From NCBI RefSeq assembly GCF_000153105.1, contig NZ_CH672376.1:1984855-2048854 (forward strand): DNA of 64,000 nt, read 5' to 3'. The position numbers and the translations under genes are program-made. Origin of the DNA: Blastopirellula marina DSM 3645. GTDB lineage: Bacteria > Planctomycetota > Planctomycetia > Pirellulales > Pirellulaceae. Under the pieces are notes generated by a model, which was not told the origin of the DNA, ran no database searches, and saw only the letters and a list, made by a program, of their open reading frames with translations. Position 1 is the first letter of the stretch. The number at the start of each line of letters is the position of its first letter. This document shows positions 1-64,000 of this stretch, piece by piece.

Positions 1-2
1 TG

Positions 3-1400
3 ATTTTCTCGTGCGAAATCATCCTCGGCAGTTTCGCGGTCGAGAGCCTGACCCCGATCGTGATCGCTGCGGTGCTTGCCGCGGTGGTGCAAAAGCAAGT
101 GGGCGAACACGGCGTGAATGTCGCCTTTCCCCAAATTTCCCACGAATATGCCGGCAATTGGGTCGAACTGCCGTCTTACTTTTTGCTGGGCATTATCTGC
201 GGATTCGCTTCGATCGCCTTTGTGCGGCTGTTGTATTGGACCGAAGACGTCGCGAAAGCCTGGACGCCCAAGTGGTGGATAAGGGCGCTGGCCTGCGGCA
301 CGTTGGTCGGCGTTCTCGGCGCCGGTTACTTTGTCGTTTATCCCGCGCCGCCGACGATCTCCGCCGAAGAATCGGCGAACGAGTCGGATTCGCTGGCCGA
401 AGAAATGAGCCAAGAAGGGCATCATCCCCGCGGACCGGCGCTCTACGGCGTCGGCTACGACACGGTCGAGCACTCGCTGCATCTTCAGAATGCGGACAAG
501 CCGATGCCGGTTCGTCGTCAAAACGTTGACATCGCCAGCACGAAGGTGGTGCCGCTTAGTCGAGAAGAGATGATCGCGCATCTCTGGTGGCTGGTTCCCC
601 TAATCCTGCTGAAGCCGATCTGCACAAGTTTGACGCTGGGCGGCGGCGGGGCCGGCGGCATCTTCGCGCCTTCCCTTTTCTTGGGAGCGACGCTGGGCGG
701 CGCCTACGGAATCGTCTGCAATTTAATTGCGCCCGACATGTGCGCCAGCCCCGGCGCATATGCGCTGGTCGGCATGGGCGCCGTGGTCGCCGGCACAACG
801 CATGGAGTGCTCAGCGCGATTTTGATTGTCTACGAGTTAACCGGCGACTATCACATTATTTTGCCGATCATGGGCGCCGCTTGTATCTCGAGCGTGGTCG
901 CCTGGTTTAGCGATCCGGAAAATATTTACTCGAAACGGCTGGCGCGCAGCGGCGAGTCGATCGCGCGCAGCCATGACTTGCATGGCGCCGAGCATATCAA
1001 AGTGCGGGACGTGATGATCCGCCGCTTTCCGACCGTGAAAAATACGGACAACCTGGTGCAGATCATCAAGGTGGCGCGGCAAAATCCGCACATTGAAAGT
1101 CTCCCGGTCATGGATGACGACAATCGATTGATCGGAATCATTCGTCCCGAAGACTTGCATCGCGTGATGGATACTGACGTCTCTCCCTATTTGGTGAATG
1201 CAGACGATATTGCGCTGATGATGCCGATCTCGGTCTCGCCCGAGGAGAACCTGCTTGAGGCGCTGCGCGATTTCGGATCGCGCGACGTCGACACGTTGCC
1301 GGTCGAGATCGGGGAAGGGGGGCGGCGGCAGTTGATCGGTTTGCTGCTGCGAGCCGACGTCATGAGCCGCTATCGCGAAGCGATGCTTTCGCGCCACTAG
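3..1400 (+). CDS. ClC-family chloride channel/transporter with C-terminal CBS pair (5' truncated)
   Basis: Membrane chloride channel or H+/Cl- exchanger of the ClC family. The reading frame is open to the left edge, so the first helices, including the usual GxEGP gating-glutamate region, lie outside the window; a GTG at 60 is unlikely to be the true start. Visible signatures are the GGIFAPSLFLGA ion-filter segment, the following THGVLSAILIVYELTGDY helix pair, and about 130 C-terminal residues forming two CBS motifs (VRDVMIRRFPTV... and ...LPVEIGEG...LLRADVMSRY), which in this family bind adenine nucleotides and tune gating. A hydrophilic insert (roughly codons for EESANESDSLAEE) separates two membrane segments. 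It ends about 200 bp before a hybrid kinase; nothing links the two functionally. Confidence 0.9.
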   Translation: MFSCEIILGSFAVESLTPIVIAAVLAAVVQKQVGEHGVNVAFPQISHEYAGNWVELPSYFLLGIICGFASIAFVRLLYWTEDVAKAWTPKWWIRALACGTLVGVLGAGYFVVYPAPPTISAEESANESDSLAEEMSQEGHHPRGPALYGVGYDTVEHSLHLQNADKPMPVRRQNVDIASTKVVPLSREEMIAHLWWLVPLILLKPICTSLTLGGGGAGGIFAPSLFLGATLGGAYGIVCNLIAPDMCASPGAYALVGMGAVVAGTTHGVLSAILIVYELTGDYHIILPIMGAACISSVVAWFSDPENIYSKRLARSGESIARSHDLHGAEHIKVRDVMIRRFPTVKNTDNLVQIIKVARQNPHIESLPVMDDDNRLIGIIRPEDLHRVMDTDVSPYLVNADDIALMMPISVSPEENLLEALRDFGSRDVDTLPVEIGEGGRRQLIGLLLRADVMSRYREAMLSRH

Positions 1401-1602
1401 AGCGGCGTCGTGGCTCCGCCGTTCGCTAACCGCATAGTCGTTACGACCCCAGCGGCAATTCTCGGATAATGAGCGCGAAACGGGTTGACTTTGCGGCTTA
1501 ACTCCCCCCGTGTAACGTTTTTTGACCTAGTGTCTCTCCAGGCGGGGGATTTTCCCTGCTCATCGGGTTAGATCGTAGCAGCGATCGTCCCAGGGGCAGA
1601 AC

Positions 1603-3588
1603 ATGAAAAGCGAACGATTCACAACGCTCATTGTGTGTCGCAATCCTGATTTGATTGCGGCGGTATCAAGTGAGCTAAGTAGCAGCCAATCGGTAGAATG
1701 GCGATTCCACGCTGTTGCCGATGCAAAATCGATTATCGGCGATCAGCCGGTCGAAATCTGTTTGTTCTTGATCGATCGCACGCATCCGCTGCGCGAAGAA
1801 ATGTCGGAGCTTCGCCGCGTCCGGCAACGTCTTCCTCAAGCGGTCGTCATCGTCGTCGGTGACGAAAAGTCTGGCGAAGTCGAACTGGATGCATGGTCGA
1901 GCGGCGCCGATGAATTTGCGCCGACTTCGCATCTTTCCGCCGCAGCGATCGAACGGACGGTGATGCGATGCGTCGAGCGGCGTATGACCGCTGATAAGTT
2001 GCGACATCGCGAGCGTTGGTATCGCGTTGCGGTCGCCGAAGGAAATGTCGGCCTCTGGCGTTGGGACCGCCCCTGTAATTTCTTTTATCTGGCCGACCAT
2101 TTTCAAGACATGTTGAGTATTGCGCATGACGATCTGCCGAGCGATCTAGCGCAATGGATCGAACGAATTCATCCCGATGATCGGCACGCGACACTCGACG
2201 CGGCCGACGCTCATTTTTCAGGGCGTTCGGATCGCTTTGTCGTCGAGCATCGCATTCGCCGCGGCGACGACGGTTACCGTTGGTATCTCTCCAGCGGTTG
2301 CGTGGCCGAAAATGACGCGGACCGTAAACAGATCCTGGGCGCATCGACCGACATTTCCGCGCGTAAAGAGGCTGAGTTCGCTTTGCAACGTGCGAAACGC
2401 GCCGCCGAATCGGCCGTTCGCGTGAAGTCTGAATTTTTGACGAATATGAGCCATGAACTGCGTACGCCGCTGGCGGCGATTTTGGGTTACTCCGAAATCA
2501 TGGAAGATCATGCCGTCACATCCGAGTCGTTGGAAGCGGTCGATACGATCCGCCGCAATGGCCAGCATTTGCTGGAATTGATCGGCGATATTTTAGAGTT
2601 CTCGCGGATCGAATCGGGCAAGCTGGAAGTGAGCGCGATGCCGACTCCTGCTTACGAATTTTTAAAGAGTACGTTTGAATCGTTTCGCGAGTTGGCCGAT
2701 GACAAGGGACTGCGATTTGTGGTGGACGTTTCGGACCAGATTCCAGAAATGATCATCACTGATCCGGTTTGCGTACGTCAGATTTTGTGGCGATTGGTGA
2801 CGAATGCCGTGAAGTTTACCGACGCCGGTGAAATCGGAGTCGCGGTTCGCGTGGCCGACGGAAACTTGGAGCTGAACGTTCGCGATACCGGCTGCGGCAT
2901 CCCGGCGGAAATGCTCAGCTCGATCTATCAACCATTTCGTCAGGCTGACAACTCCTCCACGCGCCGGCATGATGGCGCTGGTCTGGGGTTGGCGATCTGT
3001 CAAAAGCTGTCCCAGATGTTGGGTGGCGATATCTCTGTACGCAGTCAGGCCGGCGCCGGATCGCAGTTTACGGTGCGCCTGCCGATCGAACGAACTGCGT
3101 CTGACAAGCGGCGACAGGGTAAATCCAAGGAAGAGAAGCTCCCCGCGAAGCGGCTCAGCGGACGCGTGTTGCTGGCCGAAGATGGTCCAGACAACCAGCG
3201 TCTATATGACCTGTTGCTGCGCACCGCCGGCGCCAAAGTAACGGTGGTCGAGAATGGCCGCCAAGCGATGGAAGTCGCGCTGGAGCAAGCGGCCGTCGAC
3301 GGCGGCGGGTTTGATCTGATCTTGATGGACATGCAGATGCCGGTCATGGACGGTTACGAAGCGACGCGCGTCTTGCGATTGGCCGGATATCGCAAACCGA
3401 TCGTCGCGTTAACGGCGCATGCGATGGCCGATGATCGCGCCAAATGCCTGGACGCCGGCTGTAACGACTACATCGCCAAGCCGGTCGAACGCAGTCGTTT
3501 TATCGCGATCTGTCGATCGTGGATCGAAGAAGGACGCGGCCTGCGAAACGAGTTGAACCTCAGCTCTAACGCGGCGGCGAACGATTAA
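1603..3588 (+). CDS. Hybrid sensor histidine kinase: receiver-like, PAS, HisKA-HATPase, C-terminal receiver
   Basis: Soluble two-component hybrid kinase of 661 aa. Residues about 1-125 have a receiver-like fold (an Asp lies at about 58 in LFLIDRTHP) but lack the acidic pair after strand 1. A PAS domain spans about 135-255, with the PAS-associated GYRWYLSSG strand. HisKA carries the H-box SEFLTNMSHELRTPL with phospho-His284. The ATPase domain shows an N-box (LVTNAVKFTD), DTGCGIP and GAGLGLAI. A canonical receiver at about 525-645 has phospho-Asp576 in LILMDMQMP and Lys626. No membrane segment is visible, so it probably senses a cytoplasmic ligand or a phosphorelay input. No response regulator gene is adjacent; output is probably through another receiver or Hpt protein. 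Start ATG is preceded by a purine-rich CAGGGGCAG. Confidence 0.93.
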   Translation: MKSERFTTLIVCRNPDLIAAVSSELSSSQSVEWRFHAVADAKSIIGDQPVEICLFLIDRTHPLREEMSELRRVRQRLPQAVVIVVGDEKSGEVELDAWSSGADEFAPTSHLSAAAIERTVMRCVERRMTADKLRHRERWYRVAVAEGNVGLWRWDRPCNFFYLADHFQDMLSIAHDDLPSDLAQWIERIHPDDRHATLDAADAHFSGRSDRFVVEHRIRRGDDGYRWYLSSGCVAENDADRKQILGASTDISARKEAEFALQRAKRAAESAVRVKSEFLTNMSHELRTPLAAILGYSEIMEDHAVTSESLEAVDTIRRNGQHLLELIGDILEFSRIESGKLEVSAMPTPAYEFLKSTFESFRELADDKGLRFVVDVSDQIPEMIITDPVCVRQILWRLVTNAVKFTDAGEIGVAVRVADGNLELNVRDTGCGIPAEMLSSIYQPFRQADNSSTRRHDGAGLGLAICQKLSQMLGGDISVRSQAGAGSQFTVRLPIERTASDKRRQGKSKEEKLPAKRLSGRVLLAEDGPDNQRLYDLLLRTAGAKVTVVENGRQAMEVALEQAAVDGGGFDLILMDMQMPVMDGYEATRVLRLAGYRKPIVALTAHAMADDRAKCLDAGCNDYIAKPVERSRFIAICRSWIEEGRGLRNELNLSSNAAAND

Positions 3589-3636
3589 GCGTCGTAGTTT
3601 GCTGGACGAGTGAGCGCCGCTCTGTTTGCGATTCGA

Positions 3637-3650
3637 TTTTCCCCCCAGAA
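3637..3650. repeat. 14-bp direct repeat, left copy (partner at 5611-5624)
   Basis: TTTTCCCCCCAGAA occurs here and identically at 5611-5624. The two copies bracket the lipoprotein and DUF1559 genes between them, about 1.97 kb apart. The sequence is low-complexity, so coincidence is possible; it is listed because another DUF1559 module in this window is also bracketed by a direct repeat. Confidence 0.35.
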
Positions 3651-3762
3651 AAAACAAAGCGGCGGAAATCTCCAAAAGCATTCGGGCCCAGCGGGGGGGA
3701 AGATCGAAAGGCGCGTCCCGATGCGAAGGCGCCGTGATTTACTGCGGAGGGACCAGAGTAAT

Positions 3763-4179
3763 TTACTTCGCTTTGCTGTCTAGTTCAAAGCTCAGGTCAT
3801 CTCTCGGTCCATCGATGGTTACGGTGAGCGGCGTCAATTGGACCGCATTGTAAACAGGCGGAACGATGCTTTCGTATTTGTCGCGCATGCCGCTGTCAGG
3901 CGTGTCATACAGCTTTACCTGGCCAACAATCTTGTTGCCGACAATCAGCACTTTCTTTTCGCCCTGCATGGTATAGCCGGTGAAATTACCCTCTTTGATG
4001 ACGCCGCCGCCAGTAGGAGTCGACTTGTCGACAGCCACAAAGGAGATAGAGCCAGTGGGGACCGGTTGTCCATCGATCGATACCGTTCCTTGCACTTTGA
4101 CTTCGCCCGATTTTGTATCGGCGCCGCACCCTGTCAGGGCGACTAGTCCCAGCAGAGCGACAATGGAGTAGTAACGCAT
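3763..4179 (-). CDS. Small lipoprotein, partner of the upstream DUF1559 protein
   Basis: 138-aa exported lipoprotein. The signal peptide MRYYSIVALLGLVALTGC ends in a lipobox with Cys18. The rest reads as a carboxypeptidase-regulatory-like/transthyretin-like beta sandwich: KVQGTVSIDGQPVPTGSISFVAVD is the typical first strand pair (G-V-DG-PV-G-I-F). Start is set at the ATG that opens the signal peptide; the frame is open further upstream but only with non-signal sequence. It lies 114 bp downstream of the DUF1559 gene on the same strand and is probably co-transcribed with it. Function unknown; such domains are usually structural or ligand-binding parts of surface proteins. Confidence 0.8.
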   Translation of the reverse strand: MRYYSIVALLGLVALTGCGADTKSGEVKVQGTVSIDGQPVPTGSISFVAVDKSTPTGGGVIKEGNFTGYTMQGEKKVLIVGNKIVGQVKLYDTPDSGMRDKYESIVPPVYNAVQLTPLTVTIDGPRDDLSFELDSKAK

Positions 4180-4293
4180 AGGGAATCTCGCTTGCAAAAG
4201 CAAATATTGGGAAGAGATGAGGAAGTCATGGCGAGCCGTTCGGCGTCTCGAAAGCCGAACGGCTAGCAACATTCTTGCGGGACGAATCGGCGA

Positions 4294-5247
4294 TTATTCC
4301 GAAATAACCTCGCCGCCATAGGTCGACAACGTCGCTTCCCAATTCCCTTGACTAATCGTTTCGGAAACAAACCGCACCGATCCGTCGCACATGCTCACCA
4401 TGACGCCGCCGGGATGTTGGCTACGCGCGGCCATTTGCATTTCATGGGGTTGGCCCACTGAAGAACAGGGTATTCGACGGAAGTCGACGTTGTTTGCATC
4501 TTCCGCCGAATCCTTGCATTGAATGCATTGGTCCGGACTGGAAGCGTTCGGCGTCAACAACGACATGAAGCCGGGGCTTCCCTCGTTGTTCAAAAAGTCG
4601 CCGCGACTGTCATCGGTTGCGTCCGGCGAGGCGATGATCAATTCCGAGAAACAAGCGGTGTTGGACGTACCGTCAGTCACTTCGCTGAGGCGAGAAACGT
4701 GACGGATGCGAAAGGGGGAACCGAGATAGGCGGCCGCATCCGCTCCGGTGTGATGCAAGTGCGCATTGCCCATATTCGCGGTGTAATTGCCTAGCACGCG
4801 CCAGTTGGCGTCGCCCTGATCTTGAATTGCTCCGACTTTATCAGAAGGGCAGTAGTACCCGTCCACGGCAACTCTTAACGTCGCCGGATTAGGGCCGTTG
4901 TGAAAATGTTCGTTGAAGTCGTATTGGTCATACAGCGCCGTTTGCTCGATGTAGGGCCACAACTGAACCGCCCAGGTAACTCGATGATACGATCGGCCGT
5001 TCTGGACTTTGGTGGGATTATCCGTACCGTTCATGCCGCCGAGCGGAAACCAGTCGCGATAGGTGTCGGCAAACATATGGGTCGCCAGAGTCCACTGTTT
5101 TAAGTTGTTGGTGCACTGCATGCGGCGTGCGGCCTCACGTGCCTGCTGAACTGCAGGCAGCAACAGGGCGATCAAAACGCCGATGATGGCGATCACCACC
5201 AAAAGCTCCACAAGAGTAAAACCGCTCGTCTGTCGTTCTCGAGGCAT
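4294..5247 (-). CDS. DUF1559 pseudopilin-like secreted protein
   Basis: 317-aa member of the planctomycete DUF1559 family. The N-terminus is a type IV prepilin-like leader: MPRERQTSG followed by [14 protein letters not shown], with cleavage expected between Gly and Phe. It continues into [17 protein letters not shown] and NNLKQ, then a long globular domain, and ends with the family's C-terminal QHPGGVMVSMCDGSVRF motif. Start: the ATG at 5247 gives a normal 9-residue leader; an in-frame GTG at 5289 would give an unusually long one. The family is thought to be exported by a type II/IV pilus-like system and to act at the cell surface, but the role is not known. First gene of a pair with the lipoprotein downstream. 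Confidence 0.92.
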   Translation of the reverse strand: MPRERQTSGFTLVELLVVIAIIGVLIALLLPAVQQAREAARRMQCTNNLKQWTLATHMFADTYRDWFPLGGMNGTDNPTKVQNGRSYHRVTWAVQLWPYIEQTALYDQYDFNEHFHNGPNPATLRVAVDGYYCPSDKVGAIQDQGDANWRVLGNYTANMGNAHLHHTGADAAAYLGSPFRIRHVSRLSEVTDGTSNTACFSELIIASPDATDDSRGDFLNNEGSPGFMSLLTPNASSPDQCIQCKDSAEDANNVDFRRIPCSSVGQPHEMQMAARSQHPGGVMVSMCDGSVRFVSETISQGNWEATLSTYGGEVISE

Positions 5248-5952
5248 GGTGGCTTTCAAGTTTTTCTCCAACGCTGCAATTGAGGACACAAAAAATATCG
5301 TTTCGCCGATATGGCAGGATTGTTAGGTTTGCGAACCAGGGTTCCCGTAGTTTCTGGAGCGTATTCCGTGTGATGCAGATCCGACAATTTGAGAATCAGT
5401 GATTGAAAATGTCGAAGACTTGTCGCAAGAAATCAAAAAGGAAAAGTCATTATTTAGAGCGGCAACCGCGATGATTGCCCCTTAATACTAGAAATAAGGG
5501 AATGCGATGTCGAGAGCGTGCCTGCTTAAATTGCGGCAATTTGTGCCTGTCTATCTTTATCTCGATTTTGCGTGTTTTTTGTTTGCGGCATTGTGGATTA
5601 AAGCAGTTAGTTTTCCCCCCAGAATTGGCTGGAAAGGAGAAAGAAAACTCCTGCTTTTTGTGAACCGATTTGAATTCTTTTCGTTGTTTCCGGTGATGTG
5701 ATTTGCGATCTCTTATGCAAATTGAATGAAAAAATGGGATGAACTTTTGAGAGGGCCGTGAAATATTCATGCTCCTTTTTGCCTAATTGCATGAAACGTG
5801 CATTCGAACGCTCGATCTCCCTGTGAAATGCAGATTGATTCGTCACGTTGCGAAGGGAAAACAAACTAGTTGCTGATTGCCTAGGAACGCGCTCCACCGG
5901 CTGATATCCTAAAGTTATGGTAATTTTTTCCTTCGCTCTTGGAGAATTTGTA
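5248..5952. other. 705-bp AT-rich divergent intergenic region
   Basis: No convincing gene. Between divergent DUF1559 (minus) and DUF1080 (plus) genes. The part from about 5380 to 5760 is visibly richer in A and T (near 42% GC) than the flanking genes and contains several short open frames in conflicting phases without ribosome sites. It holds the right copy (5611-5624) of the 14-bp repeat. It probably contains the promoters and leader sequences of both flanking genes; no specific box can be assigned. Confidence 0.5.
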
Positions 5953-6600
5953 ATGCTCAATCGCTGTGTTGCGATGACGGCAATCTGTTGTCTTCTCTCC
6001 GGATTGGCTTTGCACGCCGAAGAGCCAAAAGCCAAAGAACCAACTGCCGAGAAACTGTTTGACGGTAAGTCGTTGGCCGGCTGGAAAATTGCCGAGAAGG
6101 GCGCCTTTGACCAGCATGGCGCGGTGACCGTTAAAGGCGGAGAGATTCTTCTCGTGAAAGGAGACTCGAGCACCGGCATCTTCCGCGCTGACCAACCGCC
6201 GCGAATGAACTACGAGATCTCGCTCGAAGCGAAGCGGACGGACGGTTCTGATTTTTTCTGCGGGCTCACTTTTCCGATCAACGACGAGTACTGCACGATG
6301 TTGATCGGCGGTTGGGGGGGCGGAGTGACCGGGTTGTCGAATGTTGATGATCTGAGCGCCGTCGAGAATGGCGCGACCGGTTATCAAGAGTTCAAAAACG
6401 ATCAGTGGTACAAGATTCGATTGCGCGTGACGCCAGAGAGCGTCACCGCTTGGATCGACGGGGATTCAATCTTCAACGTAAAGATCGCCGACGCGAAGTT
6501 CAGCATCTGGTGGGAGCAAGAGCCGATGCGTCCGCTGGGGATCGCAACCTGGAACACGTCGGCGGCGCTGCGGAACTTGGAGCTGAAGCGGCTGAAATAG
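5953..6600 (+). CDS. DUF1080 (3-keto-disaccharide hydrolase-like) secreted protein
   Basis: 215-aa exported protein. A signal peptide (MLNRCVAMTAICCLLSGLALHAEE) precedes one DUF1080 domain, a concanavalin-like beta sandwich: EKLFDGKSLAGWKI at the N-terminus, MNYEISLEAKRTDGSDFF in the middle and QWYKIRLRVTPESVTAWIDG near the end are the family's usual strands. Some members are called 3-keto-disaccharide hydrolases and take part in carbohydrate breakdown in planctomycetes and Bacteroidetes; the substrate here is unknown. The start ATG at 5953 has GGAG 8 bp upstream; an earlier in-frame ATG at 5917 lacks this and would spoil the signal peptide. A longer paralogue lies at 45.5-46.2 kb. Confidence 0.85.
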   Translation: MLNRCVAMTAICCLLSGLALHAEEPKAKEPTAEKLFDGKSLAGWKIAEKGAFDQHGAVTVKGGEILLVKGDSSTGIFRADQPPRMNYEISLEAKRTDGSDFFCGLTFPINDEYCTMLIGGWGGGVTGLSNVDDLSAVENGATGYQEFKNDQWYKIRLRVTPESVTAWIDGDSIFNVKIADAKFSIWWEQEPMRPLGIATWNTSAALRNLELKRLK

Positions 6601-6871
6601 CGCGCTAAAATGTTGCCTCGCGATCGGATGCCGATCTCTCTGTCGGCGGTGAATTCATTTCCCTTGAAGCGGTGTCTCACGGCTTTATGGGGCTTGGGAT
6701 GGATTTGCGCTTGGTTGGGCTCCTGCCTAGGAAACGCTTGTCGTCGCTTTGGTGGCGAATCGTTCGATCCCAAGTGCGGTTGAGCTTTCGAATGGGGCGT
6801 ATTCTTGGTAAAATGTCTATTTGCGCCCTAGCTTGGGCATTGCGGAGTCATCTCGTACATAATGGTGTTGC

Positions 6872-7810
6872 ATGAAATATAGCAAAAAACGGGAAGGGTT
6901 TACGTTGGTTGAGCTCCTGGTCGTAATCGCGATCATTGGAGTCTTGATTGCATTGTTGTTGCCTGCCGTCCAGCAAGCACGCGAAGCAGCTCGGCGGATG
7001 AGCTGCAGTAACAATCTGAAGAATATTGGGTTGGGGCTGCACAATTATCACGATACGTTTGGCAGCTTCCCTTCTGGCTTTATCAGCAATCGAGGAACGC
7101 CGGCGTCGAGCGGCACGTGCTGGTCGAGCGGCGGCGAAAACACTCAGTTCGCTCCTTGGACGGCGCTGATGTTGCCGTTTATCGAACAGTCGGCGCTGCA
7201 CGATTCGATGAACTTTAAAGAGAAGTTCACGATGAATCCCATTGATGGCCTCGGCAGCGCAACGAATCAAGCCGCCTGGCTGAAAGTGTTGAAGATCTTC
7301 CAGTGTCCATCCGATCCGCGCACCGAGATCCAGCCCAACCTGTTGTGCTATATGGGGGTTCAAGGGGGCGGTCCTGATTTCCAATGTCATGGCTCCAGCG
7401 ACGCCAACCGGGGCTTGGATACCGATGGCATGCTCTACATCAATTCTCGTGTCGGTTTCAACAGCGCAGTTGACGGCTCGACCAATGTGATCATTGTCGG
7501 CGAAAGCAAGTATCAGACGCACAATCGAGCGGACGGTAAAAACTTTGGCTGGGCGAGCAGCGCGAATTCGACGAACCTGTGGTGCATGGGAGGAACGCTC
7601 GCCAGCGCCATCGCTTCGATCAATTCGCTGACGGAGGCGTCGCATAGCACGCAGTCGCGCGGCTTTGGCAGTTATCATCCCGGCGGTTGCGAGATGTTGA
7701 TGAGCGACGCTTCGGTGCAGTTCTTTACCGAAACGATGGATGTCGATATGTATCGTCAGTTGGCGATTCGTAACGATGGTTTGCCGGTCTCCGGATTCAA
7801 CGCGAACTAA
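6872..7810 (+). CDS. DUF1559 pseudopilin-like secreted protein
   Basis: 312 aa with a very short prepilin-like leader (MKYSKKREG) before [14 protein letters not shown], then [17 protein letters not shown] and NNLKNIGLGLHNYHDTFG. The C-terminus keeps the family signature in a slightly altered form, YHPGGCEMLMSDASVQFF, with DAS in place of the usual DGS. Only 14 bp separate its stop from the downstream lipoprotein gene, the tightest spacing of the five DUF1559 modules in this window, which is good evidence that the two genes form one operon. Confidence 0.92.
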   Translation: MKYSKKREGFTLVELLVVIAIIGVLIALLLPAVQQAREAARRMSCSNNLKNIGLGLHNYHDTFGSFPSGFISNRGTPASSGTCWSSGGENTQFAPWTALMLPFIEQSALHDSMNFKEKFTMNPIDGLGSATNQAAWLKVLKIFQCPSDPRTEIQPNLLCYMGVQGGGPDFQCHGSSDANRGLDTDGMLYINSRVGFNSAVDGSTNVIIVGESKYQTHNRADGKNFGWASSANSTNLWCMGGTLASAIASINSLTEASHSTQSRGFGSYHPGGCEMLMSDASVQFFTETMDVDMYRQLAIRNDGLPVSGFNAN

Positions 7811-7824
7811 GGGAGACGTGAGCC

Positions 7825-8226
7825 ATGAAATCCAAAATCAACTTTCCCTGCGTCGTGGGCGCCGCTGTTCTCGCCGTGATCGCATTGGTGGGCTGCAGTC
7901 GGCAAGATGGACCGCCCCGATACCAGGTATCGGGCGCCGCTACCTTTGGCGGTCAGCCGATCCCGCTTGGTGAAGTGGAGTTCTCGCCTGATTCAAAGCA
8001 GGGAAATACCGGCCCCGGTACGATCGCTAAGATCCAGGACGGACGCTACGAAACGCCGAGTGATCGCGGCGTGGTCGGCGGCCCGCATAATGTGCGGATC
8101 ACGGGTTACGACGGTAAAACAAATTCCGAGAGCTATAGCGGAGTGACGATCTTCTCTCCGCATTTGGAGACGATCGACCTGCCGAAGGAAGACACGGAGT
8201 ACGATTTTAACGTGCCGCGAAAATAG
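7825..8226 (+). CDS. Small lipoprotein, operon partner of DUF1559
   Basis: 133-aa lipoprotein. The signal peptide runs to the lipobox ALVGC (Cys24), followed by YQVSGAATFGGQPIPLGEVEFSPD, the first strands of a carboxypeptidase-regulatory-like beta sandwich, and a VVGGPHNVRITGYDGK strand pair. The stop is followed by a strong bidirectional terminator, so this gene closes the operon. AGGGAGACGTGAGCC ahead of the ATG includes a good ribosome site. Function unknown. Confidence 0.82.
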   Translation: MKSKINFPCVVGAAVLAVIALVGCSRQDGPPRYQVSGAATFGGQPIPLGEVEFSPDSKQGNTGPGTIAKIQDGRYETPSDRGVVGGPHNVRITGYDGKTNSESYSGVTIFSPHLETIDLPKEDTEYDFNVPRK

Positions 8227-8247
8227 ATCTGAATTCCATCGCTGAAC

Positions 8248-8281
8248 AAAAAAAGGCCGCGAGCAAGCTCGCGGCCTTTTT
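8248..8281. terminator. Bidirectional rho-independent terminator
   Basis: Perfect 10-bp GC-rich stem (GGCCGCGAGC, 8255-8264, paired with 8267-8276) with a 2-base AA gap, flanked by an A run on the left and a T run on the right. It sits between the convergent lipoprotein and PQQ-propeller genes and can serve both. Confidence 0.92.
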
Positions 8282-8305
8282 GCGATTCGCAACGAAGCGG
8301 ATGCG

Positions 8306-9736
8306 TTACTTCGCGCCGATACAGTAGAGCGATTTCTCGCCGCGGACATACATCTTGTCGCCGATGATCGCCGGCGACGCGTCGAACTCGTCGTCCAATT
8401 TGTTCTCGGCGACGACCTCAAATTTTTTGTCGCACTTGACCACCATCGCGGCGCCGTTGCGGGCGAAGAAGTAAAGGTTGCCGCCGACCGCGACCGGGGA
8501 AGCATAGAGCGTATCTAGTCCATCGAGACGTTCGTTCTCGAAGTAGGTTTCGCCGGTGTCGGCGTCCACGCAGCTAAGAACCGCGTTGCGTCCCTTGGTG
8601 ATGAACAGCAAGCCGTCGCACAAGATCGGAGAAGCGATGTACGGCGTGCCGTCGTCGCGCGACCAGGCGACCTTGTCGGTATCGGTGATGTCGCCGTGCG
8701 AGCGGAGCGGGATCGCATACAAAGCGTAGCCTCGATAGCCGGTCATGCAGTAAACTAGATCATTGTGCCGAATCGGCGACGGAATCGCGTTGGTCACCTG
8801 GCCGCCGCATTCCCAAATGAGCTCGCCGGTCTTGAGGTCGTAGCTGCGCGAACGATTGGTGCCGTTCACGATCACTTGCTTGCGGCCATCCAGTTCGGTC
8901 ACCAGCGGCGTGTTCCAACTGGTCGGCTCATCTCGTTCTTTTTTCCACAAGGTTTCGCCATCGACGGCGCTCAGTGCGGTGATGAACGATTCTCCTTCGT
9001 GATCCCAATTGATGATCAGCTCGTCGTCGGCTAATACCGGCGACGCGCCTTCGCCGAAACCATTCCGGGTTTGCATCTTGCCGAGATCTTTTTTCCACAC
9101 CAAGTCGCCGTCCAGCGTGTAGGCGTAAATGCCGAACGAACCGAACGAAACGTATAGCCGTTTGCCGTCGGTCACCGGCGAGGACGAAGCGAACGTGTTG
9201 GTCGCATGTCCCCCTTCGTGCGGAACCGCTTCGCAGGCAACTTGCCGCCAGAGCGTTTTACCGGTGTTGCGATCGATGCACAGCACGACAAATTGATGCA
9301 GTTTGGAAGGAGCGCCCCCTCCGCCGAAACCGCCGCGTCCGCCGCCGCGACCAAATCCACCGGGTCCGCCCGGGCCGCCGGGGCCAAAACCACCGCGGCC
9401 GCGCGGTCGCTCGCCTGCGGGACGCTCGGGGCGCGGCGTTGGTTCGGCTTCGACGGTCTGCTCTGCTTCGGCCTCTTTATCGCCAGGCTTGTCGGTTTCA
9501 ATCGAAGTGAGCAAAAAGAGTTTGTCGCCCCAGATGATGGGGGTCGAGCTGCCGCGACCCGGCACGTCGACCTTCCAGACAATATTTTTGTCGCTGGACC
9601 ATTCGGTCGGCGGTGAGCCTGTGGCGACTCCATCGGCGTTCGGACCGCGCCACTGGGGCCAATCTTCGGCAGCCATAGCAATATCGCCCGCCAAAAGCAG
9701 GGCGGCAACAAGGAAGTAGAGCAAGTTGCGGGACAT
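8306..9736 (-). CDS. PQQ-like beta-propeller (BamB-like) exported protein
   Basis: 476-aa exported protein with signal peptide MSRNLLYFLVAALLLAGDIAMA. Repeated propeller blades are seen as W-x-G-x-x-x-W and 'LDGDLVWKKDL', 'SAVDGETLWKK', 'DLKTGELIWE', 'DADTGETYFEN'. The AEDWPQWRGPNADG opening is typical of planctomycete 'outer membrane protein assembly factor BamB-like' genes, which are widespread and rarely true BamB. A low-complexity Pro/Arg/Gly stretch (about residues 105-145, many RGG and GGPGG units) interrupts the propeller after the first blade. Start ATG has AGAGG 6 bp upstream. Transcribed alone, opposite to lhr. Function unknown; possibly a scaffold or a redox/ligand-binding propeller. 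Confidence 0.85.
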   Translation of the reverse strand: MSRNLLYFLVAALLLAGDIAMAAEDWPQWRGPNADGVATGSPPTEWSSDKNIVWKVDVPGRGSSTPIIWGDKLFLLTSIETDKPGDKEAEAEQTVEAEPTPRPERPAGERPRGRGGFGPGGPGGPGGFGRGGGRGGFGGGGAPSKLHQFVVLCIDRNTGKTLWRQVACEAVPHEGGHATNTFASSSPVTDGKRLYVSFGSFGIYAYTLDGDLVWKKDLGKMQTRNGFGEGASPVLADDELIINWDHEGESFITALSAVDGETLWKKERDEPTSWNTPLVTELDGRKQVIVNGTNRSRSYDLKTGELIWECGGQVTNAIPSPIRHNDLVYCMTGYRGYALYAIPLRSHGDITDTDKVAWSRDDGTPYIASPILCDGLLFITKGRNAVLSCVDADTGETYFENERLDGLDTLYASPVAVGGNLYFFARNGAAMVVKCDKKFEVVAENKLDDEFDASPAIIGDKMYVRGEKSLYCIGAK

Positions 9737-9898
9737 AGCGAACCTCTGGGCTGAGATAAGTGCAGACAGCGACCCTGATCTTACCCCGCTGTCGACGCTG
9801 AGGGCCGTTGGCAGGCTCACAAAACGACGAATTCATCCAGGCCGATGTGTCGGTTTCGCGCCTATGCACGCCTGTACAGTTGGGTATGATGAATCATC

Positions 9899-12800
9899 AT
9901 GATCCTCGACCAATTTCATCCGATTGTTCGCGAGTGGTTTCAGACGAAATTCGGCGAGCCGACCGATGCCCAAGCTCAAGGTTGGCCTTCGATCGCTGGA
10001 CGTCGAAATACGCTGATTGCTGCGCCGACTGGTTCTGGTAAGACGTTGGCGGCGTTCATGGTTTGTCTCGATCGGTTGTTCCGGCGATGGATGGCCGGCA
10101 GTCTGAGAGATGCGACCTATGTGGTCTATGTGTCGCCGCTCAAAGCGCTGTCGAACGATATTCAGCGCAATCTTGACACGCCGCTAGAAGAGATCTGCAA
10201 TCTGGCTGAGCGTCGCGGCATTTTGCCTCCGCAGATTCGTACCGCGGTTCGGACCGGTGATACGCCGTCCAGCGAGCGACAGAAGATGGTTCGCCGTCCT
10301 CCCCACATTTTGGTGACGACGCCGGAGTCGCTGTATCTGATTCTGACCGCTCCCAAAGCACGGCAGACGCTGCAGCATGTCGATACGGTCATCGTTGACG
10401 AAATCCATGCGCTGGCCCGTGACAAACGGGGATCTCATCTCACGCTGACGCTGGAGCGGCTCAACGCGGTTTGCCATGAGCGACCGGTCCGGATTGGACT
10501 ATCGGCGACGCAAAAACCGATCGAAGAGATCGCCGCGTTTTTAGTCGGTGCTCCCCATGCAGAGGAGAGCGAAGCGACCCGTTGCGAGATCGTCGACGCG
10601 GGGCATCGTCGCGACTTGGACCTGCAAGTGGTCGTCCCGCCGACGCCGCTTGAAGCGGTTTGCTCGAACGAGCAATGGGCCGAGGTCTACGAGCAACTGA
10701 TCGAGCTGATCCAATCGCATCGCAGTACGCTGGTCTTTGTCAATACGCGCCGCATGGCCGAACGCGTCGCCCATCGATTGACCGAAGCGTTGGGCGAAGA
10801 AGTGATCACGTCGCATCACGGCAGCTTATCGAAAGATATTCGCCACTCGGCCGAGCAGCGTCTGAAAGCAGGTCAGCTGAAAGCGATTGTCGCCACCGCG
10901 TCGCTCGAGATGGGTATCGACATCGGCTATATCGACCTAGTCGTACAAATCGGCTCGTCCCGCTCGATCGCCAATTTTCTGCAGCGCGTCGGACGCTCGG
11001 GACACTCGCTACGTGCGACCCCCAAAGGGCGGTTGATGCCGCTGACCCGCGACGAGCTGATCGAGTGCTGCGCCTTGATGCGCGCGATCGGCAAAGGGGT
11101 GCTCGACAAGATCGAGATCCCCGAAAAGCCGCTCGACATTCTGGCGCAACAAATTGTCGCCGAAGTCGCCGCCGAAGATCGGGACGAAACCGAATTGTTC
11201 CATCTTTTTCGCCGCGCCTATCCGTATCGCAACTTGCAGCGGAAAGAATACGACAGCGTGTTGGAGATCCTCAATCGCGGCCTGACGCGCTCGATCAAAA
11301 ATGGCGCTTACCTGCATCGTGATCCGATCAACGGGATGCTCAAAGCGCGCCGCGGCGCTCGGATCGCGGCTTGCACCAGCGGCGGCGCGATTCCTGACAC
11401 GGCCCAGTATCGTGTGGTGACCGAAGGCGAAAAAGTTTTCGTCGGCTCGGTCGATGAAGACTTTGCGATCGAAAGTTTGGCCGGCGACGTCTTCTTGCTG
11501 GGCAATACGTCTTGGCGAATCGCCTACGTTCGCAACGGCGAAGTGGTCGTCAACGACGCCCAAGGACAGCCCCCCAGTATTCCGTTTTGGTTTGGCGAAT
11601 CGCCGGGACGCACCGTCGAACTGTCGAGCGAGATCTCGCTGCTGCGCGAAGAGATGGCGCAGCGGATTATCGCCGCCGATCGAGATCGAAGTCGCGAGAA
11701 AATTCAGCTGCCGGCGCTGTCCGTTGGAGTGCTCGAAAATTCATTCGACCAACTCGACGCCGAAACCGTCGCGTGGGTCGAGAGCGAATGTTTGGCATCC
11801 CGCTTCGCCGCAATGCAGGCGGTGCGCTACGTCGCCGCCCAGCAGTCGGCGATCGGCATGGTGCCGACGCAGCGGCAGATTGTGTTCGAGCGATTCTTTG
11901 ACGAGTCGGGCGCGATGCAGTTGGTCGTCCATTCGCCGCTGGGGACACGGATCAATCGCGCGTGGGGACTTGCGTTTCGTAAGCGTTTCTGTCGTTCGTT
12001 TGACTTTGAACTGCAAGCGAGCGCTGATGATGACGGCATTGTCTTGTCGCTAGGGCCGCAGCATAGTTTTCCGCTGGAAGACATGTTCCGCATGTTGACG
12101 ATCGAGTCGGGACCCAAACTGCTCGAGCAAGCGCTGTTGGCCGTGCCGATGTTCGGCGTTCGCTGGCGCTGGAACGTCACGCGGGCGCTGGCGCTGCTCC
12201 GTTTTTCGGGCGGCAAAAAAGTACCCCCGCACATGTTGCGGTTTCGGGCTGATGACATGTTGGCGGCCGCTTTTCCGGATCAGGTTGGTTGTCTCGAGAA
12301 TCATGGCGCCGACATCGAGTATCCAGATCACCCGATCGTGCAGCAGACCTTACATGACTGCATGACCGAAGCGATGGATCTTGATCGTTGGAAGCAGATG
12401 CTGATCGACGTGCAGGAAGGGCGCGTCGAGTTTGTGCCGCGCGACACGCGCGAGCCGTCGCCGTTTGCGCATGAGCGGATCAACGCCAACCCGTATGCGT
12501 TCCTCGATCCGGCGCCGCTCGAAGAACGCCGCACACGAGCTGTCGCAACGCGGCGAACCCTCTCGACCAGCGAAATGAAAGAGCTGGGCAAGCTGTCATA
12601 CGAAGCGATTTCGACCGTCCGGCAAGAAGCCTGGCCGGTGGTTCGGGACGCGGACGAACTGCACGACGTTCTCGCTTCGATGATCGTATTGCCCCAAACG
12701 CTGGCTAGCGACTGGAGCCCTCATTTCACTCGCTTAGCAGAGCAGGGGAGGGCGGTTCGCTACACGCGACCCGGCGGCGAACCGTTGTGGGTAGCGCTCG

Positions 12801-14302
12801 AGAACCTGCCGATCGCTCAGGCGGTTTGGCCTGCCGGCGTCTCTCAACCGGCGATTGAGGTTCCCGCGTCGCTGCAGCGTGAGATCGAATCCCACACGGC
12901 TCGGGTCGAAGTGATCCGTGGGCAGGTTCCTTACTTGGGGCCGTTCAGCGCCGAAGAATTGAGCAGCCAGCTCGATCTTCCGGCGTCCAGCGTGTTCGCC
13001 GCCTGCGAGGCGCTCGAAGCGGAAGGAACGGTTCTGCGCGGCCAGTTCTATGACAATCCGCAGCAAACGCAGGAGACGACGCAGTGGTGCGATCGTCGCT
13101 TGCTCGCGCGGATTCATCGTTTGACGATTTCGGGGCTGCGCGAACAGATCCGGCCGGCGTCGCCGGAGACCTATCTGCGATTCTTGGTGCGGCATCATGA
13201 TCTGTTGCGCAAGATCAAGAACAGCGGGCCCCGGGCGCTGCGCAAATCGCTGGAACAACTGCAAGGCTTTCAGTCGGCCGCCGGCAGTTGGGAGCGTAGT
13301 CTGCTAAGCGGGCGAATGGACGACTACGACGGTCAATGTCTGGACGAACTGCTCGCATCGGGCGAAGCGACCTGGGGACGACTGCGACCTCCGCTTCCCA
13401 ACGGCGAAGAGCAAAAGAGCATGGCATCGCTCCGCAAGAGCTTGCCGATGACGATCGCGCTGCGGGCCAATCTAGGCTGGCTGTTGCCGACCGATCATGC
13501 GCCGGCCGAAGCGCTGGCCCGCGGCAATGCGACCGACGTGCTCGATTCGCTTAAGCAGCGGGGAGCGCTCTTTGATCAAGATTTGCGGATCCTGACGAAG
13601 TTGCTGCCGACCCATTTGGAAGAAGCGCTGCGCGAACTCGCGGCGCTCGGGTTGATTACGTGCGATTCGTTGGTCGGCGTGCGTGAGATGGTGGACGACG
13701 TGCTGAAAAAGCGGAAAGCCAAACGTCGCGGCGCGCCGACGCGGACCGGGCGCTGGTCGCTTTTTCCGGGCATCGTCGAAACGCTCTCGAGCGACGAGCA
13801 CGCGCAAAACTGGTGTTGGTTGTTGTTGTCACGTTACGGCGTCGTATTTCGTGACGTGTTGACGCGTGAGTCGACCGCGCCTCCCTGGTGGCGGTTGGTC
13901 GCTTGTTTTCGGCGGATGGAGCGTCGCGGCGAAATTCGGGGCGGTCGGTTTATCGCCGATGTCGCCGGCGAACAGTACGCGACCGAAGCGACGATCTATG
14001 CGTTGCGAAAACTACGGAACGATGAGAGCGTCGATGACTGGATCGCGATCAGCGCGGCCGACCCGGTCAATCTGTTTGGCGTAGTGACCGCCGGGGGGAG
14101 AATTCCGGCAATTTCGGGTAACTCGCTCGTGATTCGCAACGGACAAATTGTCGCATCCAAGCGATCCGGAAAAATTGATTTTCATATCGATGTCGCGCCC
14201 GAAGAAGTTCACGAGATGACGCGCGCCCTGCATGCCGGTCGCCGCGTTCCACCGCGAGAAATCCCGCTCGGCATGCCGCGTCGCCGGACGACCGCCGGCT
14301 AG
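9899..14302 (+). CDS. lhr: Lhr-family ATP-dependent DNA helicase, long form
   Basis: 1467 aa, close to the length of long Lhr (about 1500 aa). Superfamily 2 helicase motifs in order: Walker A PTGSGKT (43-49), TTPESLYLIL, DEIH box (167-170), SAT, LVFVNTRRMAERVAHRL, SLEMGIDIGYIDLVVQIG, and QRVGRSGH (motif VI). These are followed by the Lhr winged-helix/beta-barrel core and a C-terminal extension containing further winged-helix-like segments. Lhr is a 3'-to-5' translocase acting in DNA repair; the long form was linked to crosslink and alkylation damage in mycobacteria. No nuclease partner gene is adjacent. The product appears full length with no frameshift. Confidence 0.93.
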   Translation: MILDQFHPIVREWFQTKFGEPTDAQAQGWPSIAGRRNTLIAAPTGSGKTLAAFMVCLDRLFRRWMAGSLRDATYVVYVSPLKALSNDIQRNLDTPLEEICNLAERRGILPPQIRTAVRTGDTPSSERQKMVRRPPHILVTTPESLYLILTAPKARQTLQHVDTVIVDEIHALARDKRGSHLTLTLERLNAVCHERPVRIGLSATQKPIEEIAAFLVGAPHAEESEATRCEIVDAGHRRDLDLQVVVPPTPLEAVCSNEQWAEVYEQLIELIQSHRSTLVFVNTRRMAERVAHRLTEALGEEVITSHHGSLSKDIRHSAEQRLKAGQLKAIVATASLEMGIDIGYIDLVVQIGSSRSIANFLQRVGRSGHSLRATPKGRLMPLTRDELIECCALMRAIGKGVLDKIEIPEKPLDILAQQIVAEVAAEDRDETELFHLFRRAYPYRNLQRKEYDSVLEILNRGLTRSIKNGAYLHRDPINGMLKARRGARIAACTSGGAIPDTAQYRVVTEGEKVFVGSVDEDFAIESLAGDVFLLGNTSWRIAYVRNGEVVVNDAQGQPPSIPFWFGESPGRTVELSSEISLLREEMAQRIIAADRDRSREKIQLPALSVGVLENSFDQLDAETVAWVESECLASRFAAMQAVRYVAAQQSAIGMVPTQRQIVFERFFDESGAMQLVVHSPLGTRINRAWGLAFRKRFCRSFDFELQASADDDGIVLSLGPQHSFPLEDMFRMLTIESGPKLLEQALLAVPMFGVRWRWNVTRALALLRFSGGKKVPPHMLRFRADDMLAAAFPDQVGCLENHGADIEYPDHPIVQQTLHDCMTEAMDLDRWKQMLIDVQEGRVEFVPRDTREPSPFAHERINANPYAFLDPAPLEERRTRAVATRRTLSTSEMKELGKLSYEAISTVRQEAWPVVRDADELHDVLASMIVLPQTLASDWSPHFTRLAEQGRAVRYTRPGGEPLWVALENLPIAQAVWPAGVSQPAIEVPASLQREIESHTARVEVIRGQVPYLGPFSAEELSSQLDLPASSVFAACEALEAEGTVLRGQFYDNPQQTQETTQWCDRRLLARIHRLTISGLREQIRPASPETYLRFLVRHHDLLRKIKNSGPRALRKSLEQLQGFQSAAGSWERSLLSGRMDDYDGQCLDELLASGEATWGRLRPPLPNGEEQKSMASLRKSLPMTIALRANLGWLLPTDHAPAEALARGNATDVLDSLKQRGALFDQDLRILTKLLPTHLEEALRELAALGLITCDSLVGVREMVDDVLKKRKAKRRGAPTRTGRWSLFPGIVETLSSDEHAQNWCWLLLSRYGVVFRDVLTRESTAPPWWRLVACFRRMERRGEIRGGRFIADVAGEQYATEATIYALRKLRNDESVDDWIAISAADPVNLFGVVTAGGRIPAISGNSLVIRNGQIVASKRSGKIDFHIDVAPEEVHEMTRALHAGRRVPPREIPLGMPRRRTTAG

Positions 14303-14588
14303 GCGAGAAATATGTTAATTCCTTTAGGTAAGTCGCTTGCTTCGGAAGGTTGGTTCTCCCCCACCGTCGATCACGATAAAATAGAGCGAAAGTAGGACCG
14401 ATTGCACCGGTTCGGAGCAATCGTCCGAATGTGCCGCCGTTACCCGGCAAGAAGCATGTTCGTGAACCCTGTTTCGGCGTAACGCTGTGGTATATTTTCG
14501 CGGTATTCATTAGTTGCTCGTGGGCCGAACAGGAAACAACGTCGCCAGTATGGCGCGGCGGCGGCCAGGGCTAGAAAGGAATGATTCG

Positions 14589-15452
14589 ATGATCCGCAGC
14601 GTGCTACTGGCCTTGGACGCCAGCGAAGCGAGTCAAGCCGCTCTTCAACTGACGATTCGGTTTTGTCGCGACCATAGTCAGCGAGAAGACATGTCGAACG
14701 TCGCGATTCATCTGACCGGCGTCGCCGTTGTCGATACGCCCAACATTTGCGGTCCGATGGCGGTTCCGTTGGGGGCCGTGACTTACAAGAAAGATCGCGA
14801 CGAAGTGCTGTTGGCGAAAGCGAACGCCGAGGCCGAAGTGATTTTGGCCAAGTTCGAAGCCGATTGCGCCGCCGCTGGCGTTCCGCATACGGCGGTTCGC
14901 AGCGAAGGTTTGCCGTATGAGCAAATCGAAGCCGTCTCGCGCACGCATGATTTGATCATGATCGGCCAAGACACCAACTTTCACTACGAGACGCACAAGA
15001 CGATCAGCGAAACCGTCCGACGGTTGTTGCTCGATAATGCGCGTCCGGTCGTGGTGATGCCAAAATCGCCCCCCGAGCAAGACGTGGTCGTGATTACTTA
15101 CGACGGCAGCATTCCGTCGTCGCACGCGCTGCACATGTGGACGTTGCTCAAACTGCGTCGCCCCGAAACCCAGGTTCACGTCGTCAGCGTCGACCGCGAC
15201 TTGGCGATCGCGCAAAAGCATTGCGAAGAAGCGGCCGTGTTACTGCAGTACCATCAAGTCCAAGCGACGTTGCATCCGGTGCAGTTGACCAGCAAAGTGG
15301 TGACGCATCTGTCCGAAACGATCGCTGAGATCGCGCCAAGAACCGTCGTGATGGGCGCCTATGGCAGCGGCGGATTTCGCGAAGCGCTGTTCGGCTCTTC
15401 GACCAACAGGATGCTCGAAAATTCGGAGTCGTTGCTGTTTCTTTATAAATAG
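14589..15452 (+). CDS. Tandem universal stress protein (UspA family)
   Basis: 287 aa with two Usp domains. The first begins MIRSVLLALDASEASQAALQL; the second begins VVVITYDGSIPSSHALHM and ends with MGAYGSGGFREALFGSST, the G-2x-G-9x-G-S/T ATP-binding signature. The first domain lacks this signature, so one half probably binds nucleotide and the other is regulatory. Start at ATG 14589 is supported by AAAGGA 8 bp upstream; the frame is open further left but codes for no Usp-like sequence. A 286-bp spacer follows lhr and contains an imperfect hairpin (14395-14426). Confidence 0.88.
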   Translation: MIRSVLLALDASEASQAALQLTIRFCRDHSQREDMSNVAIHLTGVAVVDTPNICGPMAVPLGAVTYKKDRDEVLLAKANAEAEVILAKFEADCAAAGVPHTAVRSEGLPYEQIEAVSRTHDLIMIGQDTNFHYETHKTISETVRRLLLDNARPVVVMPKSPPEQDVVVITYDGSIPSSHALHMWTLLKLRRPETQVHVVSVDRDLAIAQKHCEEAAVLLQYHQVQATLHPVQLTSKVVTHLSETIAEIAPRTVVMGAYGSGGFREALFGSSTNRMLENSESLLFLYK

Positions 15453-15470
15453 CTTGGCGACGGACGTTCG

Positions 15471-15504
15471 CAATCGCGTCGTCTTTAGAGAGACGACGCG
15501 ATTG
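15471..15504. terminator. Perfect 14-bp hairpin after the stress-protein gene
   Basis: CAATCGCGTCGTCT (15471-15484) pairs perfectly with 15491-15504 across a 6-nt loop. It lies 18 bp after the usp stop and could terminate that transcript, but no T run follows on either strand, so intrinsic termination is uncertain; an mRNA 3'-end stabiliser is the alternative. Confidence 0.55.
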
Positions 15505-15572
15505 GCGCGTGTGCCGTTGCCTTGCATGACAATGATTGCGGCCAGGCTCATGAACGCCGCTGCGCCGGAAGA

Positions 15573-16220
15573 TCACTCTGCGATTGGCGGGAGTTCAATT
15601 TCCAGTTCTGGCTTTCGCTGCCGCAGCGTCGCAAAAAACGCTTCCAGATCCGACGATTCAAAGAAAGCCAACGCACCGATCCAGGGAACTTGCTTTCCGT
15701 CTTGCTTGGTGATCGTCAAGCTATGATCTCGCAATTTTTGCCTGGCGTCGGTTGCTGCGCGGAGCGTCGCCGCTCCGCCAACGGGGCGATTCACCATGAC
15801 TGCCGCTTTTTCTAAGGAAGGAAAGAATCGCTCCATCACCACCTTGAATTGTCCAGACGAGATGCTTTTCAGCTCCGCTAGTGGGACGCAGGAGCCGCCA
15901 AAGCAGATTTGATTTTGGTCGATCGAAAGCTGTTTGCGGTTGTGACGCCGCGTGAGCTGCCATTCAAATAACAAGAACGGTCCAATGCTCAGCACCACGG
16001 CGCAAACCCACCAGATCGGGTCTTTAAAGAGCGGGGCAGGGCGACCGAAAACAATGACACATAAGATAACGGAAAGAGCAAGACCACCGAAGAAGAGGAT
16101 GACCTTCAGGAAATCTGAGGCGGCTGCCCCAGTCGACGCCAGTCGGGGGCACTTACTTCTGGGCAGCGGCTCCCAGACCAATCGAGATGGGTCTGAGGCG
16201 GAGTTTGTCAATGTTTCCAT
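15573..16220 (-). CDS. Hypothetical protein with two transmembrane helices
   Basis: 215 aa, not recognised as a named family. A polar N-terminus is followed by two hydrophobic helices (around DFLKVILFFGGLALSVILC and WWVCAVVLSIGPFLLFEW) and then a cytosolic domain with a PH-like strand pattern (QLSIDQNQICFGGSCVPLAEL, KAAVMVN, LTITKQDGKQVPW). The start ATG at 16220 follows the gene's own promoter region; earlier in-frame codons give only Arg-rich sequence. A similar two-helix plus PH-like layout is seen in the product at 49.5-49.9 kb. Function unknown. Confidence 0.65.
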   Translation of the reverse strand: METLTNSASDPSRLVWEPLPRSKCPRLASTGAAASDFLKVILFFGGLALSVILCVIVFGRPAPLFKDPIWWVCAVVLSIGPFLLFEWQLTRRHNRKQLSIDQNQICFGGSCVPLAELKSISSGQFKVVMERFFPSLEKAAVMVNRPVGGAATLRAATDARQKLRDHSLTITKQDGKQVPWIGALAFFESSDLEAFFATLRQRKPELEIELPPIAE

Positions 16221-16302
16221 GGGTGATCCACACCGAGTTTTGGTAGTGAAAGAAGTTGCGTAGCGACGCCTGTATTCTGACCTTTCTTCAACCCCCACGC
16301 AA

Positions 16303-16334
16303 AACGCCTTTTGCCAAAATCGGCAAAAGGCGTT
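16303..16334 (-). terminator. Terminator of the LarA-like gene
   Basis: 13-bp stem AACGCCTTTTGCC (16303-16315) paired with 16322-16334, followed on the minus strand by a short T tail. It begins 34 bp after the stop of the racemase gene. Confidence 0.75.
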
Positions 16335-16367
16335 GGTTGAAGTCGGAATGGAAGCTGGGCGAACTCG

Positions 16368-17675
16368 CTATTGATTAAACCCAGTCGCACGATCATAGAG
16401 TCGCTCACGCGTCGACCACAGTCCGGCCGACGGTGTCGGGATAAAGTAAAACTCTTCGCCGTCGTCGGTTTTGTTCCAACCTTCGCGACGCGTGCCTGGT
16501 TGGTAACGTTCCATCATTTCGTTCAGGTCGGCGTAGCCGAAGTGGACCGATTCCATTTCTTCTTTGCCGAGATGCCCCGGTGCGTAGGTGATTTTGAAGC
16601 GGCCTTCGGAAGAGCCGTGCATCAAGTGGGCGGCGCCGTGGGCGAGCTCTTGCAGGTCTTCGCAGGTTTGATAATCGGCCATCACTTTCTCGGTGCCGCA
16701 GTAGCCATACTTGCGAATCAGCGCGTCGACGTCGTCTTGTTCGCCAAAGCGTTTCAGACCCGGCGCCAAAATTAATAATTCGCCGCCGTCGGCCATCACC
16801 ATGCGCGTGCGATAGACCGCTTTGTTGGCGACCCACGTGCTGAAGAACTCGTCTCCCTGCATTACGCAGACCATCTTTTGGATTGGCTTGTCAAAGACGG
16901 TGATGTTTTGCTCGCGGGATTGTTTGGCGGCGTCGAGGTAAGTGTCGAGATCATCACCGACGTAGACGCCGGTGTGGACCAATTGGTCATTGTCGTTACG
17001 CGCCATAACAATCTGCACGTACAAGTCGGGCAGCTTGCTCAGGTAACGCTCTTCGGCCAGGTTAAAACAATGCCGGACCGGCGTGATCAGATTGCCGAGA
17101 TTGTTTTCGATCCCGCAGCGAGCCGCCATCAGGTGCGCGGCGCAGATCAGGTCTTTGCCGCCGAGACCGATGAAGTAGTTCTTGTTGTGGTTGGCGAAAC
17201 CAAGCACTTCGTGCGGAACGACGTGCCCGATGTTGATGATCAGGTCCCACGGCTCTTCCATCAGCATCCGGTTCAGCGTGATCGGAATCGGCCAATCGGC
17301 GATCCCCCCGCACGCAGCCGAAACTTCCTCGGCCGAGATCTCGCCGACCTGCACGCAGCCGCCGCGCCAATCGTGCGGGTGAATTTTCTCTTCCGGAATC
17401 GACCCGAACATCGTCACGTTTTCTTCCGGCGTATGCGGAACGTGCTGGCCCAGCGTCGGAATGACATGCACGTCCGCTTCGTCGGCGAGCATGTTGTAGA
17501 GCATCTCGGTGATTTGCCCTGAGCCGGAGTGCATCCGCGTGATGTCGGGCGGCAGCAACAACACGCGCCTTGGAGTGGCGCAAATCCGCTGACGAGCTTC
17601 GGCCACGGTTTGTTGCAGGATCGCTTCGATGCGGTCCCAAGAGATACTGTCGGCCTGTTCGCTAATCCAGGGCAT
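16368..17675 (-). CDS. LarA-family (DUF2088) nickel-pincer-dependent racemase/epimerase-like protein
   Basis: 435 aa, matching the length of LarA (about 424). Landmarks align with the LarA plan: LLPPDITRMHSG corresponds to the N-terminal DHTRP segment, TLGQHVPHTPEE to the FHRPS-T-EE stretch holding the first active-site His, and NIGHVVPHEVLGFANHNKNYFIGLGGKD to the segment with the second His and cofactor-binding Lys. LarA enzymes racemise or epimerise alpha-hydroxy acids with a nickel-pincer nucleotide. The true substrate here is not known; lactate is only one option. A larB homologue is found 17 kb away (34.5 kb). Single-gene unit closed by its own terminator. Confidence 0.8.
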   Translation of the reverse strand: MPWISEQADSISWDRIEAILQQTVAEARQRICATPRRVLLLPPDITRMHSGSGQITEMLYNMLADEADVHVIPTLGQHVPHTPEENVTMFGSIPEEKIHPHDWRGGCVQVGEISAEEVSAACGGIADWPIPITLNRMLMEEPWDLIINIGHVVPHEVLGFANHNKNYFIGLGGKDLICAAHLMAARCGIENNLGNLITPVRHCFNLAEERYLSKLPDLYVQIVMARNDNDQLVHTGVYVGDDLDTYLDAAKQSREQNITVFDKPIQKMVCVMQGDEFFSTWVANKAVYRTRMVMADGGELLILAPGLKRFGEQDDVDALIRKYGYCGTEKVMADYQTCEDLQELAHGAAHLMHGSSEGRFKITYAPGHLGKEEMESVHFGYADLNEMMERYQPGTRREGWNKTDDGEEFYFIPTPSAGLWSTRERLYDRATGFNQ

Positions 17676-17771
17676 TGCGGTCGCTTTCAGAAGGAATCGT
17701 CGGTGGGAGGTTCAGCAGCAGACGATTGTAGCAAGCTGGATTTGCAAAGATTAGCGGGGATGCAGAGATTG

Positions 17772-18362
17772 TTATCGTTTGGCGGTCGAAGTCTCGCTGA
17801 TTTGGACCAAGCGTTGTTTCAATCGGGCCTGATAGTCTCCCCGTGCCGTCGAAATTGCGGATTGCAGAAAGAGCTTGGCGATGTTTGTTTTCCCTTGTTG
17901 GATGCAATCTTCGGCCATGTCGGCATACCTGACCGCTTTTTGATTGGCGGCTGCGTCGGCGGCCGAAAGTTGCCGGCGGATCGCCGCCAGACTACCGGGC
18001 GCCGCCTGGTTTACATCGGCGGCTCCGATCATCCGTAAAGACTTGTCGTCGCCGGCAGGCTGCTGCTGTGCGTGGGGAAGCGCCCAGTCTGGCGGCCGGT
18101 GGATCCACGCCGACGCGCTAGTGCTGGTCGCGCCGGTGCGGACCGCCGCGCTGCGATTGCTGGGGAGAAAAGGAGTTCCGCCCTCGCTGCTTGTTTCGGC
18201 GCGACGCAGGACGCCTCCGCCGTAGACGGCGCCGCGATCGGGGATCAAATAGGACGAACTATTGGAGTAGGTACGCCACTCTGGTAACTGGAGAACTTGC
18301 GCCGCCAGGATGCTGGGAAGCAGCGGTCCCAATAATAGCGACAGAAAAAGGAGAGTGCGCAT
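17772..18362 (-). CDS. Exported hypothetical protein
   Basis: 196 aa with a clear signal peptide (MRTLLFLSLLLGPLLPSILAA). The middle is Ser/Pro/Gly-rich and low in structure; the last 70 residues are helical and Ala/Gln-rich (AADAAANQKAVRYADMAEDCIQQGKTNIAKLF...) and resemble a single TPR-like helix pair. Not recognised as a family. GGAG 7 bp before the ATG supports the start. No co-transcribed neighbour: an FHA gene starts 200 bp upstream behind a hairpin. Confidence 0.65.
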   Translation of the reverse strand: MRTLLFLSLLLGPLLPSILAAQVLQLPEWRTYSNSSSYLIPDRGAVYGGGVLRRAETSSEGGTPFLPSNRSAAVRTGATSTSASAWIHRPPDWALPHAQQQPAGDDKSLRMIGAADVNQAAPGSLAAIRRQLSAADAAANQKAVRYADMAEDCIQQGKTNIAKLFLQSAISTARGDYQARLKQRLVQISETSTAKR

Positions 18363-18514
18363 CGATCGACTCCGTCCGTCGAAGAAGAACTTCTCTGGCG
18401 TATAGGCTGGAGCAAGACCCAGCTCTCGCGATTCATTTTAAGACTTCTTCGGGACCCAGGGCAAGCAAACGGCGCAGTTTCCCGCTTCCTTCTCGGCGAT
18501 CCGCCAAGAAATAG

Positions 18515-18544
18515 AACAGGCCGCATCGTCAGAGGCGGCCTGTT
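18515..18544 (-). terminator. Terminator of the FHA-domain gene
   Basis: AACAGGCCGC (18515-18524) pairs perfectly with 18535-18544 over a 10-nt loop; the minus strand continues CTATTTC. Located just after the FHA gene stop. Confidence 0.65.
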
Positions 18545-18562
18545 TGTCGAATGTTTCGGTTG

Positions 18563-20194
18563 CTATTCGGCTTCGGTCGATTGGGGAGCGTCGTCCACGT
18601 CGTCGTGCCCGATTTCTGGCGAATCGAATCCCATCAACGATTCGTCCAGGATCTTGATTTCCTGTCCATCGGCTAACTTGCGCGCCGTGCGGACTTGGTT
18701 GTAGACGATTGCTGCCTGGAAGCCCCAGAAGATCGAGATGATGATTCCGATCGCAGCTCCCAGGAACTGCAGCGAGACGAAACTTTTGGTTTCGACCAGC
18801 AGGCAGATCGCCGTCGTCAGCGCGACGAACGAAACGATCACCTTGGTGACATACATATTGTTCCAGCGTTTCACCGTATGGCTGTCGATCGCCGAGCGGG
18901 CCGATTGATTCGCCAAATCGCGGAGTGCGCGTAGGTCGGAGGTTTGCTCCGGCGCTTTACGCGAAGGAACAAATTCGCCGGGATTGAACGGCGTTTGGTC
19001 CTTTTCCGGTTGGGGCGGCTCTGGAGGTTTTGGCGCCGCGGCCTGTTGGGACGGTGAAGGATTGGTGCTCGTCCCCTCACGACCACGAACGCGGTTCATG
19101 AGGCTGGACATGTATTCTTCGATCGAAACATCATCCGCATCCGCGGAATTCTCGGCTGGTTCATCGTCGCTGACCGCCATCACCGGGGGCGAAGGTTCGT
19201 CGTACTCTTCTTCCTCGTCGTCGTCGGCGTCGGGATTGAAACCAAACTTGGCGAGCACATCGGCGGCGCTGGCTTGCGGAGCGGCCGGCTCGGGCGCGTA
19301 CTCTTGCGGTTCGTCTTCCGCATCGACGGTATCCGCCGCTTGCTCTGTTTCGGTGAGTGCGAAGTGAGCCGGGGACGCGCCGAGTTGGTGCGACATGTTC
19401 TCCAACTCTTCAATGCGTTGGATCAATTCCGCTTCTCGTTGCGACCAGCCGCGCGAGAGTACTTGCAGACGCTCGTTGGCGTCGGCCGCATCTCGATGCG
19501 CTTTATCCTGGGCTTCGGTCACTTCAGGCGCAGCGGAACTGCCGGCGGCGTCCAGTTCGCAATAGTCTTGTTCTAATTTTTCCAGCTGTTGCTGGAGCTC
19601 ATTGATTTTCGTTTCGTTCGCATCGCGCTGTTGTTGCATCTCTTCCAACAAACGCTCGGTCTCGGCCAATCGCTCGACAGCCGCGGTATCTTCTGGCGGA
19701 GCTGTCGGCTGCGGAGCGACGGGGTTCGCTGGGGAAGTCGATTGGCGAACCAGATCGACAAGTCGATGCATCCGACGCCGGTTGCGTCCCCGAATTTCGC
19801 CCAACCGTCGCTCGAGCGTCTGGAGGTGTCGCTGACTTGCCAGTGAATCGACCTGCGCCGAATCGGGATCGATGCGGAAAGTGACTGCGCCTACGGTGAT
19901 CAAGTCGCCAGCGACCAGCGCCGCTTCGCACACGCTTTGACCATTGACCAGGACATCGGCTTCGACCCGTTGCAGGATCATGCCGGCCGAACCGCGCCAG
20001 ATAACGCAATGTCGCGGTCGGACTCCGGCAGCGGCCAATCGCAGCGTGCAGCTAGCGGCTGAACCGATCACGCACTTGGCGCGCTCGAGTCGCACGATCT
20101 GTCCATCTCGTTCGGTACCCTCGACGCGCAGGACGAGCGGGCTGAGCGGCTTGCCTAGCAGGGGAGAATGGAAGGGATCGACTTGAGTGACCAT
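18563..20194 (-). CDS. FHA-domain, coiled-coil protein with C-terminal membrane anchor
   Basis: 543 aa. Residues about 20-110 form an FHA phosphothreonine-binding domain (CVIGSAASCTLRL, VRPRHCVIW, VLVNGQSV, GDLITVGAVTFRI), with PRH in place of the usual SRxH. Next are a coiled coil (about 160-265, rich in Glu/Gln/Leu), an acidic disordered linker with repeated D/E runs, a Pro-rich stretch, and two C-terminal hydrophobic segments (VTKVIVSFVALTTAICLL and FLGAAIGIIISIFWGFQAAIV). The FHA domain would face the cytoplasm and could recruit targets of Ser/Thr kinases such as the one at 54-55 kb; that link is inference. Family not recognised by name. Confidence 0.82.
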   Translation of the reverse strand: MVTQVDPFHSPLLGKPLSPLVLRVEGTERDGQIVRLERAKCVIGSAASCTLRLAAAGVRPRHCVIWRGSAGMILQRVEADVLVNGQSVCEAALVAGDLITVGAVTFRIDPDSAQVDSLASQRHLQTLERRLGEIRGRNRRRMHRLVDLVRQSTSPANPVAPQPTAPPEDTAAVERLAETERLLEEMQQQRDANETKINELQQQLEKLEQDYCELDAAGSSAAPEVTEAQDKAHRDAADANERLQVLSRGWSQREAELIQRIEELENMSHQLGASPAHFALTETEQAADTVDAEDEPQEYAPEPAAPQASAADVLAKFGFNPDADDDEEEEYDEPSPPVMAVSDDEPAENSADADDVSIEEYMSSLMNRVRGREGTSTNPSPSQQAAAPKPPEPPQPEKDQTPFNPGEFVPSRKAPEQTSDLRALRDLANQSARSAIDSHTVKRWNNMYVTKVIVSFVALTTAICLLVETKSFVSLQFLGAAIGIIISIFWGFQAAIVYNQVRTARKLADGQEIKILDESLMGFDSPEIGHDDVDDAPQSTEAE

Positions 20195-20756
20195 AGCGGC
20201 GCCTAGCTTGCAGAAAGGCTTGGAAAACAGAGTGCATTCGGAAGTAAATCAAGCAGCGATAAGGGGATATAGCCCACGGCGACGCACTGGTCAAAGAATC
20301 GCCCCGTGAGAGAAAGGGGAAATAGACCAAGAAAACGGGGGGAATTCCAAAAAACTGCTCGAATCGCTTTCACCGTTTGGACGATTACGGTTACACACTG
20401 CGGCGAAAGTGTCCTGGAAAAAAATCGGAGAGATTCGTAAGCAAAATTTCTCGGAGAAATCAACGGGAATGAATGAACCGAACCCTTTTCTGCCGCGTAA
20501 TTTAGGATGGTTCGCCCAGTTTCGGCCAAGACCGGGAAGAAAATGGCGTTTGCCGACTTCCCCTGTCCGAAACCGGTACTATATTTTCGTTACGCATGAA
20601 ATCGCCGAACCGGCCCCCTCGGCAGGATGGTGAACGCAACTGTGTGATTCATGCCGAAATAATGAGAACGGGCAAAGTCCAAAATTCGGAAACTAGTAGC
20701 GAAGACGTCTTCACGTCGATAACATAGCCGGTTTCCGCCATAAGAAGGTGACCACC
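20195..20756. other. 562-bp divergent intergenic region
   Basis: No gene recognised. It separates the FHA gene (minus) from the DksA-type gene (plus). A weak -10-like TACTAT (20577-20582) lies 175 bp before the plus-strand gene, but no matching -35 was found at normal spacing. Several short frames have no ribosome site. Confidence 0.45.
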
Positions 20757-21161
20757 ATGGGTAAATCTCGAACGGACTTCATTGATAAGACCAAGGAGAT
20801 CTTGTTGAAGCGCCGTGATGCGCTCCGCAAGGCCCTCGCAGGCGACTTGAGCATGTTGAAAGAGCTTGAGCAGACGGCTGGCGACGTGGTCGATTTCGCT
20901 CTCGACAGCGCTCAAGACGAGTTGAGCTCGCAACTTGCGGAAGTAGAAAGCCGCGAATTGGCTCAAATCGACAAGGCCCTCGAGCGAATTCGGGGCGGTT
21001 CGTTTGGCGAATGCGAAGGCTGCACTTGCAAGATCCCGACCGCTCGACTGCAAGCGCTGCCGTACGCGACCCTCTGCATCAAGTGCCAACGCGAGTTGGA
21101 AGAGTTGGGTGAAGATGGAGTCAGCTGGCGTCAAAACTCGGAAGATCAAGTTTCGATCTAA
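20757..21161 (+). CDS. DksA/TraR-family C4 zinc-finger protein
   Basis: 134 aa. Long N-terminal helical hairpin (residues 1-80) followed by a zinc finger with Cys86, Cys89, Cys107 and Cys110 (CEGC ... CIKC); an additional Cys91 lies between. This is the architecture of DksA, which binds RNA polymerase's secondary channel and modulates rRNA and stress promoters with ppGpp. The coiled-coil tip lacks an obvious copy of the E. coli Asp-Ala-Asp arrangement, so activity may differ. Start ATG 20757 is preferred over a GTG at 20748 because AGAAGG sits 9 bp before the ATG but directly next to the GTG. Followed by an intrinsic terminator. Confidence 0.88.
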   Translation: MGKSRTDFIDKTKEILLKRRDALRKALAGDLSMLKELEQTAGDVVDFALDSAQDELSSQLAEVESRELAQIDKALERIRGGSFGECEGCTCKIPTARLQALPYATLCIKCQRELEELGEDGVSWRQNSEDQVSI

Positions 21162-21193
21162 ACGATCGCAACGATTTTCCGACCCAGACAATC

Positions 21194-21227
21194 AAGGCGG
21201 TAAGCTCTCGTAGCAGGCCGCCTTTTT
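21194..21227 (+). terminator. Rho-independent terminator of the DksA-type gene
   Basis: AAGGCGG (21194-21200) pairs with CCGCCTT (21218-21224), with a small inner helix (GCT/AGC) in the loop, followed by five T residues. Confidence 0.8.
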
Positions 21228-21347
21228 CTATGCGCTGATGGGCTTTGCGGCAAGTTCGCCGTGCAGTTCAGACTTGCGTTCGTCCTAAGACAGCCTAGAA
21301 TTCGTCGAAGATGCTCCCATTTGGCGATTCCTGCGTAGGACAGCGAT

Positions 21348-22472
21348 ATGAACACGCGTAAATCCAAAATCTCATTCGCGGTCATCGCGTTGTCATTGCT
21401 CAGCGTAACTCTCGCAGGGACGGTTTGGGGCCAAGAAGAAGCAGTCTCGCCGCGCCAACAACTGCGTGAAGATATCTTGGCCGAAGTGGCCCAGCTCGAA
21501 GCGCACGGCAACTTGTTGAAAAAGGTATGCCGCTATGTACGACCGTCGGTCGTACATATTGAAGCCCGCAAAAAAGAAGGGGAATCGCTCGCTTACGGCG
21601 GTAACGTTGTCGACGAAGCAGGCTCTGGCGTGATCATTCGCCACCATGACAAAAACTATGTGCTGACCAACCGCCATGTCATCAGCCAAGCTGCCAATCA
21701 AGACATCAAAATCCATCTCGACGACGGCCGCATCTTGCGACCTTCTCAGGTTTGGACCGATCGCGAGACCGATGTCGCCGTCATGGCGATTTCGGCGGAT
21801 CGGTTGATTCCGGGGCAAATCGGCGACAGTTCGACAGTCGAGATCGGCGAGTTTGTCTTGGCGGTCGGCAGTCCGTTTGGACTCAGTCAATCGGTCACCT
21901 ACGGCATCATCAGCGCCAAAGGGCGCCGTGATTTGCAACTGGGCCGCCAAGGTTTGAAGTTTCAGAACTTCATGCAGACCGACGCGGCGATCAACCCCGG
22001 CAACAGCGGTGGTCCGCTGCTCAATCTGCGGGGGGAAGTGATCGGCATCAATACGGCGATCGCCAGCAACTCGGGCGGCAACGACGGGATTGGATTTACG
22101 ATTCCGATCAACTCAGCCCTGAACATCGCTCGGCAGATGATCGACGACGGCAAAGTTTCTCGCGCCTTTCTCGGAGTCGTACTCGATTCGCAGTACGACA
22201 GCAAAGTAGCTGAGAAACTAGGCCTGCCGATGGCGAAAGGAACCCGCGTCAACGGCGTAACCCCCGATTCGCCGGCTGCTGAGGCCGGCATCTTGGTGGG
22301 GGACGTGATTATTCGCTTCAACAATCAAGAGATCGACGATGACTCGCATTTGGTCAACGTCGTCAGTCTGTCGCCGCTGAACATCAAGCTGCCGGTCGAA
22401 CTCTATCGCGGCGGCGTGTTGACCGTGGTGAAATTGGAACTCGCGGTCCGCGATGCGACGCTAAAACCTTAG
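21348..22472 (+). CDS. HtrA/Deg-family serine protease with one PDZ domain
   Basis: 374 aa, exported by a Sec signal peptide (MNTRKSKISF ... GTVWG). Trypsin-fold protease with triad His110 (VLTNRHVI), Asp142 (ETDVAVM) and Ser220 (INPGNSGGPLLN). One C-terminal PDZ domain (about 285-365; AFLGVVLD, GTRVNGVTPDSPAAEAGILVGDVIIRFNNQEI). This is the DegS/HhoA-type layout for quality control of misfolded envelope proteins. Start ATG has AGGA 8 bp upstream. Convergent with the nucleoside hydrolase gene, 30 bp apart, with no clear terminator between them. Confidence 0.93.
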   Translation: MNTRKSKISFAVIALSLLSVTLAGTVWGQEEAVSPRQQLREDILAEVAQLEAHGNLLKKVCRYVRPSVVHIEARKKEGESLAYGGNVVDEAGSGVIIRHHDKNYVLTNRHVISQAANQDIKIHLDDGRILRPSQVWTDRETDVAVMAISADRLIPGQIGDSSTVEIGEFVLAVGSPFGLSQSVTYGIISAKGRRDLQLGRQGLKFQNFMQTDAAINPGNSGGPLLNLRGEVIGINTAIASNSGGNDGIGFTIPINSALNIARQMIDDGKVSRAFLGVVLDSQYDSKVAEKLGLPMAKGTRVNGVTPDSPAAEAGILVGDVIIRFNNQEIDDDSHLVNVVSLSPLNIKLPVELYRGGVLTVVKLELAVRDATLKP

Positions 22473-22502
22473 GAAAGCGGACAAAAATTGCGTTGTGCGG
22501 CG

Positions 22503-23450
22503 CTAGCGAGCACCGCGAATTGCGGCGCGTAATCCCTGCACCAGGCAATCTTGTACTTGTGGGACGTTGATTTTGGTGGCGACTTCCATGTTGGTGGCCC
22601 AACTGCGATGTTCGCGGCGATCGAAAATCGTCGCGCCCAACGTGATTTCGCCGCTCGTTTCGACGTCGCCGGCCATTTCTTCCATCTCGAACATTTCGGG
22701 ATGCAGCACCGCCGCCAGAGCGATCGCATCGTGCAAAAAGATCCCTTCGATTCCCAGTACTTGTCGGTGGCTGCGATAGACGAACGGCAATAGTTGATGC
22801 AGCAGTTGAGATGCCGGCGACGATTCAAGATTGGGCAACTGATCCAGCAGGTCGAGCCCAAAGGCCGCTTGCCGGGTCACATCCAGCGGGATCAACGTCT
22901 TTGTCGTGCGCGACTTGAAGACGGTTCGAGCCGCCATCGCGTCAAAGTGGCAATTAAATTCGGCGGCCGGCGTAACGCTGCCGACGCAATTGATCGCTCC
23001 CCCCATGATGACAATGCGGCCAATCTGGGAAGCGATTGTCGGGTCGCGCTGCAGCGCCCGGGCGATGTTGGTCATCGGGCCCAAAGCGACGATCGTCACT
23101 TCTTCAGGCGCGGCGCGGATCTCATCGCAGATTAATTTTTCGGCCGGGTGCCGTTGATGCAGCGACGAGACGACCAGCTGAAGGTTGGCAAGTCCGTCCG
23201 AGCCGTTTAGCTCGGTGCCGTCGACCGGTGGCGCCGAGCTGGGGCCAGATCCAACCCCAATTCGCGGACGGCGCGGCGGATCGAGCCGTTCGATCAACCC
23301 TTGCAGATTGCGGCCCGCCTGATCGGCTGGGACGTTTCCGGCGGTGGAGGTTACCGCGACTACGTCCAATTCAGCGTCGAACAGAGCGACCATCAGGGCG
23401 ACAGCATCGTCGATCCCTGGATCGCAATCAATGATAACCTTCCTGGCCAT
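22503..23450 (-). CDS. Inosine/uridine-preferring nucleoside hydrolase family protein
   Basis: 315 aa, full length for the family. The N-terminal metal site IIDCDPGIDDAVAL gives Asp8, Asp10, Asp14 and Asp15, which bind the catalytic Ca2+. VTSTAGNV, VALGPMTNIARAL and the HDAIALAAVLHPEMF segment are further family motifs. The enzyme cleaves the N-glycosidic bond of ribonucleosides for purine/pyrimidine salvage; base specificity cannot be read from sequence. No signal peptide, so cytoplasmic. Confidence 0.9.
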   Translation of the reverse strand: MARKVIIDCDPGIDDAVALMVALFDAELDVVAVTSTAGNVPADQAGRNLQGLIERLDPPRRPRIGVGSGPSSAPPVDGTELNGSDGLANLQLVVSSLHQRHPAEKLICDEIRAAPEEVTIVALGPMTNIARALQRDPTIASQIGRIVIMGGAINCVGSVTPAAEFNCHFDAMAARTVFKSRTTKTLIPLDVTRQAAFGLDLLDQLPNLESSPASQLLHQLLPFVYRSHRQVLGIEGIFLHDAIALAAVLHPEMFEMEEMAGDVETSGEITLGATIFDRREHRSWATNMEVATKINVPQVQDCLVQGLRAAIRGAR

Positions 23451-23651
23451 AGTCGATCTTCGACCTCGCTCGCAGCGGTGGTTATAGCGTGAATCTCGCC
23501 TCGCAAGACTATCTTGTCTCGCTACATCAAGGCTTGCCCCCTCTATTTATATCAAATGGCCGCCGCTACGTGCAGTCGGACGCGGGTGGGAGCGGACCGC
23601 GAGTCTCGGTAAAATCAGCCGGCAACCAATTGTTTGGCAAGGAATTAAAAC

Positions 23652-24674
23652 GTGGACGACGCCATCTGGGGAAAATTAGACGCAGGCCGCGATCTGTCGC
23701 TCGACCAAATGTCAGCGGCAATCGATCAAATCATGCAAGGCGCCTGGCCCGATGAACAGATCGCTCGGCTGTTGCTCGCGATCAACGCCAAAGGGCCGGC
23801 CGTCGACGAACTCGCAGGCGCCGCGATCGCGATGCGTCGCAACATGGCGGCCATCCGCACCGATCGGACCGATGTGATCGACACTTGCGGCACCGGAGGG
23901 GACGGGAGCGGGACGTTCAACATCAGCACTGCGGCGGCCATCATCACCGCGGCCGCCGGAGTTCCGGTCGCCAAACATGGTAACCGCAGCGTCACTAGCA
24001 AGACCGGCAGCGCCGACGTGTTGGCGCAGCTCGGCGTCAATATCGAAGCGAGCGTTCTCCAGATCGAGCATTGCCTAAACGAGATCGGCATCTGCTTCTG
24101 TTTTGCGCCCCTTGCGCATCAGTCGATGCGGCACGTGTCGGCCGTGCGCAAGAGCCTAGGCGTGCCGACGATCTTCAATCTGCTGGGTCCGCTTTGCAAT
24201 CCCGCCGCCGCTCAGTATCAGCTGTTGGGAGTCGGCAGACCCGGCATGCGCGACTTGATGGCCGCCGCGGTGTTAAAGCTGGGCGTTCGCCGCGCGGTGC
24301 TCGTGACCGGCGAAGATGGGCTGGACGAAGTCACGCTGACCGGCAAAACGCATGTAACGCTGGCGGCCGACGATCAGCTGCAGCGCTGGGATTGGAGCCC
24401 TGTTGATTTTGGAGTAACGCCCAACGGACTCGATTCAATGCTGGTCAACGGCCCCGCCGAAAGCGCCGCGATGATCCGCCGCGTGTTGGAAAAAGAAAAC
24501 TGCCCAGCCCGCGATATCGTCGTGCTCAACGCCGCCGCGGCGATCTGGACCGCCGAGAAAGCGGCGAGCCCCGACGAAGCGGCCGCGATGGCCGCAGAAG
24601 CGATCGACAACGGTGCGGCGCAGCGGAAGTTGGAGCAGTTGGCCAAGTTGTCGCATCAGGTCTCGAAATTCTAG
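23652..24674 (+). CDS. trpD: Anthranilate phosphoribosyltransferase
   Basis: 340 aa. Transfers phosphoribose from PRPP to anthranilate, second step of tryptophan synthesis. The PRPP-binding motif is GTGGDGSGTF (80-89); KHGNRSVTSKTGSADVLAQLG and IFNLLGPLCNPA are further family signatures. GTG start at 23652 with AAGGA 8 bp upstream. No other trp gene is adjacent, so the pathway genes are dispersed, as is common in planctomycetes. Confidence 0.95.
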   Translation: MDDAIWGKLDAGRDLSLDQMSAAIDQIMQGAWPDEQIARLLLAINAKGPAVDELAGAAIAMRRNMAAIRTDRTDVIDTCGTGGDGSGTFNISTAAAIITAAAGVPVAKHGNRSVTSKTGSADVLAQLGVNIEASVLQIEHCLNEIGICFCFAPLAHQSMRHVSAVRKSLGVPTIFNLLGPLCNPAAAQYQLLGVGRPGMRDLMAAAVLKLGVRRAVLVTGEDGLDEVTLTGKTHVTLAADDQLQRWDWSPVDFGVTPNGLDSMLVNGPAESAAMIRRVLEKENCPARDIVVLNAAAAIWTAEKAASPDEAAAMAAEAIDNGAAQRKLEQLAKLSHQVSKF

Positions 24675-24911
24675 AGTATCGATTTAGAAGTTAACGGATT
24701 TTGCGGAGATCTGATGCAGCGAACTATTTCGGGAAACTGTTTGTCCAACGATGTTCGGGACGAGAATTCATAAAACGGGCGGGCTCATGTACGTTAAATG
24801 CGATGATCGTTTTTGCGACTTTGAACTCGATTTCTTGAGTGGGCTCTTCGAACTGCTTGATGAACATTTGGCAAAATTGCAAGCACGTATAGACGTAAGT
24901 TTAGATCCAGA

Positions 24912-25205
24912 GATCACGTCCATTTGCTCTTTCGCCTTTCGCGGACGATGACACTTGCTGATGTAGTGATCAACGTGAAGTCATCGTCATCCAAATGCCT
25001 AAAGACGAAAGGTCCGTCGTATCACGACTTCTATTGGCAGGCCCGATACGGCGCGTTTTCGGTCAGCGAATCCAAGGTTTCCGATGTCGTAGAATACATC
25101 CGCCAGCAAGAAGAATATCATCAGCGGTTTGATTTTCAGACCGAATTTCGCACGCTTTGCCCGCGACATGGCGTGGTCTTAGATGAGCGTTTTGCTTGGG
25201 ATTGA
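24912..25205 (+). pseudogene. Decayed REP-associated tyrosine transposase (IS200/IS605-like, HUH/Y1)
   Basis: The frame begins abruptly at the catalytic HUH motif (DHVHLL), then continues SRTMTLADVVINVKSSSSK, YGAFSVSESKVSDVVEYIRQQEEYH with the expected catalytic Tyr in VEYIRQQ, and ends HGVVLDERFAWD, which is the usual C-terminus of this family. About 45-50 N-terminal residues are missing; the same frame meets a stop at 24861. Some family-conserved residues are replaced (SSKC for SSKW, CPRHG). Without the N-terminal strand it is very unlikely to be active. Palindromic REP-like sequences follow within 15-115 bp, the usual neighbours of such transposases. A small unrelated overlapping frame (24751-24951) was not accepted as a gene. 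Confidence 0.8.
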
Positions 25206-25217
25206 AATGTTTTAGAT

Positions 25218-25319
25218 CGCCCTGTTGGGGCTCGGGTAAATCCGACCAGGTAGTTCCAGGGCTGCGTCGCCTGCGGCGGACTTACCCTGGGCTGCTTTAG
25301 CGCCGCCCCTGTTGGGGCT
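25218..25319. repeat. REP-like palindromic cluster
   Basis: Two near-identical direct copies of CGCCC(C)TGTTGGGGCT at 25218-25232 and 25304-25319, each able to form a small GCCCC/GGGGC hairpin, bracket an inner pair CCAGGG (25256-25261) / CCCTGG (25285-25290). The cluster directly follows the transposase remnant and so is probably a vestigial REP/BIME-like element. Confidence 0.65.
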
Positions 25320-25349
25320 GAAGAATTTTGCAAAACACGCGAAATGACC

Positions 25350-25410
25350 TACCGTCGTTGATCGCCCGCCATCTGAGTCGCCAGTAGATCCAACTGGCGT
25401 TTCACGTCGG
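25350..25410 (-). pseudogene. Duplicated 3'-end fragment of the gene at 27293-28009
   Basis: About 61 bp match the last codons of the zinc-ribbon membrane gene downstream (51 of 61 positions by hand alignment). Read on the minus strand it encodes DVKRQLDLLATQMAGDQRR and a stop, against DVKGQLDLLATQMAGERRR and a stop in the intact gene. A stop lies eight codons further upstream and only weak similarity continues beyond. The two copies are in the same orientation and bracket the DUF1559-lipoprotein pair, about 1.94 kb apart. Confidence 0.8.
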
Positions 25411-25497
25411 TCGACAAGAATTGGCTCTCAGTCCTAGGTCCGTCTGCCGAGCGAAGTCGTCGAACAGCGAACGAGGCGCATCTTCTTTTAACGCTCT

Positions 25498-25896
25498 CTA
25501 CCGTTTCGGTTTCGCGACCACAATATCCAGCGTGCGCCCATCGCCGGGAACCTCGAACATCAGGCCCGACTTTTCAGGATTTGTCATTTCCTGCGGGACG
25601 ATCGACCGGACGCCGGTCGGCGCTTTGAGATCTTCGACCACCGCGCCATCGATGTAGACCTGGTAAGTTCCCTCCGGCAGGCCATCGTCGGCTCTCAGCG
25701 AGCCAACGACAAACGCGCCATCCGATTCGATGACCCCTTTCGCCAGAAATCCTTCTTTGAGAAAGCAGACCATGCCGTGATCAACCGGCGTTCCATCTTC
25801 GTACTTCACCGTTCCGTGCAGCGAATTGAATTCGCTGCGACAGCCGCTAACGCCGATGAAGAGAGTGGAAAACAAAAGGAGCGTCGCTAGTTTCAT
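25498..25896 (-). CDS. Small lipoprotein, partner of DUF1559
   Basis: 132-aa lipoprotein with signal peptide MKLATLLLFSTLFIGVSGC (Cys19), then SLHGTVKYEDGTPVDHGMVCF and AFVVGSLRADDGLPEGTYQVYIDG, a carboxypeptidase-regulatory-like beta-sandwich pattern. Start at ATG 25896 is supported by AAGGA 8 bp upstream. It lies 104 bp downstream of the DUF1559 gene on the same strand and probably shares its transcript. Function unknown. Confidence 0.82.
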   Translation of the reverse strand: MKLATLLLFSTLFIGVSGCRSEFNSLHGTVKYEDGTPVDHGMVCFLKEGFLAKGVIESDGAFVVGSLRADDGLPEGTYQVYIDGAVVEDLKAPTGVRSIVPQEMTNPEKSGLMFEVPGDGRTLDIVVAKPKR

Positions 25897-26000
25897 CGTC
25901 TCAATCCTTGTCACCCAATGTATCGCCGGGATCAGATACCTATGCGCCGACTCGCGGAACGCGACGTTTGCGACGCGCCGCGAACCGAACGACGTCTGTA

Positions 26001-27038
26001 CTACGGAATAACGGTCACATTGCCATCCGCAACGTTGCCCAATTGCGACAGCAAGAAGCTGGAGCCGTTGCCGGTCGGAATGGTCACCGACAGTGGACGA
26101 ACCGACCCGTCGCCGAACAGAAAGTTGCAGACGCCGGGATGGCTGCTTCCCCAGTGAGCGCCATCCTCGTTAAACGATACGGGATCGTTGGGGCTGCGGG
26201 CGATGCCGGCGTTAAAAGATCGACCGGACGGCATCGTGGTCCAGTCGCCCAACGAGATGATCGAACAGTCCGATTGTTCCTGTCGTTGCTCGGTGGTGCC
26301 GGCATTGGTGGAGCAGATGTTGAGATCATCTTTCTGGATATGCTTCTCTCCGACGACGATTTGGTTACTCGTGCCGTCTTGCCATCTGGCGAACGTATCG
26401 CGAGGGCGCCACGATGCGACCGTTGGCGACCAGCGCGCTGCGCGAATCGGGCCCATTTGGGACGAGGCGGATGACTCCTGATCATTCATCAGCCAATTGG
26501 CCCAATGACGCGTGTCGCGCCCTTGCACAATTGCATAATCGCCGCGGGGACCATGGACGCTTTCCGCAGCATACGTAGTCGGTCCATCATCCATGACCGT
26601 CGCATCGCTACGGCGTGACGGGCAAAAGTAAGGAGAGAAAGTGAGTGATTCCCGCTCGGAAGTGGAAAGCGTATTCCAAAATGCCGCATTGGTCACCAAG
26701 CCTGACAAATTGTTCGTCTTGCTGGAGATGAAATCGTACGCGGCGTTTTGTTCCAGATAGGGCAGGATCAAAATAAAGAACGACGCGCGGGCCTGACTAC
26801 CTTCGGCGCTTGAGTTATACCCAATCGTCGAGGGAGGCAAGCCGTTCTGCGTGTCGGCGAAGTTATGAACCGCCAGCCCCATTTGCTTCAAATTGTTCGT
26901 GCACTGCATCCGTCGTGCAGCCTCGCGAGCCTGCTGTACGGCTGGAAGTAAGAGTGCAATCAAGACGCCAATGATCGCGATCACCACTAACAGTTCGACG
27001 AGGGTAAAACCACGTCGTGAAAGCTTGGACGTTTGCAT
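26001..27038 (-). CDS. DUF1559 pseudopilin-like secreted protein
   Basis: 345 aa. Leader [10 protein letters not shown], then [50 protein letters not shown]. The C-terminal motif is [18 protein letters not shown], diverged from the usual HPGG by one residue. Start ATG 27038 has GGAG 8 bp upstream; the frame is open for a further 27 codons with no ribosome site. The gene lies in a patch with a transposase remnant and duplicated gene ends (see 24912-25410), so this copy may be a recent arrival. Confidence 0.9.
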
Positions 27039-27292
27039 GCAGAGGGCTCCGGCTAGGGGCATTGTATGGAAAGCGAAACAATTAAGCATTTTAAGAAGAA
27101 AACGGTTGAGCATCGCCATTCTAATTGCTTAACTTGGGGGGTGCAATAATGTTGCTAGAGGGGTGCGTGGCCGATTTAGGTGGGTAGACAAAGAGTTGGC
27201 GCAGTAGTTCCCAGGTTTCGACACTTCCAGCCGGAAGTTCGTTAGCGAACGTATTTCCGTCGCTCGTGCGTCGGCCTACGAAGAGGGGCAGC

Positions 27293-28009
27293 CTACCGTC
27301 GTCGTTCCCCAGCCATCTGCGTCGCCAAGAGATCTAGCTGGCCTTTCACGTCCGCCAGCAACACATGGGGGCTCGCGCCTTCGACCATGTGCAGATAGAA
27401 GTTTTGGCCAGGCGACGCGTGCGAGCTACCCGCTAACTTTGTGGTTGCTTTGAGATCTTCCAGTTCGTCTTCTACTGCCATCAGATGACGATGTAGGCGA
27501 CGATTATGTTGCGAGACGTTATCGAGCTGAAAGACCAATCCCACCAGCATCCCGGCGAGTCCCAACAGGGCCAAAGGTAATCCGACGGTCGCCAAGGCGG
27601 GGCGCGGGTCAAACATCGCCCAGCCAAGTAAGACGAGCCCGCAAACGAGCGTGATCGAACCGACCGAAGTCGCGAGCCACGAAAAGATCGGCGTGCGTAG
27701 CCCTTTCAACTTGCGTTGCGGGGGCGCCGCAGGCGAGCGGGGCCGCTGGGCTTCGCGCGGCGGAGTTTCTCGGGGCAGGGGAGGGGAGTTGGGCGTTAGC
27801 TTACGGTCTGGGGCCGCGTCGCGTCCCATCATAGCGACGATGCGGTCAATCGTTTGCAGATCTTCCTGTAGCCGCATCGCGTCGATCCGCAGCGACGGAG
27901 GTTCGTCCGACTTCGCTTCTAACGTTTGCTGACAACGCCCGCAGACGATGCGCGCATCATCCGCTGCGGCAATCGCAGTCACGTCTTGGCGGCAGTGTTC
28001 GCACCACAT
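27293..28009 (-). CDS. Zinc-ribbon, two-helix membrane protein with coiled coil
   Basis: 238 aa. N-terminal zinc ribbon (MWCEHC ... VCGRC; Cys3, Cys6, Cys23, Cys26), a helical then Pro-rich linker, two transmembrane helices (about 110-165), and a C-terminal coiled coil (LHRHLMAVEDELEDLKATTKL) ending in GQLDLLATQMAGERRR. Not a named family that I recognise, but such proteins are common in planctomycetes. Start ATG 28009 gives the zinc ribbon immediately at the N-terminus. Its 3' end exists in a second copy at 25350-25410. Confidence 0.75.
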   Translation of the reverse strand: MWCEHCRQDVTAIAAADDARIVCGRCQQTLEAKSDEPPSLRIDAMRLQEDLQTIDRIVAMMGRDAAPDRKLTPNSPPLPRETPPREAQRPRSPAAPPQRKLKGLRTPIFSWLATSVGSITLVCGLVLLGWAMFDPRPALATVGLPLALLGLAGMLVGLVFQLDNVSQHNRRLHRHLMAVEDELEDLKATTKLAGSSHASPGQNFYLHMVEGASPHVLLADVKGQLDLLATQMAGERRR

Positions 28010-28275
28010 AGGGAGCCGGATTCGCAAAGAGACCAATGGACGGCTAGCAATCGCTCGCCGCGCCGTGAAGGGCGTCTTCCCTTGAATCGGCTAGCGGCGA
28101 CGCTTGACTCGAACGATTCTGCCGGTTTCTCCGGTAAAGCGAACCTACGCGGCGCCTTCACCGCTAGCGACTGCTTCTGGCCGGTTGGATTCTTTCTAAG
28201 ACGCGATCCAAGGGGCGTCCGCGGCTTCAGAGATCGTAATCTCAATCATTCGGTGCTAGGGGCATTTCGGCGGCG

Positions 28276-30195
28276 CTATTGCGACTCGAGAACCGCTTCC
28301 GGTTCGTACCAGTCAGCGGCAATCCAGTCAACGATTAACTCCAACTCTCTCTTCTGGATCCGGTTCGCCAGCGGTTGGTGGGGATCGATGTAGAACGACG
28401 GCATCCGGTCGTTGTTGTCGCCATAGAATTTCTCGGCCGCGGGATTGCTGATGAACTCGAGCAGCCATTTGCGGGAAGCGTAGCCGGTTAAGTCGGGAGC
28501 ATAGGCGGCGTCGTTCTCGGTGTGAAACTTGTGACACATTGCGCAGCGATTGCCGTCTTGCAACAACACGCGGCCGGCGGCGATTTGGTCGGCGTCTAGT
28601 TGATCAGGCGACTCCACGCCGCTTTCATTGGCCAGCGCCATCACGACCGCTTCGATTTGATCGGGCGTCCACTCCGCTTCGTCACCGATCGTGTCAGTCA
28701 CGTAGCCGGCCATTTCACCCTCGACATGGGCCGTGCCGCCAAAGAAGGTCAGGCTGTTGATCGGCGCGACTTCCGCTTCGCCATCCGCTGTGGCCAACAT
28801 TTGCGTATGGGGATCCAGGAAGGCCGTCATCCACTCGGTCGTTCCAAACTTATACAGATTGGGCGCCGAAGCTGGCTCTGGCGGTTTAGTCGCCGCAAAG
28901 AGCGGATCGGCCGCAAGCAAACCTTCGACCGGTTGGTGCGCATGGCAGCTGCCGCAATGCCGTGCGAACAAGATCGGACCTTGCGTCTTAGGGTCGTTCC
29001 GCATCAGCGAGATCGCTCCGCCGTCCGGTATCCCTTGCTGGGCGAGTTGCACCGCGCGCAGCGATTGAACATGAGCGTCGGCAACCGCCGCTTTATAACC
29101 TGCGTCGCTCCAATCTTCACGCAGCGCCATAAAGGTCAGTGATCCGGCGCCAAGCAGGATACCCAAAACCAACGCGACGTTAAACCTATGTCCCAATTTC
29201 CAGCGGCCGATAAAAGGCATCAAAAACAGCAAGCCCATCACCAGGCCGGGGATGATGATCGCGCCGTAAATTTCGTTGTGACCAGCAAAGGTCTTCAATT
29301 TCAGGAACTGAAACAGGAATAAAAAATACCACTCCGGACGCGCGGCCGCGTAGCTGTTGGCCGGGTCGGCGGGGGCGCCCAACTCGGCGCCGAAGTACGC
29401 TTCGACCGGGACGCCGGGGACGTGCTGCTGGGGCGGGAACATAAAACCCTTGACGACAAACAGCATCACGACGGCCAATACGGCCAGGCAAGCGACAGCG
29501 TCTTTCAGCACTTGATCGGGCCAGAAATAAGCGGCCGCTCGTTTGTCAGCGCCGACGGCATGAATGCCGGCTCGGCGGAAGAAATACAAGTGAATGCCGA
29601 GGAAGACCAGCAGCAGGCCTGGTAGTACGCCGGCATGCAGCGCAAAGAAGCGGGTCAAAGTCGCGTGACCATAGTCGGTTCCGCCGACGACTACTTTTTG
29701 CAAATCTCCGCCGATGGCAGGAATCAGGCCCATTAGCGTGGTCGCGACCTTGGTCGCCCAGTAACCTTTTTGATCCCACGGCAGCAAGTAGCCGGTCAGC
29801 GACAAACCGAGCACGATTTTCATCAAGATCAAGCCGGTCCAAAAGTTGAACTCGCGCGGCGCTTTGTAGGCGCCGTCGATCACCACTTGCAGAAAGTGAA
29901 GCGCCAGCAGCACGATCATCGCTTGGGCCATGAAGTGATGCAGGCCGCGGAGGATCCAGCCTCCCTGCATTTCGTATTGGATGTAGTAAACGCTTTCCCA
30001 CGCGCCTTTCGAGTTGGCGCTGTAGGCCATCCACAAAAAGGTTCCGGTGATCATCTGCACCACAAAGGCGAATACCAGCGTGCTTCCCCAGACATAGCGC
30101 CACCGCGAACCGCCGGGGATATGTTCGTAAAGCGCTTCGTTGACCAGATGCTTGTAACCGGTCCGGTCGTCGAGCCATTCCCAGAGGCGGTTCAT
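28276..30195 (-). CDS. Cytochrome b fused to two c-type haem domains (bc-complex subunit)
   Basis: 639 aa. Residues 1-350 are a full cytochrome b: the b-haem ligands are probably His86/His87, His100, His187 and His202, and the quinol-site motif is PEWY (287-290). The C-terminal 270 residues hold two c-haem sites, CGSCH (414-418) and CAMCH (551-555), with a possible axial Met in RMPSF (598). The fusion would place quinol oxidation and cytochrome c electron exit on one chain. The start codon overlaps the Rieske stop by 4 nt (ATGA), so the two are translationally coupled. No separate cytochrome c1 is nearby, in keeping with the fused domain replacing it (inference). Confidence 0.9.
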   Translation of the reverse strand: MNRLWEWLDDRTGYKHLVNEALYEHIPGGSRWRYVWGSTLVFAFVVQMITGTFLWMAYSANSKGAWESVYYIQYEMQGGWILRGLHHFMAQAMIVLLALHFLQVVIDGAYKAPREFNFWTGLILMKIVLGLSLTGYLLPWDQKGYWATKVATTLMGLIPAIGGDLQKVVVGGTDYGHATLTRFFALHAGVLPGLLLVFLGIHLYFFRRAGIHAVGADKRAAAYFWPDQVLKDAVACLAVLAVVMLFVVKGFMFPPQQHVPGVPVEAYFGAELGAPADPANSYAAARPEWYFLFLFQFLKLKTFAGHNEIYGAIIIPGLVMGLLFLMPFIGRWKLGHRFNVALVLGILLGAGSLTFMALREDWSDAGYKAAVADAHVQSLRAVQLAQQGIPDGGAISLMRNDPKTQGPILFARHCGSCHAHQPVEGLLAADPLFAATKPPEPASAPNLYKFGTTEWMTAFLDPHTQMLATADGEAEVAPINSLTFFGGTAHVEGEMAGYVTDTIGDEAEWTPDQIEAVVMALANESGVESPDQLDADQIAAGRVLLQDGNRCAMCHKFHTENDAAYAPDLTGYASRKWLLEFISNPAAEKFYGDNNDRMPSFYIDPHQPLANRIQKRELELIVDWIAADWYEPEAVLESQ

Positions 30196-30761
30196 GTAAT
30201 CGGCTTTCGCGCTGGTCCGGTCTGAAAGTTCATGAACTCGACCCAGACTTCGCCTTGCTTTAGCTTTTCGGCGTCGACCGGCAAGGGATCGAGATCACGC
30301 GGACTGGGGCAAGTCTCCGGATCCAAGCGAACGCCATCAGGATTGAATTCGCTCTTATGGCAAGGGCACTGAAACAGGCCTGCTTCGCCGGCGCTTGGTT
30401 TGAAGTCGACCGCACAGCCGGCATGGGGACAAGCGGCGTTGAACGCTTCAATCGTTTCGCTGTCAGGCATGCGACGCAGATAAACGGCGCCGATCGGTTG
30501 ATTGCGATTTTGGTTCCAAGCGTCGGTCTGATCGCTGACCACCGGAAACTGTCGCGGCACGCCATCGGCGGGCAGCGAATCGAGCGCCGCGATCTTGAGT
30601 AACTTGCTGGCGTTCGACTTGCGAAAGACCGGATCGAGAAAGGTCGCCAAGCCGGCGGCGAAGGGCACAAAACCGACAAAACCACCGATGATTATGGCCG
30701 CTGCTTTTGTCAAAAAACTGCGCCGCTCGTCAGGAAGAGACGGATCAGTTTCGTGCGTCAT
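30192..30761 (-). CDS. Rieske iron-sulfur subunit of a quinol oxidoreductase
   Basis: 189 aa. Short N-terminus with ERRSFLTKAAAIIIGGFVGFV, a single membrane anchor with a Tat-like RR start, then a Rieske fold. Cluster ligands: Cys111 and His113 (CPHAGC), Cys132 and His135 (CPCHKS); Cys116 and Cys134 would form the structural disulfide. Transfers electrons from quinol to the c-type haems. First gene of a two-gene operon with the cytochrome b/c fusion; the stop overlaps the next start. Confidence 0.93.
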   Translation of the reverse strand: MTHETDPSLPDERRSFLTKAAAIIIGGFVGFVPFAAGLATFLDPVFRKSNASKLLKIAALDSLPADGVPRQFPVVSDQTDAWNQNRNQPIGAVYLRRMPDSETIEAFNAACPHAGCAVDFKPSAGEAGLFQCPCHKSEFNPDGVRLDPETCPSPRDLDPLPVDAEKLKQGEVWVEFMNFQTGPARKPIT

Positions 30762-30825
30762 GACGGGTACCTGTGCGTCAAAGCAAATGCAAGACTAAGG
30801 CCATCAAGCGTAGCAACTATCGCGA

Positions 30826-30850
30826 AAACGGCCTGATTTCAGGCGTTTTT
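30826..30850 (-). terminator. Terminator of the ribF-nrnA operon
   Basis: AAAACGGCCTGA / TCAGGCGTTTT hairpin with one bulged G and a 2-nt loop; A and T runs on both sides make it potentially bidirectional. It lies 64 bp after the nrnA stop and before the Rieske start. Confidence 0.65.
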
Positions 30851-30913
30851 AGGAGGAGGTGACGACGCAATCGGCGTCGTCAAACAGAAGGTTGACGCGT
30901 ATCGAGTCGTCCC

Positions 30914-31903
30914 CTATTGTCTCATGCCGTTTTCCATGGCGTCAAGAACAACCGTGATCGCTTCAGAAAGTGTCGTCGAGAGCGTAGCGCCGGCCGCCGC
31001 CTTGTGACCGCCTCCACCAAACTGGCCGGCGATTTGCGAAACATCTAACGTGGAGCGACTGCGGAAACTGGCTTTGATGCCGCCGTCTGGCAGTTCAATA
31101 AACAGCACCGCCGCTTTCACGCCTTGAATGACGAGCATCATGTTGATCGCGTCTTCGGTATCGCTGGTTGTCGAATCCGTCGCTTGAAAATCTTCCAGCT
31201 TGGCGGTGCTGTACGCCAAACGTCCGCTGTCGGTCACGGCGACCTTCGCCAAGATGCGTCCGCGCAATAGAACCCGCGCCAATCGATCCCGTTCGTACAG
31301 ATCCGCATACACGGCCGGCGGCGATGCGCCGGCTTCCATCAGGCCGGCGATAGCGCGATAGGTGCCGCTGGTGACCGAGCCGAAGCGAAACCAACCGGTG
31401 TCGGTCGCGATCGCCGTGAACAGTTGCGACGCGGTCTGCGGCGCGAGCGAAAGCCCCCACGCTTGAGCCGCTTCGTAGACCAGTCGTCCCGTCGCTTCGG
31501 AAGTGGAGTCTTTAAAGACTTCAGCGCCTAGATCATCTTCGCTCACATGGTGATCGAGCACGAACTTCGGTCCGACGAAGGCTTTCAACACTTCCCCCAT
31601 TTCGGCCAATTGGATCCACGCACCGGTATCCAGCACCATGAAAGCGTCAAACGTGCCGACCAGCGCCGCGGCGGTGACGTCGCGACCGAGCACGCGGACT
31701 TCGTTGGTCGGATCGATGAACGCGAGATGCGGAGGCGTTTCGGAAGCATTGACGATCGTCGCTTCTTTTCCCAACTGGCGCAGCAGTGCGGCCATCGCGA
31801 GTTCGCTGCCCAGCGCATCGCAATCAGGGCGAACGTGGCTAGTCAGAAGAAATCGCTGATAAGGCGCGATGGCGGCGGCTAGTCGTTTCCAGTCAATGCT
31901 CAT
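30914..31903 (-). CDS. nrnA: DHH/DHHA1 phosphoesterase (NrnA-like oligoribonuclease / pAp phosphatase)
   Basis: 329 aa. DHH domain with SHVRPDCDALGS (metal-binding Asp pair), VLDTGAW, and the DHH motif FVLDHHVSEDD; DHHA1 domain with FGGGGHKAAAGA. Family members degrade nanoRNAs and/or dephosphorylate 3'-phosphoadenosine 5'-phosphate. Start ATG 31903 lies 18 bp after the ribF stop; the frame is open 14 codons further, but those codons overlap the ribF 3' end. Operon with ribF, an arrangement seen in many bacteria (often with truB or rbfA). Confidence 0.9.
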   Translation of the reverse strand: MSIDWKRLAAAIAPYQRFLLTSHVRPDCDALGSELAMAALLRQLGKEATIVNASETPPHLAFIDPTNEVRVLGRDVTAAALVGTFDAFMVLDTGAWIQLAEMGEVLKAFVGPKFVLDHHVSEDDLGAEVFKDSTSEATGRLVYEAAQAWGLSLAPQTASQLFTAIATDTGWFRFGSVTSGTYRAIAGLMEAGASPPAVYADLYERDRLARVLLRGRILAKVAVTDSGRLAYSTAKLEDFQATDSTTSDTEDAINMMLVIQGVKAAVLFIELPDGGIKASFRSRSTLDVSQIAGQFGGGGHKAAAGATLSTTLSEAITVVLDAMENGMRQ

Positions 31904-31920
31904 GGTTGCTATCTCGATCC

Positions 31921-32871
31921 TCAGGCGACGCGCGGCGTCAGCCAATCGCTGTAAGAAAGTTTTACGGCTTCGACATCTTGGTGAATCTGACTGGTCAGTT
32001 GCTGTACGTCGTTAAATGTATGAACGTCACGCAACCGCGCCAGAAAGGCCAACTCTAACGGTTCGCCATACAGCGAACCGGCAAAATCAATCAGATGCGC
32101 TTCGACCTTGGCCTGACCTTCGCCAAACGTCGGGTTCGGCCCAATATGAATCGCTGCGGCGTGCGTCAGCTCTTGGCGAACGACATAGCCGGCGTAGACG
32201 CCGTGGGCGGGAATGATGGTGTCGATCGCTTCGAGGTTGGCCGTCGCGAAACCAAGGGATCCGCCCCGTCCGGCGCCATGCGTCACCATCCCGCGCAGGC
32301 GATAAGGTTCGGTCAACATGCGGCGCGCGGCCTCGACATCGCCGCCGGCGATCGCCTGACGGACGCGACTGCTCGAAATGATCTCGTCATGACCGGCGAG
32401 TTGCATCGGTTCGACGATTTCGAGCGCCATCTGGTGTTGTCGGCAAAGCTGACCCAACAGCGCCGTGTTTCCTTGGCGATTTCGACCAAAGTAAAAGTTG
32501 GGGCCTTCGACCATCGCTTTGGCTTGTAATTGGTCAACGACGATCTGTTGGAAGAAGGCTTCGGCCGAGAGTTCCAACAGCGCCCGATTGGTCGGATAGG
32601 CGATCATCGCATCCACTCCCAGTTGCGCAAGCAGCTGCGCTTTGCGACGCGTCCAGGTGAGCGGCGGCGGCGTTTGATCAGGACGCAGCAAGCGAACCGG
32701 ATGCGGATCAAACGTGAAGACCACCGTCGGACCATGCACGGCGCGCGCTTGACGGCGTATCGATTCCACGATCCGGGCATGCCCTAAATGGACGCCGTCA
32801 AAATTTCCGATGGTAAGCGCGCCGCCCAAAACCTCTGGGGGGACATGCTCCAAGTCGTGCAACAGTCGCAC
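31921..32871 (-). CDS. ribF: Bifunctional riboflavin kinase / FAD synthetase
   Basis: 316 aa, standard length. The N-terminal nucleotidyltransferase shows TIGNFDGVHLGHA (HxGH-type motif) and VFTFDPHPV; SSSRVRQAI precedes the C-terminal flavokinase domain with VTHGAGRGGSLGFATANL (usual GR-LGFPTANL; Ala replaces Pro), YAGYV and EAHLIDFAGSLYGEPL. Makes FMN and then FAD from riboflavin. GTG start with GGGAG 4-5 bp upstream. First gene of an operon with nrnA. Confidence 0.93.
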   Translation of the reverse strand: MRLLHDLEHVPPEVLGGALTIGNFDGVHLGHARIVESIRRQARAVHGPTVVFTFDPHPVRLLRPDQTPPPLTWTRRKAQLLAQLGVDAMIAYPTNRALLELSAEAFFQQIVVDQLQAKAMVEGPNFYFGRNRQGNTALLGQLCRQHQMALEIVEPMQLAGHDEIISSSRVRQAIAGGDVEAARRMLTEPYRLRGMVTHGAGRGGSLGFATANLEAIDTIIPAHGVYAGYVVRQELTHAAAIHIGPNPTFGEGQAKVEAHLIDFAGSLYGEPLELAFLARLRDVHTFNDVQQLTSQIHQDVEAVKLSYSDWLTPRVA

Positions 32872-33157
32872 GCGGCTCCCTAACTTGAATGGGGGGATGT
32901 TCGACGAAACTGCTTATTTTTGTTGGTCTTACCGCTTTCGACAAGCGACTTCGCAGGTTCCGGCGATGTTTCTATGAAATATGGCGCAGTTTGGCGCGAA
33001 TAAAAGACGGAAATGCGTGATTGGCTTAAGATTTATCTCGAACCGGCGATTCGCCGCATCCAATCGACAGCAGTAGACTTGAGTAATGGCCCTCGCTCGA
33101 TACTGTAGAGCGAACCACTTTTATCCGGCAGTAGAAGGCGCGACGTCGAGACAAGCT

Positions 33158-34486
33158 ATGGAAATCTTGAAATTCGCCTGTAAATCGTGCAACGCCCAAC
33201 TGCAAGCGGCCGCTTCGGCCTCCGGCGAGGCGTTTGTCTGTCCGCACTGCGAACAATCGATGCGCGTTCCCAAGCCGGGCGACGTCGGCGTGATCCGCAG
33301 CGGCGCGAAAGACAAGGAGCCAACCGAATCGGTCGTCTGTCCGGTCTGCAATACCCGCGTCACGATTCAATCGCGCGACCTCGGCAAACGCGTGATGTGT
33401 CCTGACTGTCAAACGGCGTTTGTCGCCAAGCTGGCGGCGAAGAAGGCGCCGGCCAAACAAGTCGAGATGTCGGATGACGACATCTACAGCTTGAAGGAAG
33501 CGACCCACGACGACACTTCCTCGAAGCAGATGGCCGCACGTTACTTTGAAGAAGCGGAGCGGCAAACCCGCGCTGAAAAAGAACGTCCCAATCTGTCAGA
33601 CAAGCCTTACCGGAAAATGGTGGAAGAACGAGCGGCGGCGCAATTTGACGCCGACATCCCGCCGGAGACCAAGCGTGCAAGTCTTACGCCGGAAGACTAC
33701 GATCCCCGTTCGACGCGCGTGAAGTATCCCCTTTCGCTTTCGGCGGACGCGATTGCGACCGACGTCAAATTTTTCCTCGAAATTCAATTTTTGACGCGTT
33801 GGATCGTCATCGCGATAGCGACCGCCGTCGTCTTTTACATGGCGATCAACGCCGTCGCGCTCGGCTCGGGGGCCGCCGACTTCGGCGCGTACTTCAATAG
33901 TTTTGCGCTGACCACGATGACGGTGGTAGTCGGCGCGATCGTGCTCGTTTTTTTGGCGTCCGCGTTCATGAACATTTCGACCTCGATCGCGAGCGGCGTG
34001 AGCCAATTGGAATGGCCCGAGACCCCGATCTTTGAGCGAATCATGGAAACGATCTTTTTTGTCGTCGCGTTGATCTTGGCGCTGACCCCGGCGGGGCTCG
34101 TCGCGGCGATGGTTAATCCTTGGCTCGCGGCGCCGCTGGGGATCTTGGGCTTTTTCCTCTTTCCCTACTTCTATCTCGCGCTGCTCGATTCGGGTTCCCC
34201 GATTGTCCCCTTTAGCGGCGCGATCCTGGCGGCGATGGGACGCAAACTTCACAAATGGCTTTTGTTCTACATCGTGACCGGGGGCGTTTTGCTCGGCATC
34301 CTGGTTTTGGGCGCTCTGGGCTATTATTTTTCGGGCGAACAGTACAAATACGCCAAGTACATGGTGTTGCCGGCCGGAGTTTTGGCGACCGGATTTTTGC
34401 TGTTTTACGCGGTTTGGCTCGGAAAATTGGGGTGGGAATGCTCGCAGGACACGGGGGAAACGCCCGAGAAGCCGCGTGTCGCCTGA
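33158..34486 (+). CDS. Double zinc-ribbon, six-helix membrane protein
   Basis: 442 aa. Two N-terminal zinc ribbons: Cys8/Cys11 with Cys28/Cys31, and Cys61/Cys64 with Cys81/Cys84. Then a hydrophilic, charged linker (about 90-215) and about six transmembrane helices up to the C-terminus. Not recognised as a named family; the membrane part is polytopic with few charged residues. Start ATG 33158 places the first CxxC at residue 8; an upstream in-frame ATG at 33086 adds non-conserved sequence. Immediately precedes larB by 35 bp, which may mean co-transcription, although no functional link is known. Confidence 0.75.
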   Translation: MEILKFACKSCNAQLQAAASASGEAFVCPHCEQSMRVPKPGDVGVIRSGAKDKEPTESVVCPVCNTRVTIQSRDLGKRVMCPDCQTAFVAKLAAKKAPAKQVEMSDDDIYSLKEATHDDTSSKQMAARYFEEAERQTRAEKERPNLSDKPYRKMVEERAAAQFDADIPPETKRASLTPEDYDPRSTRVKYPLSLSADAIATDVKFFLEIQFLTRWIVIAIATAVVFYMAINAVALGSGAADFGAYFNSFALTTMTVVVGAIVLVFLASAFMNISTSIASGVSQLEWPETPIFERIMETIFFVVALILALTPAGLVAAMVNPWLAAPLGILGFFLFPYFYLALLDSGSPIVPFSGAILAAMGRKLHKWLLFYIVTGGVLLGILVLGALGYYFSGEQYKYAKYMVLPAGVLATGFLLFYAVWLGKLGWECSQDTGETPEKPRVA

Positions 34487-34521
34487 TACCGCCCTCAACG
34501 TGGAGTCTCGTCTGCGGTATT

Positions 34522-35304
34522 ATGGCTCCCATGAACCGCAGCGAAATGGAAAAACTAGCGAAGTCGCTCCGAGCTGGACGCGTCTCGCTTCCTGATTTTA
34601 TGGATCAAGTCACCCAAATGGCGACGCCGCAGCCGGCTGCCAAGACGGCTCAACTCGCGGGCGCATCGCTTGACCTGGATCGGTCTGCGCGGTGCGGATT
34701 CCCCGAAGTCGTCTATGGCGAAGGGAAGTCGGCCGAAACCATCGTCGAGATCTTTCGACGCCAGCTGCAGTCAGGCGAATCGTGTCTGGCGACGCGCATT
34801 GATGCCGACAAAGGGGCGATTCTCTCGGCCGAGTTTTCGACCGCGATTTATAACCCGATCGGACGGACGGTTCGGTTGGGCGAAGCAAAACAGAAGCCGC
34901 TGGGGAAGGTCGGATTGATTACGGCCGGCTCCAGCGATTTGCCGGTCGCCGAAGAAGCTCGGGAAACGCTGATATGGATGAACGTCGATGTGACGACGAT
35001 TCATGATGTCGGCGTCGCCGGACCTCATCGCTTACCGGAACGGATCGGCGAATTTGCCGATTGCGACGCTGTCATTGTTGTCGCCGGCATGGAAGGAGCG
35101 CTTCCGAGCGTCGTCGGCGGCTATCTTGCTTGTCCCGTGATTGCGACTCCGACTAGCGTTGGTTACGGCGCTAGTTTCGGCGGAGTCGCCGCTCTGCTTG
35201 GGATGCTTAACAGTTGCGCCTCGAACGTCACGGTGGTAAACATCGACGCCGGATTTCGAGCCGCCTATAACGCAGGACTCATTGCGACGCGTCGGCGTCG
35301 CTAA
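34522..35304 (+). CDS. larB: Nickel-pincer cofactor biosynthesis protein LarB
   Basis: 260 aa. C-terminal PurE-like domain with LITAGSSDLPVAEEA, GMEGALPSVVGGYLACPVIATPTSVGYG and NIDAGFRAAYNAGL, all diagnostic of LarB, which carboxylates and hydrolyses nicotinic acid adenine dinucleotide in the first step of nickel-pincer nucleotide synthesis. The start could be ATG 34522 or ATG 34531; neither has a strong ribosome site. Operon with the NAD(P)HX dehydratase 17 bp downstream. LarC and LarE are not in the window; a LarA-like enzyme that could use the cofactor is at 16.4-17.7 kb. Confidence 0.9.
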   Translation: MAPMNRSEMEKLAKSLRAGRVSLPDFMDQVTQMATPQPAAKTAQLAGASLDLDRSARCGFPEVVYGEGKSAETIVEIFRRQLQSGESCLATRIDADKGAILSAEFSTAIYNPIGRTVRLGEAKQKPLGKVGLITAGSSDLPVAEEARETLIWMNVDVTTIHDVGVAGPHRLPERIGEFADCDAVIVVAGMEGALPSVVGGYLACPVIATPTSVGYGASFGGVAALLGMLNSCASNVTVVNIDAGFRAAYNAGLIATRRRR

Positions 35305-35321
35305 GACAAAGGAATTCAAGG

Positions 35322-36206
35322 ATGGACCGAACTAAACGCAAAGACGACGCTGGACCCGCATTGCTTCGCTTGCAACCGCGCAAGACCAACAGCCACAAAG
35401 GGGACTATGGTCGCGTTTTGGCTGTCGGCGGTTCGCCCGGCATGTCAGGCTCCATCACTTTGACCGGCGTCGCATCCCTCCGCTGCGGCGCAGGACTGAC
35501 GACGATCGCAGCGCCCAAAAGTCTGCAACCGCTGATCGCGCAGTTCGAAGCTTCGTGCATGACGATCGGACTTTCGGAAGATCGCAACGGCCAGTTGCCG
35601 ATGCACGCGCGAGCAGAAATCGCCAAAGCGGCCCGTATTTCGGATGTGGTTGCGGTGGGGCCCGGACTTGGCCGCTCGCATGGTCTCGATCTGTTGATCA
35701 AAGATCTCTATTGCGATTTGACCACGCCGATGGTGGTCGACGCCGATGCGATCAACGCGTTGGGATCGCGTGAAAATCCGCTCGCTGCGCCAGGCGGACC
35801 GCGCGTTTTGACGCCGCACCCAGGCGAGTTCCGCCGTTTGGCCCACAATCGTGAGCTGCCCAAGGGACGCTGGACCGATGTCGCCGCCGACATGGCCAAA
35901 CAAAACGGCGTCGTTCTCGTTTTAAAGGGGCATCGTACCACGGTGACCGACGGCGACCATGTCTATTCCAATGAGACCGGTAACCCCGGCATGGCGACAG
36001 CCGGCGCCGGCGACGTACTGACCGGCGTCATTGCAGCGCTGTTAGGGCAAGGGATTCCCGCATTCGAGGCCGCGCAGCTCGGCGTTTATCTGCACGGTTT
36101 GGCCGGTGACTTGGCGGCGAAAGCGATCGGCAGCGACGGACTGATCGCCTCGGATTTGCTGGACTATCTAGAAGCTGCGTTTCAACAGCATCGCCGCCGA
36201 CGTTAG
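35322..36206 (+). CDS. nnrD: ADP-dependent NAD(P)H-hydrate dehydratase
   Basis: 294 aa. Ribokinase-like repair enzyme that dehydrates damaged NAD(P)HX using ADP (or ATP). Signatures: VLAVGGSPGMSGS, VVAVGPGLG, VLTPHPGEFRRL, and the catalytic NPGMATAGAGDVLTG. The epimerase (NnrE) half found in fused versions is absent, so this is a stand-alone dehydratase. AAGGAATTCAAGG precedes the ATG. Follows larB by 17 bp; both act on pyridine nucleotides or their derivatives, which may explain the pairing (inference). Confidence 0.93.
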   Translation: MDRTKRKDDAGPALLRLQPRKTNSHKGDYGRVLAVGGSPGMSGSITLTGVASLRCGAGLTTIAAPKSLQPLIAQFEASCMTIGLSEDRNGQLPMHARAEIAKAARISDVVAVGPGLGRSHGLDLLIKDLYCDLTTPMVVDADAINALGSRENPLAAPGGPRVLTPHPGEFRRLAHNRELPKGRWTDVAADMAKQNGVVLVLKGHRTTVTDGDHVYSNETGNPGMATAGAGDVLTGVIAALLGQGIPAFEAAQLGVYLHGLAGDLAAKAIGSDGLIASDLLDYLEAAFQQHRRRR

Positions 36207-36489
36207 ACGTTCGTAGCGATCGTAGCGTTTGCCCCCAGGTTAGGTGTGGGAAGCCGTACGCAAATTGCGCTTGGATTGCGCCTGCGCCGGGAGTATTCTT
36301 TCCAGTGCGACGACTGTGATTTCTTTCGACTTGAATTTCACCGTAGGTCGCGTTGCTCAAGGATATGAGCGACGCCGACGCCGTCACCTGGAGTCGTTGA
36401 AACATTCGCTGGATCGATCCGCTGATGTTTCCGAAATGTCAGATACGAGAGAGGCGAACCGGCTTTCACGCCAGGGAGGACATGGCGCT

Positions 36490-36723
36490 ATGAATCAAAC
36501 GATGAATGCAGTCGTTTACGAGAAAAACGGCGAAACTTACATTTGGGCTTTTTCCGCCGAAAACGAGCGAGCCGCCCTCGGTTCGATTTGTGAATTCGCG
36601 CACCGCAACGATCTCTCTTTGGATTGGGAAGACGCCAATCTGATCTGGCAACGAATGGGGCAGCAGCCCGAGACGATCCATGCCCGCGATCTGGCGCGGA
36701 TGATCACGCAACGTCTTCCGTAA
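36490..36723 (+). CDS. Small hypothetical protein
   Basis: 77 aa, not recognised. MNQTMNAVVYEKNGETYIWAFSAENERAALGSICEFAHRN suggests a small alpha/beta fold. The start ATG 36490 is well supported by AGGGAGGA about 9 bp upstream; the in-frame region to the left encodes Arg-rich, non-conserved-looking sequence. Stands alone between nnrD and an MBL hydrolase. Confidence 0.6.
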   Translation: MNQTMNAVVYEKNGETYIWAFSAENERAALGSICEFAHRNDLSLDWEDANLIWQRMGQQPETIHARDLARMITQRLP

Positions 36724-36888
36724 GGGGACTTCCCGCAGCGACGAAATGCCGGTTTTCGTTTTGCGACCCTATCTCAAATAGGGGAGAAACGGCTCTCGGC
36801 CCGTTCGGTCACTGTCGTTTTGGCGTCGATCTAGGTAAGATCGAAGAAATCGAAACTTACCCGACGATGTGATAGTCAGGACTCAGAT

Positions 36889-37671
36889 ATGCTGCCGCGG
36901 CGCGAGATTTTTCCGAATGTGATCGAGATGAACTTTCAGGCAGGCCACTTGTTGGGCTGCAATGTTTATCTGATCTTTGCCGACAACCAATGGATTTTGA
37001 TCGACATCGGCTACGAAGAAGTGGTCGACGAGATCATCGAGTTGATTCGTCAGCTGGATTTTCCGTTGTCGCATTGCCAGACGTTGGTCGCGACGCATGC
37101 CGACGTTGATCACATCCAAGGTTTGGCCAAAGCGAAGCAAACGCTCGGCACGACGATCACGTCGCATCCCTTGGCGGTTGAGCCGCTCCAGCAAGGGGAC
37201 AAGCTGATCACCTTCGCCGAAATCGCGGCGCAGAACATCCATCTCGAGATGCCGCCGGTTCAGATCGAGCATCAAGTCAACGACGGCGACGTCATCACGG
37301 TCGGCACGCTAAAGCTGGAAGTCTGGCACACGCCGGGGCATACCGACAGCCAGCTAAGTTTTCGGATGGGCGATTTGCTCTTCTCCGGCGACAACATCTA
37401 TCGCGACGGCTGCGTCGGCGCGATTGACGCGCATCACGGCAGCGACATTCCCGCGTTCATCAAGTCGCTGCAGCGGATTCGAGCGAGCGACGTAAAGTGG
37501 CTCTTGCCCAGTCACGGACCGATCTTCCGCAAAGATGACGCGCTGCTCGACAAGACGATTGCGCGTCTCGAGTCGTATCAGCACATGGCCGATTTTGGCA
37601 CTTGCGCCGTCGATTGGCCGCTGATGGATGATTGGGAAGACGAGATCATCGAAGGCAAGCTGCCGCAGTAG
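36889..37671 (+). CDS. Metallo-beta-lactamase fold hydrolase
   Basis: 260 aa. The metal-binding THxDxDH motif is seen as [11 protein letters not shown], followed by [14 protein letters not shown] (third His), [10 protein letters not shown] (bridging Asp) and LLPSHGPIF (final His), so all zinc ligands of the family are present. N-terminus [18 protein letters not shown] is the usual first strand pair. Substrate cannot be assigned: glyoxalase II-like and persulfide dioxygenase-like enzymes share this fold. Cytoplasmic, single-gene unit. Confidence 0.85.
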
Positions 37672-37859
37672 TCGCAGTGCGAATCCCCCCGCTCGCCAGG
37701 ACTGCCTCAACACAATTCGATCGTATTGTGACGGTTCTAGCGGATTTTCGTTAAGCGACGTCTCCCTCGATAGCCGAAAGATAGAGCAGCGGAACCGTCG
37801 TCGACCGTCGGCCGCGCTACGGTTTTCGTGGAAGCACTAAAAGTTTTTGGGGGGAAACG

Positions 37860-38183
37860 ATGTTGAAGCGCATCGTCTTGGGACTCATTGTCGCGACAGC
37901 ATTGCTATCGGCGACCCAATCGGCCGACGCTGGCGAACGCGCCTTTGGCCGCGTTTGGGGCGGAACTTACGGCACGTATGACTGGGAGCGGTTTTACCAC
38001 TACCCCTACGTCTACTACCCGCAGAACTTCTACGGCGAAGACTACTACCGCAGCAGCGAGAGTCTGTACTATCGCTATCCGGCCGAAATGCGAATTCCGG
38101 TCTACAACAAAGGGTGGCAAAACTACTACCCCAACGGCCGCTTGTACCACAACGGCCATCAGTTCGAGCTCGACGTCTTTTAA
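37860..38183 (+). CDS. Small secreted Tyr-rich protein
   Basis: 107 aa with signal peptide MLKRIVLGLIVATALLSATQSADA. The mature part is unusually rich in Tyr, Arg and Asn (HYPYVYYPQNFYGEDYYRSS, YYPNGRLYHNGHQFELDVF). Small Tyr-rich secreted proteins of this kind are frequent in Pirellulaceae; function unknown. GGGGGGAAACG precedes the ATG. Closed by a strong terminator. Confidence 0.75.
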   Translation: MLKRIVLGLIVATALLSATQSADAGERAFGRVWGGTYGTYDWERFYHYPYVYYPQNFYGEDYYRSSESLYYRYPAEMRIPVYNKGWQNYYPNGRLYHNGHQFELDVF

Positions 38184-38210
38184 TCGACGCGCCGAACCGA
38201 TCGCACAAAC

Positions 38211-38248
38211 AAAAAAGCGGAACGCCCGACTAGGCGTTCCGCTTTTTT
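38211..38248. terminator. Strong bidirectional rho-independent terminator
   Basis: 16-bp perfect stem (AAAAAAGCGGAACGCC, 38211-38226, with 38233-38248) and a 6-nt loop, with A and T runs at the outer ends. Lies between the convergent Tyr-rich and 38309-38683 genes. Confidence 0.93.
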
Positions 38249-38308
38249 AATGCGTGCAGAGAACTCTCTGTAAAAAGTGGGGGCCCCTGTGCGGACCAAT
38301 GGCAGCTG

Positions 38309-38683
38309 CTACGCCAGGTCCTTGGCCAACAGAGAAAACTTGCGATCGTAAGTATCGATGGTGTCGAGCTTGTCTTCCAGTGAGCGAAGTGCTTCGATTT
38401 GTTTTTGAGTCGTGTCTGACGATTCTGGCGCCGCGGTCGATTTTTGTTCCAAGCGGTCGATCAATTGGCGCAAAACATTTAACCCTTTCAGCGCGGAATG
38501 CCAGCGGGGACGTTCGCCCGGTCCCGAAACGAAATCCCACATTTGCGGTTCGCCCGGCTCATAGTCGTGCTCGAATCCAAGGGACCAGGCGAGTTCTTCA
38601 TGATTGAGACCAGCGTTGGGATCAAAGTCTCGGATCATTTCATTGATGCGAAGTAAGATTCGTTCGCAACGAAAATTCGCCAT
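38309..38683 (-). CDS. Hypothetical protein
   Basis: 124 aa, not recognised. Starts MANFRCERILLRINEMIRDFDPNAGLNHEELAWSLGF and ends in a long helical segment (LRQLIDRLEQ ... QIEALRSLEDKLDTID), likely a coiled coil. No signal peptide or membrane segment. AGGAG 8 bp before the ATG supports the start. Confidence 0.65.
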   Translation of the reverse strand: MANFRCERILLRINEMIRDFDPNAGLNHEELAWSLGFEHDYEPGEPQMWDFVSGPGERPRWHSALKGLNVLRQLIDRLEQKSTAAPESSDTTQKQIEALRSLEDKLDTIDTYDRKFSLLAKDLA

Positions 38684-38760
38684 GGCTTGGGCTCCTGATT
38701 CAAGCTGTGAGTGTTATGACAAATTTTTTTACAGAAGAACACGCGGTCGCGCCGCTTGTA

Positions 38761-39945
38761 TTAAAACTGACGGCAGAAGGTCTCGTAGACTTCAACGCTC
38801 TTTTCCAGCTGATCGATCGCCAGCCATTCGTCGTGCGTGTGGGCTTGGGCGATGTCGCCGGGGCCGCAAACAACAGTGGGTACGTCTCCTTGGCTAAGGA
38901 TTGCGCCGTCGGTTCCGTACGGAACGCCGATCGTTTTCGCTTGGATGTCGCATTGCTGCAGCGTGGCGACCAGCGCCTCGGCCAGCGCTTGATTGTGGGT
39001 CGGCGCCAGGCCGGGCGAAATAATGAACGGCTGGTCGTGCACGATCCAGTCAGGATCGCCCAACTGCTGGGCGACAAAGTCGATCGCCGCTTGTTGGGCG
39101 ACCAGTGGATTATCGCCGGGCGCCAGGCGTCGATCGATTTCGATGCTGCAATGATCGGGGACCGTGTTGACGCTGACGCCGCCGCTGATGATTCCGACGC
39201 TTAGCGTTGGGCCGCCGACCAGCGGTGAGATGGAGCCTGGCAGTTGGGTCGCGTGCTGTTCGAGCGCGTTGACGATTTTCGACATGCGGTAGATCGCGTT
39301 GGCGCCGATCGACGGATTGCTGCTATGGGCGGCGATCCCTTTCGCGTGACACTTCCAGCGGACAACCCCTTTGTGCGCGACGACCACATCCAACATGGTT
39401 GGTTCCGAAACGACAATCGCCGCAGGAGGCCGCGTGAGGAGTTTCGATTGGCCTTCGGTCCAGCCTTGCGTCATGCGTTTGGCGCCGGTGAAGCCATGCT
39501 CTTCGTTGACGGCTAAGGCCAACACCACGGCAGGGCGTTTCTCGATCGGCAGATCACGAAAGCGAGAGATCGCCGTCAGCATCGCGGCCATTCCCCCTTT
39601 GATGTCGCAGGATCCGCGGCCGTAGACGCGGCCGTCACAAATCTCGGCGGCGAAGGGATCGATCGACATGCCGTCGACGGGGACGGTGTCTTGATGGACT
39701 TCGAGCATCAAGATTGGGCGGTCCGGCGGTAGCTTGGACAAGTCGACGGTGGCGATCAGCAAATTTTCACGCTGCGGAGAAACATGCTGGCGTTCGCAAA
39801 AATAACCCCAATCGGCGACGTATTGCTCGAGAAACGAAGTCAGCTGGGCCTCGTAGTAAATCTCTCCCTGGACGTCTCTTCCCATGGGATTGACGCTGGG
39901 GATCCGAATCAACTGTTGCAGCAGCGCGACGACGTCCGACGTCAT
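38761..39945 (-). CDS. M20-family zinc amidohydrolase (ArgE/DapE-like)
   Basis: 394 aa, family length. Metal and catalytic motifs: LEVHQDTVPVDG (first His/Asp), GRGSCDIKGGMAAML (bridging Asp), LAVNEEHGF (catalytic Glu pair), VVSEPTMLDVV, and a C-terminal AHTHDEWLAID (final His). Members are acetylornithine deacetylase, succinyl-diaminopimelate desuccinylase and related deacylases; the sequence is closest in layout to ArgE/DapE but the substrate is not certain. Start ATG 39945 is chosen at MTSDVVALLQ; earlier in-frame codons have no ribosome site. Confidence 0.88.
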   Translation of the reverse strand: MTSDVVALLQQLIRIPSVNPMGRDVQGEIYYEAQLTSFLEQYVADWGYFCERQHVSPQRENLLIATVDLSKLPPDRPILMLEVHQDTVPVDGMSIDPFAAEICDGRVYGRGSCDIKGGMAAMLTAISRFRDLPIEKRPAVVLALAVNEEHGFTGAKRMTQGWTEGQSKLLTRPPAAIVVSEPTMLDVVVAHKGVVRWKCHAKGIAAHSSNPSIGANAIYRMSKIVNALEQHATQLPGSISPLVGGPTLSVGIISGGVSVNTVPDHCSIEIDRRLAPGDNPLVAQQAAIDFVAQQLGDPDWIVHDQPFIISPGLAPTHNQALAEALVATLQQCDIQAKTIGVPYGTDGAILSQGDVPTVVCGPGDIAQAHTHDEWLAIDQLEKSVEVYETFCRQF

Positions 39946-40038
39946 AGGGGGGCTCTCTTGAAGAGTTCGACACAAATCACCCCTTCCATCCTATCGAAGC
40001 GGCAAAAAGAGGGCCAGCCGAGCAACCGCCGCAGCGTC

Positions 40039-40044
40039 TATAAT
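40039..40044 (+). promoter_or_regulatory. Candidate -10 box (TATAAT)
   Basis: Perfect TATAAT 38 bp before the start of the regulator gene at 40083. No clear -35 is seen at 16-18 bp spacing, so this is a weak call resting on position and exact match only. Confidence 0.35.
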
Positions 40045-40082
40045 AGGAAGCGTTAAGCGAACCCTAGGATCTGGTTTTTTTC

Positions 40083-41447
40083 ATGGCGCGACCACGTACC
40101 CGACCTGCCAGCTTGTTGGCCCAAATCTTGAACGATCATGCGTATCCGGCGTACGCGATCGATCAAAATCAGCAGTTGGCGTACTTGAACGACGCTTGTC
40201 GACGCGCGCTGGGCGATGCCGCCGACGAGCTGTTGGGAATGAAATGTCGGTACCATGCGGCGGGACAGCTGCCGCCGCGGCAGCAACAAGCGGCCGATCT
40301 GGCGCCGCCGCCGGATGTTTTTGCCGGGCTGCGGATGGAAGTTCCTCTTACGTTGCCCACAGGCGATGGCCATAGCAGCGCTTACAGCGTGCAATTCTCT
40401 CCGCTCCAGTGCGACGGGGGCGCTTTTGGCGCACTGGCGATCTGTTATCCGCAAGTCGGAGCAGGGGAGGGGACCCAAGCCGATCAACGGCATGATCAAC
40501 TGCGGGTTTGGCGGCGCAGTTGGCGCAAGCGATTCGCCACGAGTCGTTTGATCGGTGAGAGTGAGTCGATTAGCCGAGTGCGTCGTCAAATTGCCTTGTC
40601 TTCGACAACGCGGCTGCCGGTGGTGATTTTTGGTCCCGCCGGCAGCGGACGAGAGCATGCCGCGCGGACCGTCTGCTATGCGCTGCATGGAGAGGGGAGC
40701 GGCCCGGTGATCTCGATTCGCGGCGAATTAATGGACGCCGAGTTGATTCAAAGCGCCGTGCGCTCGTTCGTGCGGCGCTGTAAAGAAGCGGATGACGCTT
40801 CGAATGCGTCGTTGATCTTGTTGGACGCCGATCAATTGCCAGGAGACGCGCAGTCCGAACTCTTTCATCTGCTGCGATTGATCGACATGGACCTGCGGAT
40901 CGTATCGACCGCGCGGCAGTCGCTGTTGGAAGTGGCCGAGCATGGAAAATTTCGAGAGGATTTGGCTTTTCAGTTGTCGACGATCGAAATCGCGCTGCCC
41001 CCGCTGTGTGATCGCCCTGAGGATATCCCGCTGTTGTCGCAGGCATTGATCGAACAACACAATCTCGAAGGCGCTAAACAATTGCGTGGCCTGACCGAAC
41101 ATGCGGCCGATGTGCTGCTCGACTACGATTGGCCTGGCAATATTGACGAACTCGCGGCGGTGATCGCCGAAGCGGCGGCGGCGACCGACTCGGTCTGGGT
41201 CGATGCCGAGCATTTGCCGAAAAAGATTCGCCATGCCCGCGACGCGAAGCGGTTTGCGGCCAAGCCGGCCGAACCCATCCAATTGGACGCCTTTTTGGCG
41301 CAGGTCGAAGAAGAGTTGATTCGCCGTGCCCTGGAACAGACAAAAGGGAACAAATCGAAGGCGGCCGAGCTGCTTAGCGTCTCCCGAGCACGGTTGCATC
41401 GTCGGCTCGAAGCTTCGGAATCGGACTCGGAGCCGAGCGACGGCTAG
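40083..41447 (+). CDS. Degenerate NtrC-like (PAS-AAA-Fis) regulator
   Basis: 454 aa: PAS-like domain (about 10-125), AAA+ domain (about 155-385) and a Fis-type helix-turn-helix (about 400-445, KGNKSKAAELLSVSRARLHRRL). The AAA core has lost nearly all key features of sigma-54 activators: Walker A is GPAGSGREHA (184-193; Arg replaces Lys), Walker B is LILLDADQLP (Ala for the catalytic Glu), no GAFTGA loop is present, and the sensor II WPGNVREL is WPGNIDEL with Asp355 replacing Arg. It is therefore unlikely to hydrolyse ATP or contact sigma-54, and may act as a DNA-binding repressor or scaffold (inference). Followed by a receiver-like gene and an Mrp ATPase. Confidence 0.85.
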   Translation: MARPRTRPASLLAQILNDHAYPAYAIDQNQQLAYLNDACRRALGDAADELLGMKCRYHAAGQLPPRQQQAADLAPPPDVFAGLRMEVPLTLPTGDGHSSAYSVQFSPLQCDGGAFGALAICYPQVGAGEGTQADQRHDQLRVWRRSWRKRFATSRLIGESESISRVRRQIALSSTTRLPVVIFGPAGSGREHAARTVCYALHGEGSGPVISIRGELMDAELIQSAVRSFVRRCKEADDASNASLILLDADQLPGDAQSELFHLLRLIDMDLRIVSTARQSLLEVAEHGKFREDLAFQLSTIEIALPPLCDRPEDIPLLSQALIEQHNLEGAKQLRGLTEHAADVLLDYDWPGNIDELAAVIAEAAAATDSVWVDAEHLPKKIRHARDAKRFAAKPAEPIQLDAFLAQVEEELIRRALEQTKGNKSKAAELLSVSRARLHRRLEASESDSEPSDG

Positions 41448-41504
41448 AATTGCGTCCGGTTGTCATCCTATTCTCTCGAACTTACCATAATTTCCAGTAG
41501 TTGA

Positions 41505-41954
41505 ATGGCGCCACGATCGATATGCGTGTTACACGAGACCGACGGCCGCTGGGCGGTCGCTTTGAAAGCGGCGGCTGGCGATTTGCCGATTCGGGAGACG
41601 CGTAGTCTCGAGCGTTGGCTCCCTCAATTTCGGGCGAGCCCCGCTTCAATATTAGCGATTGCGGCGCCCCGTGGTTGCGACGCTGTCCGATTTGCACGCT
41701 TGCTGGAAGCGTCCGCTCAATTGCAGCGCAAGTTTCCTGACATGTGTTTGGTGGTGCTGTTGGCCGAAGAGGATCGCAGTTTGGCGACCACCGCTTACGA
41801 GGCAGGCGCCGCTTGGGTGCAGATCGGGCGCTGGCGTCTCGACCCCCTGATTCGCTTGGTGCGACGTCGCCAGGCACAATTTCCTGATCTCGCTGCGGAA
41901 ACGCCGATCGATTCGATCTGGCGATCGCTTCCGTGGAGAGAACATCCCGAATAG
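41505..41954 (+). CDS. Receiver-like protein lacking the phosphoacceptor Asp
   Basis: 149 aa, not a named family. The strand/helix order looks like a CheY-type fold: ICVLHE (strand 1), ILAIAAP (strand 3, where the phospho-Asp would be), MCLVVLLAEED (strand 4), TTAYEAGAAWVQIG (helix 4 and strand 5), PLIRLVRRR (helix 5). No Asp sits at the end of strand 3, so phosphorylation is unlikely. It begins 57 bp after the NtrC-like gene and ends 24 bp before the Mrp gene, so all three may be one operon. Confidence 0.6.
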   Translation: MAPRSICVLHETDGRWAVALKAAAGDLPIRETRSLERWLPQFRASPASILAIAAPRGCDAVRFARLLEASAQLQRKFPDMCLVVLLAEEDRSLATTAYEAGAAWVQIGRWRLDPLIRLVRRRQAQFPDLAAETPIDSIWRSLPWREHPE

Positions 41955-41978
41955 TTGACAAGGCCGGAGTAAATTTGC

Positions 41979-43061
41979 ATGTCCGATTCGCAGCCGCAAG
42001 TTCCTGACGTGATTCGCGTTCTTGATAAGTTGGCCGATCCTTTCTCGGGTCGCCCCGTGACGAAGACGGACCAGGTGAAAGAGATTGATCTGCTGAACGG
42101 CGACCTGTCGTTTACGTTAGAGCTGACGACGCACTCGGCGCCGTTGTGGGAAGAAACGAAGCAGAAGGCGATCGACTTGCTGAAAGCCGAGTTGCCGCAG
42201 CTGAAAGAGATTCGCGTCAATCTGGCCGAACATACGCGCAAGATCGAAGCGATCGGCCAGGTCGGACTGACCGTGCGCAGCGTGATCGCCGTCGGGTCAG
42301 GGAAGGGGGGCGTGGGAAAGAGCACGATCGCCGCGAGTCTCGCGTTCTCGTTAAAGAATGCCGGCGCCAAGGTCGGCTTGTTAGACGCCGACGTCTATGG
42401 TCCCAGCGTGCCGCACTTGTTGGGATTAAGCGGACGGCCAGAACTGATCGCCGAAAAGAAGATTGCTCCGCTCGAGCGCGACGGCGTCAAAGTGATGTCG
42501 ATGGGATTTCTGGTCGAACCAGAACGAGCCGTCATCTGGCGCGGCCCGATGTTGCACGGCGCGATCACCCAATTCTTGCGCGACACCGCATGGGGCGAAC
42601 TCGACTATCTGATCATCGACATGCCGCCGGGGACCGGCGACATTGCGTTGACGCTCAGTCAGTTGTTGCCGCTAACCGGCGCCGTGGTCGTTTGCACGCC
42701 GCAAGATGTGGCGCTGCTGGATGCGGTCAAAGCGATCGCGATGTTCAAGACCGTGAAGATTCCGGTTTTGGGCGTGGTCGAAAACATGAGCGGTTTCATT
42801 TGTCCTGACACCGGCAAAGAGTGGGATATCTTTGGCAAAGGGGGCGCAAAGAAGAAGGCGGACGAAATGAACGTGCCGTTTTTAGGAGACGTGCCGATCA
42901 CCATCTCGATCCGCGAAAAGGGAGACCAAGGCGCAGCGCCGCAAGTGGTTCAAGATGAGCAAACGGCCCCTTATTTTCAGGCGATTTGCCAAAACCTGGT
43001 GCGCGGCTTGGCGGAAAATGCCGCCGCCAACCCGCCGATGCCGACCTTAACGGTGCTGTAA
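41979..43061 (+). CDS. Mrp/ApbC/NBP35-family P-loop ATPase
   Basis: 360 aa. N-terminal MIP18/DUF59-like domain (residues 1-90) and a MinD/Mrp-type P-loop domain with deviant Walker A GSGKGGVGKST (106-116), DADVYGPSVP and VIDMPPGTGD-like IIDMPPGTGD. The C-terminal CxxC that bridges an Fe-S cluster in many members is not intact: only Cys275 remains, in FICPDTGKEW. Proteins of this family load or transfer 4Fe-4S clusters; without the CxxC pair the cluster-carrying mode may differ. Ends with a rho-independent terminator. Confidence 0.93.
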   Translation: MSDSQPQVPDVIRVLDKLADPFSGRPVTKTDQVKEIDLLNGDLSFTLELTTHSAPLWEETKQKAIDLLKAELPQLKEIRVNLAEHTRKIEAIGQVGLTVRSVIAVGSGKGGVGKSTIAASLAFSLKNAGAKVGLLDADVYGPSVPHLLGLSGRPELIAEKKIAPLERDGVKVMSMGFLVEPERAVIWRGPMLHGAITQFLRDTAWGELDYLIIDMPPGTGDIALTLSQLLPLTGAVVVCTPQDVALLDAVKAIAMFKTVKIPVLGVVENMSGFICPDTGKEWDIFGKGGAKKKADEMNVPFLGDVPITISIREKGDQGAAPQVVQDEQTAPYFQAICQNLVRGLAENAAANPPMPTLTVL

Positions 43062-43098
43062 ATCGCAGTTTGGCGAAATAGGCGAACAAGAAAAGGAT

Positions 43099-43123
43099 AG
43101 AGCCGCCAAGTTGGCGGCTCTTT
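43099..43123 (+). terminator. Terminator after the Mrp gene
   Basis: GAGCCGCC (43100-43107) pairs with GGCGGCTC (43113-43120) with a 5-nt loop and a following TTTCTCG. It lies 38 bp after the stop. Confidence 0.75.
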
Positions 43124-43155
43124 CTCGTTGTATCGCTGTGCATGAAGCAAAGAGA

Positions 43156-43413
43156 CTAGGCGGTTTTCTTCGCAGTCTTCTTCTTCGCAACTTTCTTCTT
43201 CTTCACGGTCTTCTTCGGCGAAGCCTTTTTGGCGACCTTTTTGGTAGCCTTCTTGGCGACCTTCTTTTTGACAGGCGCCTTTTTGGTCGACTTCTTAGCG
43301 ACCTTCTTTACGGCCTTCTTGGCGACCTTCTTTTTGGTTGCCTTTTTCGGCGAAGCCTTTTTGGCGACCTTCTTGGCGGTCTTCTTCTTTGCAACTTTTT
43401 TCTTAGTGGCCAC
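43156..43413 (-). CDS. Lysine/alanine-rich histone H1-like DNA-binding protein
   Basis: 85 aa, about half Lys, built from degenerate KKVAKKxxxKK units and containing only A, K, P, S, T and V after the first residue. This is the composition of histone H1/Hc1-like nucleoid proteins found in several planctomycetes, chlamydiae and bordetellae. Start is the GTG at 43413, with GGAGG 7 bp upstream; the open frame extends 59 codons further left but without Lys enrichment or a ribosome site. Probably binds DNA non-specifically and contributes to the condensed planctomycete nucleoid (inference). Lies after the Mrp gene, convergent. Confidence 0.85.
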   Translation of the reverse strand: MATKKKVAKKKTAKKVAKKASPKKATKKKVAKKAVKKVAKKSTKKAPVKKKVAKKATKKVAKKASPKKTVKKKKVAKKKTAKKTA

Positions 43414-43799
43414 GATACGTCCTCCGTTCGTTAGCGCCGCCGACGTGATTCGCTCATGCAACTTCCTACCATGGAAGAATGCCCAATGAACAAAAGCGCC
43501 GGCAACAAAACAATAATTCCTACGAAGCGTTCTCGTCGCCGTGCAGCTAAGTGAATCGCTTCGCTCTAGCAATTGGCCCCTGCTAGACAAAGTTGTTTTA
43601 AGTTGTACGCATAATCGGATTTATTGCAACACGTTTTCCACACAATTTGTAGCGTGATGAACAGAACGTGCAACTTTTTACATCGCGAGCAGCGCGCAAC
43701 AACGATGTGCGAAGAGACGCGCGGCGCATGTTGCGGCAACCAACAATAGCGCGAGCGCGCGATAGCGCAGCGCTGTTTCATCTTGCGCTGGCGCATCGT
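43414..43799. other. 386-bp intergenic region with GCGC-rich segment
   Basis: No gene accepted. The left part (43570-43660) is AT-rich and likely holds the promoter of the H1-like gene, which reads leftward. The right part (43680-43795) is dense in GCGC and CGCG dinucleotide alternations, unusual relative to neighbours. No terminator was recognised for the SGNH gene that ends at 43800. Confidence 0.5.
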
Positions 43800-44603
43800 T
43801 CAATAAAGAGAAACGACGCTGCCGCCGGCAAGGTGAATCGATGGTTGCGGACGCTGTTGTTTGCGTCCCATGATCCAACGTTCATGCGGCGTAATTACTT
43901 GATAGTAAAGGGAGTTCCGCACTTTCGGTTGCGCTGTCACGTTGTGTGAATTCGCGCTCAGGTAACTGCGCCAAGCCGCTTGCGCATGACTTGATCGCAA
44001 GTGAATTGGATCGACTCCATACCAACTTGAATGCGGCTCAATAAACGTTGCGCCGCACGTCGCCGCTTCGTCGCGCAGTCGTTGATCAACCTCCTCAGCG
44101 CGCTGCAACGTGGTCCTCAAATCCATGCGGCTGCGCGGGATCAGGAAAGTGCGAAAAAAATAAAACGCAGAGGCGTTTAATCGCCGAACGCGCGCAAGAG
44201 GCAAGCCGACGAGCGTGATCTTGGCGTTCAAACTGCATAATCGCGCCAGACATTCACTCACCCACGTGATGATCGTTTCTACGTTGCGACCATACAGAAT
44301 GTCGTTGCCGATGTCGGTCACGACGGCGGTGGTCGCTTGCGGTGGTTGCGCTTGGGCCGCGTTCCAAAGTTCGCACTGTAAGATGCTGGGCAAGCGTCGC
44401 ATTGCGAAGTAACTGGTCGATCCAAAAGATCTTCCGCGTCCGCCTGCGATCAGCATGTTCATGCGCGGCCCAAAGGATTGATCGGCCAGACGAATGACCG
44501 ATCCCAATGACTGCGCGACGTTGCTCGCGCCAAGTACGATGCAGCGTTGTGAAGTTGGATCAACAGTCGGAGAGACCGGTGCGCTACCAGGGACGTCCGC
44601 CAA
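43800..44603 (-). CDS. SGNH-hydrolase-like protein
   Basis: 267 aa. Block I is IVLGASNVA (GDSN-like with Ser27 as candidate nucleophile), a TDIGNDILYG segment resembles block III (GxND), and DPIHL gives the DxxH block V. A GRGRSFG segment supplies the block II Gly. It therefore reads as an SGNH esterase/acetylhydrolase, although the catalytic Ser context is Ala-Ser instead of Asp-Ser. No signal peptide. Its start overlaps the M50 protease stop by about 20 bp, so the two are coupled. Confidence 0.7.
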   Translation of the reverse strand: MADVPGSAPVSPTVDPTSQRCIVLGASNVAQSLGSVIRLADQSFGPRMNMLIAGGRGRSFGSTSYFAMRRLPSILQCELWNAAQAQPPQATTAVVTDIGNDILYGRNVETIITWVSECLARLCSLNAKITLVGLPLARVRRLNASAFYFFRTFLIPRSRMDLRTTLQRAEEVDQRLRDEAATCGATFIEPHSSWYGVDPIHLRSSHAQAAWRSYLSANSHNVTAQPKVRNSLYYQVITPHERWIMGRKQQRPQPSIHLAGGSVVSLY

Positions 44604-45390
44604 AGGAATTCCCTCCGGAGAGTTGTTGGTAGTTACCCATCGCCAACAGAGCGAACATGATCACCAGAAACGAATCGCCGAAATTCGCGCCGAACAAGAT
44701 CACCAGTCCCGCGAAGGCCATCGATGCATAGAGCGAGTATTGCAGGCCGTTCACGCGATTGAACCAGAGAAATAGTTCGCGTGCGATCTGTCCACCGTCA
44801 AGCGGATAAACCGGCAGCAAATTTAAAACGCCCCAACCGATATTGATGAACAAAATGATCCAAACTAAGGCGCGAATTGCATGGGTGCCCGCCCCCAGGA
44901 CTTCGTTGCCTGGTCGAAGCAGTTCTAGCGCCAACGGCGGCCGCCCAGAGAGATAGCCTGCTCCCACAAGAATGAGAAAGGTGAGTCCCGCGAAACAAAA
45001 GCCAGCCAATGGTCCGGCGATGGAGATCGTAATTCGCGCCCAGGTCGAATTGCCGGCGCGTCGATACGATGCGCCATGCGGTGAGAAGCCAGGGTCATAG
45101 CTCGCCAACCCGCCAAAATGATAAAGCGTGATTTGCGGCGAGAAGCCATACCAGCGCATGAACATGGCGTGCCCCAACTCATGGATCAAGATCGATAAAA
45201 AGATGACCGCAATCGCAATGACCACGACGCGCGGATCCGACGTGCCGACATCCCCCCGACTGAACGCTTGCCCAAACTGATAGCCGAGTAAGAACGCCGT
45301 GATCCAGAAATAGACGCTGATCCGGACAGGAATGCCGAAGGCGGAAAACTGGATATCGTAGCTGGTTGGTTGAGGAGCAGAGAGATTCAC
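44584..45390 (-). CDS. M50-type site-2 metalloprotease
   Basis: 268 aa membrane protease. The zinc motif HELGH (His70 to His74) lies in a membrane helix, and LPVYPLDGG supplies the third ligand Asp. About five further hydrophobic helices are visible. Site-2 proteases cleave membrane-embedded substrates such as anti-sigma factors. Start is the GTG at 45390 with AGGA 6 bp upstream; a TTG at 45429 is an alternative but lacks a ribosome site. Followed by the SGNH-like gene on the same strand. No PDZ or CBS domain is present. Confidence 0.87.
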   Translation of the reverse strand: MNLSAPQPTSYDIQFSAFGIPVRISVYFWITAFLLGYQFGQAFSRGDVGTSDPRVVVIAIAVIFLSILIHELGHAMFMRWYGFSPQITLYHFGGLASYDPGFSPHGASYRRAGNSTWARITISIAGPLAGFCFAGLTFLILVGAGYLSGRPPLALELLRPGNEVLGAGTHAIRALVWIILFINIGWGVLNLLPVYPLDGGQIARELFLWFNRVNGLQYSLYASMAFAGLVILFGANFGDSFLVIMFALLAMGNYQQLSGGNSFGGRPW

Positions 45391-45468
45391 GTCGTATCCT
45401 GAGAGAAAGCAAAGCGAGTTGTCGACCAAATTCTAGCACGAAGCGCGGTTGGACTCGATCCGAAACGA

Positions 45469-45498
45469 AAAACGCCGCACATCTCTGCGCGGCGTTTT
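45469..45498 (-). terminator. Terminator of the DUF1080 gene
   Basis: AAAACGCCGC (45469-45478) pairs with 45489-45498, 10-nt loop; the minus strand ends in a T run. It lies about 25 bp after the DUF1080 stop and upstream of the protease gene. Confidence 0.8.
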
Positions 45499-45522
45499 CG
45501 TTAACGGAATGTACCCAGAGCG

Positions 45523-46212
45523 TTAGTCGAGCTCTTTGATCATGATGTTTTTCCAGCGAACTTGCGTGCCCGCTTTCTCTTTGTCGCCGCCGATGCCGTG
45601 AACTTGCAGCGCGATCAAACCTTTCGACGTGAGGCCATCTTTCAGGTCGGCCGCCGGAACTCCATTGATCCAGGTCTTGATCGAATCGCCGCGGCACTCG
45701 ATGCGGTAATGGTTCCAGTCATCTTGCTTGAACGCTTTGCCTGCTTCCGGATTGTTCTTCAGATCGTTCAACCAGCCACGACGAGCTTCGTCATAGATGC
45801 CGCCGCTCCAAGCGCGAGCCGAAGGGTCGATCTCGACTTGATATCCGTGGACGCGATCCTTGGCCATCTTTTTCATTTTACCATCGCCAAAGTCAACTTC
45901 TGTGGCTTCGGGAAAGACCTGGCTGCGGATCTGGATGCCGGAGTTTAGTTTCGGATCGACTTTGAAATCGACTTCCAAGATGAAGTCGCCATATTCTTTG
46001 TTGGTGCAAAGGAAAGTGTTGGGCGTATTCAGCGTCGACGTGCCGACGATCTCGTCTCCTTCAATCGTGTAGACCGCTTTGCCGCCGTGCTGCGTGAAGC
46101 CTTCCAGATTTTTGCCGTTGAATAGCGGCTTGAAGCCATCGGCGTCCGCCGCCAGCGAGAAAGAGCAAGCGACCAATCCAAGCAGCAGCGCCGAGGCGAT
46201 TCGTTTCAACAT
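45523..46212 (-). CDS. DUF1080 (3-keto-disaccharide hydrolase-like) secreted protein
   Basis: 229 aa with signal peptide [21 protein letters not shown]. One DUF1080 domain, with all usual strands: [87 protein letters not shown]. This is a more canonical family member than the one at 5953-6600. Probably periplasmic or surface carbohydrate metabolism; exact substrate unknown. Own terminator, single-gene unit. Confidence 0.9.
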
Positions 46213-46395
46213 ACTTAGGTTCCAGGGGTAGGGCAGGGGGGTGATTGATTGGTTGTCAAAATCTCAGGATAGTTGAGTATCTGCGCGTTGTCGATTAGTT
46301 GTCCAGGTTTTGGCCGCCAGATTGCCTATCGCACTCGATGGCAAGCGAAAATAGTCGCTATTTCGCGTGAAATGCCATTTCCGCGGCGAGGCGAC

Positions 46396-46401
46396 TATAA
46401 T
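46396..46401 (+). promoter_or_regulatory. Candidate -10 box (TATAAT)
   Basis: Perfect TATAAT about 80 bp before the sialate esterase start. No clear -35 at normal spacing. Weak call. Confidence 0.3.
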
Positions 46402-46480
46402 GTCCCTTCTCGCAGATTGCTTCCTGCCAGTTCGTTTCCCTCCCCCCTCAACTTATTCACCTCGCTATTGGAGATTCCCA

Positions 46481-48007
46481 ATGAAGCTTCGATTCCTCCA
46501 GATTGCCGCGACGGCAATTGGTCTGTCTGCGCTCTTTGCGACTAGCCGCCTCCAGGCCGAAGTCCAGGTACCGGCTCTCTTTACGGACCACATGGTGCTA
46601 CAGCGCGATCTGCCGGTCGTCGTTTGGGGCACGGCCGCCAAGGGCGAAGAGGTCGCCGTCTCGGTCGCTTCGTTGGCAGGCAAAGCGACTGCCGACGCCG
46701 ACGGGCATTGGAAAGTCACGTTGGGCGAGTTGCCGGCAGGCGGCCCGCATCGCTTGGTGATCCAAGGCAAGAACGAAATTGCAATCGAAGACGTGCTGGT
46801 CGGTGAGGTCTGGGTTTGCTCGGGCCAATCGAACATGCAGTGGCCCATTGATCGCGCCATCGACGCCGATCTGGAAGTGCTGACCGCCAAACTGCCGCAG
46901 TTGCGTTTGATCACCGTGCCGAACGTCGCCGCGCAGTCGCCCAAGTCTGACTTCAACGGCAAGTGGGACGTCTGCACGCCGGAAACGGTGAAGGGCTTTT
47001 CTGCAGTTGGTTTCCTCTTTGGTCGTCAGTTGCAGCAAACGCTCGACGTACCGGTTGGATTGATCGACAACGCGTGGGGCGGTTCGGCGGCCGAAGCTTG
47101 GACCAATCGCGACTTGTTGGAAGCGGATACTCGCTATGCCGACATGTTGAAGGGCTGGGACCAACGCGTCGCTGATTACGATGCGAAGCTGGCCGATTAC
47201 AAAACGGCGCTGGCGACTTGGAATCAGTCGTCCGACAAGAAATCAGCGGACAAGCCGCAGCCCCCCAAAGATCCCGGCGTCAACGGAAACCATCGTCCGG
47301 CGAATCTTTATAACGGCGTCTTGAACCCGATCATCGGCTACGGCATCCGCGGCGCGATCTGGTATCAAGGCGAATCGAACGCTGGTCGTCCCGAAGAGTA
47401 TGGACATCTCTTCCCGATGATGATTCAAAACTGGCGCGACGATTGGGCGCAAGGAGACTTCTCGTTTTATTGGGTCCAGTTGGCGGACTTCAAAGCCGAG
47501 AGTCCAGAGCCTGTCGACAGCAGTTGGGCTGCCCTGCGTGAGTCGCAAACCTTCACAATGGACAAGCTGCCGAACACGGGGGAAGCGGTGATCATCGATC
47601 TGGGCGAAGGTCGCGACATTCATCCGCGTAACAAGCAAGATGTCGCGAAGCGCTTGGCGCGAATCGCGCTGGCTCGCGACTACGGAATTGCGGTTCCGTA
47701 TCAAAGCCCTCGCTTCAAAAGCTTGGAAGTGAAAGATGGCAAAGCGCTTGTCACGTTCAACACGTACGGTACGAAGTTGTATTCGTTTGACGCCCAGCAA
47801 CCGGTTGGCTTCGCGATCGCCGGCGCCGATGGCAAATATGTGTGGGCGACGGCCAAGCTGGTCGGCGACGACAAGGTCGAAGTTTCGAGTCCCAGCGTGA
47901 AGGAGCCGGTCAGCGTTCGTTATGCGTGGGCGGACAACCCGGTCTGCACCTTGCAAAACTCGGCCGGCTTGCCGGTGACGCCGTTCCGAAGCGACAAGCC
48001 GGAATAA
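46481..48007 (+). CDS. Sialate O-acetylesterase-like (SGNH) exported enzyme
   Basis: 508 aa with signal peptide MKLRFLQIAATAIGLSALFATSRLQA. The N-terminal PALFTDHMVLQRDLPVVVWGTA and the catalytic SGNH block GEVWVCSGQSNMQWP (Ser in GQSNM) are diagnostic of the family; ICGYGIRGAIWYQGESNA-like GIRGAIWYQGESNA is block III and the C-terminal HPRNKQDVAKRLARIAL is the DxxH-like end. Removes acetyl groups from sialic acids or, in planctomycetes, more likely from algal or hemicellulosic polysaccharides. GGAG 7 bp before ATG 46481 sets the start. Ends before a strong terminator. Confidence 0.92.
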   Translation: MKLRFLQIAATAIGLSALFATSRLQAEVQVPALFTDHMVLQRDLPVVVWGTAAKGEEVAVSVASLAGKATADADGHWKVTLGELPAGGPHRLVIQGKNEIAIEDVLVGEVWVCSGQSNMQWPIDRAIDADLEVLTAKLPQLRLITVPNVAAQSPKSDFNGKWDVCTPETVKGFSAVGFLFGRQLQQTLDVPVGLIDNAWGGSAAEAWTNRDLLEADTRYADMLKGWDQRVADYDAKLADYKTALATWNQSSDKKSADKPQPPKDPGVNGNHRPANLYNGVLNPIIGYGIRGAIWYQGESNAGRPEEYGHLFPMMIQNWRDDWAQGDFSFYWVQLADFKAESPEPVDSSWAALRESQTFTMDKLPNTGEAVIIDLGEGRDIHPRNKQDVAKRLARIALARDYGIAVPYQSPRFKSLEVKDGKALVTFNTYGTKLYSFDAQQPVGFAIAGADGKYVWATAKLVGDDKVEVSSPSVKEPVSVRYAWADNPVCTLQNSAGLPVTPFRSDKPE

Positions 48008-48037
48008 GTGACGTCGGTTCGAGAAGAAGATCCATCG

Positions 48038-48074
48038 AAAGATCGCTCGCGCTTTTAGTGCGAGCGATCTTTTT
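48038..48074 (+). terminator. Rho-independent terminator of the sialate esterase
   Basis: AAAGATCGCTCGC (48038-48050) pairs with GCGAGCGATCTTT (48060-48072), 9-nt loop, T tail. Confidence 0.9.
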
Positions 48075-48351
48075 CATGCGCAATTTGGAAATCCAAGAAG
48101 AATAGAACATGGAGGGCACGGTGAAGATCACGGAAAAACATGGCCGGAAAGCAAGCTTGCCGACAATGGCGAAGGTCCAGTCGATAGGTTCTTCCAACGA
48201 AACTCGCGCCTTGGACGAAGGTGATTTTTGCGTAACGGTTCTATGGTCCGGCGCTCCATTCTTCTTCTCCATCCGTAGTTCCAAACCGCGGCGCCGCCTA
48301 TAATCGGCGCTTTCCTATTTTTCCGTACGCCGTAGAGCAGGGCAGGGGACT
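48075..48351 (+). promoter_or_regulatory. Upstream region of the 48352 gene with TATAAT at 48298-48303
   Basis: 277 bp with no accepted gene; one 64-codon open frame (48109-48303) has no ribosome site or recognisable content. A perfect TATAAT (48298-48303) lies 48 bp before the downstream start, preceded by a GC-rich spacer and no obvious -35. Likely promoter of the two-gene 48352/dtd operon. Confidence 0.4.
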
Positions 48352-49011
48352 TTGGCTGGATTCTTTCGCATCATCTCGATCGCCGCTGCGTCGCTGTTGG
48401 CGTTGAATCTTCTGCTGGGGCTGCGGATCGGCGACTATCACGGCGACTACGAAAGTTTGCACGCCCTGGCGGAAGAGTCGCGTCAGCCGCTCGCGCGACG
48501 TAATCCGCAAAGTGAAGAAAAACTAGCCGCCCAGATGGCGGTGTGGGACGCAACCCGCTCGCGCGCTAGTTTCCACATTTTAATCGGCATGCTGGGAACG
48601 CTGGGTTGTGTCGCCGTTTGCAGCATCGGCGTCACCTACTTTGTCGGCACAAGTCGCTGGTGCAAAGAAGTGACCGAAGCGTACGGTCTCGATCCCCAAT
48701 GGGCGATCCGCAGTGCAGCGCTCAAGCGTCAAGCGTTTCCCTTGGCGATTAGCAGCATGGTTGCGATGATGGTTTTGGTCGCCATGGGCGGCGTCGCCGC
48801 AAGTCCTGACAATTTTCCCCAGTGGTCCGCGGCGATGGCGACTCCCCACTCGATCGCCGCGTTTCTCACGGTCGGCTTTGTGGCGCTCGCTTTGTTTCGT
48901 CAAGCGACTTTGATTCAAGAGAACTATCAAATGATCGAAGCGATTACCGCCGCCGTCTCTGCGATTCGAGATGACTCCCACTTCGCGGCGCCGCAGGAGC
49001 CGGCCGAATGA
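48352..49011 (+). CDS. Hypothetical membrane protein, coupled to dtd
   Basis: 219 aa, not recognised. About four hydrophobic helices ([78 protein letters not shown]) with polar linkers. No ATG is available near the 5' end; the first start-like codon is the TTG at 48352, close to an AGGGGAC, so the exact start is uncertain. The stop overlaps the dtd start (ATGA), so the two are translationally coupled. No functional link to tRNA editing is evident. Confidence 0.65.
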
Positions 49012-49457
49012 GAGCCGTCGTGCAAAGAGTCGCTTCGGCCAGTGTTCGCGTCGAAGGCGAAATCGTCGGCGCGATTCAGCAAGGCCTGCTGGTGTTGCTC
49101 GGCGTCGAACCCAACGACACCAGCGCCGATGTCGCCTACTTGGCTGACAAGACGGCGAACCTGCGAATCTTTGAAGATGACGCGGGCAAGATGAATCTCT
49201 CGGTGATCGACATCGGCGGCGCGGTGCTGGCCGTCAGTCAGTTCACGTTGTTGGGCGATTGTCGCAAAGGTCGTCGACCGGCGTTCACGGGCGCGGCGCC
49301 GCCCGAGTTGGCCAACGTGCTGTACGAAGAATATGTCGCCGCCGTTGGTCGGTTGGGGTTGCCTGTGGAGACCGGCGTCTTCCGCGCGCAGATGGAAGTC
49401 TCGCTCCTCAACGATGGCCCGGTGACGCTCCTCTTGGATAGTCGCAAACAGTTTTAG
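49008..49457 (+). CDS. dtd: D-aminoacyl-tRNA deacylase
   Basis: 149 aa, family length. Removes D-amino acids and glycine mischarged on tRNA. Signatures: [21 protein letters not shown] at the N-terminus, [20 protein letters not shown], and near the C-terminus [11 protein letters not shown], equivalent to the NxGPVT motif with the Gly-cisPro pair. Start overlaps the upstream membrane-protein stop; the 3' end overlaps the convergent gene by 4 bp. Confidence 0.95.
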
Positions 49458-49936
49458 ACTTCGTCGGGCGGCGTCGCTTGTTCGCGTGTGAAATGGACGC
49501 GGTATTGATTCAGCAGCTTCGTCAGCGCTTTGGCGCTGCGGCCATAGTTGTTCGGCAACAGTTCATCCAAGCGATTGCGTTTTTCGTCTTGCTGAGGGCC
49601 CGGCTTGCGATAGAAGCCGGTCATCTGTTGCCCCCACAATCCAGAGTGACTGACCAGCTCTGACTCGAAGCGATCAATCTCGTCCCAGGCGACATGCTGC
49701 GACGTGAAAAGATAGCAGTAACGAATCCCGGTCTCATCGATACGTAACCAAGAGCTGCGCGGCCAAATCTCGGCGGTTCCCAGCACGCCGCAGGCGACGA
49801 AGAAAAAGCCAGCGACGTACCCGATCTCTTTTCCAGAGATGCCGAGCGCCATGCAGGAGAGCGCCAGAAGCGAACTGGCGCCGGCCATCAACATGGCGCG
49901 GCGACCGCTGGGATAAAGCGTAAGCGGGTTTTCCAT
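49454..49936 (-). CDS. Hypothetical two-helix membrane protein with PH-like domain
   Basis: 160 aa. Two hydrophobic helices ([19 protein letters not shown] and [19 protein letters not shown]) are followed by a strand-rich cytosolic part ([29 protein letters not shown]), resembling a bacterial PH-like domain. Start ATG 49936 overlaps the TGA of the upstream gene by one base (TGATG), so the genes are coupled. Not a named family. Confidence 0.65.
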
Positions 49937-50679
49937 CAGCGCGTGATCGGAAATGTCTGCGGTTGAAATGTTTGTGGCTGAGTGGCCATCGCCGGCGCTT
50001 CTTGCAGCTCTTGCGACGACGGATGGAGATGATAGTGCTCCATCAGCAGCGGATCGCCCACGGCCGCAAACAGCAGCACGGCCAGTTTTGCATAGGTCGA
50101 GACGTTGGACCACATGCTATTGGGATTCCAAAACTTGATCGCCGTGCCAAAGGACTTTTTGAATCGCGGTCGAAACGAATGCCATTCGACGCTCCAGATT
50201 TCATCGAGGGTCAAGTGGACCATGAAGCCGAGGAAGACGGCGCCCGTTTTTAATAACCGGATATCAAGTTCATCGCCAGACACGACCAGAAACGCGCAGA
50301 GCGCCGCGGAGATCGCGGCCGGTACGCTGTGCCACATCCCGCGATGCTTGGTGTATTTTTTGAAAACTTCGGCGACGCCAAACCGGATCACGATGTAGAT
50401 GATCGCACCGGCGAGTGCGATCGCTTCGGGATCCATGCCGAGCCGGCGAAAACGATCGATCATCAGCATCGGCGCCATTGCGGCGACAAACGCCGAAATT
50501 TCTTTCACTGGGCGCCCTGAACCGCTGTCGAGATCTGGCAAGATGCCGGCGATGCTGCACAGCCCTGCGCTCAGCATGCAGGTGGTCGCCGAAATGTCAG
50601 GCATGAAAGTATAGGCGGCGGCGCCATAGCCAACGCCGATGATGGTGCTGGTCGTAATGTGGGTGTTGAAACCGGCCAT
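49936..50679 (-). CDS. YdjM/DUF457-family membrane-bound metal-dependent hydrolase-like protein
   Basis: 247 aa polytopic membrane protein. Family-typical metal-binding positions: FNTHI near the N-terminus, LPDLDS, KHRGMWHS, and HLTLDEIWS. The fold is an integral-membrane metal hydrolase of unknown substrate. The C-terminal 40 residues (HLHPSSQELQEAPAMATQPQTFQPQTFPITR) are a polar tail with a repeated QPQTF unit. First gene of a two-gene unit with the PH-like protein. Confidence 0.8.
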   Translation of the reverse strand: MAGFNTHITTSTIIGVGYGAAAYTFMPDISATTCMLSAGLCSIAGILPDLDSGSGRPVKEISAFVAAMAPMLMIDRFRRLGMDPEAIALAGAIIYIVIRFGVAEVFKKYTKHRGMWHSVPAAISAALCAFLVVSGDELDIRLLKTGAVFLGFMVHLTLDEIWSVEWHSFRPRFKKSFGTAIKFWNPNSMWSNVSTYAKLAVLLFAAVGDPLLMEHYHLHPSSQELQEAPAMATQPQTFQPQTFPITR

Positions 50680-50903
50680 GAGTCCCCTGCTTCCATCCTT
50701 TGATTTCTCGAGCGCGACGTACGGGTACCGACGGTCTGCGGTTGTACGCGAAACGTGCGCGGCGACGCCAGTCCAAAACGTTCCGCCGCTAGCATCGCGG
50801 CGAAACTGATCTTCGAGCGAAACGATCGGGTCGATATACTGCTTCGCCGCGGTGCGCGTGACCGCACCAAATCAGGAACTTGAGAGAAAGAAGGCGCCGA
50901 GCG

Positions 50904-51851
50904 ATGGCGAACGGATACGACGTATTGATGGTGATTGTGCTGCTCGCGGCGACGGCCTGGGGTTTGTACAAAGGGATGGCGTGGCAGATCGCCTCGTTCG
51001 CGTCGATCTTCGCCAGCTATGTGTTGTCTGTGCAGCTGCGCGAACCGGTTGCGGCCCTCTTTCCCATGGATCCTCCGTGGAACAAATTGGCGGCGATGCT
51101 CGCGCTGTACGTCGGCTGCTCGCTGGTCGTCTGGGTCGGTTTTCGATTCATCTCGAAAACGATCGAAAGCATGAAGCTCAAGGATTTCGACCGTCAGGTT
51201 GGCGCCTTGTTGGGCGCGGCCAAGGGCGTTTTGCTCTGCGTGATCATCACGATGTTCTCGGTTTCGTTTGCGACCGGCAATCGTCGCGAAGAGATCGTGC
51301 AGTCGAGGTCTGGATACTACATCTCGCATTTTATCGACAAAGCCCAGGCGATCATGCCGCAAGAGGTGCATACCGCCGTGAAGCCGTACATCGACAACTT
51401 TCAGCAGCAGATCGGAGATCAACCGCCGATCACGACCGCCAATATTTTTTCCGGCGATCCGGCCCAGCCGACGGCGACCAATCCACAGGCGCCAGATCCG
51501 TACCAGGTCATCCCGCAGCAGTGGCAACAGGACGCGCAGCAAGGCTACAACCAGCTGAAGGCCGACTACGGCCAGATCCAGGGAGCGGTCGATCAGGCGC
51601 TCCAAAATCCGCAACAAGCAGCCCAGCCGTATGTGAACCAATTTCAGCAGAATTTGCGCGACCAAGTGCAGCGCGAAATCGACCAGCGCTGGGGCGCCGC
51701 GACGCAAGGCTATCAACAGCCGAATTACACCCCGCAGCAACAAGGCTACCAGCAGCAAGGTTACGCGCCGCAGCCGGCCTATCCGCAGCAGCAGGGATAC
51801 TATCCGCAAGGCTATGCACCGCAGCCCAGCGGCCAGCTCCCGCGGTATTGA
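50904..51851 (+). CDS. CvpA-family membrane protein with Gln/Tyr/Pro-rich tail
   Basis: 315 aa. Residues about 5-130 are a CvpA (colicin V production) domain with four membrane segments (YDVLMVIVLLAATAWGLYKG; IASFASIFASYVLSVQL; LAAMLALYVGCSLVVWVGFRF; VGALLGAAKGVLLCVIITMF). The C-terminal 150 residues are low-complexity, rich in Gln, Tyr and Pro with repeated QQGY/PQ units, unlike standard CvpA. Start ATG 50904 with GAAGG about 10 bp upstream. Single-gene unit followed by a 1.3-kb gene-free stretch. Confidence 0.82.
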   Translation: MANGYDVLMVIVLLAATAWGLYKGMAWQIASFASIFASYVLSVQLREPVAALFPMDPPWNKLAAMLALYVGCSLVVWVGFRFISKTIESMKLKDFDRQVGALLGAAKGVLLCVIITMFSVSFATGNRREEIVQSRSGYYISHFIDKAQAIMPQEVHTAVKPYIDNFQQQIGDQPPITTANIFSGDPAQPTATNPQAPDPYQVIPQQWQQDAQQGYNQLKADYGQIQGAVDQALQNPQQAAQPYVNQFQQNLRDQVQREIDQRWGAATQGYQQPNYTPQQQGYQQQGYAPQPAYPQQQGYYPQGYAPQPSGQLPRY

Positions 51852-52095
51852 GCGGCAGCTGAAGTGCGACAAAGGGCCTCGGGGATTCTCTCGGCCGAGC
51901 GGTTTTGGTGCAGGGGACCGGTTTTGGCCTAGATCGCTAAAACCCGAGGAAAATGGGCCCACAACCGAACATAAGAAACATTATCGGACGTTGGGGTGGG
52001 TTTGCGGTTGGGCCCTGCTTTTCTGGGATATGGCCGGACCTGTGAGCTTCTGGACAGGTTTCTGGTTCTTGGGAGCGTCCTTGGCGCCTGATCTT

Positions 52096-52158
52096 GTAGG
52101 GTCCGCTGTGCGGCCCAAGAATCACTCGTGCGGCGATGGTCCGCACTGCGGACCCTGC
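52096..52158. repeat. Inverted repeat with TAGGGTCCGC-type arms
   Basis: GTAGGGTCCGCTGTGCGG (52096-52113) pairs with 52141-52158 at 16 of 18 positions, with a 27-nt spacer. Arms of this kind resemble the dispersed REP-like palindromes of Pirellulaceae; whether it recurs in this genome cannot be seen here. Confidence 0.6.
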
Positions 52159-52626
52159 GAAAGATTTCAGTGGCGGTCTTGGTCTGGCGCGGTGAGCGGA
52201 AAGTGTTGGAGTTCGTGTCACGGTTGGGAGCGGATTTTGGTCGCCAGTTGGGAGCGAAAATCAACTCTCGAAATGTGATCGAATTCCGCCGGATTGGATT
52301 GCGGATCCAGGCTTCTAGCTGGAACTCTTGGAGTTCGTTTGGCCATCGCTAGCACGTTGAATTCGACGATCATTGGCCGACCCAAAATTGGGTGCTACCG
52401 CCCTGCTCTGTTTGGTTGTGTGCCGGTAGGTTTGAAATCCTGGGAAGGCAAATTGGTCTTTACGATTTCGTTACAGCGAGCGTAGAGAATTCAGACGATT
52501 GTCATTTGGTTTTTATTGGCTGAGCGCATAGGCCCAACGGGCCGCGATAAAGCAACTCTGTTGGCGGTCGAACCAAGCGACCACCAGCCAGAGTCGCAAG
52601 CCGATGAAATGCGGTTGGCCACTTCA

Positions 52627-52675
52627 GTCCGTGTTAGGATCGCCGAGCGCGTTCCATCGGCTTGCACCTCTGGCT
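52627..52675. repeat. Degenerate 49-bp repeat unit, copy 1 (copy 2 at 52809-52857)
   Basis: The two copies share 33 of 49 positions, with a common core ATCGCCGAGC, and are 182 bp apart. Copy 2 also matches 21 of 24 bases (52834-52857) of the right arm of the palindrome at 57364-57387. Together they suggest one family of intergenic elements scattered in this part of the chromosome. Confidence 0.5.
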
Positions 52676-53097
52676 AGCGTGACGATTTTCGACTGACTCG
52701 AGTCATGTTTTCCGTCCTTGATCCGTGGCTCGGCCGTGTTCCATTCTGGGATCCGAAAATAGCGCCACTTCAAAATACGCCTGCGAGCGAATGCGTTTGG
52801 CTGCTTTGATCCGTATTGGAATCGCCGAGCAAGTTTTCCTCGCTTGCGCAACAGGCTGCGAAGAGAGATGCCCGCCGGCTTTCCAATTTGTTCGCTGGAA
52901 GCAGGGGGCTTTGGCCATGATTTGGGGATCGCAACCAAAATCGCATATTTGGCGATCAAGCGTGAGGACGACGTCGCGCGGAACAGGCGATTCTTTTTGA
53001 TCCCGAGGAGTCTGCCGATCGTACGGAAGGGGCCTGAAATAGGGCGCGGCTTGTCTGGCGTGCGCAGGCATCGCCGGTTGTTCTTCATTGCTGGAAT

Positions 53098-53137
53098 AAA
53101 AAAAGCGTCCGGCCTGTGCGTGACAGACCGAACGCTT
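53098..53137 (-). terminator. Terminator of accA
   Basis: AAGCGTCCGGCCTGT (53103-53117) pairs with 53123-53137 (two G:T-type mismatches, 5-nt loop); on the minus strand a run of seven T follows. It lies 31 bp after the accA stop. Confidence 0.8.
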
Positions 53138-53167
53138 GATGTTGAGCGATGGCGGCAGGGCGCCGGA

Positions 53168-54154
53168 TTAGGCGGTTGCTTCGGTTTGGGTAACTTCTCG
53201 TTCCAAAAACTCACCCATGCGGCGGAATTTGTCGTAGCGCTGTTGGACCAGGTTATCGGCTTCGACGCCGTTGAGTTCTTTCAAGGTCTTCAGCAGGTAC
53301 ATCTTGAGCCGCGCCGCCATTTGGCGATGATCGCGATGAGCGCCGCCGAGCGGTTCTTCGATGACGTCGTCGACCACGCCAAACTTCGGCAGGTACTTCG
53401 ACGTGAAGCGCAGCGCGTCGGCCGCTTGCTCTTTGAACTGATGGCTCTTCCACAAAATGCCGGCGCAACCTTCCGGCGAGATCACCGAGTAGTACGAGTG
53501 CTGCAGCATCGCGACGCGATCACCCACGCCGATGCCGAGAGCGCCGCCAGAGCCCCCTTCGCCGATCACGACGCAGACGACCGGAGTCCGCAGTCGCGAC
53601 ATTGCGAACATCGCGTCGGCGACGGCCATCGCCTGGCCGCGTTCTTCGGCGCCGACGCCGGGATAGGCGCCCGGCGTGTCAATGAAGGCGATGACCGGAA
53701 TTTGGTACTTCTCAGCCAACTGCATCTTGGAGATCGCTTTGCGATAACCCTCGGGGTGTGCACAACCGAAGTAGCATTCGCTCCGTTCTTTGAGGTTGCG
53801 TCCCTTGAAGTGCCCGAGGAACATTACTTTGAACGCGTCGAGCTTGGCGAAGCCGGTCCGCAGGGCGCGATCGTCGCCGAACTTGCGGTCGCCGTGCAAC
53901 TCGACAAACTCGTCGAAGACCAGGTTCAAATAGTCGGCCGACTGCGGACGCTGTTGATGACGCGCGACTTCGACCGTTTGCCAGGCCGAGAGGTTCTCGT
54001 AGATCGACTTGGTCTTATCGGCGATCTCGCGCTTTAGCGAGCGGATTTCTTCTTGCGTCTCGACGCTGTCGTCTTTTTTCGCTTCGAGATCTTGTAGTTG
54101 CTTTTCTAAGCGTTCGATCGGTTCTTCAAAACCGAGATAAATTCTGGCGGCCAT
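53168..54154 (-). CDS. accA: Acetyl-CoA carboxylase carboxyltransferase subunit alpha
   Basis: 328 aa, standard length. Carries carboxyl transfer to acetyl-CoA in the first step of fatty acid synthesis, with AccD. Motifs: FVELHGDRKFGDDRA, GCAHPEGYRKA, FIDTPGAYPGVGAEERGQ, VIGEGGSGGALGIGVGDRVAML, SPEGCAGILWK. The N-terminal coiled coil (MAARIYLGFEEPIERLEKQ...) is typical. accD is not adjacent. Followed (in transcription) by a terminator at 53.1 kb; a kinase gene lies 57 bp upstream on the same strand, so the pair may be one unit. Confidence 0.95.
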   Translation of the reverse strand: MAARIYLGFEEPIERLEKQLQDLEAKKDDSVETQEEIRSLKREIADKTKSIYENLSAWQTVEVARHQQRPQSADYLNLVFDEFVELHGDRKFGDDRALRTGFAKLDAFKVMFLGHFKGRNLKERSECYFGCAHPEGYRKAISKMQLAEKYQIPVIAFIDTPGAYPGVGAEERGQAMAVADAMFAMSRLRTPVVCVVIGEGGSGGALGIGVGDRVAMLQHSYYSVISPEGCAGILWKSHQFKEQAADALRFTSKYLPKFGVVDDVIEEPLGGAHRDHRQMAARLKMYLLKTLKELNGVEADNLVQQRYDKFRRMGEFLEREVTQTEATA

Positions 54155-54211
54155 GCGCGGAGTTGACTCCCGTAGGATTGCGTAAGTTCTGAACGGCGCG
54201 AGTCTGCGGCG

Positions 54212-55129
54212 TTATTTGGTTTCTTCTTCGACCGGAGGAATTTCTTCCGGCGTTTTCCGTTCTCGTTCGGCGAGCGACGGCGGCTTCTTGGGCGGAATCT
54301 TGTAAATCTTGGTTTGATGAAACAGGCGCAGCAGCGTCGCCATGTCGTCGGGGCGATCTTCTTTTTTCTTGGCCATCATGCGGGCCACCAACGTCGAAAA
54401 TTCGTCGGTCACGTTGGGGTTGGCGGCTTGCAGTGAAGGGACCTGCCCACGGAGATGTTTGTCGAGCAGGTGGTCAGCGCTGGTCGCCGTAAAAGGCAAC
54501 TTGCCGCTCATTAATTCAAATACCGTGCAACCCAAACCATACAAATCAGAGCGGCCGTCGAGGGCTTCGCCTTTGATTTGTTCAGGAGACATATAGCTGC
54601 GGGTTCCTTGGACTTTGGAACTGCCGAACCACTTGGAAAGGCCGGAGCGTTTCTTCTCGGCGATCGAGAAGTCGATCAGCTTCAGGTTTCCTTCGTAGTC
54701 GAGCAGAAAGTTGTCTGGCTTCACGTCGCGATGGATCCAGCCTTGCTCGTGAACGTAGCCAAGTCCTTTGGCGGCTTCTTCAAGGATCTTCGGAGTCCAG
54801 TAGGCGAGTTCGGCGCCATCCTCGCGCAGGGCCATTTTCATGTTGCGCGAGATGCCGCATTCCATCGTCAGGTAGGGGATCTCGCGATGGATGTTGAACT
54901 CGTAGACATGAATCACCAAGGGGTGGTCAAAGTTGTGAGCCACCTCGTATTCATGCTTCAGCGCATGGATCTGTTCTTTGTCTTTGCAGAATTTATCATG
55001 CAGCGCCTTCAATGCGACGCGGCGGCGATCAAGGTCGTTGATCGCTTCCCACACCTGGCAGGACTGGCTAGCGCGAAGCATGCGCACCAAGCGATAAGAG
55101 CCTATGTAGTTACGTCCTGCTGTAGCCAC
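54212..55129 (-). CDS. Ser/Thr protein kinase with unusual glycine loop and DFS motif
   Basis: 305 aa. Kinase domain 10-260: VAIK-type Lys41 in RRRVALKALH, catalytic HRDVKPDN (133-140) with Asp135, and metal-binding Asp153 in LIDFSIAE, where the usual DFG is DFS. The N-terminal glycine loop (GxGxxG) is absent: MLRASQSCQVWEA. PEQIKGEALDGRSDLYGLGC is a normal APE/subdomain IX stretch. The C-terminal 45 residues are a charged Pro/Glu tail; there is no membrane segment. Key catalytic residues remain, so activity is possible but nucleotide binding may be altered. GTG start with AGGTGA about 6 bp upstream. Next to accA on the same strand. Confidence 0.87.
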   Translation of the reverse strand: MATAGRNYIGSYRLVRMLRASQSCQVWEAINDLDRRRVALKALHDKFCKDKEQIHALKHEYEVAHNFDHPLVIHVYEFNIHREIPYLTMECGISRNMKMALREDGAELAYWTPKILEEAAKGLGYVHEQGWIHRDVKPDNFLLDYEGNLKLIDFSIAEKKRSGLSKWFGSSKVQGTRSYMSPEQIKGEALDGRSDLYGLGCTVFELMSGKLPFTATSADHLLDKHLRGQVPSLQAANPNVTDEFSTLVARMMAKKKEDRPDDMATLLRLFHQTKIYKIPPKKPPSLAERERKTPEEIPPVEEETK

Positions 55130-55306
55130 TCGCAGTCACCTGCGCCACGGGGCGCGTCGATTCTCTGTTTCCGGACGGCGAAGCGCGCCCGAGGCGATTC
55201 GCACGAAAAGTCCGTCAATTCTACCCTAACCGCTACAAATTCAAAAGAGCGAGCTGCGTCGGCACTTTCGCGGTAAGAATAGGACAAGTCGTTGATGGAA
55301 ATAGCT

Positions 55307-56467
55307 TTACGACTTTTTGTCCAGCACCGTTTGATACGACTTACGAATCTCGGCGGTCATGTGCCGATGCGGGAAGACCTGGGCGGCGCGGCGTCTTCCC
55401 TCGGTTCCCAGCCGTTGCCGCAAGTCGGCGTCACCCGCCAAGCGAATGAGAGCCGCGGCCAATTTCGCGACATCTTTGGGGGGGACCAGCTCGCCGGTTT
55501 CGTCGGTCACTACGACTTCCCGGGCTCCATCAATGTCAAAGCTGACGGCCGGTTTGCCTGATAGTAGTGCTTGAGGAAGGGCGCGGGCGAGCCCTTCGCG
55601 CAGGCTGGCGTGGACCAAAATATCCATCGCACCGGCATAGCGGGGAATCTCGGCCGGCGGAATCAGTCCGACCAGCTGAAAATAGTCGGTCAGGCCGGCC
55701 GCGTTGATTTCTGAAACATACTTGTCATGCAGCAGCCCATCGCCGATCCAGAGGAAACGGACATTGGGTACGGCGTCGATCACTTGGCGAGCCGCGGCCA
55801 GCACGTACTCGTGCCCTTTCAGGTGAAACAGCCGAGCGATCTTGCCGATCACGACATGCTCGGGCCGATAGCCAAGTTGCTGTCGCAGTTGGTCTCGCCA
55901 CTGGCCGGACTCGAGAAACGGCTCGACTTCCATCCCGCTATAGATGGTGGTGAACTTTTCACGCGGTGCGACTTGCGCGTCAACCATCAGGTCGGTCATC
56001 GCGTCGGCGACGCAGATCATTTGATCGCACCGTTTGGCGGCGAAGCGTTCGCATGCGGTGAAAAACTTACGAGCCGCCGCCGATTGATAAGGATGAAACG
56101 GCGCCCCATGCACGGTATGAATCACGGCCGGCACACGCAGCGAGGTCGCGGCCATCCGGCCCAGCATGCCGGCTTTGGCGCTATGCGTATGCACGACGTC
56201 AGGGCGAAACTCGCGGAGGATTTTTTTGATTTCGTAATAGCCGCGGAGATCGTCCCAAGGGTAGATGTTGCGAACCAAATGCGGCGCCAAAGCGACCGGC
56301 ACCTGATGATCGCTTCGATCGAGCAGCGTCCCTTCTCGCCCTGGTGATGGGCCGGTGATCAGCAGCACGTCATCGCCAAAGTCGCGGATCAAGTCTTGGC
56401 AATTGTAGAGCGTATTTTCTTGCGCGCCGCCGACGATCATCCGCGTAATGACGTGCGCGATACGCAT
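55307..56467 (-). CDS. GT4-family glycosyltransferase
   Basis: 386 aa, GT-B fold. The N-terminal Rossmann half starts MRIAHVITRMIVGGAQENT; the C-terminal half has VIGKIARLFHLKGHEYVL and the acid-E motif FREGLARALPQALLSGKPAVSFDIDG, corresponding to EX7E of retaining family 4 enzymes. Probably transfers a sugar to a lipid or polysaccharide acceptor. Start ATG 56467; the frame is open 44 codons upstream but these overlap truA in another frame. It lies 17 bp after truA on the same strand, so the two may be co-transcribed. Confidence 0.88.
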   Translation of the reverse strand: MRIAHVITRMIVGGAQENTLYNCQDLIRDFGDDVLLITGPSPGREGTLLDRSDHQVPVALAPHLVRNIYPWDDLRGYYEIKKILREFRPDVVHTHSAKAGMLGRMAATSLRVPAVIHTVHGAPFHPYQSAAARKFFTACERFAAKRCDQMICVADAMTDLMVDAQVAPREKFTTIYSGMEVEPFLESGQWRDQLRQQLGYRPEHVVIGKIARLFHLKGHEYVLAAARQVIDAVPNVRFLWIGDGLLHDKYVSEINAAGLTDYFQLVGLIPPAEIPRYAGAMDILVHASLREGLARALPQALLSGKPAVSFDIDGAREVVVTDETGELVPPKDVAKLAAALIRLAGDADLRQRLGTEGRRRAAQVFPHRHMTAEIRKSYQTVLDKKS

Positions 56468-56484
56468 GGGAAGGGTCGCTTTCG

Positions 56485-57267
56485 TTAGTCGAGCCAGCAA
56501 GTTTCGGGATAATCGACGCGTAGCAAGTATAGTCCGTGCGCCGGCGCCGTCATGCCGCCGGCGGTCCGTTTCTTTGCGGCCAGCACTTCCGCGACCCACT
56601 CGGGCGGGCGGCGTCCTTTGCCTACATCGACCAACGTGCCGACGATGATGCGCACCATGTTGTAGAGAAAGCCGTTCGCTTCGACTTCGATCGCGACCTT
56701 GTCAAACTCGTGCCGCTCGCTACGGAGCACTTGCACGTCAAAGACATGGCGAACCGTGGTCATGCGCTCGGACCCGACCGATTCGAAGCTGGCGAAGTCG
56801 TGCTCGCCGATCAGGTGTTGAGCGGCGGCTTGCATCGCGGCGAAGTTGAGTTCTTTTTTTACGAACCAGGCGTACTGACGAGAAAAAACGTCGTCGATCC
56901 GCCCTTCCTGCAGCAAATAGCGATAGCGCTTTTTGATGGCGCAGTCGATCGCGTTGAACTCTGGAATCGCGTTGCGGGCGCTTTGGACGACGATGTCTGG
57001 GGGGAGTTCGGCGTTGAGCGCGCGGCGCATCACGTCGGGCGAAAGCTGGGATTGCATCCGAAAACTGACGACCTGCCCGATCGCATGGACGCCGGAGTCG
57101 GTTCGCCCGCTGCCGGTGACGCGGATCTTTTCGCCGGTGATTTTCAGCAGCGTCCGCTCGAGCGCCCCTTGAATGGTCCGCTGATCATTTTGGATTTGCC
57201 AACCAGCGTAGTTGGTTCCGTCATACGACACGATCAGTTGCAGCGCTCGCTCAGGGAGTTCAGTCAC
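56485..57267 (-). CDS. truA: tRNA pseudouridine(38-40) synthase
   Basis: 260 aa, family length. The catalytic Asp is in GSGRTDSGVHA. ISYDGT-type LIVSYDGTNYAGWQ at the N-terminus and ANGFLYNMVRIIVGTL near the C-terminus are further TruA signatures. Modifies U38-U40 in the tRNA anticodon stem. GTG start with GGAGG 6 bp upstream. Followed by the glycosyltransferase. Confidence 0.95.
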   Translation of the reverse strand: MTELPERALQLIVSYDGTNYAGWQIQNDQRTIQGALERTLLKITGEKIRVTGSGRTDSGVHAIGQVVSFRMQSQLSPDVMRRALNAELPPDIVVQSARNAIPEFNAIDCAIKKRYRYLLQEGRIDDVFSRQYAWFVKKELNFAAMQAAAQHLIGEHDFASFESVGSERMTTVRHVFDVQVLRSERHEFDKVAIEVEANGFLYNMVRIIVGTLVDVGKGRRPPEWVAEVLAAKKRTAGGMTAPAHGLYLLRVDYPETCWLD

Positions 57268-57294
57268 GCCGCGCCTCCATGCCAGGCGAGCATG

Positions 57295-57392
57295 ACACTA
57301 GCCCGCAGCGCAAGCAAGGGAATGTGATTGGCCACTTCGAACCATGTTCGCATCGCCATCCGCTTTCCCTCGCTTGCGCAGCGGGCTAGTGT
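57295..57392. repeat. 98-bp palindromic intergenic element
   Basis: Terminal inverted arms of 26 bp (57295-57320 and 57367-57392) beginning ACACTAGCCCGC, two mismatches between arms, separated by 46 bp. It sits in the truA-asd spacer. No target duplication is visible at its ends. Long palindromes with these arms look like dispersed planctomycete intergenic elements; the right arm shares 21 of 24 bases with 52834-52857. Confidence 0.75.
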
Positions 57393-57418
57393 TTGAATCG
57401 ATTGAATCTGCAAGCGAC

Positions 57419-58435
57419 CTAAACCGTCGCGGCCGAATTGACGAGCAACTCGGCGATTTGCACTGCGTTGGTCGCGGCGCCTTTGCGTAGGTTGTCGCTG
57501 ACGCACCAGAAAGCGATGCCGTTTTCGCAGGAGAGGTCTTTGCGGATGCGACCGACATAGACATCGTCATTGCCGGTGCAGCCGAGCGGCATCGGGTATT
57601 GGCCGTTCGCCAGATCGTCGATCACCGTAATGCCGGGGAAGTCGCGGAACAGCTGCGTCGCTTCGGCGGCCGACAGCGGCTTTTCGGTTTCGACCAAGAT
57701 GCTTTCGCTATGGCAGTTGGTGACCGGCACGCGGACGCACGTCGGGCAGACCAGGATCGAATCGTCGCCGAAGATCTTGCGCGTTTCGTACACCATCTTC
57801 ATTTCTTCCGAGGTGTAACCTTCGTGCTTCGGTCCGCCGATCTGCGGAATCAGATTGAACGCGATCGGATGGGCGAAGGTCTTGCGATCGTACGCTTGAC
57901 CGTCGAGCGAAGCTCGCGAACTGTCGGTCAGTTCGGCTTGGCCCGCGACCCCTGCTCCGCTGGTCGCTTGATAGGTGGAGACGATCACGCGGCGAATCTT
58001 GGCCGCGGCATGCAGCGGTTGCATCGCGACAACCATCTGCGTGGTCGAACAATTGGGGCTGGCGATCAGTCCCTTATGATCTTTGATCGCTTCTGGATTG
58101 ACTTCCGGCACGATCAGCGGCACGGTTTTGTCCATGCGCCAGTAGCCGCTTTCGTCGATGACGACGCAGCCGCGTTCGATCGCCCAGGGAGCGAACTCTT
58201 GCGCGGTTTCGTCCGGCGTGCTGCCGATCACCAGATCGAGATCGTTGAACGCATCGGGAGTCATTTCAACGACGGTATGTTCTTCACCGCGGAACGTCAG
58301 CTTTGTGCCTGCCGAACGTTTGGATGCGAGAAAGGTGATCGTCTTGTAAGGAAAGTTTCGTTCTTCCAGCAGTTGGCGAATGATACTACCTACGGCCCCG
58401 GTGGCCCCTACGATTCCAATATTCTCGTACACCAT
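57419..58435 (-). CDS. asd: Aspartate-semialdehyde dehydrogenase
   Basis: 338 aa, family length. NADPH-dependent reductive dephosphorylation of aspartyl phosphate, branch point to lysine/diaminopimelate, threonine and methionine. NADP-binding GIVGATGAVGS at the N-terminus, catalytic Cys in SPNCSTTQMV, and active-site His in VPVTNCHSE. Start ATG 58435 gives the usual N-terminus; the frame is open 22 codons further with no support. Single-gene unit. Confidence 0.95.
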   Translation of the reverse strand: MVYENIGIVGATGAVGSIIRQLLEERNFPYKTITFLASKRSAGTKLTFRGEEHTVVEMTPDAFNDLDLVIGSTPDETAQEFAPWAIERGCVVIDESGYWRMDKTVPLIVPEVNPEAIKDHKGLIASPNCSTTQMVVAMQPLHAAAKIRRVIVSTYQATSGAGVAGQAELTDSSRASLDGQAYDRKTFAHPIAFNLIPQIGGPKHEGYTSEEMKMVYETRKIFGDDSILVCPTCVRVPVTNCHSESILVETEKPLSAAEATQLFRDFPGITVIDDLANGQYPMPLGCTGNDDVYVGRIRKDLSCENGIAFWCVSDNLRKGAATNAVQIAELLVNSAATV

Positions 58436-58615
58436 CAACTCCCGCTGTGAAAACTCAAAGAGGTCCCTGCCGCGGCACATGCGGCCAGGACAAACCCGCA
58501 TTATAGCGGGTTTTCACCAGACTGTTCAATCCTGCCGATGGTTCGGAATTTGGCGTCTGGGGACGAAAGTCGGCGGTAACCCGAACAAATTCGCCCCGAA
58601 ATAGCGCCGATCCGC

Positions 58616-60646
<2,031 letters not shown>

Positions 60647-60861
60647 GGCGGATCGCGTTGGGGAGAATTTTGGCGGGGCAAGACCGAAGGACCTTTTATC
60701 ATGGTTGACCCGCGACCAAGTCGCAATCATTGGTCCTGTATCCAAATCGTCACTGATCGGACGATTTTTGTCCCCTACCCTCCCCTTTGGGCCCGTTGAT
60801 GCGTGTGTTGGCCCCTGTAACGGGGAGTTCGGTCGCGTAAGGCCTCTGCGAAAAAAATTGT

Positions 60862-61290
60862 CTATTTGCTCAAGTCGAACTCAAATCGGTCAGGGCCATC
60901 TTGCGTTACTTCGATTTCCAGCGGCGTCGTTTTTTCGTCGTGGTACTTGCGGGGGATCGACGATTTAGCCGGACGTTTCATGCTGCGCTGCGTGGCGGTT
61001 TCCTCGGTTGGAATCATCTCCGACATTCTGACGTTGGCGTGAACGACCACGCGATACGATCCAAATGGCACATGTTCCAGCGTCGCGTCCCCTTCGGATG
61101 ACGAGAGAGTCCCTCCGCCGACTCCAGATAGATCGATGGCGGCGTCCGAGATCGGAGCGCCTTCGCTGGTGAGATGGATCACAATCGGTTTGCCGGCGCC
61201 GACCGGCCGACCGGACGCGTGATTGCATCCCCAGCAAGCCAAGACTATCAGTCCTAGAGTGACAAGGCTGGACTTAGGCGAAATAGTCAC
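60862..61290 (-). CDS. Small lipoprotein, partner of DUF1559 (tandem copy 1)
   Basis: 142-aa lipoprotein. Start GTG 61290 with GGAG 6 bp upstream. The signal peptide contains two candidate lipidated Cys (VLAC, Cys19, and WGC, Cys22). The mature part matches its neighbour at 62498-62923: [59 protein letters not shown] and RFEFDLSK. About 50-60% identity by eye, so the two are duplicates. The N-terminal part is a carboxypeptidase-regulatory-like strand pattern. Confidence 0.82.
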
Positions 61291-61361
61291 GTTAATCTCC
61301 GGAGCGGATTCTTCGAGATAAGAGACGCGTCTAACGATGGGAGCGATGCAAACCGCGCCCA

Positions 61362-62381
61362 TTAGTATTCGCCGATGACTTCGCCATCGTCACGGACCGA
61401 GAGCTTCGCCAGCAAATCGAAGTCGATGACTTCCGAGATAAAGTGGACCGAACCATCTGCAAACGCCGCCTGAATGCCGCCGGGATGATACGAGTTGACA
61501 ATCGTATTGGGGCGATACGGGAGATTCGCGTTGCTAGGGGCTCCTGACTTCCAATAGGTGTTCGGCGGAACGCGCACCGTGGTCAGGGCGCAGGTATACA
61601 TATTGCTGCCTGCGTAGGTGGAGATATCGGTTTCGAGCGTGTAAGGAGTGCCGGTCGTGTTGAAGACCCAGCCGTGCCATCCGCCGAGCGTGTTCGCGCT
61701 GATTTCAATTCCATTGACTTGTCCCGACTGCTCGGCGATGACGATCGTATTCGAACTTCCGTCGATGCATTCGTTTAGTCCGGCGCCGCGCAATGTTCGC
61801 ATGATCCCGTTTTCACAGAAGGCGCCGCCGACGAGCGCCGAGGAGCCAGTGCAGACGTTGGCCCGGCCCGCGGGATCGGGATAAGCGCCTACCACGCCGA
61901 CATAGTCCATCACTTGACTGTCCCGTTCGACCGAACCGATCGTCAGGCCCGAACTCGGAAAATCTTTGCGGTTTGTCATTCCGAAAACGCTGGATGGGCA
62001 CTGGAACATGGAAACGCGCGCGTCCGTGAGGACCTGCGGCGTGGAGGAGCTATGCCCCCAAAAAACCGTGGTCGAAAAGTCCAATTGCTGATAGAGCGGC
62101 ATCTGGTCGATGTAGGGTAGAATCGAGATTCGCCAATTGATCGATTTCGTATAAGGGACCCCGGCGGTGCTGCCGGCCGGAAAGCGACCATACGTATCAT
62201 GATAATTCTGCATCGCCAGCCCAATCTGCTTCAGATTGTTCTGGCAAGACATCCGCCGCGCGGCTTCGCGGGCCTGCTGCACGGCCGGTAGGAGAAGCGC
62301 GATCAAGACGCCGATGATCGCGATGACCACCAAAAGTTCAACAAGGGTAAAACCAGATGTAGTACGAGACCGAAGAGTCAT
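61362..62381 (-). CDS. DUF1559 pseudopilin-like secreted protein (tandem copy 1)
   Basis: 339 aa. Leader [10 protein letters not shown] then [15 protein letters not shown]-terminal [17 protein letters not shown]. Start ATG 62381; a GTG three codons earlier is possible. Very similar to the DUF1559 gene at the right edge, including [10 protein letters not shown] / [38 protein letters not shown] and [12 protein letters not shown], so the two are products of a tandem duplication. Followed by its lipoprotein 71 bp downstream. Confidence 0.92.
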
Positions 62382-62497
62382 GCGAATCACTTTCTATCGA
62401 TACCAGGCATGCAAGGATGAGACAAAGTCAGCTAGCGGCCGAAAATTGTGGCTTGGGATGAACTCCGCCGCCGTTCGGGGCGCTGCTTCCAATCGCT

Positions 62498-62923
62498 CTA
62501 TTTCTTGAGGTCGAACTCAAAACGACCAGCAGTTCCTTCCGCGACTTCAATTTGCAGCGGAGTCGTTTGTTCGTGTTGGAACTTTCGTGGAATCAGGTTG
62601 GGTTGAGCTTTCTTCACAACGGGAGTCGGCTTGGCGTCGTCAAGCGGAGCAACGTTGCTAAGGTCCATCGGCGGATGGATGACCACCTGGTAAACGCCGT
62701 ACGGCACATGCTCGAAGTTCGCTTCGCCGGTCGAAGTGATCTTGGCGCCGCCGCCGGCGCCGGAAAGATCAATCAAGCCTTCGCCGAGGGGGGATCCGCC
62801 CGACAAGATCTGAATGACGATCGGTTTGCCGGGATCGAGTGGGCGACCAAGGTTGGGGCCGCACCCCAAACAAAGCAAGCAGCCGGCGACGCCGACCCAA
62901 GTCATTTGAAAAGCATTTGTCAC
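62498..62923 (-). CDS. Small lipoprotein, partner of DUF1559 (tandem copy 2)
   Basis: 141-aa lipoprotein. Start GTG 62923 with GGGAG 6 bp upstream. Signal peptide with candidate lipidated Cys15 (VAGC) or Cys21 (LGC). Shares with 60862-61290 the segments GKPIVIQILSGGSPLGEGLI, IDLSGAGGG, EHVPYGVYQVVIH, IPRKFQHEQTTPLQIEV and RFEFDLKK. It lies 65 bp downstream of the DUF1559 gene at the edge. Function unknown. Confidence 0.85.
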   Translation of the reverse strand: MTNAFQMTWVGVAGCLLCLGCGPNLGRPLDPGKPIVIQILSGGSPLGEGLIDLSGAGGGAKITSTGEANFEHVPYGVYQVVIHPPMDLSNVAPLDDAKPTPVVKKAQPNLIPRKFQHEQTTPLQIEVAEGTAGRFEFDLKK

Positions 62924-62988
62924 AAGACGCTCCCGAGTTGACCAATTCAATCAAAAACCGATAGACGCTGCGTGAATTGCGATCGCCC

Positions 62989-64000
62989 CTAGTAGGGTCC
63001 GATCACTTCGCCGTCGTCACGAACCGACAGCTTCGACAGCAACGTGAAATCGATCGTTTGCGGAATGAAGTGAACCGAACCATCGGCGAAAACTGCTTGA
63101 ATGCCGCCGGGGTGGAACGAATTCAAGACGGTGTTTGGCGCATACTGGTTGTAGGCGTTCGACGGCGCACCTGACTTCCAGTACGTGTTGGGGGCGACGC
63201 GGACCGTGGTGATGCCGCCGGCATAGATCGTGCCGGTATAGGTGGCGATATCCGTCGTAGATGTGTAGTGCGTCTCGCTGTTGAAAACCCAGCCGTGCCA
63301 ACCGCCGAGCGGATTGGCGCTCTTTTCAACGCCGTCGACTTGTCCCGACTGCTCGGCGATCAGGATCGTATTGGAAGTTCCGTCCAGGCATTCCTGCAGG
63401 CCGATTCCCTTTAAGGTTCGCATCATGCCGTTTTCGCAAAGCGCGCCGTACCGTAGCGCCGACGAGGCGGTGCAGAGATCATCGCGACCGGCTGGGTCCG
63501 GATAGGCGCCGACGACGCCGACGTAGTCCATTACCTGACAATCGATATCGACGCCGCCAGACGTTCGACCGCTATAAACGATGTCTTTGCGATTGGTCAT
63601 CTCGAAGGCGCTAGAGGGACACTGAAACATCGGCACGCGCAGGTCGGACAGCACCTGAGGAGTCGCTGAGTGTGCCCAAAACGAACCATGCGCATGATCA
63701 AGTTGCTGATAGGCGGCATTCTGTTCGATGTAAGGAAGCATCGCGACGCGCCAATTCGCGGCGTTTTTCTGGTCGGTGGCGGCGGACGAAGACGTAGCGC
63801 CGGCCCCGGCCGGAAAGCGGCCGTACGTGTCGTGGTAGTTTTGCATCGCCAGGCCGATCTGCTTCAGATTGTTCAGGCAAGACATTCGCCGCGCGGCTTC
63901 ACGCGCCTGCTGGACGGCCGGTAACAACAAAGCGATTAAGACGCCGATGATCGCAATGACCACCAGGAGCTCAACGAGCGTAAAACCGTCAGGTCGTCGA
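62989..64000 (-). CDS. DUF1559 pseudopilin-like secreted protein (tandem copy 2, 5' truncated)
   Basis: The gene is cut by the right edge: the last visible codons on the minus strand are RRPDG followed by [14 protein letters not shown], so only a few leader residues are missing. C-terminal [17 protein letters not shown]. 324 residues are visible from the internal Val at 63963. Paralogue of 61362-62381 (see there). Followed by its lipoprotein. Confidence 0.92.
   Translation of the reverse strand, partial: RRPDGFTLVELLVVIAIIGVLIALLLPAVQQAREAARRMSCLNNLKQIGLAMQNYHDTYGRFPAGAGATSSSAATDQKNAANWRVAMLPYIEQNAAYQQLDHAHGSFWAHSATPQVLSDLRVPMFQCPSSAFEMTNRKDIVYSGRTSGGVDIDCQVMDYVGVVGAYPDPAGRDDLCTASSALRYGALCENGMMRTLKGIGLQECLDGTSNTILIAEQSGQVDGVEKSANPLGGWHGWVFNSETHYTSTTDIATYTGTIYAGGITTVRVAPNTYWKSGAPSNAYNQYAPNTVLNSFHPGGIQAVFADGSVHFIPQTIDFTLLSKLSVRDDGEVIGPY

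Follow-up and report, generated by a model that had tools for sequence, protein, structure and literature searches.

The window, by which we mean the whole stretch of 64,000 nucleotides from Blastopirellula marina DSM 3645 that was analysed, carries three consecutive genes on its plus strand that are treated together here: a regulator (REG) with PAS-like, NtrC-type AAA+ and Fis-type helix-turn-helix (HTH) parts, a small predicted pseudo-receiver protein (REC), and the Mrp gene (mrp). Their features and those of their surroundings are as follows, in window coordinates.

39992..40022, plus strand: block upstream of REG, a possible operator, conserved across four congeneric species.
40039..40044, plus strand: TATAAT, a −10-like element of REG, conserved across the same four species.
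40083..41447, plus strand: REG, a regulator with PAS, degenerate NtrC-type AAA+ and Fis-type HTH parts (ORF, Pfam, AlphaFold2).
40140..40451, plus strand: PAS-like domain of REG, aa 20-123 (strands and helices of the model; PAS_4 E 0.0018, below the cut-off).
40542..41006, plus strand: AAA+ core of REG, aa 154-308 (dN/dS 0.018-0.065 against three congeners).
40632..40655, plus strand: Walker A of REG, GPAGSGRE, with Arg190 in place of Lys.
40809..40826, plus strand: Walker B strand of REG, SLILLD, with Leu247 at the Asp position and Asp248 at the Glu position.
41145..41147, plus strand: sensor II of REG (WPGNIDEL), Asp355 in place of Arg.
41280..41417, plus strand: Fis-type HTH of REG, aa 400-445, conserved (HTH_8 E 8.5e-12; conserved columns).
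41460..41488, plus strand: TTGTCA-N17-TACCAT, promoter-like, before REC-mrp, conserved across four congeneric species.
41505..41954, plus strand: REC, predicted pseudo-receiver protein, 149 aa with the stop (AlphaFold2, Foldseek/VIA, profile).
41661..41663, plus strand: Ala53 codon of REC, at the phospho-acceptor position (Glu in 22/33 aligned homologues).
41928..41936, plus strand: C-terminal LPW tail of REC (Pro in 30/33 and Trp in 26/33 aligned homologues).
41979..43061, plus strand: Mrp, with FeS_assembly_P and a NUBPL/ParA P-loop (Pfam).
42801..42812, plus strand: CPDT in Mrp where CXXC is expected, the second Cys missing.
43800..44603, minus strand: SGNH-like hydrolase gene (named by eye), in the neighbourhood in 16/54 loci.
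44584..45429, minus strand: M50-like protease gene (named by eye), in the neighbourhood in 27/54 loci.

REG (454 aa in the ORF call, stop included) is matched in Pfam by Sigma54_activ_2 (E 3.6e-17), AAA_lid_14 (4.3e-19) and HTH_8, and was modelled with AlphaFold2 from an alignment of 22 sequences (mean pLDDT 88.1, pTM 0.60). Its PAS fold is read mainly from this model, which has PAS-like strands, PAS_4 being below threshold in the Pfam scan. Within this part a signature, C-x-Y-H ... L-C-P-P-P-E (aa 52-80, positions 40236-40322), is common among Pirellulales; its second Cys is replaced by Ala in the genus of the window.

Comparison with solved activators (ZraR, FleQ and others) confirmed what an earlier sequence-only reading had claimed of most of the protein, namely Arg in Walker A, no GAFTGA loop, Asp in sensor II and a retained Fis HTH, and the model bears out its remark that a PAS part remains. 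That reading had also put Ala in place of the Glu of Walker B. The motif is indeed broken, with other residues at the key positions: Asp248 stands at Glu, Leu247 at Asp, and Ala249 comes next, a register on which phmmer alignments to solved activators, MAFFT and the model strand 243-247 agree.

The bEBP feature of an NtrC-type AAA+ domain with lid and a Fis HTH is present in REG by Pfam, by PDB sequence matches and by fold matches; it lacks the Lys of the bEBP Walker A and the Asp-Glu pair of Walker B (Arg190, Leu247-Asp248). Because the features that define the class failed when tested, we do not file REG as a sigma-54-dependent bEBP; its architecture is that of the GAFTGA-less bEBP-like regulators, the bEBP build without GAFTGA. 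The altered motifs suggest that REG has lost both ATPase and sigma-54 activity. Canonical sigma-54 control appears to coexist with it, since the host genome has sigma-54 and 13 other strong PF00158 proteins.

Homologues were compared in 92 rows, made up of 55 from Pirellulales (genomes of the same order), 15 from other orders (same class, different order) and 22 from genome contigs; the rows are non-independent (L152 is the same as L036), and L134 is partial. For the motif counts the wrong-frame controls L089 and L090 were excluded, and L076 and L082 were reassigned to the controls. The losses proved to be widely shared. The Walker B Asp-Glu pair is found in 0 of the 92 rows versus 12 of 13 canonical controls, and a GAFTGA-like loop, searched for by regular expression, in 0 versus 11 of 13; what the sequence-only reading had said would imply local decay, intact motifs in homologues that share the gene order, was looked for, and no row has the Asp-Glu pair. 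Walker A is more variable: its Lys is retained in 4/55 Pirellulales, 9/15 other-order and 7/22 genome-contig rows, and Lys or Arg is present in 38/55, 13/15 and 21/22, respectively. Most rows keep the Walker A glycines, and the motif is entirely gone in several Pirellulales homologues (L062, L078 and L080, for example). Sensor II Arg is retained in 2/55, 4/15 and 0/22 rows of the same three sets, and Arg311 of REG is invariant among homologues. ATP binding may persist in the family, to judge from the mostly kept glycines and from the Lys in 9/15 other-order rows. Members of families f23 to f25, read by eye, have the degenerate form too.

A degenerate regulator of the REG family was also read in L172, from a metagenome bin titled Candidatus Kuenenia, which is outside the class by its title and may be mixed. 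Restriction of REG to the class was dropped as a claim on account of this reading.

In a quick maximum-likelihood tree a single branch (SH-aLRT 100) divides the 90 regulators included from the 33 canonical activators. As the regulators of other orders sit closer to the canonical side, GAFTGA and Walker B were probably lost first, and Walker A and sensor II afterwards. Within the genus, dN/dS of REG is 0.060-0.094 (six pairs). Taken by domain, for the window against three congeners, it is 0.018, 0.055 and 0.065 for the AAA+ core, 0.033, 0.062 and 0.107 for the lid, 0.118, 0.054 and 0.063 for the HTH, and 0.137, 0.108 and 0.162 for PAS; the AAA+ core is therefore constrained about as strongly as the HTH and more strongly than PAS. 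The losses of REG are not chance events: they recur in homologues that are under purifying selection.

The gene after REG, said by the sequence-only reading to be CheY-like without an acceptor Asp, is likewise predicted to have a receiver-type alpha/beta fold (AlphaFold2, pLDDT 86.1, nine sequences), with Ala53 at the acceptor position. Among its VIA matches the TadZ receiver ranks first, at Z 14.3 (117 residues aligned, rmsd 2.6), in a tie with the Thermotoga response regulator 2qxy at Z 13.8, and Foldseek also groups REC with receivers. The profile made from 33 members hits both the receiver of NtrC (E 2.9e-5) and a TadZ chain (E 3.9e-4). The Pfam scan of the same 33 gave weak, single matches only, TadZ_N among them in one member (E 0.049). 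We do not claim REC as a TadZ member, since the VIA Z values are tied. On its predicted fold and its profile, REC is best described as a pseudo-receiver that fits no Pfam family.

At the acceptor position the genus of the window has Ala, and Asp is found in 5 of 21 further rows, all five from other orders. Glu11 is the sole remnant of the acidic pair, and residues 107-110 read IGRW, without the usual Lys. Glu11, Trp16 and Gly101 hardly vary. Pirellulales often have the Leu-Pro-Trp tail (by its Trp), which is less frequent in the further rows (9/21).

Mrp is the sole strong PF10609 match of the genome and has the deviant Walker A, SGKGGVGKST. In 60 Pirellulales rows both Cys of the CXXC are present in 31, one in 26 and none in three. 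The pair is missing from each of the 12 other-order rows sampled, while the rest of Mrp is conserved. In MrpORP the CXXC binds the Fe-S cluster and, in the available text of that study, is described as indispensable in vivo (PMC6345978). Relatives without REC show the same loss of CXXC, and for this reason we dropped it as a hallmark of the REG-REC system and left it out of the definition of the module. Just past mrp, at 43156-43590 on the minus strand, lies a repetitive ORF rich in Lys and Ala, similar by eye to histone H1-like tails.

REG lies less than 1 kb before mrp, on the same strand, in 35 of 54 fetched Pirellulales loci, and the order is rearranged in two more. It is beside mrp in none of the 15 fetched loci of other orders, so that the link between REG and Mrp is indirect. 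REC is immediately 5′ of mrp in 56 of the 65 genomes that have REG and in which mrp was located (47/53 Pirellulales, 9/12 others). Relative to a count of 55 in 66 loci, this one uses a wider overlap limit, which brings in L079 and L265, and leaves out L246, which duplicates L063. Among the remaining nine genomes, REC is right behind REG in G050, G041 and G030, alone in G021, G025, G115 and G221, and unrecognised in G014 and G082; in G014 an ORF between REG and mrp, by eye maybe a diverged REC, was scored as missing. Acceptance was by clear score or position in G050, G041, G030 and G021, and by weak score together with inspection by eye in G025 (3e-8), G115 (8e-12) and G221 (4e-8).

REC is also directly behind REG in G020, where mrp was not located, and right after it in G062, G067 and G189 of family f23 (four genomes tested), which have mrp elsewhere and without REC; in G133 of this family REC is separate from both REG and mrp. 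Overall, seven genomes have REG followed by REC with mrp elsewhere or not found. None of the 15 genomes outside the class that have an Mrp match has REC beside the Mrp gene. REC is the hub, paired with mrp or with REG, and it is at least as tightly linked to mrp as to REG, which goes beyond the correct remark of the sequence-only reading that the Mrp gene comes next.

Presence and absence tell of the other link. Of 71 genomes with REG, REC was recognised in 68; among 20 genomes of the same class without REG it was clear in one (G112) and borderline in two (G081 at 7e-4, G103 by eye). The search of these 20 was genome-wide, with at most 96 candidates scored per genome; weak-scoring candidates, here as in the genomes with REG, were judged by eye. 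'Without REG' means no match at 1e-60 to the REG query, or merely a weak one; of the four genomes with such a weak match (G078, G112, G174 and G199), the first three were read and proved canonical. There were 24 genomes without REG in all, and the four left out of the search (G098, G113, G123 and G126) have no REC beside mrp. From families f23 to f25, five of six genomes were counted, G133 through a split match (9.5e-15) and G064 at 2e-6. A match at 1e-8 in G044 was discarded by eye as a canonical receiver, and the other best matches read in genomes lacking REG were canonical receivers or segments of longer proteins.

Fisher tests of REC against REG give p = 2e-15, 5e-14 or 1e-12 when one, two or three of the 20 are counted as having REC, values that overstate the association because the genomes are related and were picked by hand, not at random, and hence are not independent. 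Joint absence of the two recurs in members of families f3, f7, f8, f9 and f22. Against a complete link stand G014, G082 and G063, with REG and no recognised REC, and G112, with REC only. Of the two roles that the sequence-only reading had suggested for a repurposed REG, repressor or partner of the receiver-like protein, the second is supported by this shared presence and absence and from the REG-REC pairs that occur without mrp.

The promoter-like elements 5′ of REG and of REC, both conserved in the genus, suggest sigma-70-type transcription and expression of REC-mrp separately from REG as well. A search for operators turned up the palindrome TGACA-N6-TGTCA, without mismatch, in four of the 68 regions upstream of REG (L052, L056, L157, L158) versus a shuffled mean of 0.01, and did not find it upstream of REG in the window. 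With one mismatch permitted, GC-rich palindromes occur in more REG upstream regions (9 vs 6), and the whole genome has five TGACA-N6-TGTCA sites versus about six expected by chance (backward control, one). The palindrome is a possible REG operator in other Pirellulales, and a weak lead.

The reading that we prefer, and hold tentatively at a little under an even chance, is that REG is a sigma-54-independent, non-hydrolysing DNA-binding regulator with REC acting in trans and Mrp as a likely nucleotide-dependent partner, in the manner of FleQ and FleN. REG would have descended from a sigma-54 activator, ATP hydrolysis and remodelling of the sigma-54 polymerase having gone and the AAA+ fold having been kept as a scaffold through which the protein oligomerises and passes on signals. 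It would bind DNA through the Fis HTH, at ordinary sigma-70-type promoters. REC, which in the genus of the window has at the usual position a residue that should be unable to take phosphate, would supply the receiver module of REG in trans and would also bind Mrp, a MinD/ParA-like ATPase. The nucleotide (or Fe-S) state of Mrp could then be read via REC and REG as altered promoter occupancy, Mrp supplying the energy-dependent switch lost from the AAA+ domain of REG, by analogy with the action of FleN on FleQ. We think it rather doubtful that the three form a single module in which each part, lacking the signature of its own family (the AAA+ ATPase motifs in REG, the acceptor Asp in REC, the full CXXC in Mrp), has been rebuilt into a split switch of the FleQ-FleN kind, running from the Mrp cycle through a pseudo-receiver to a dead-ATPase factor.

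Somewhat unlikely, in our estimate, is that the genes have separate functions, with REG independent of sigma-54 and answering its own PAS domain, REC serving as an adaptor of Mrp for Fe-S delivery or positioning, and REG merely sharing their neighbourhood in Pirellulales. REC-mrp being the most frequent pair and having its own conserved promoter-like element within the genus would suit such a division, as would the position of REG away from mrp in the 15 other-order loci and the synteny of the M50-like and SGNH-like genes; the placement of REC directly behind REG where mrp is elsewhere would not, nor would the near limitation of REC to genomes with REG. The same two syntenic neighbours mean that synteny alone may lie behind the proximity of REG, REC and mrp, an explanation opposed by the fact that REC stays paired with REG or mrp where the three-gene order is lost.

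It is distinctly improbable that REG binds ATP without hydrolysing it, like NtrC of Rhodobacter capsulatus, using the pocket as a ligand sensor, with REC and Mrp secondary. The largely kept Walker A glycines, the frequency of Lys or Arg beside them, the invariant Arg311 and the intact fold of the model speak for such a pocket, against which stand the Pirellulales homologues without any Walker A and the 53 of 55 rows in which sensor II is other than Arg. Pseudogene-like local decay would account for several missing catalytic motifs in one gene, and is ruled out, as highly improbable, by the same losses across many genera in open frames that form one group against the sampled canonical activators and, within the genus, are under purifying selection (dN/dS 0.06-0.09), so that the repurposing proposed by the sequence-only reading is well supported.

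Planctomycetes have an unusual cell biology, and few of their regulators are understood. The conserved pair described here points to an undescribed multi-protein switch and not to a decaying gene and, as REG is present in most of the class members sampled, the degenerate regulator is probably part of basic planctomycete physiology. A literature search, with subscription papers and some preprints outside its scope, found no paper on a REG-type regulator or on REC-mrp or REG-REC. By the available text of a 2025 sigma-54 survey, only GAFTGA-bearing proteins were retained (PMC12316311), and proteins like REG would therefore drop out there. The family also offers a natural series, with Asp, Glu or Ala at the acceptor position and graded loss of AAA+ motifs, of how a phospho-signalling ATPase turns into a scaffold and of how pseudo-receivers get switched; the latter is called a mystery in the accessible part of a 2025 review (PMC12632262). 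If the Mrp link is true, a known Fe-S carrier gains a regulatory role.

Several known systems share parts of this arrangement. In TadZ/CpaE a pseudo-receiver is coupled, by fusion, to a ParA/MinD-family ATPase. REC and Mrp resemble that combination, and the TadZ receiver heads the fold matches of REC, in a tie; here, however, the two are encoded by neighbouring genes, the ATPase being Mrp with its FeS_assembly_P domain. With the Desulfovibrio ORP operons (MrpORP) there is in common an Mrp in a cluster tied to sigma-54 regulation, whereas those operons have a functional sigma-54 promoter and keep the CXXC intact, with no pseudo-receiver mentioned in the available portion of the report (PMC6345978).

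Like NtrC of Caulobacter and R. capsulatus, and like VpsR, a sigma-54-independent bEBP that is among its fold matches, REG has an NtrC-type AAA+ domain and a Fis HTH and no GAFTGA. By the accessible text of one study, the Caulobacter GAFTGA-less NtrC acts on sigma-70 promoters and depends on the Lys of Walker A and the Asp of Walker B, and R. capsulatus NtrC needs ATP binding, not hydrolysis (PMC10274813). By analogy with GAFTGA-less NtrC and VpsR, sigma-70 promoters would be expected for REG. These known regulators have a fused receiver, whereas REG has PAS instead, with Walker A, Walker B and sensor II all broken.

FleQ-FleN of Pseudomonas has in common with the genes described here a pseudo-receiver, an NtrC-type AAA+/HTH protein and a SIMIBI (MinD-like) ATPase, and the FleQ AAA+ domain is among both the sequence and the fold matches of REG. 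As far as the available parts of the sources go, the MinD-like ATPase FleN controls FleQ, whose receiver is atypical (PMC10723142, PMC12632262); FleN binds the AAA+ domain of FleQ, a stable complex requires the receiver domain, and the pair controls both sigma-54 and sigma-70 promoters (PMC10723142). In FleQ, however, the receiver is fused and the AAA+ domain hydrolyses ATP, whereas here the receiver has a gene of its own, the AAA+ domain is dead by its motifs, and the ATPase is Mrp.
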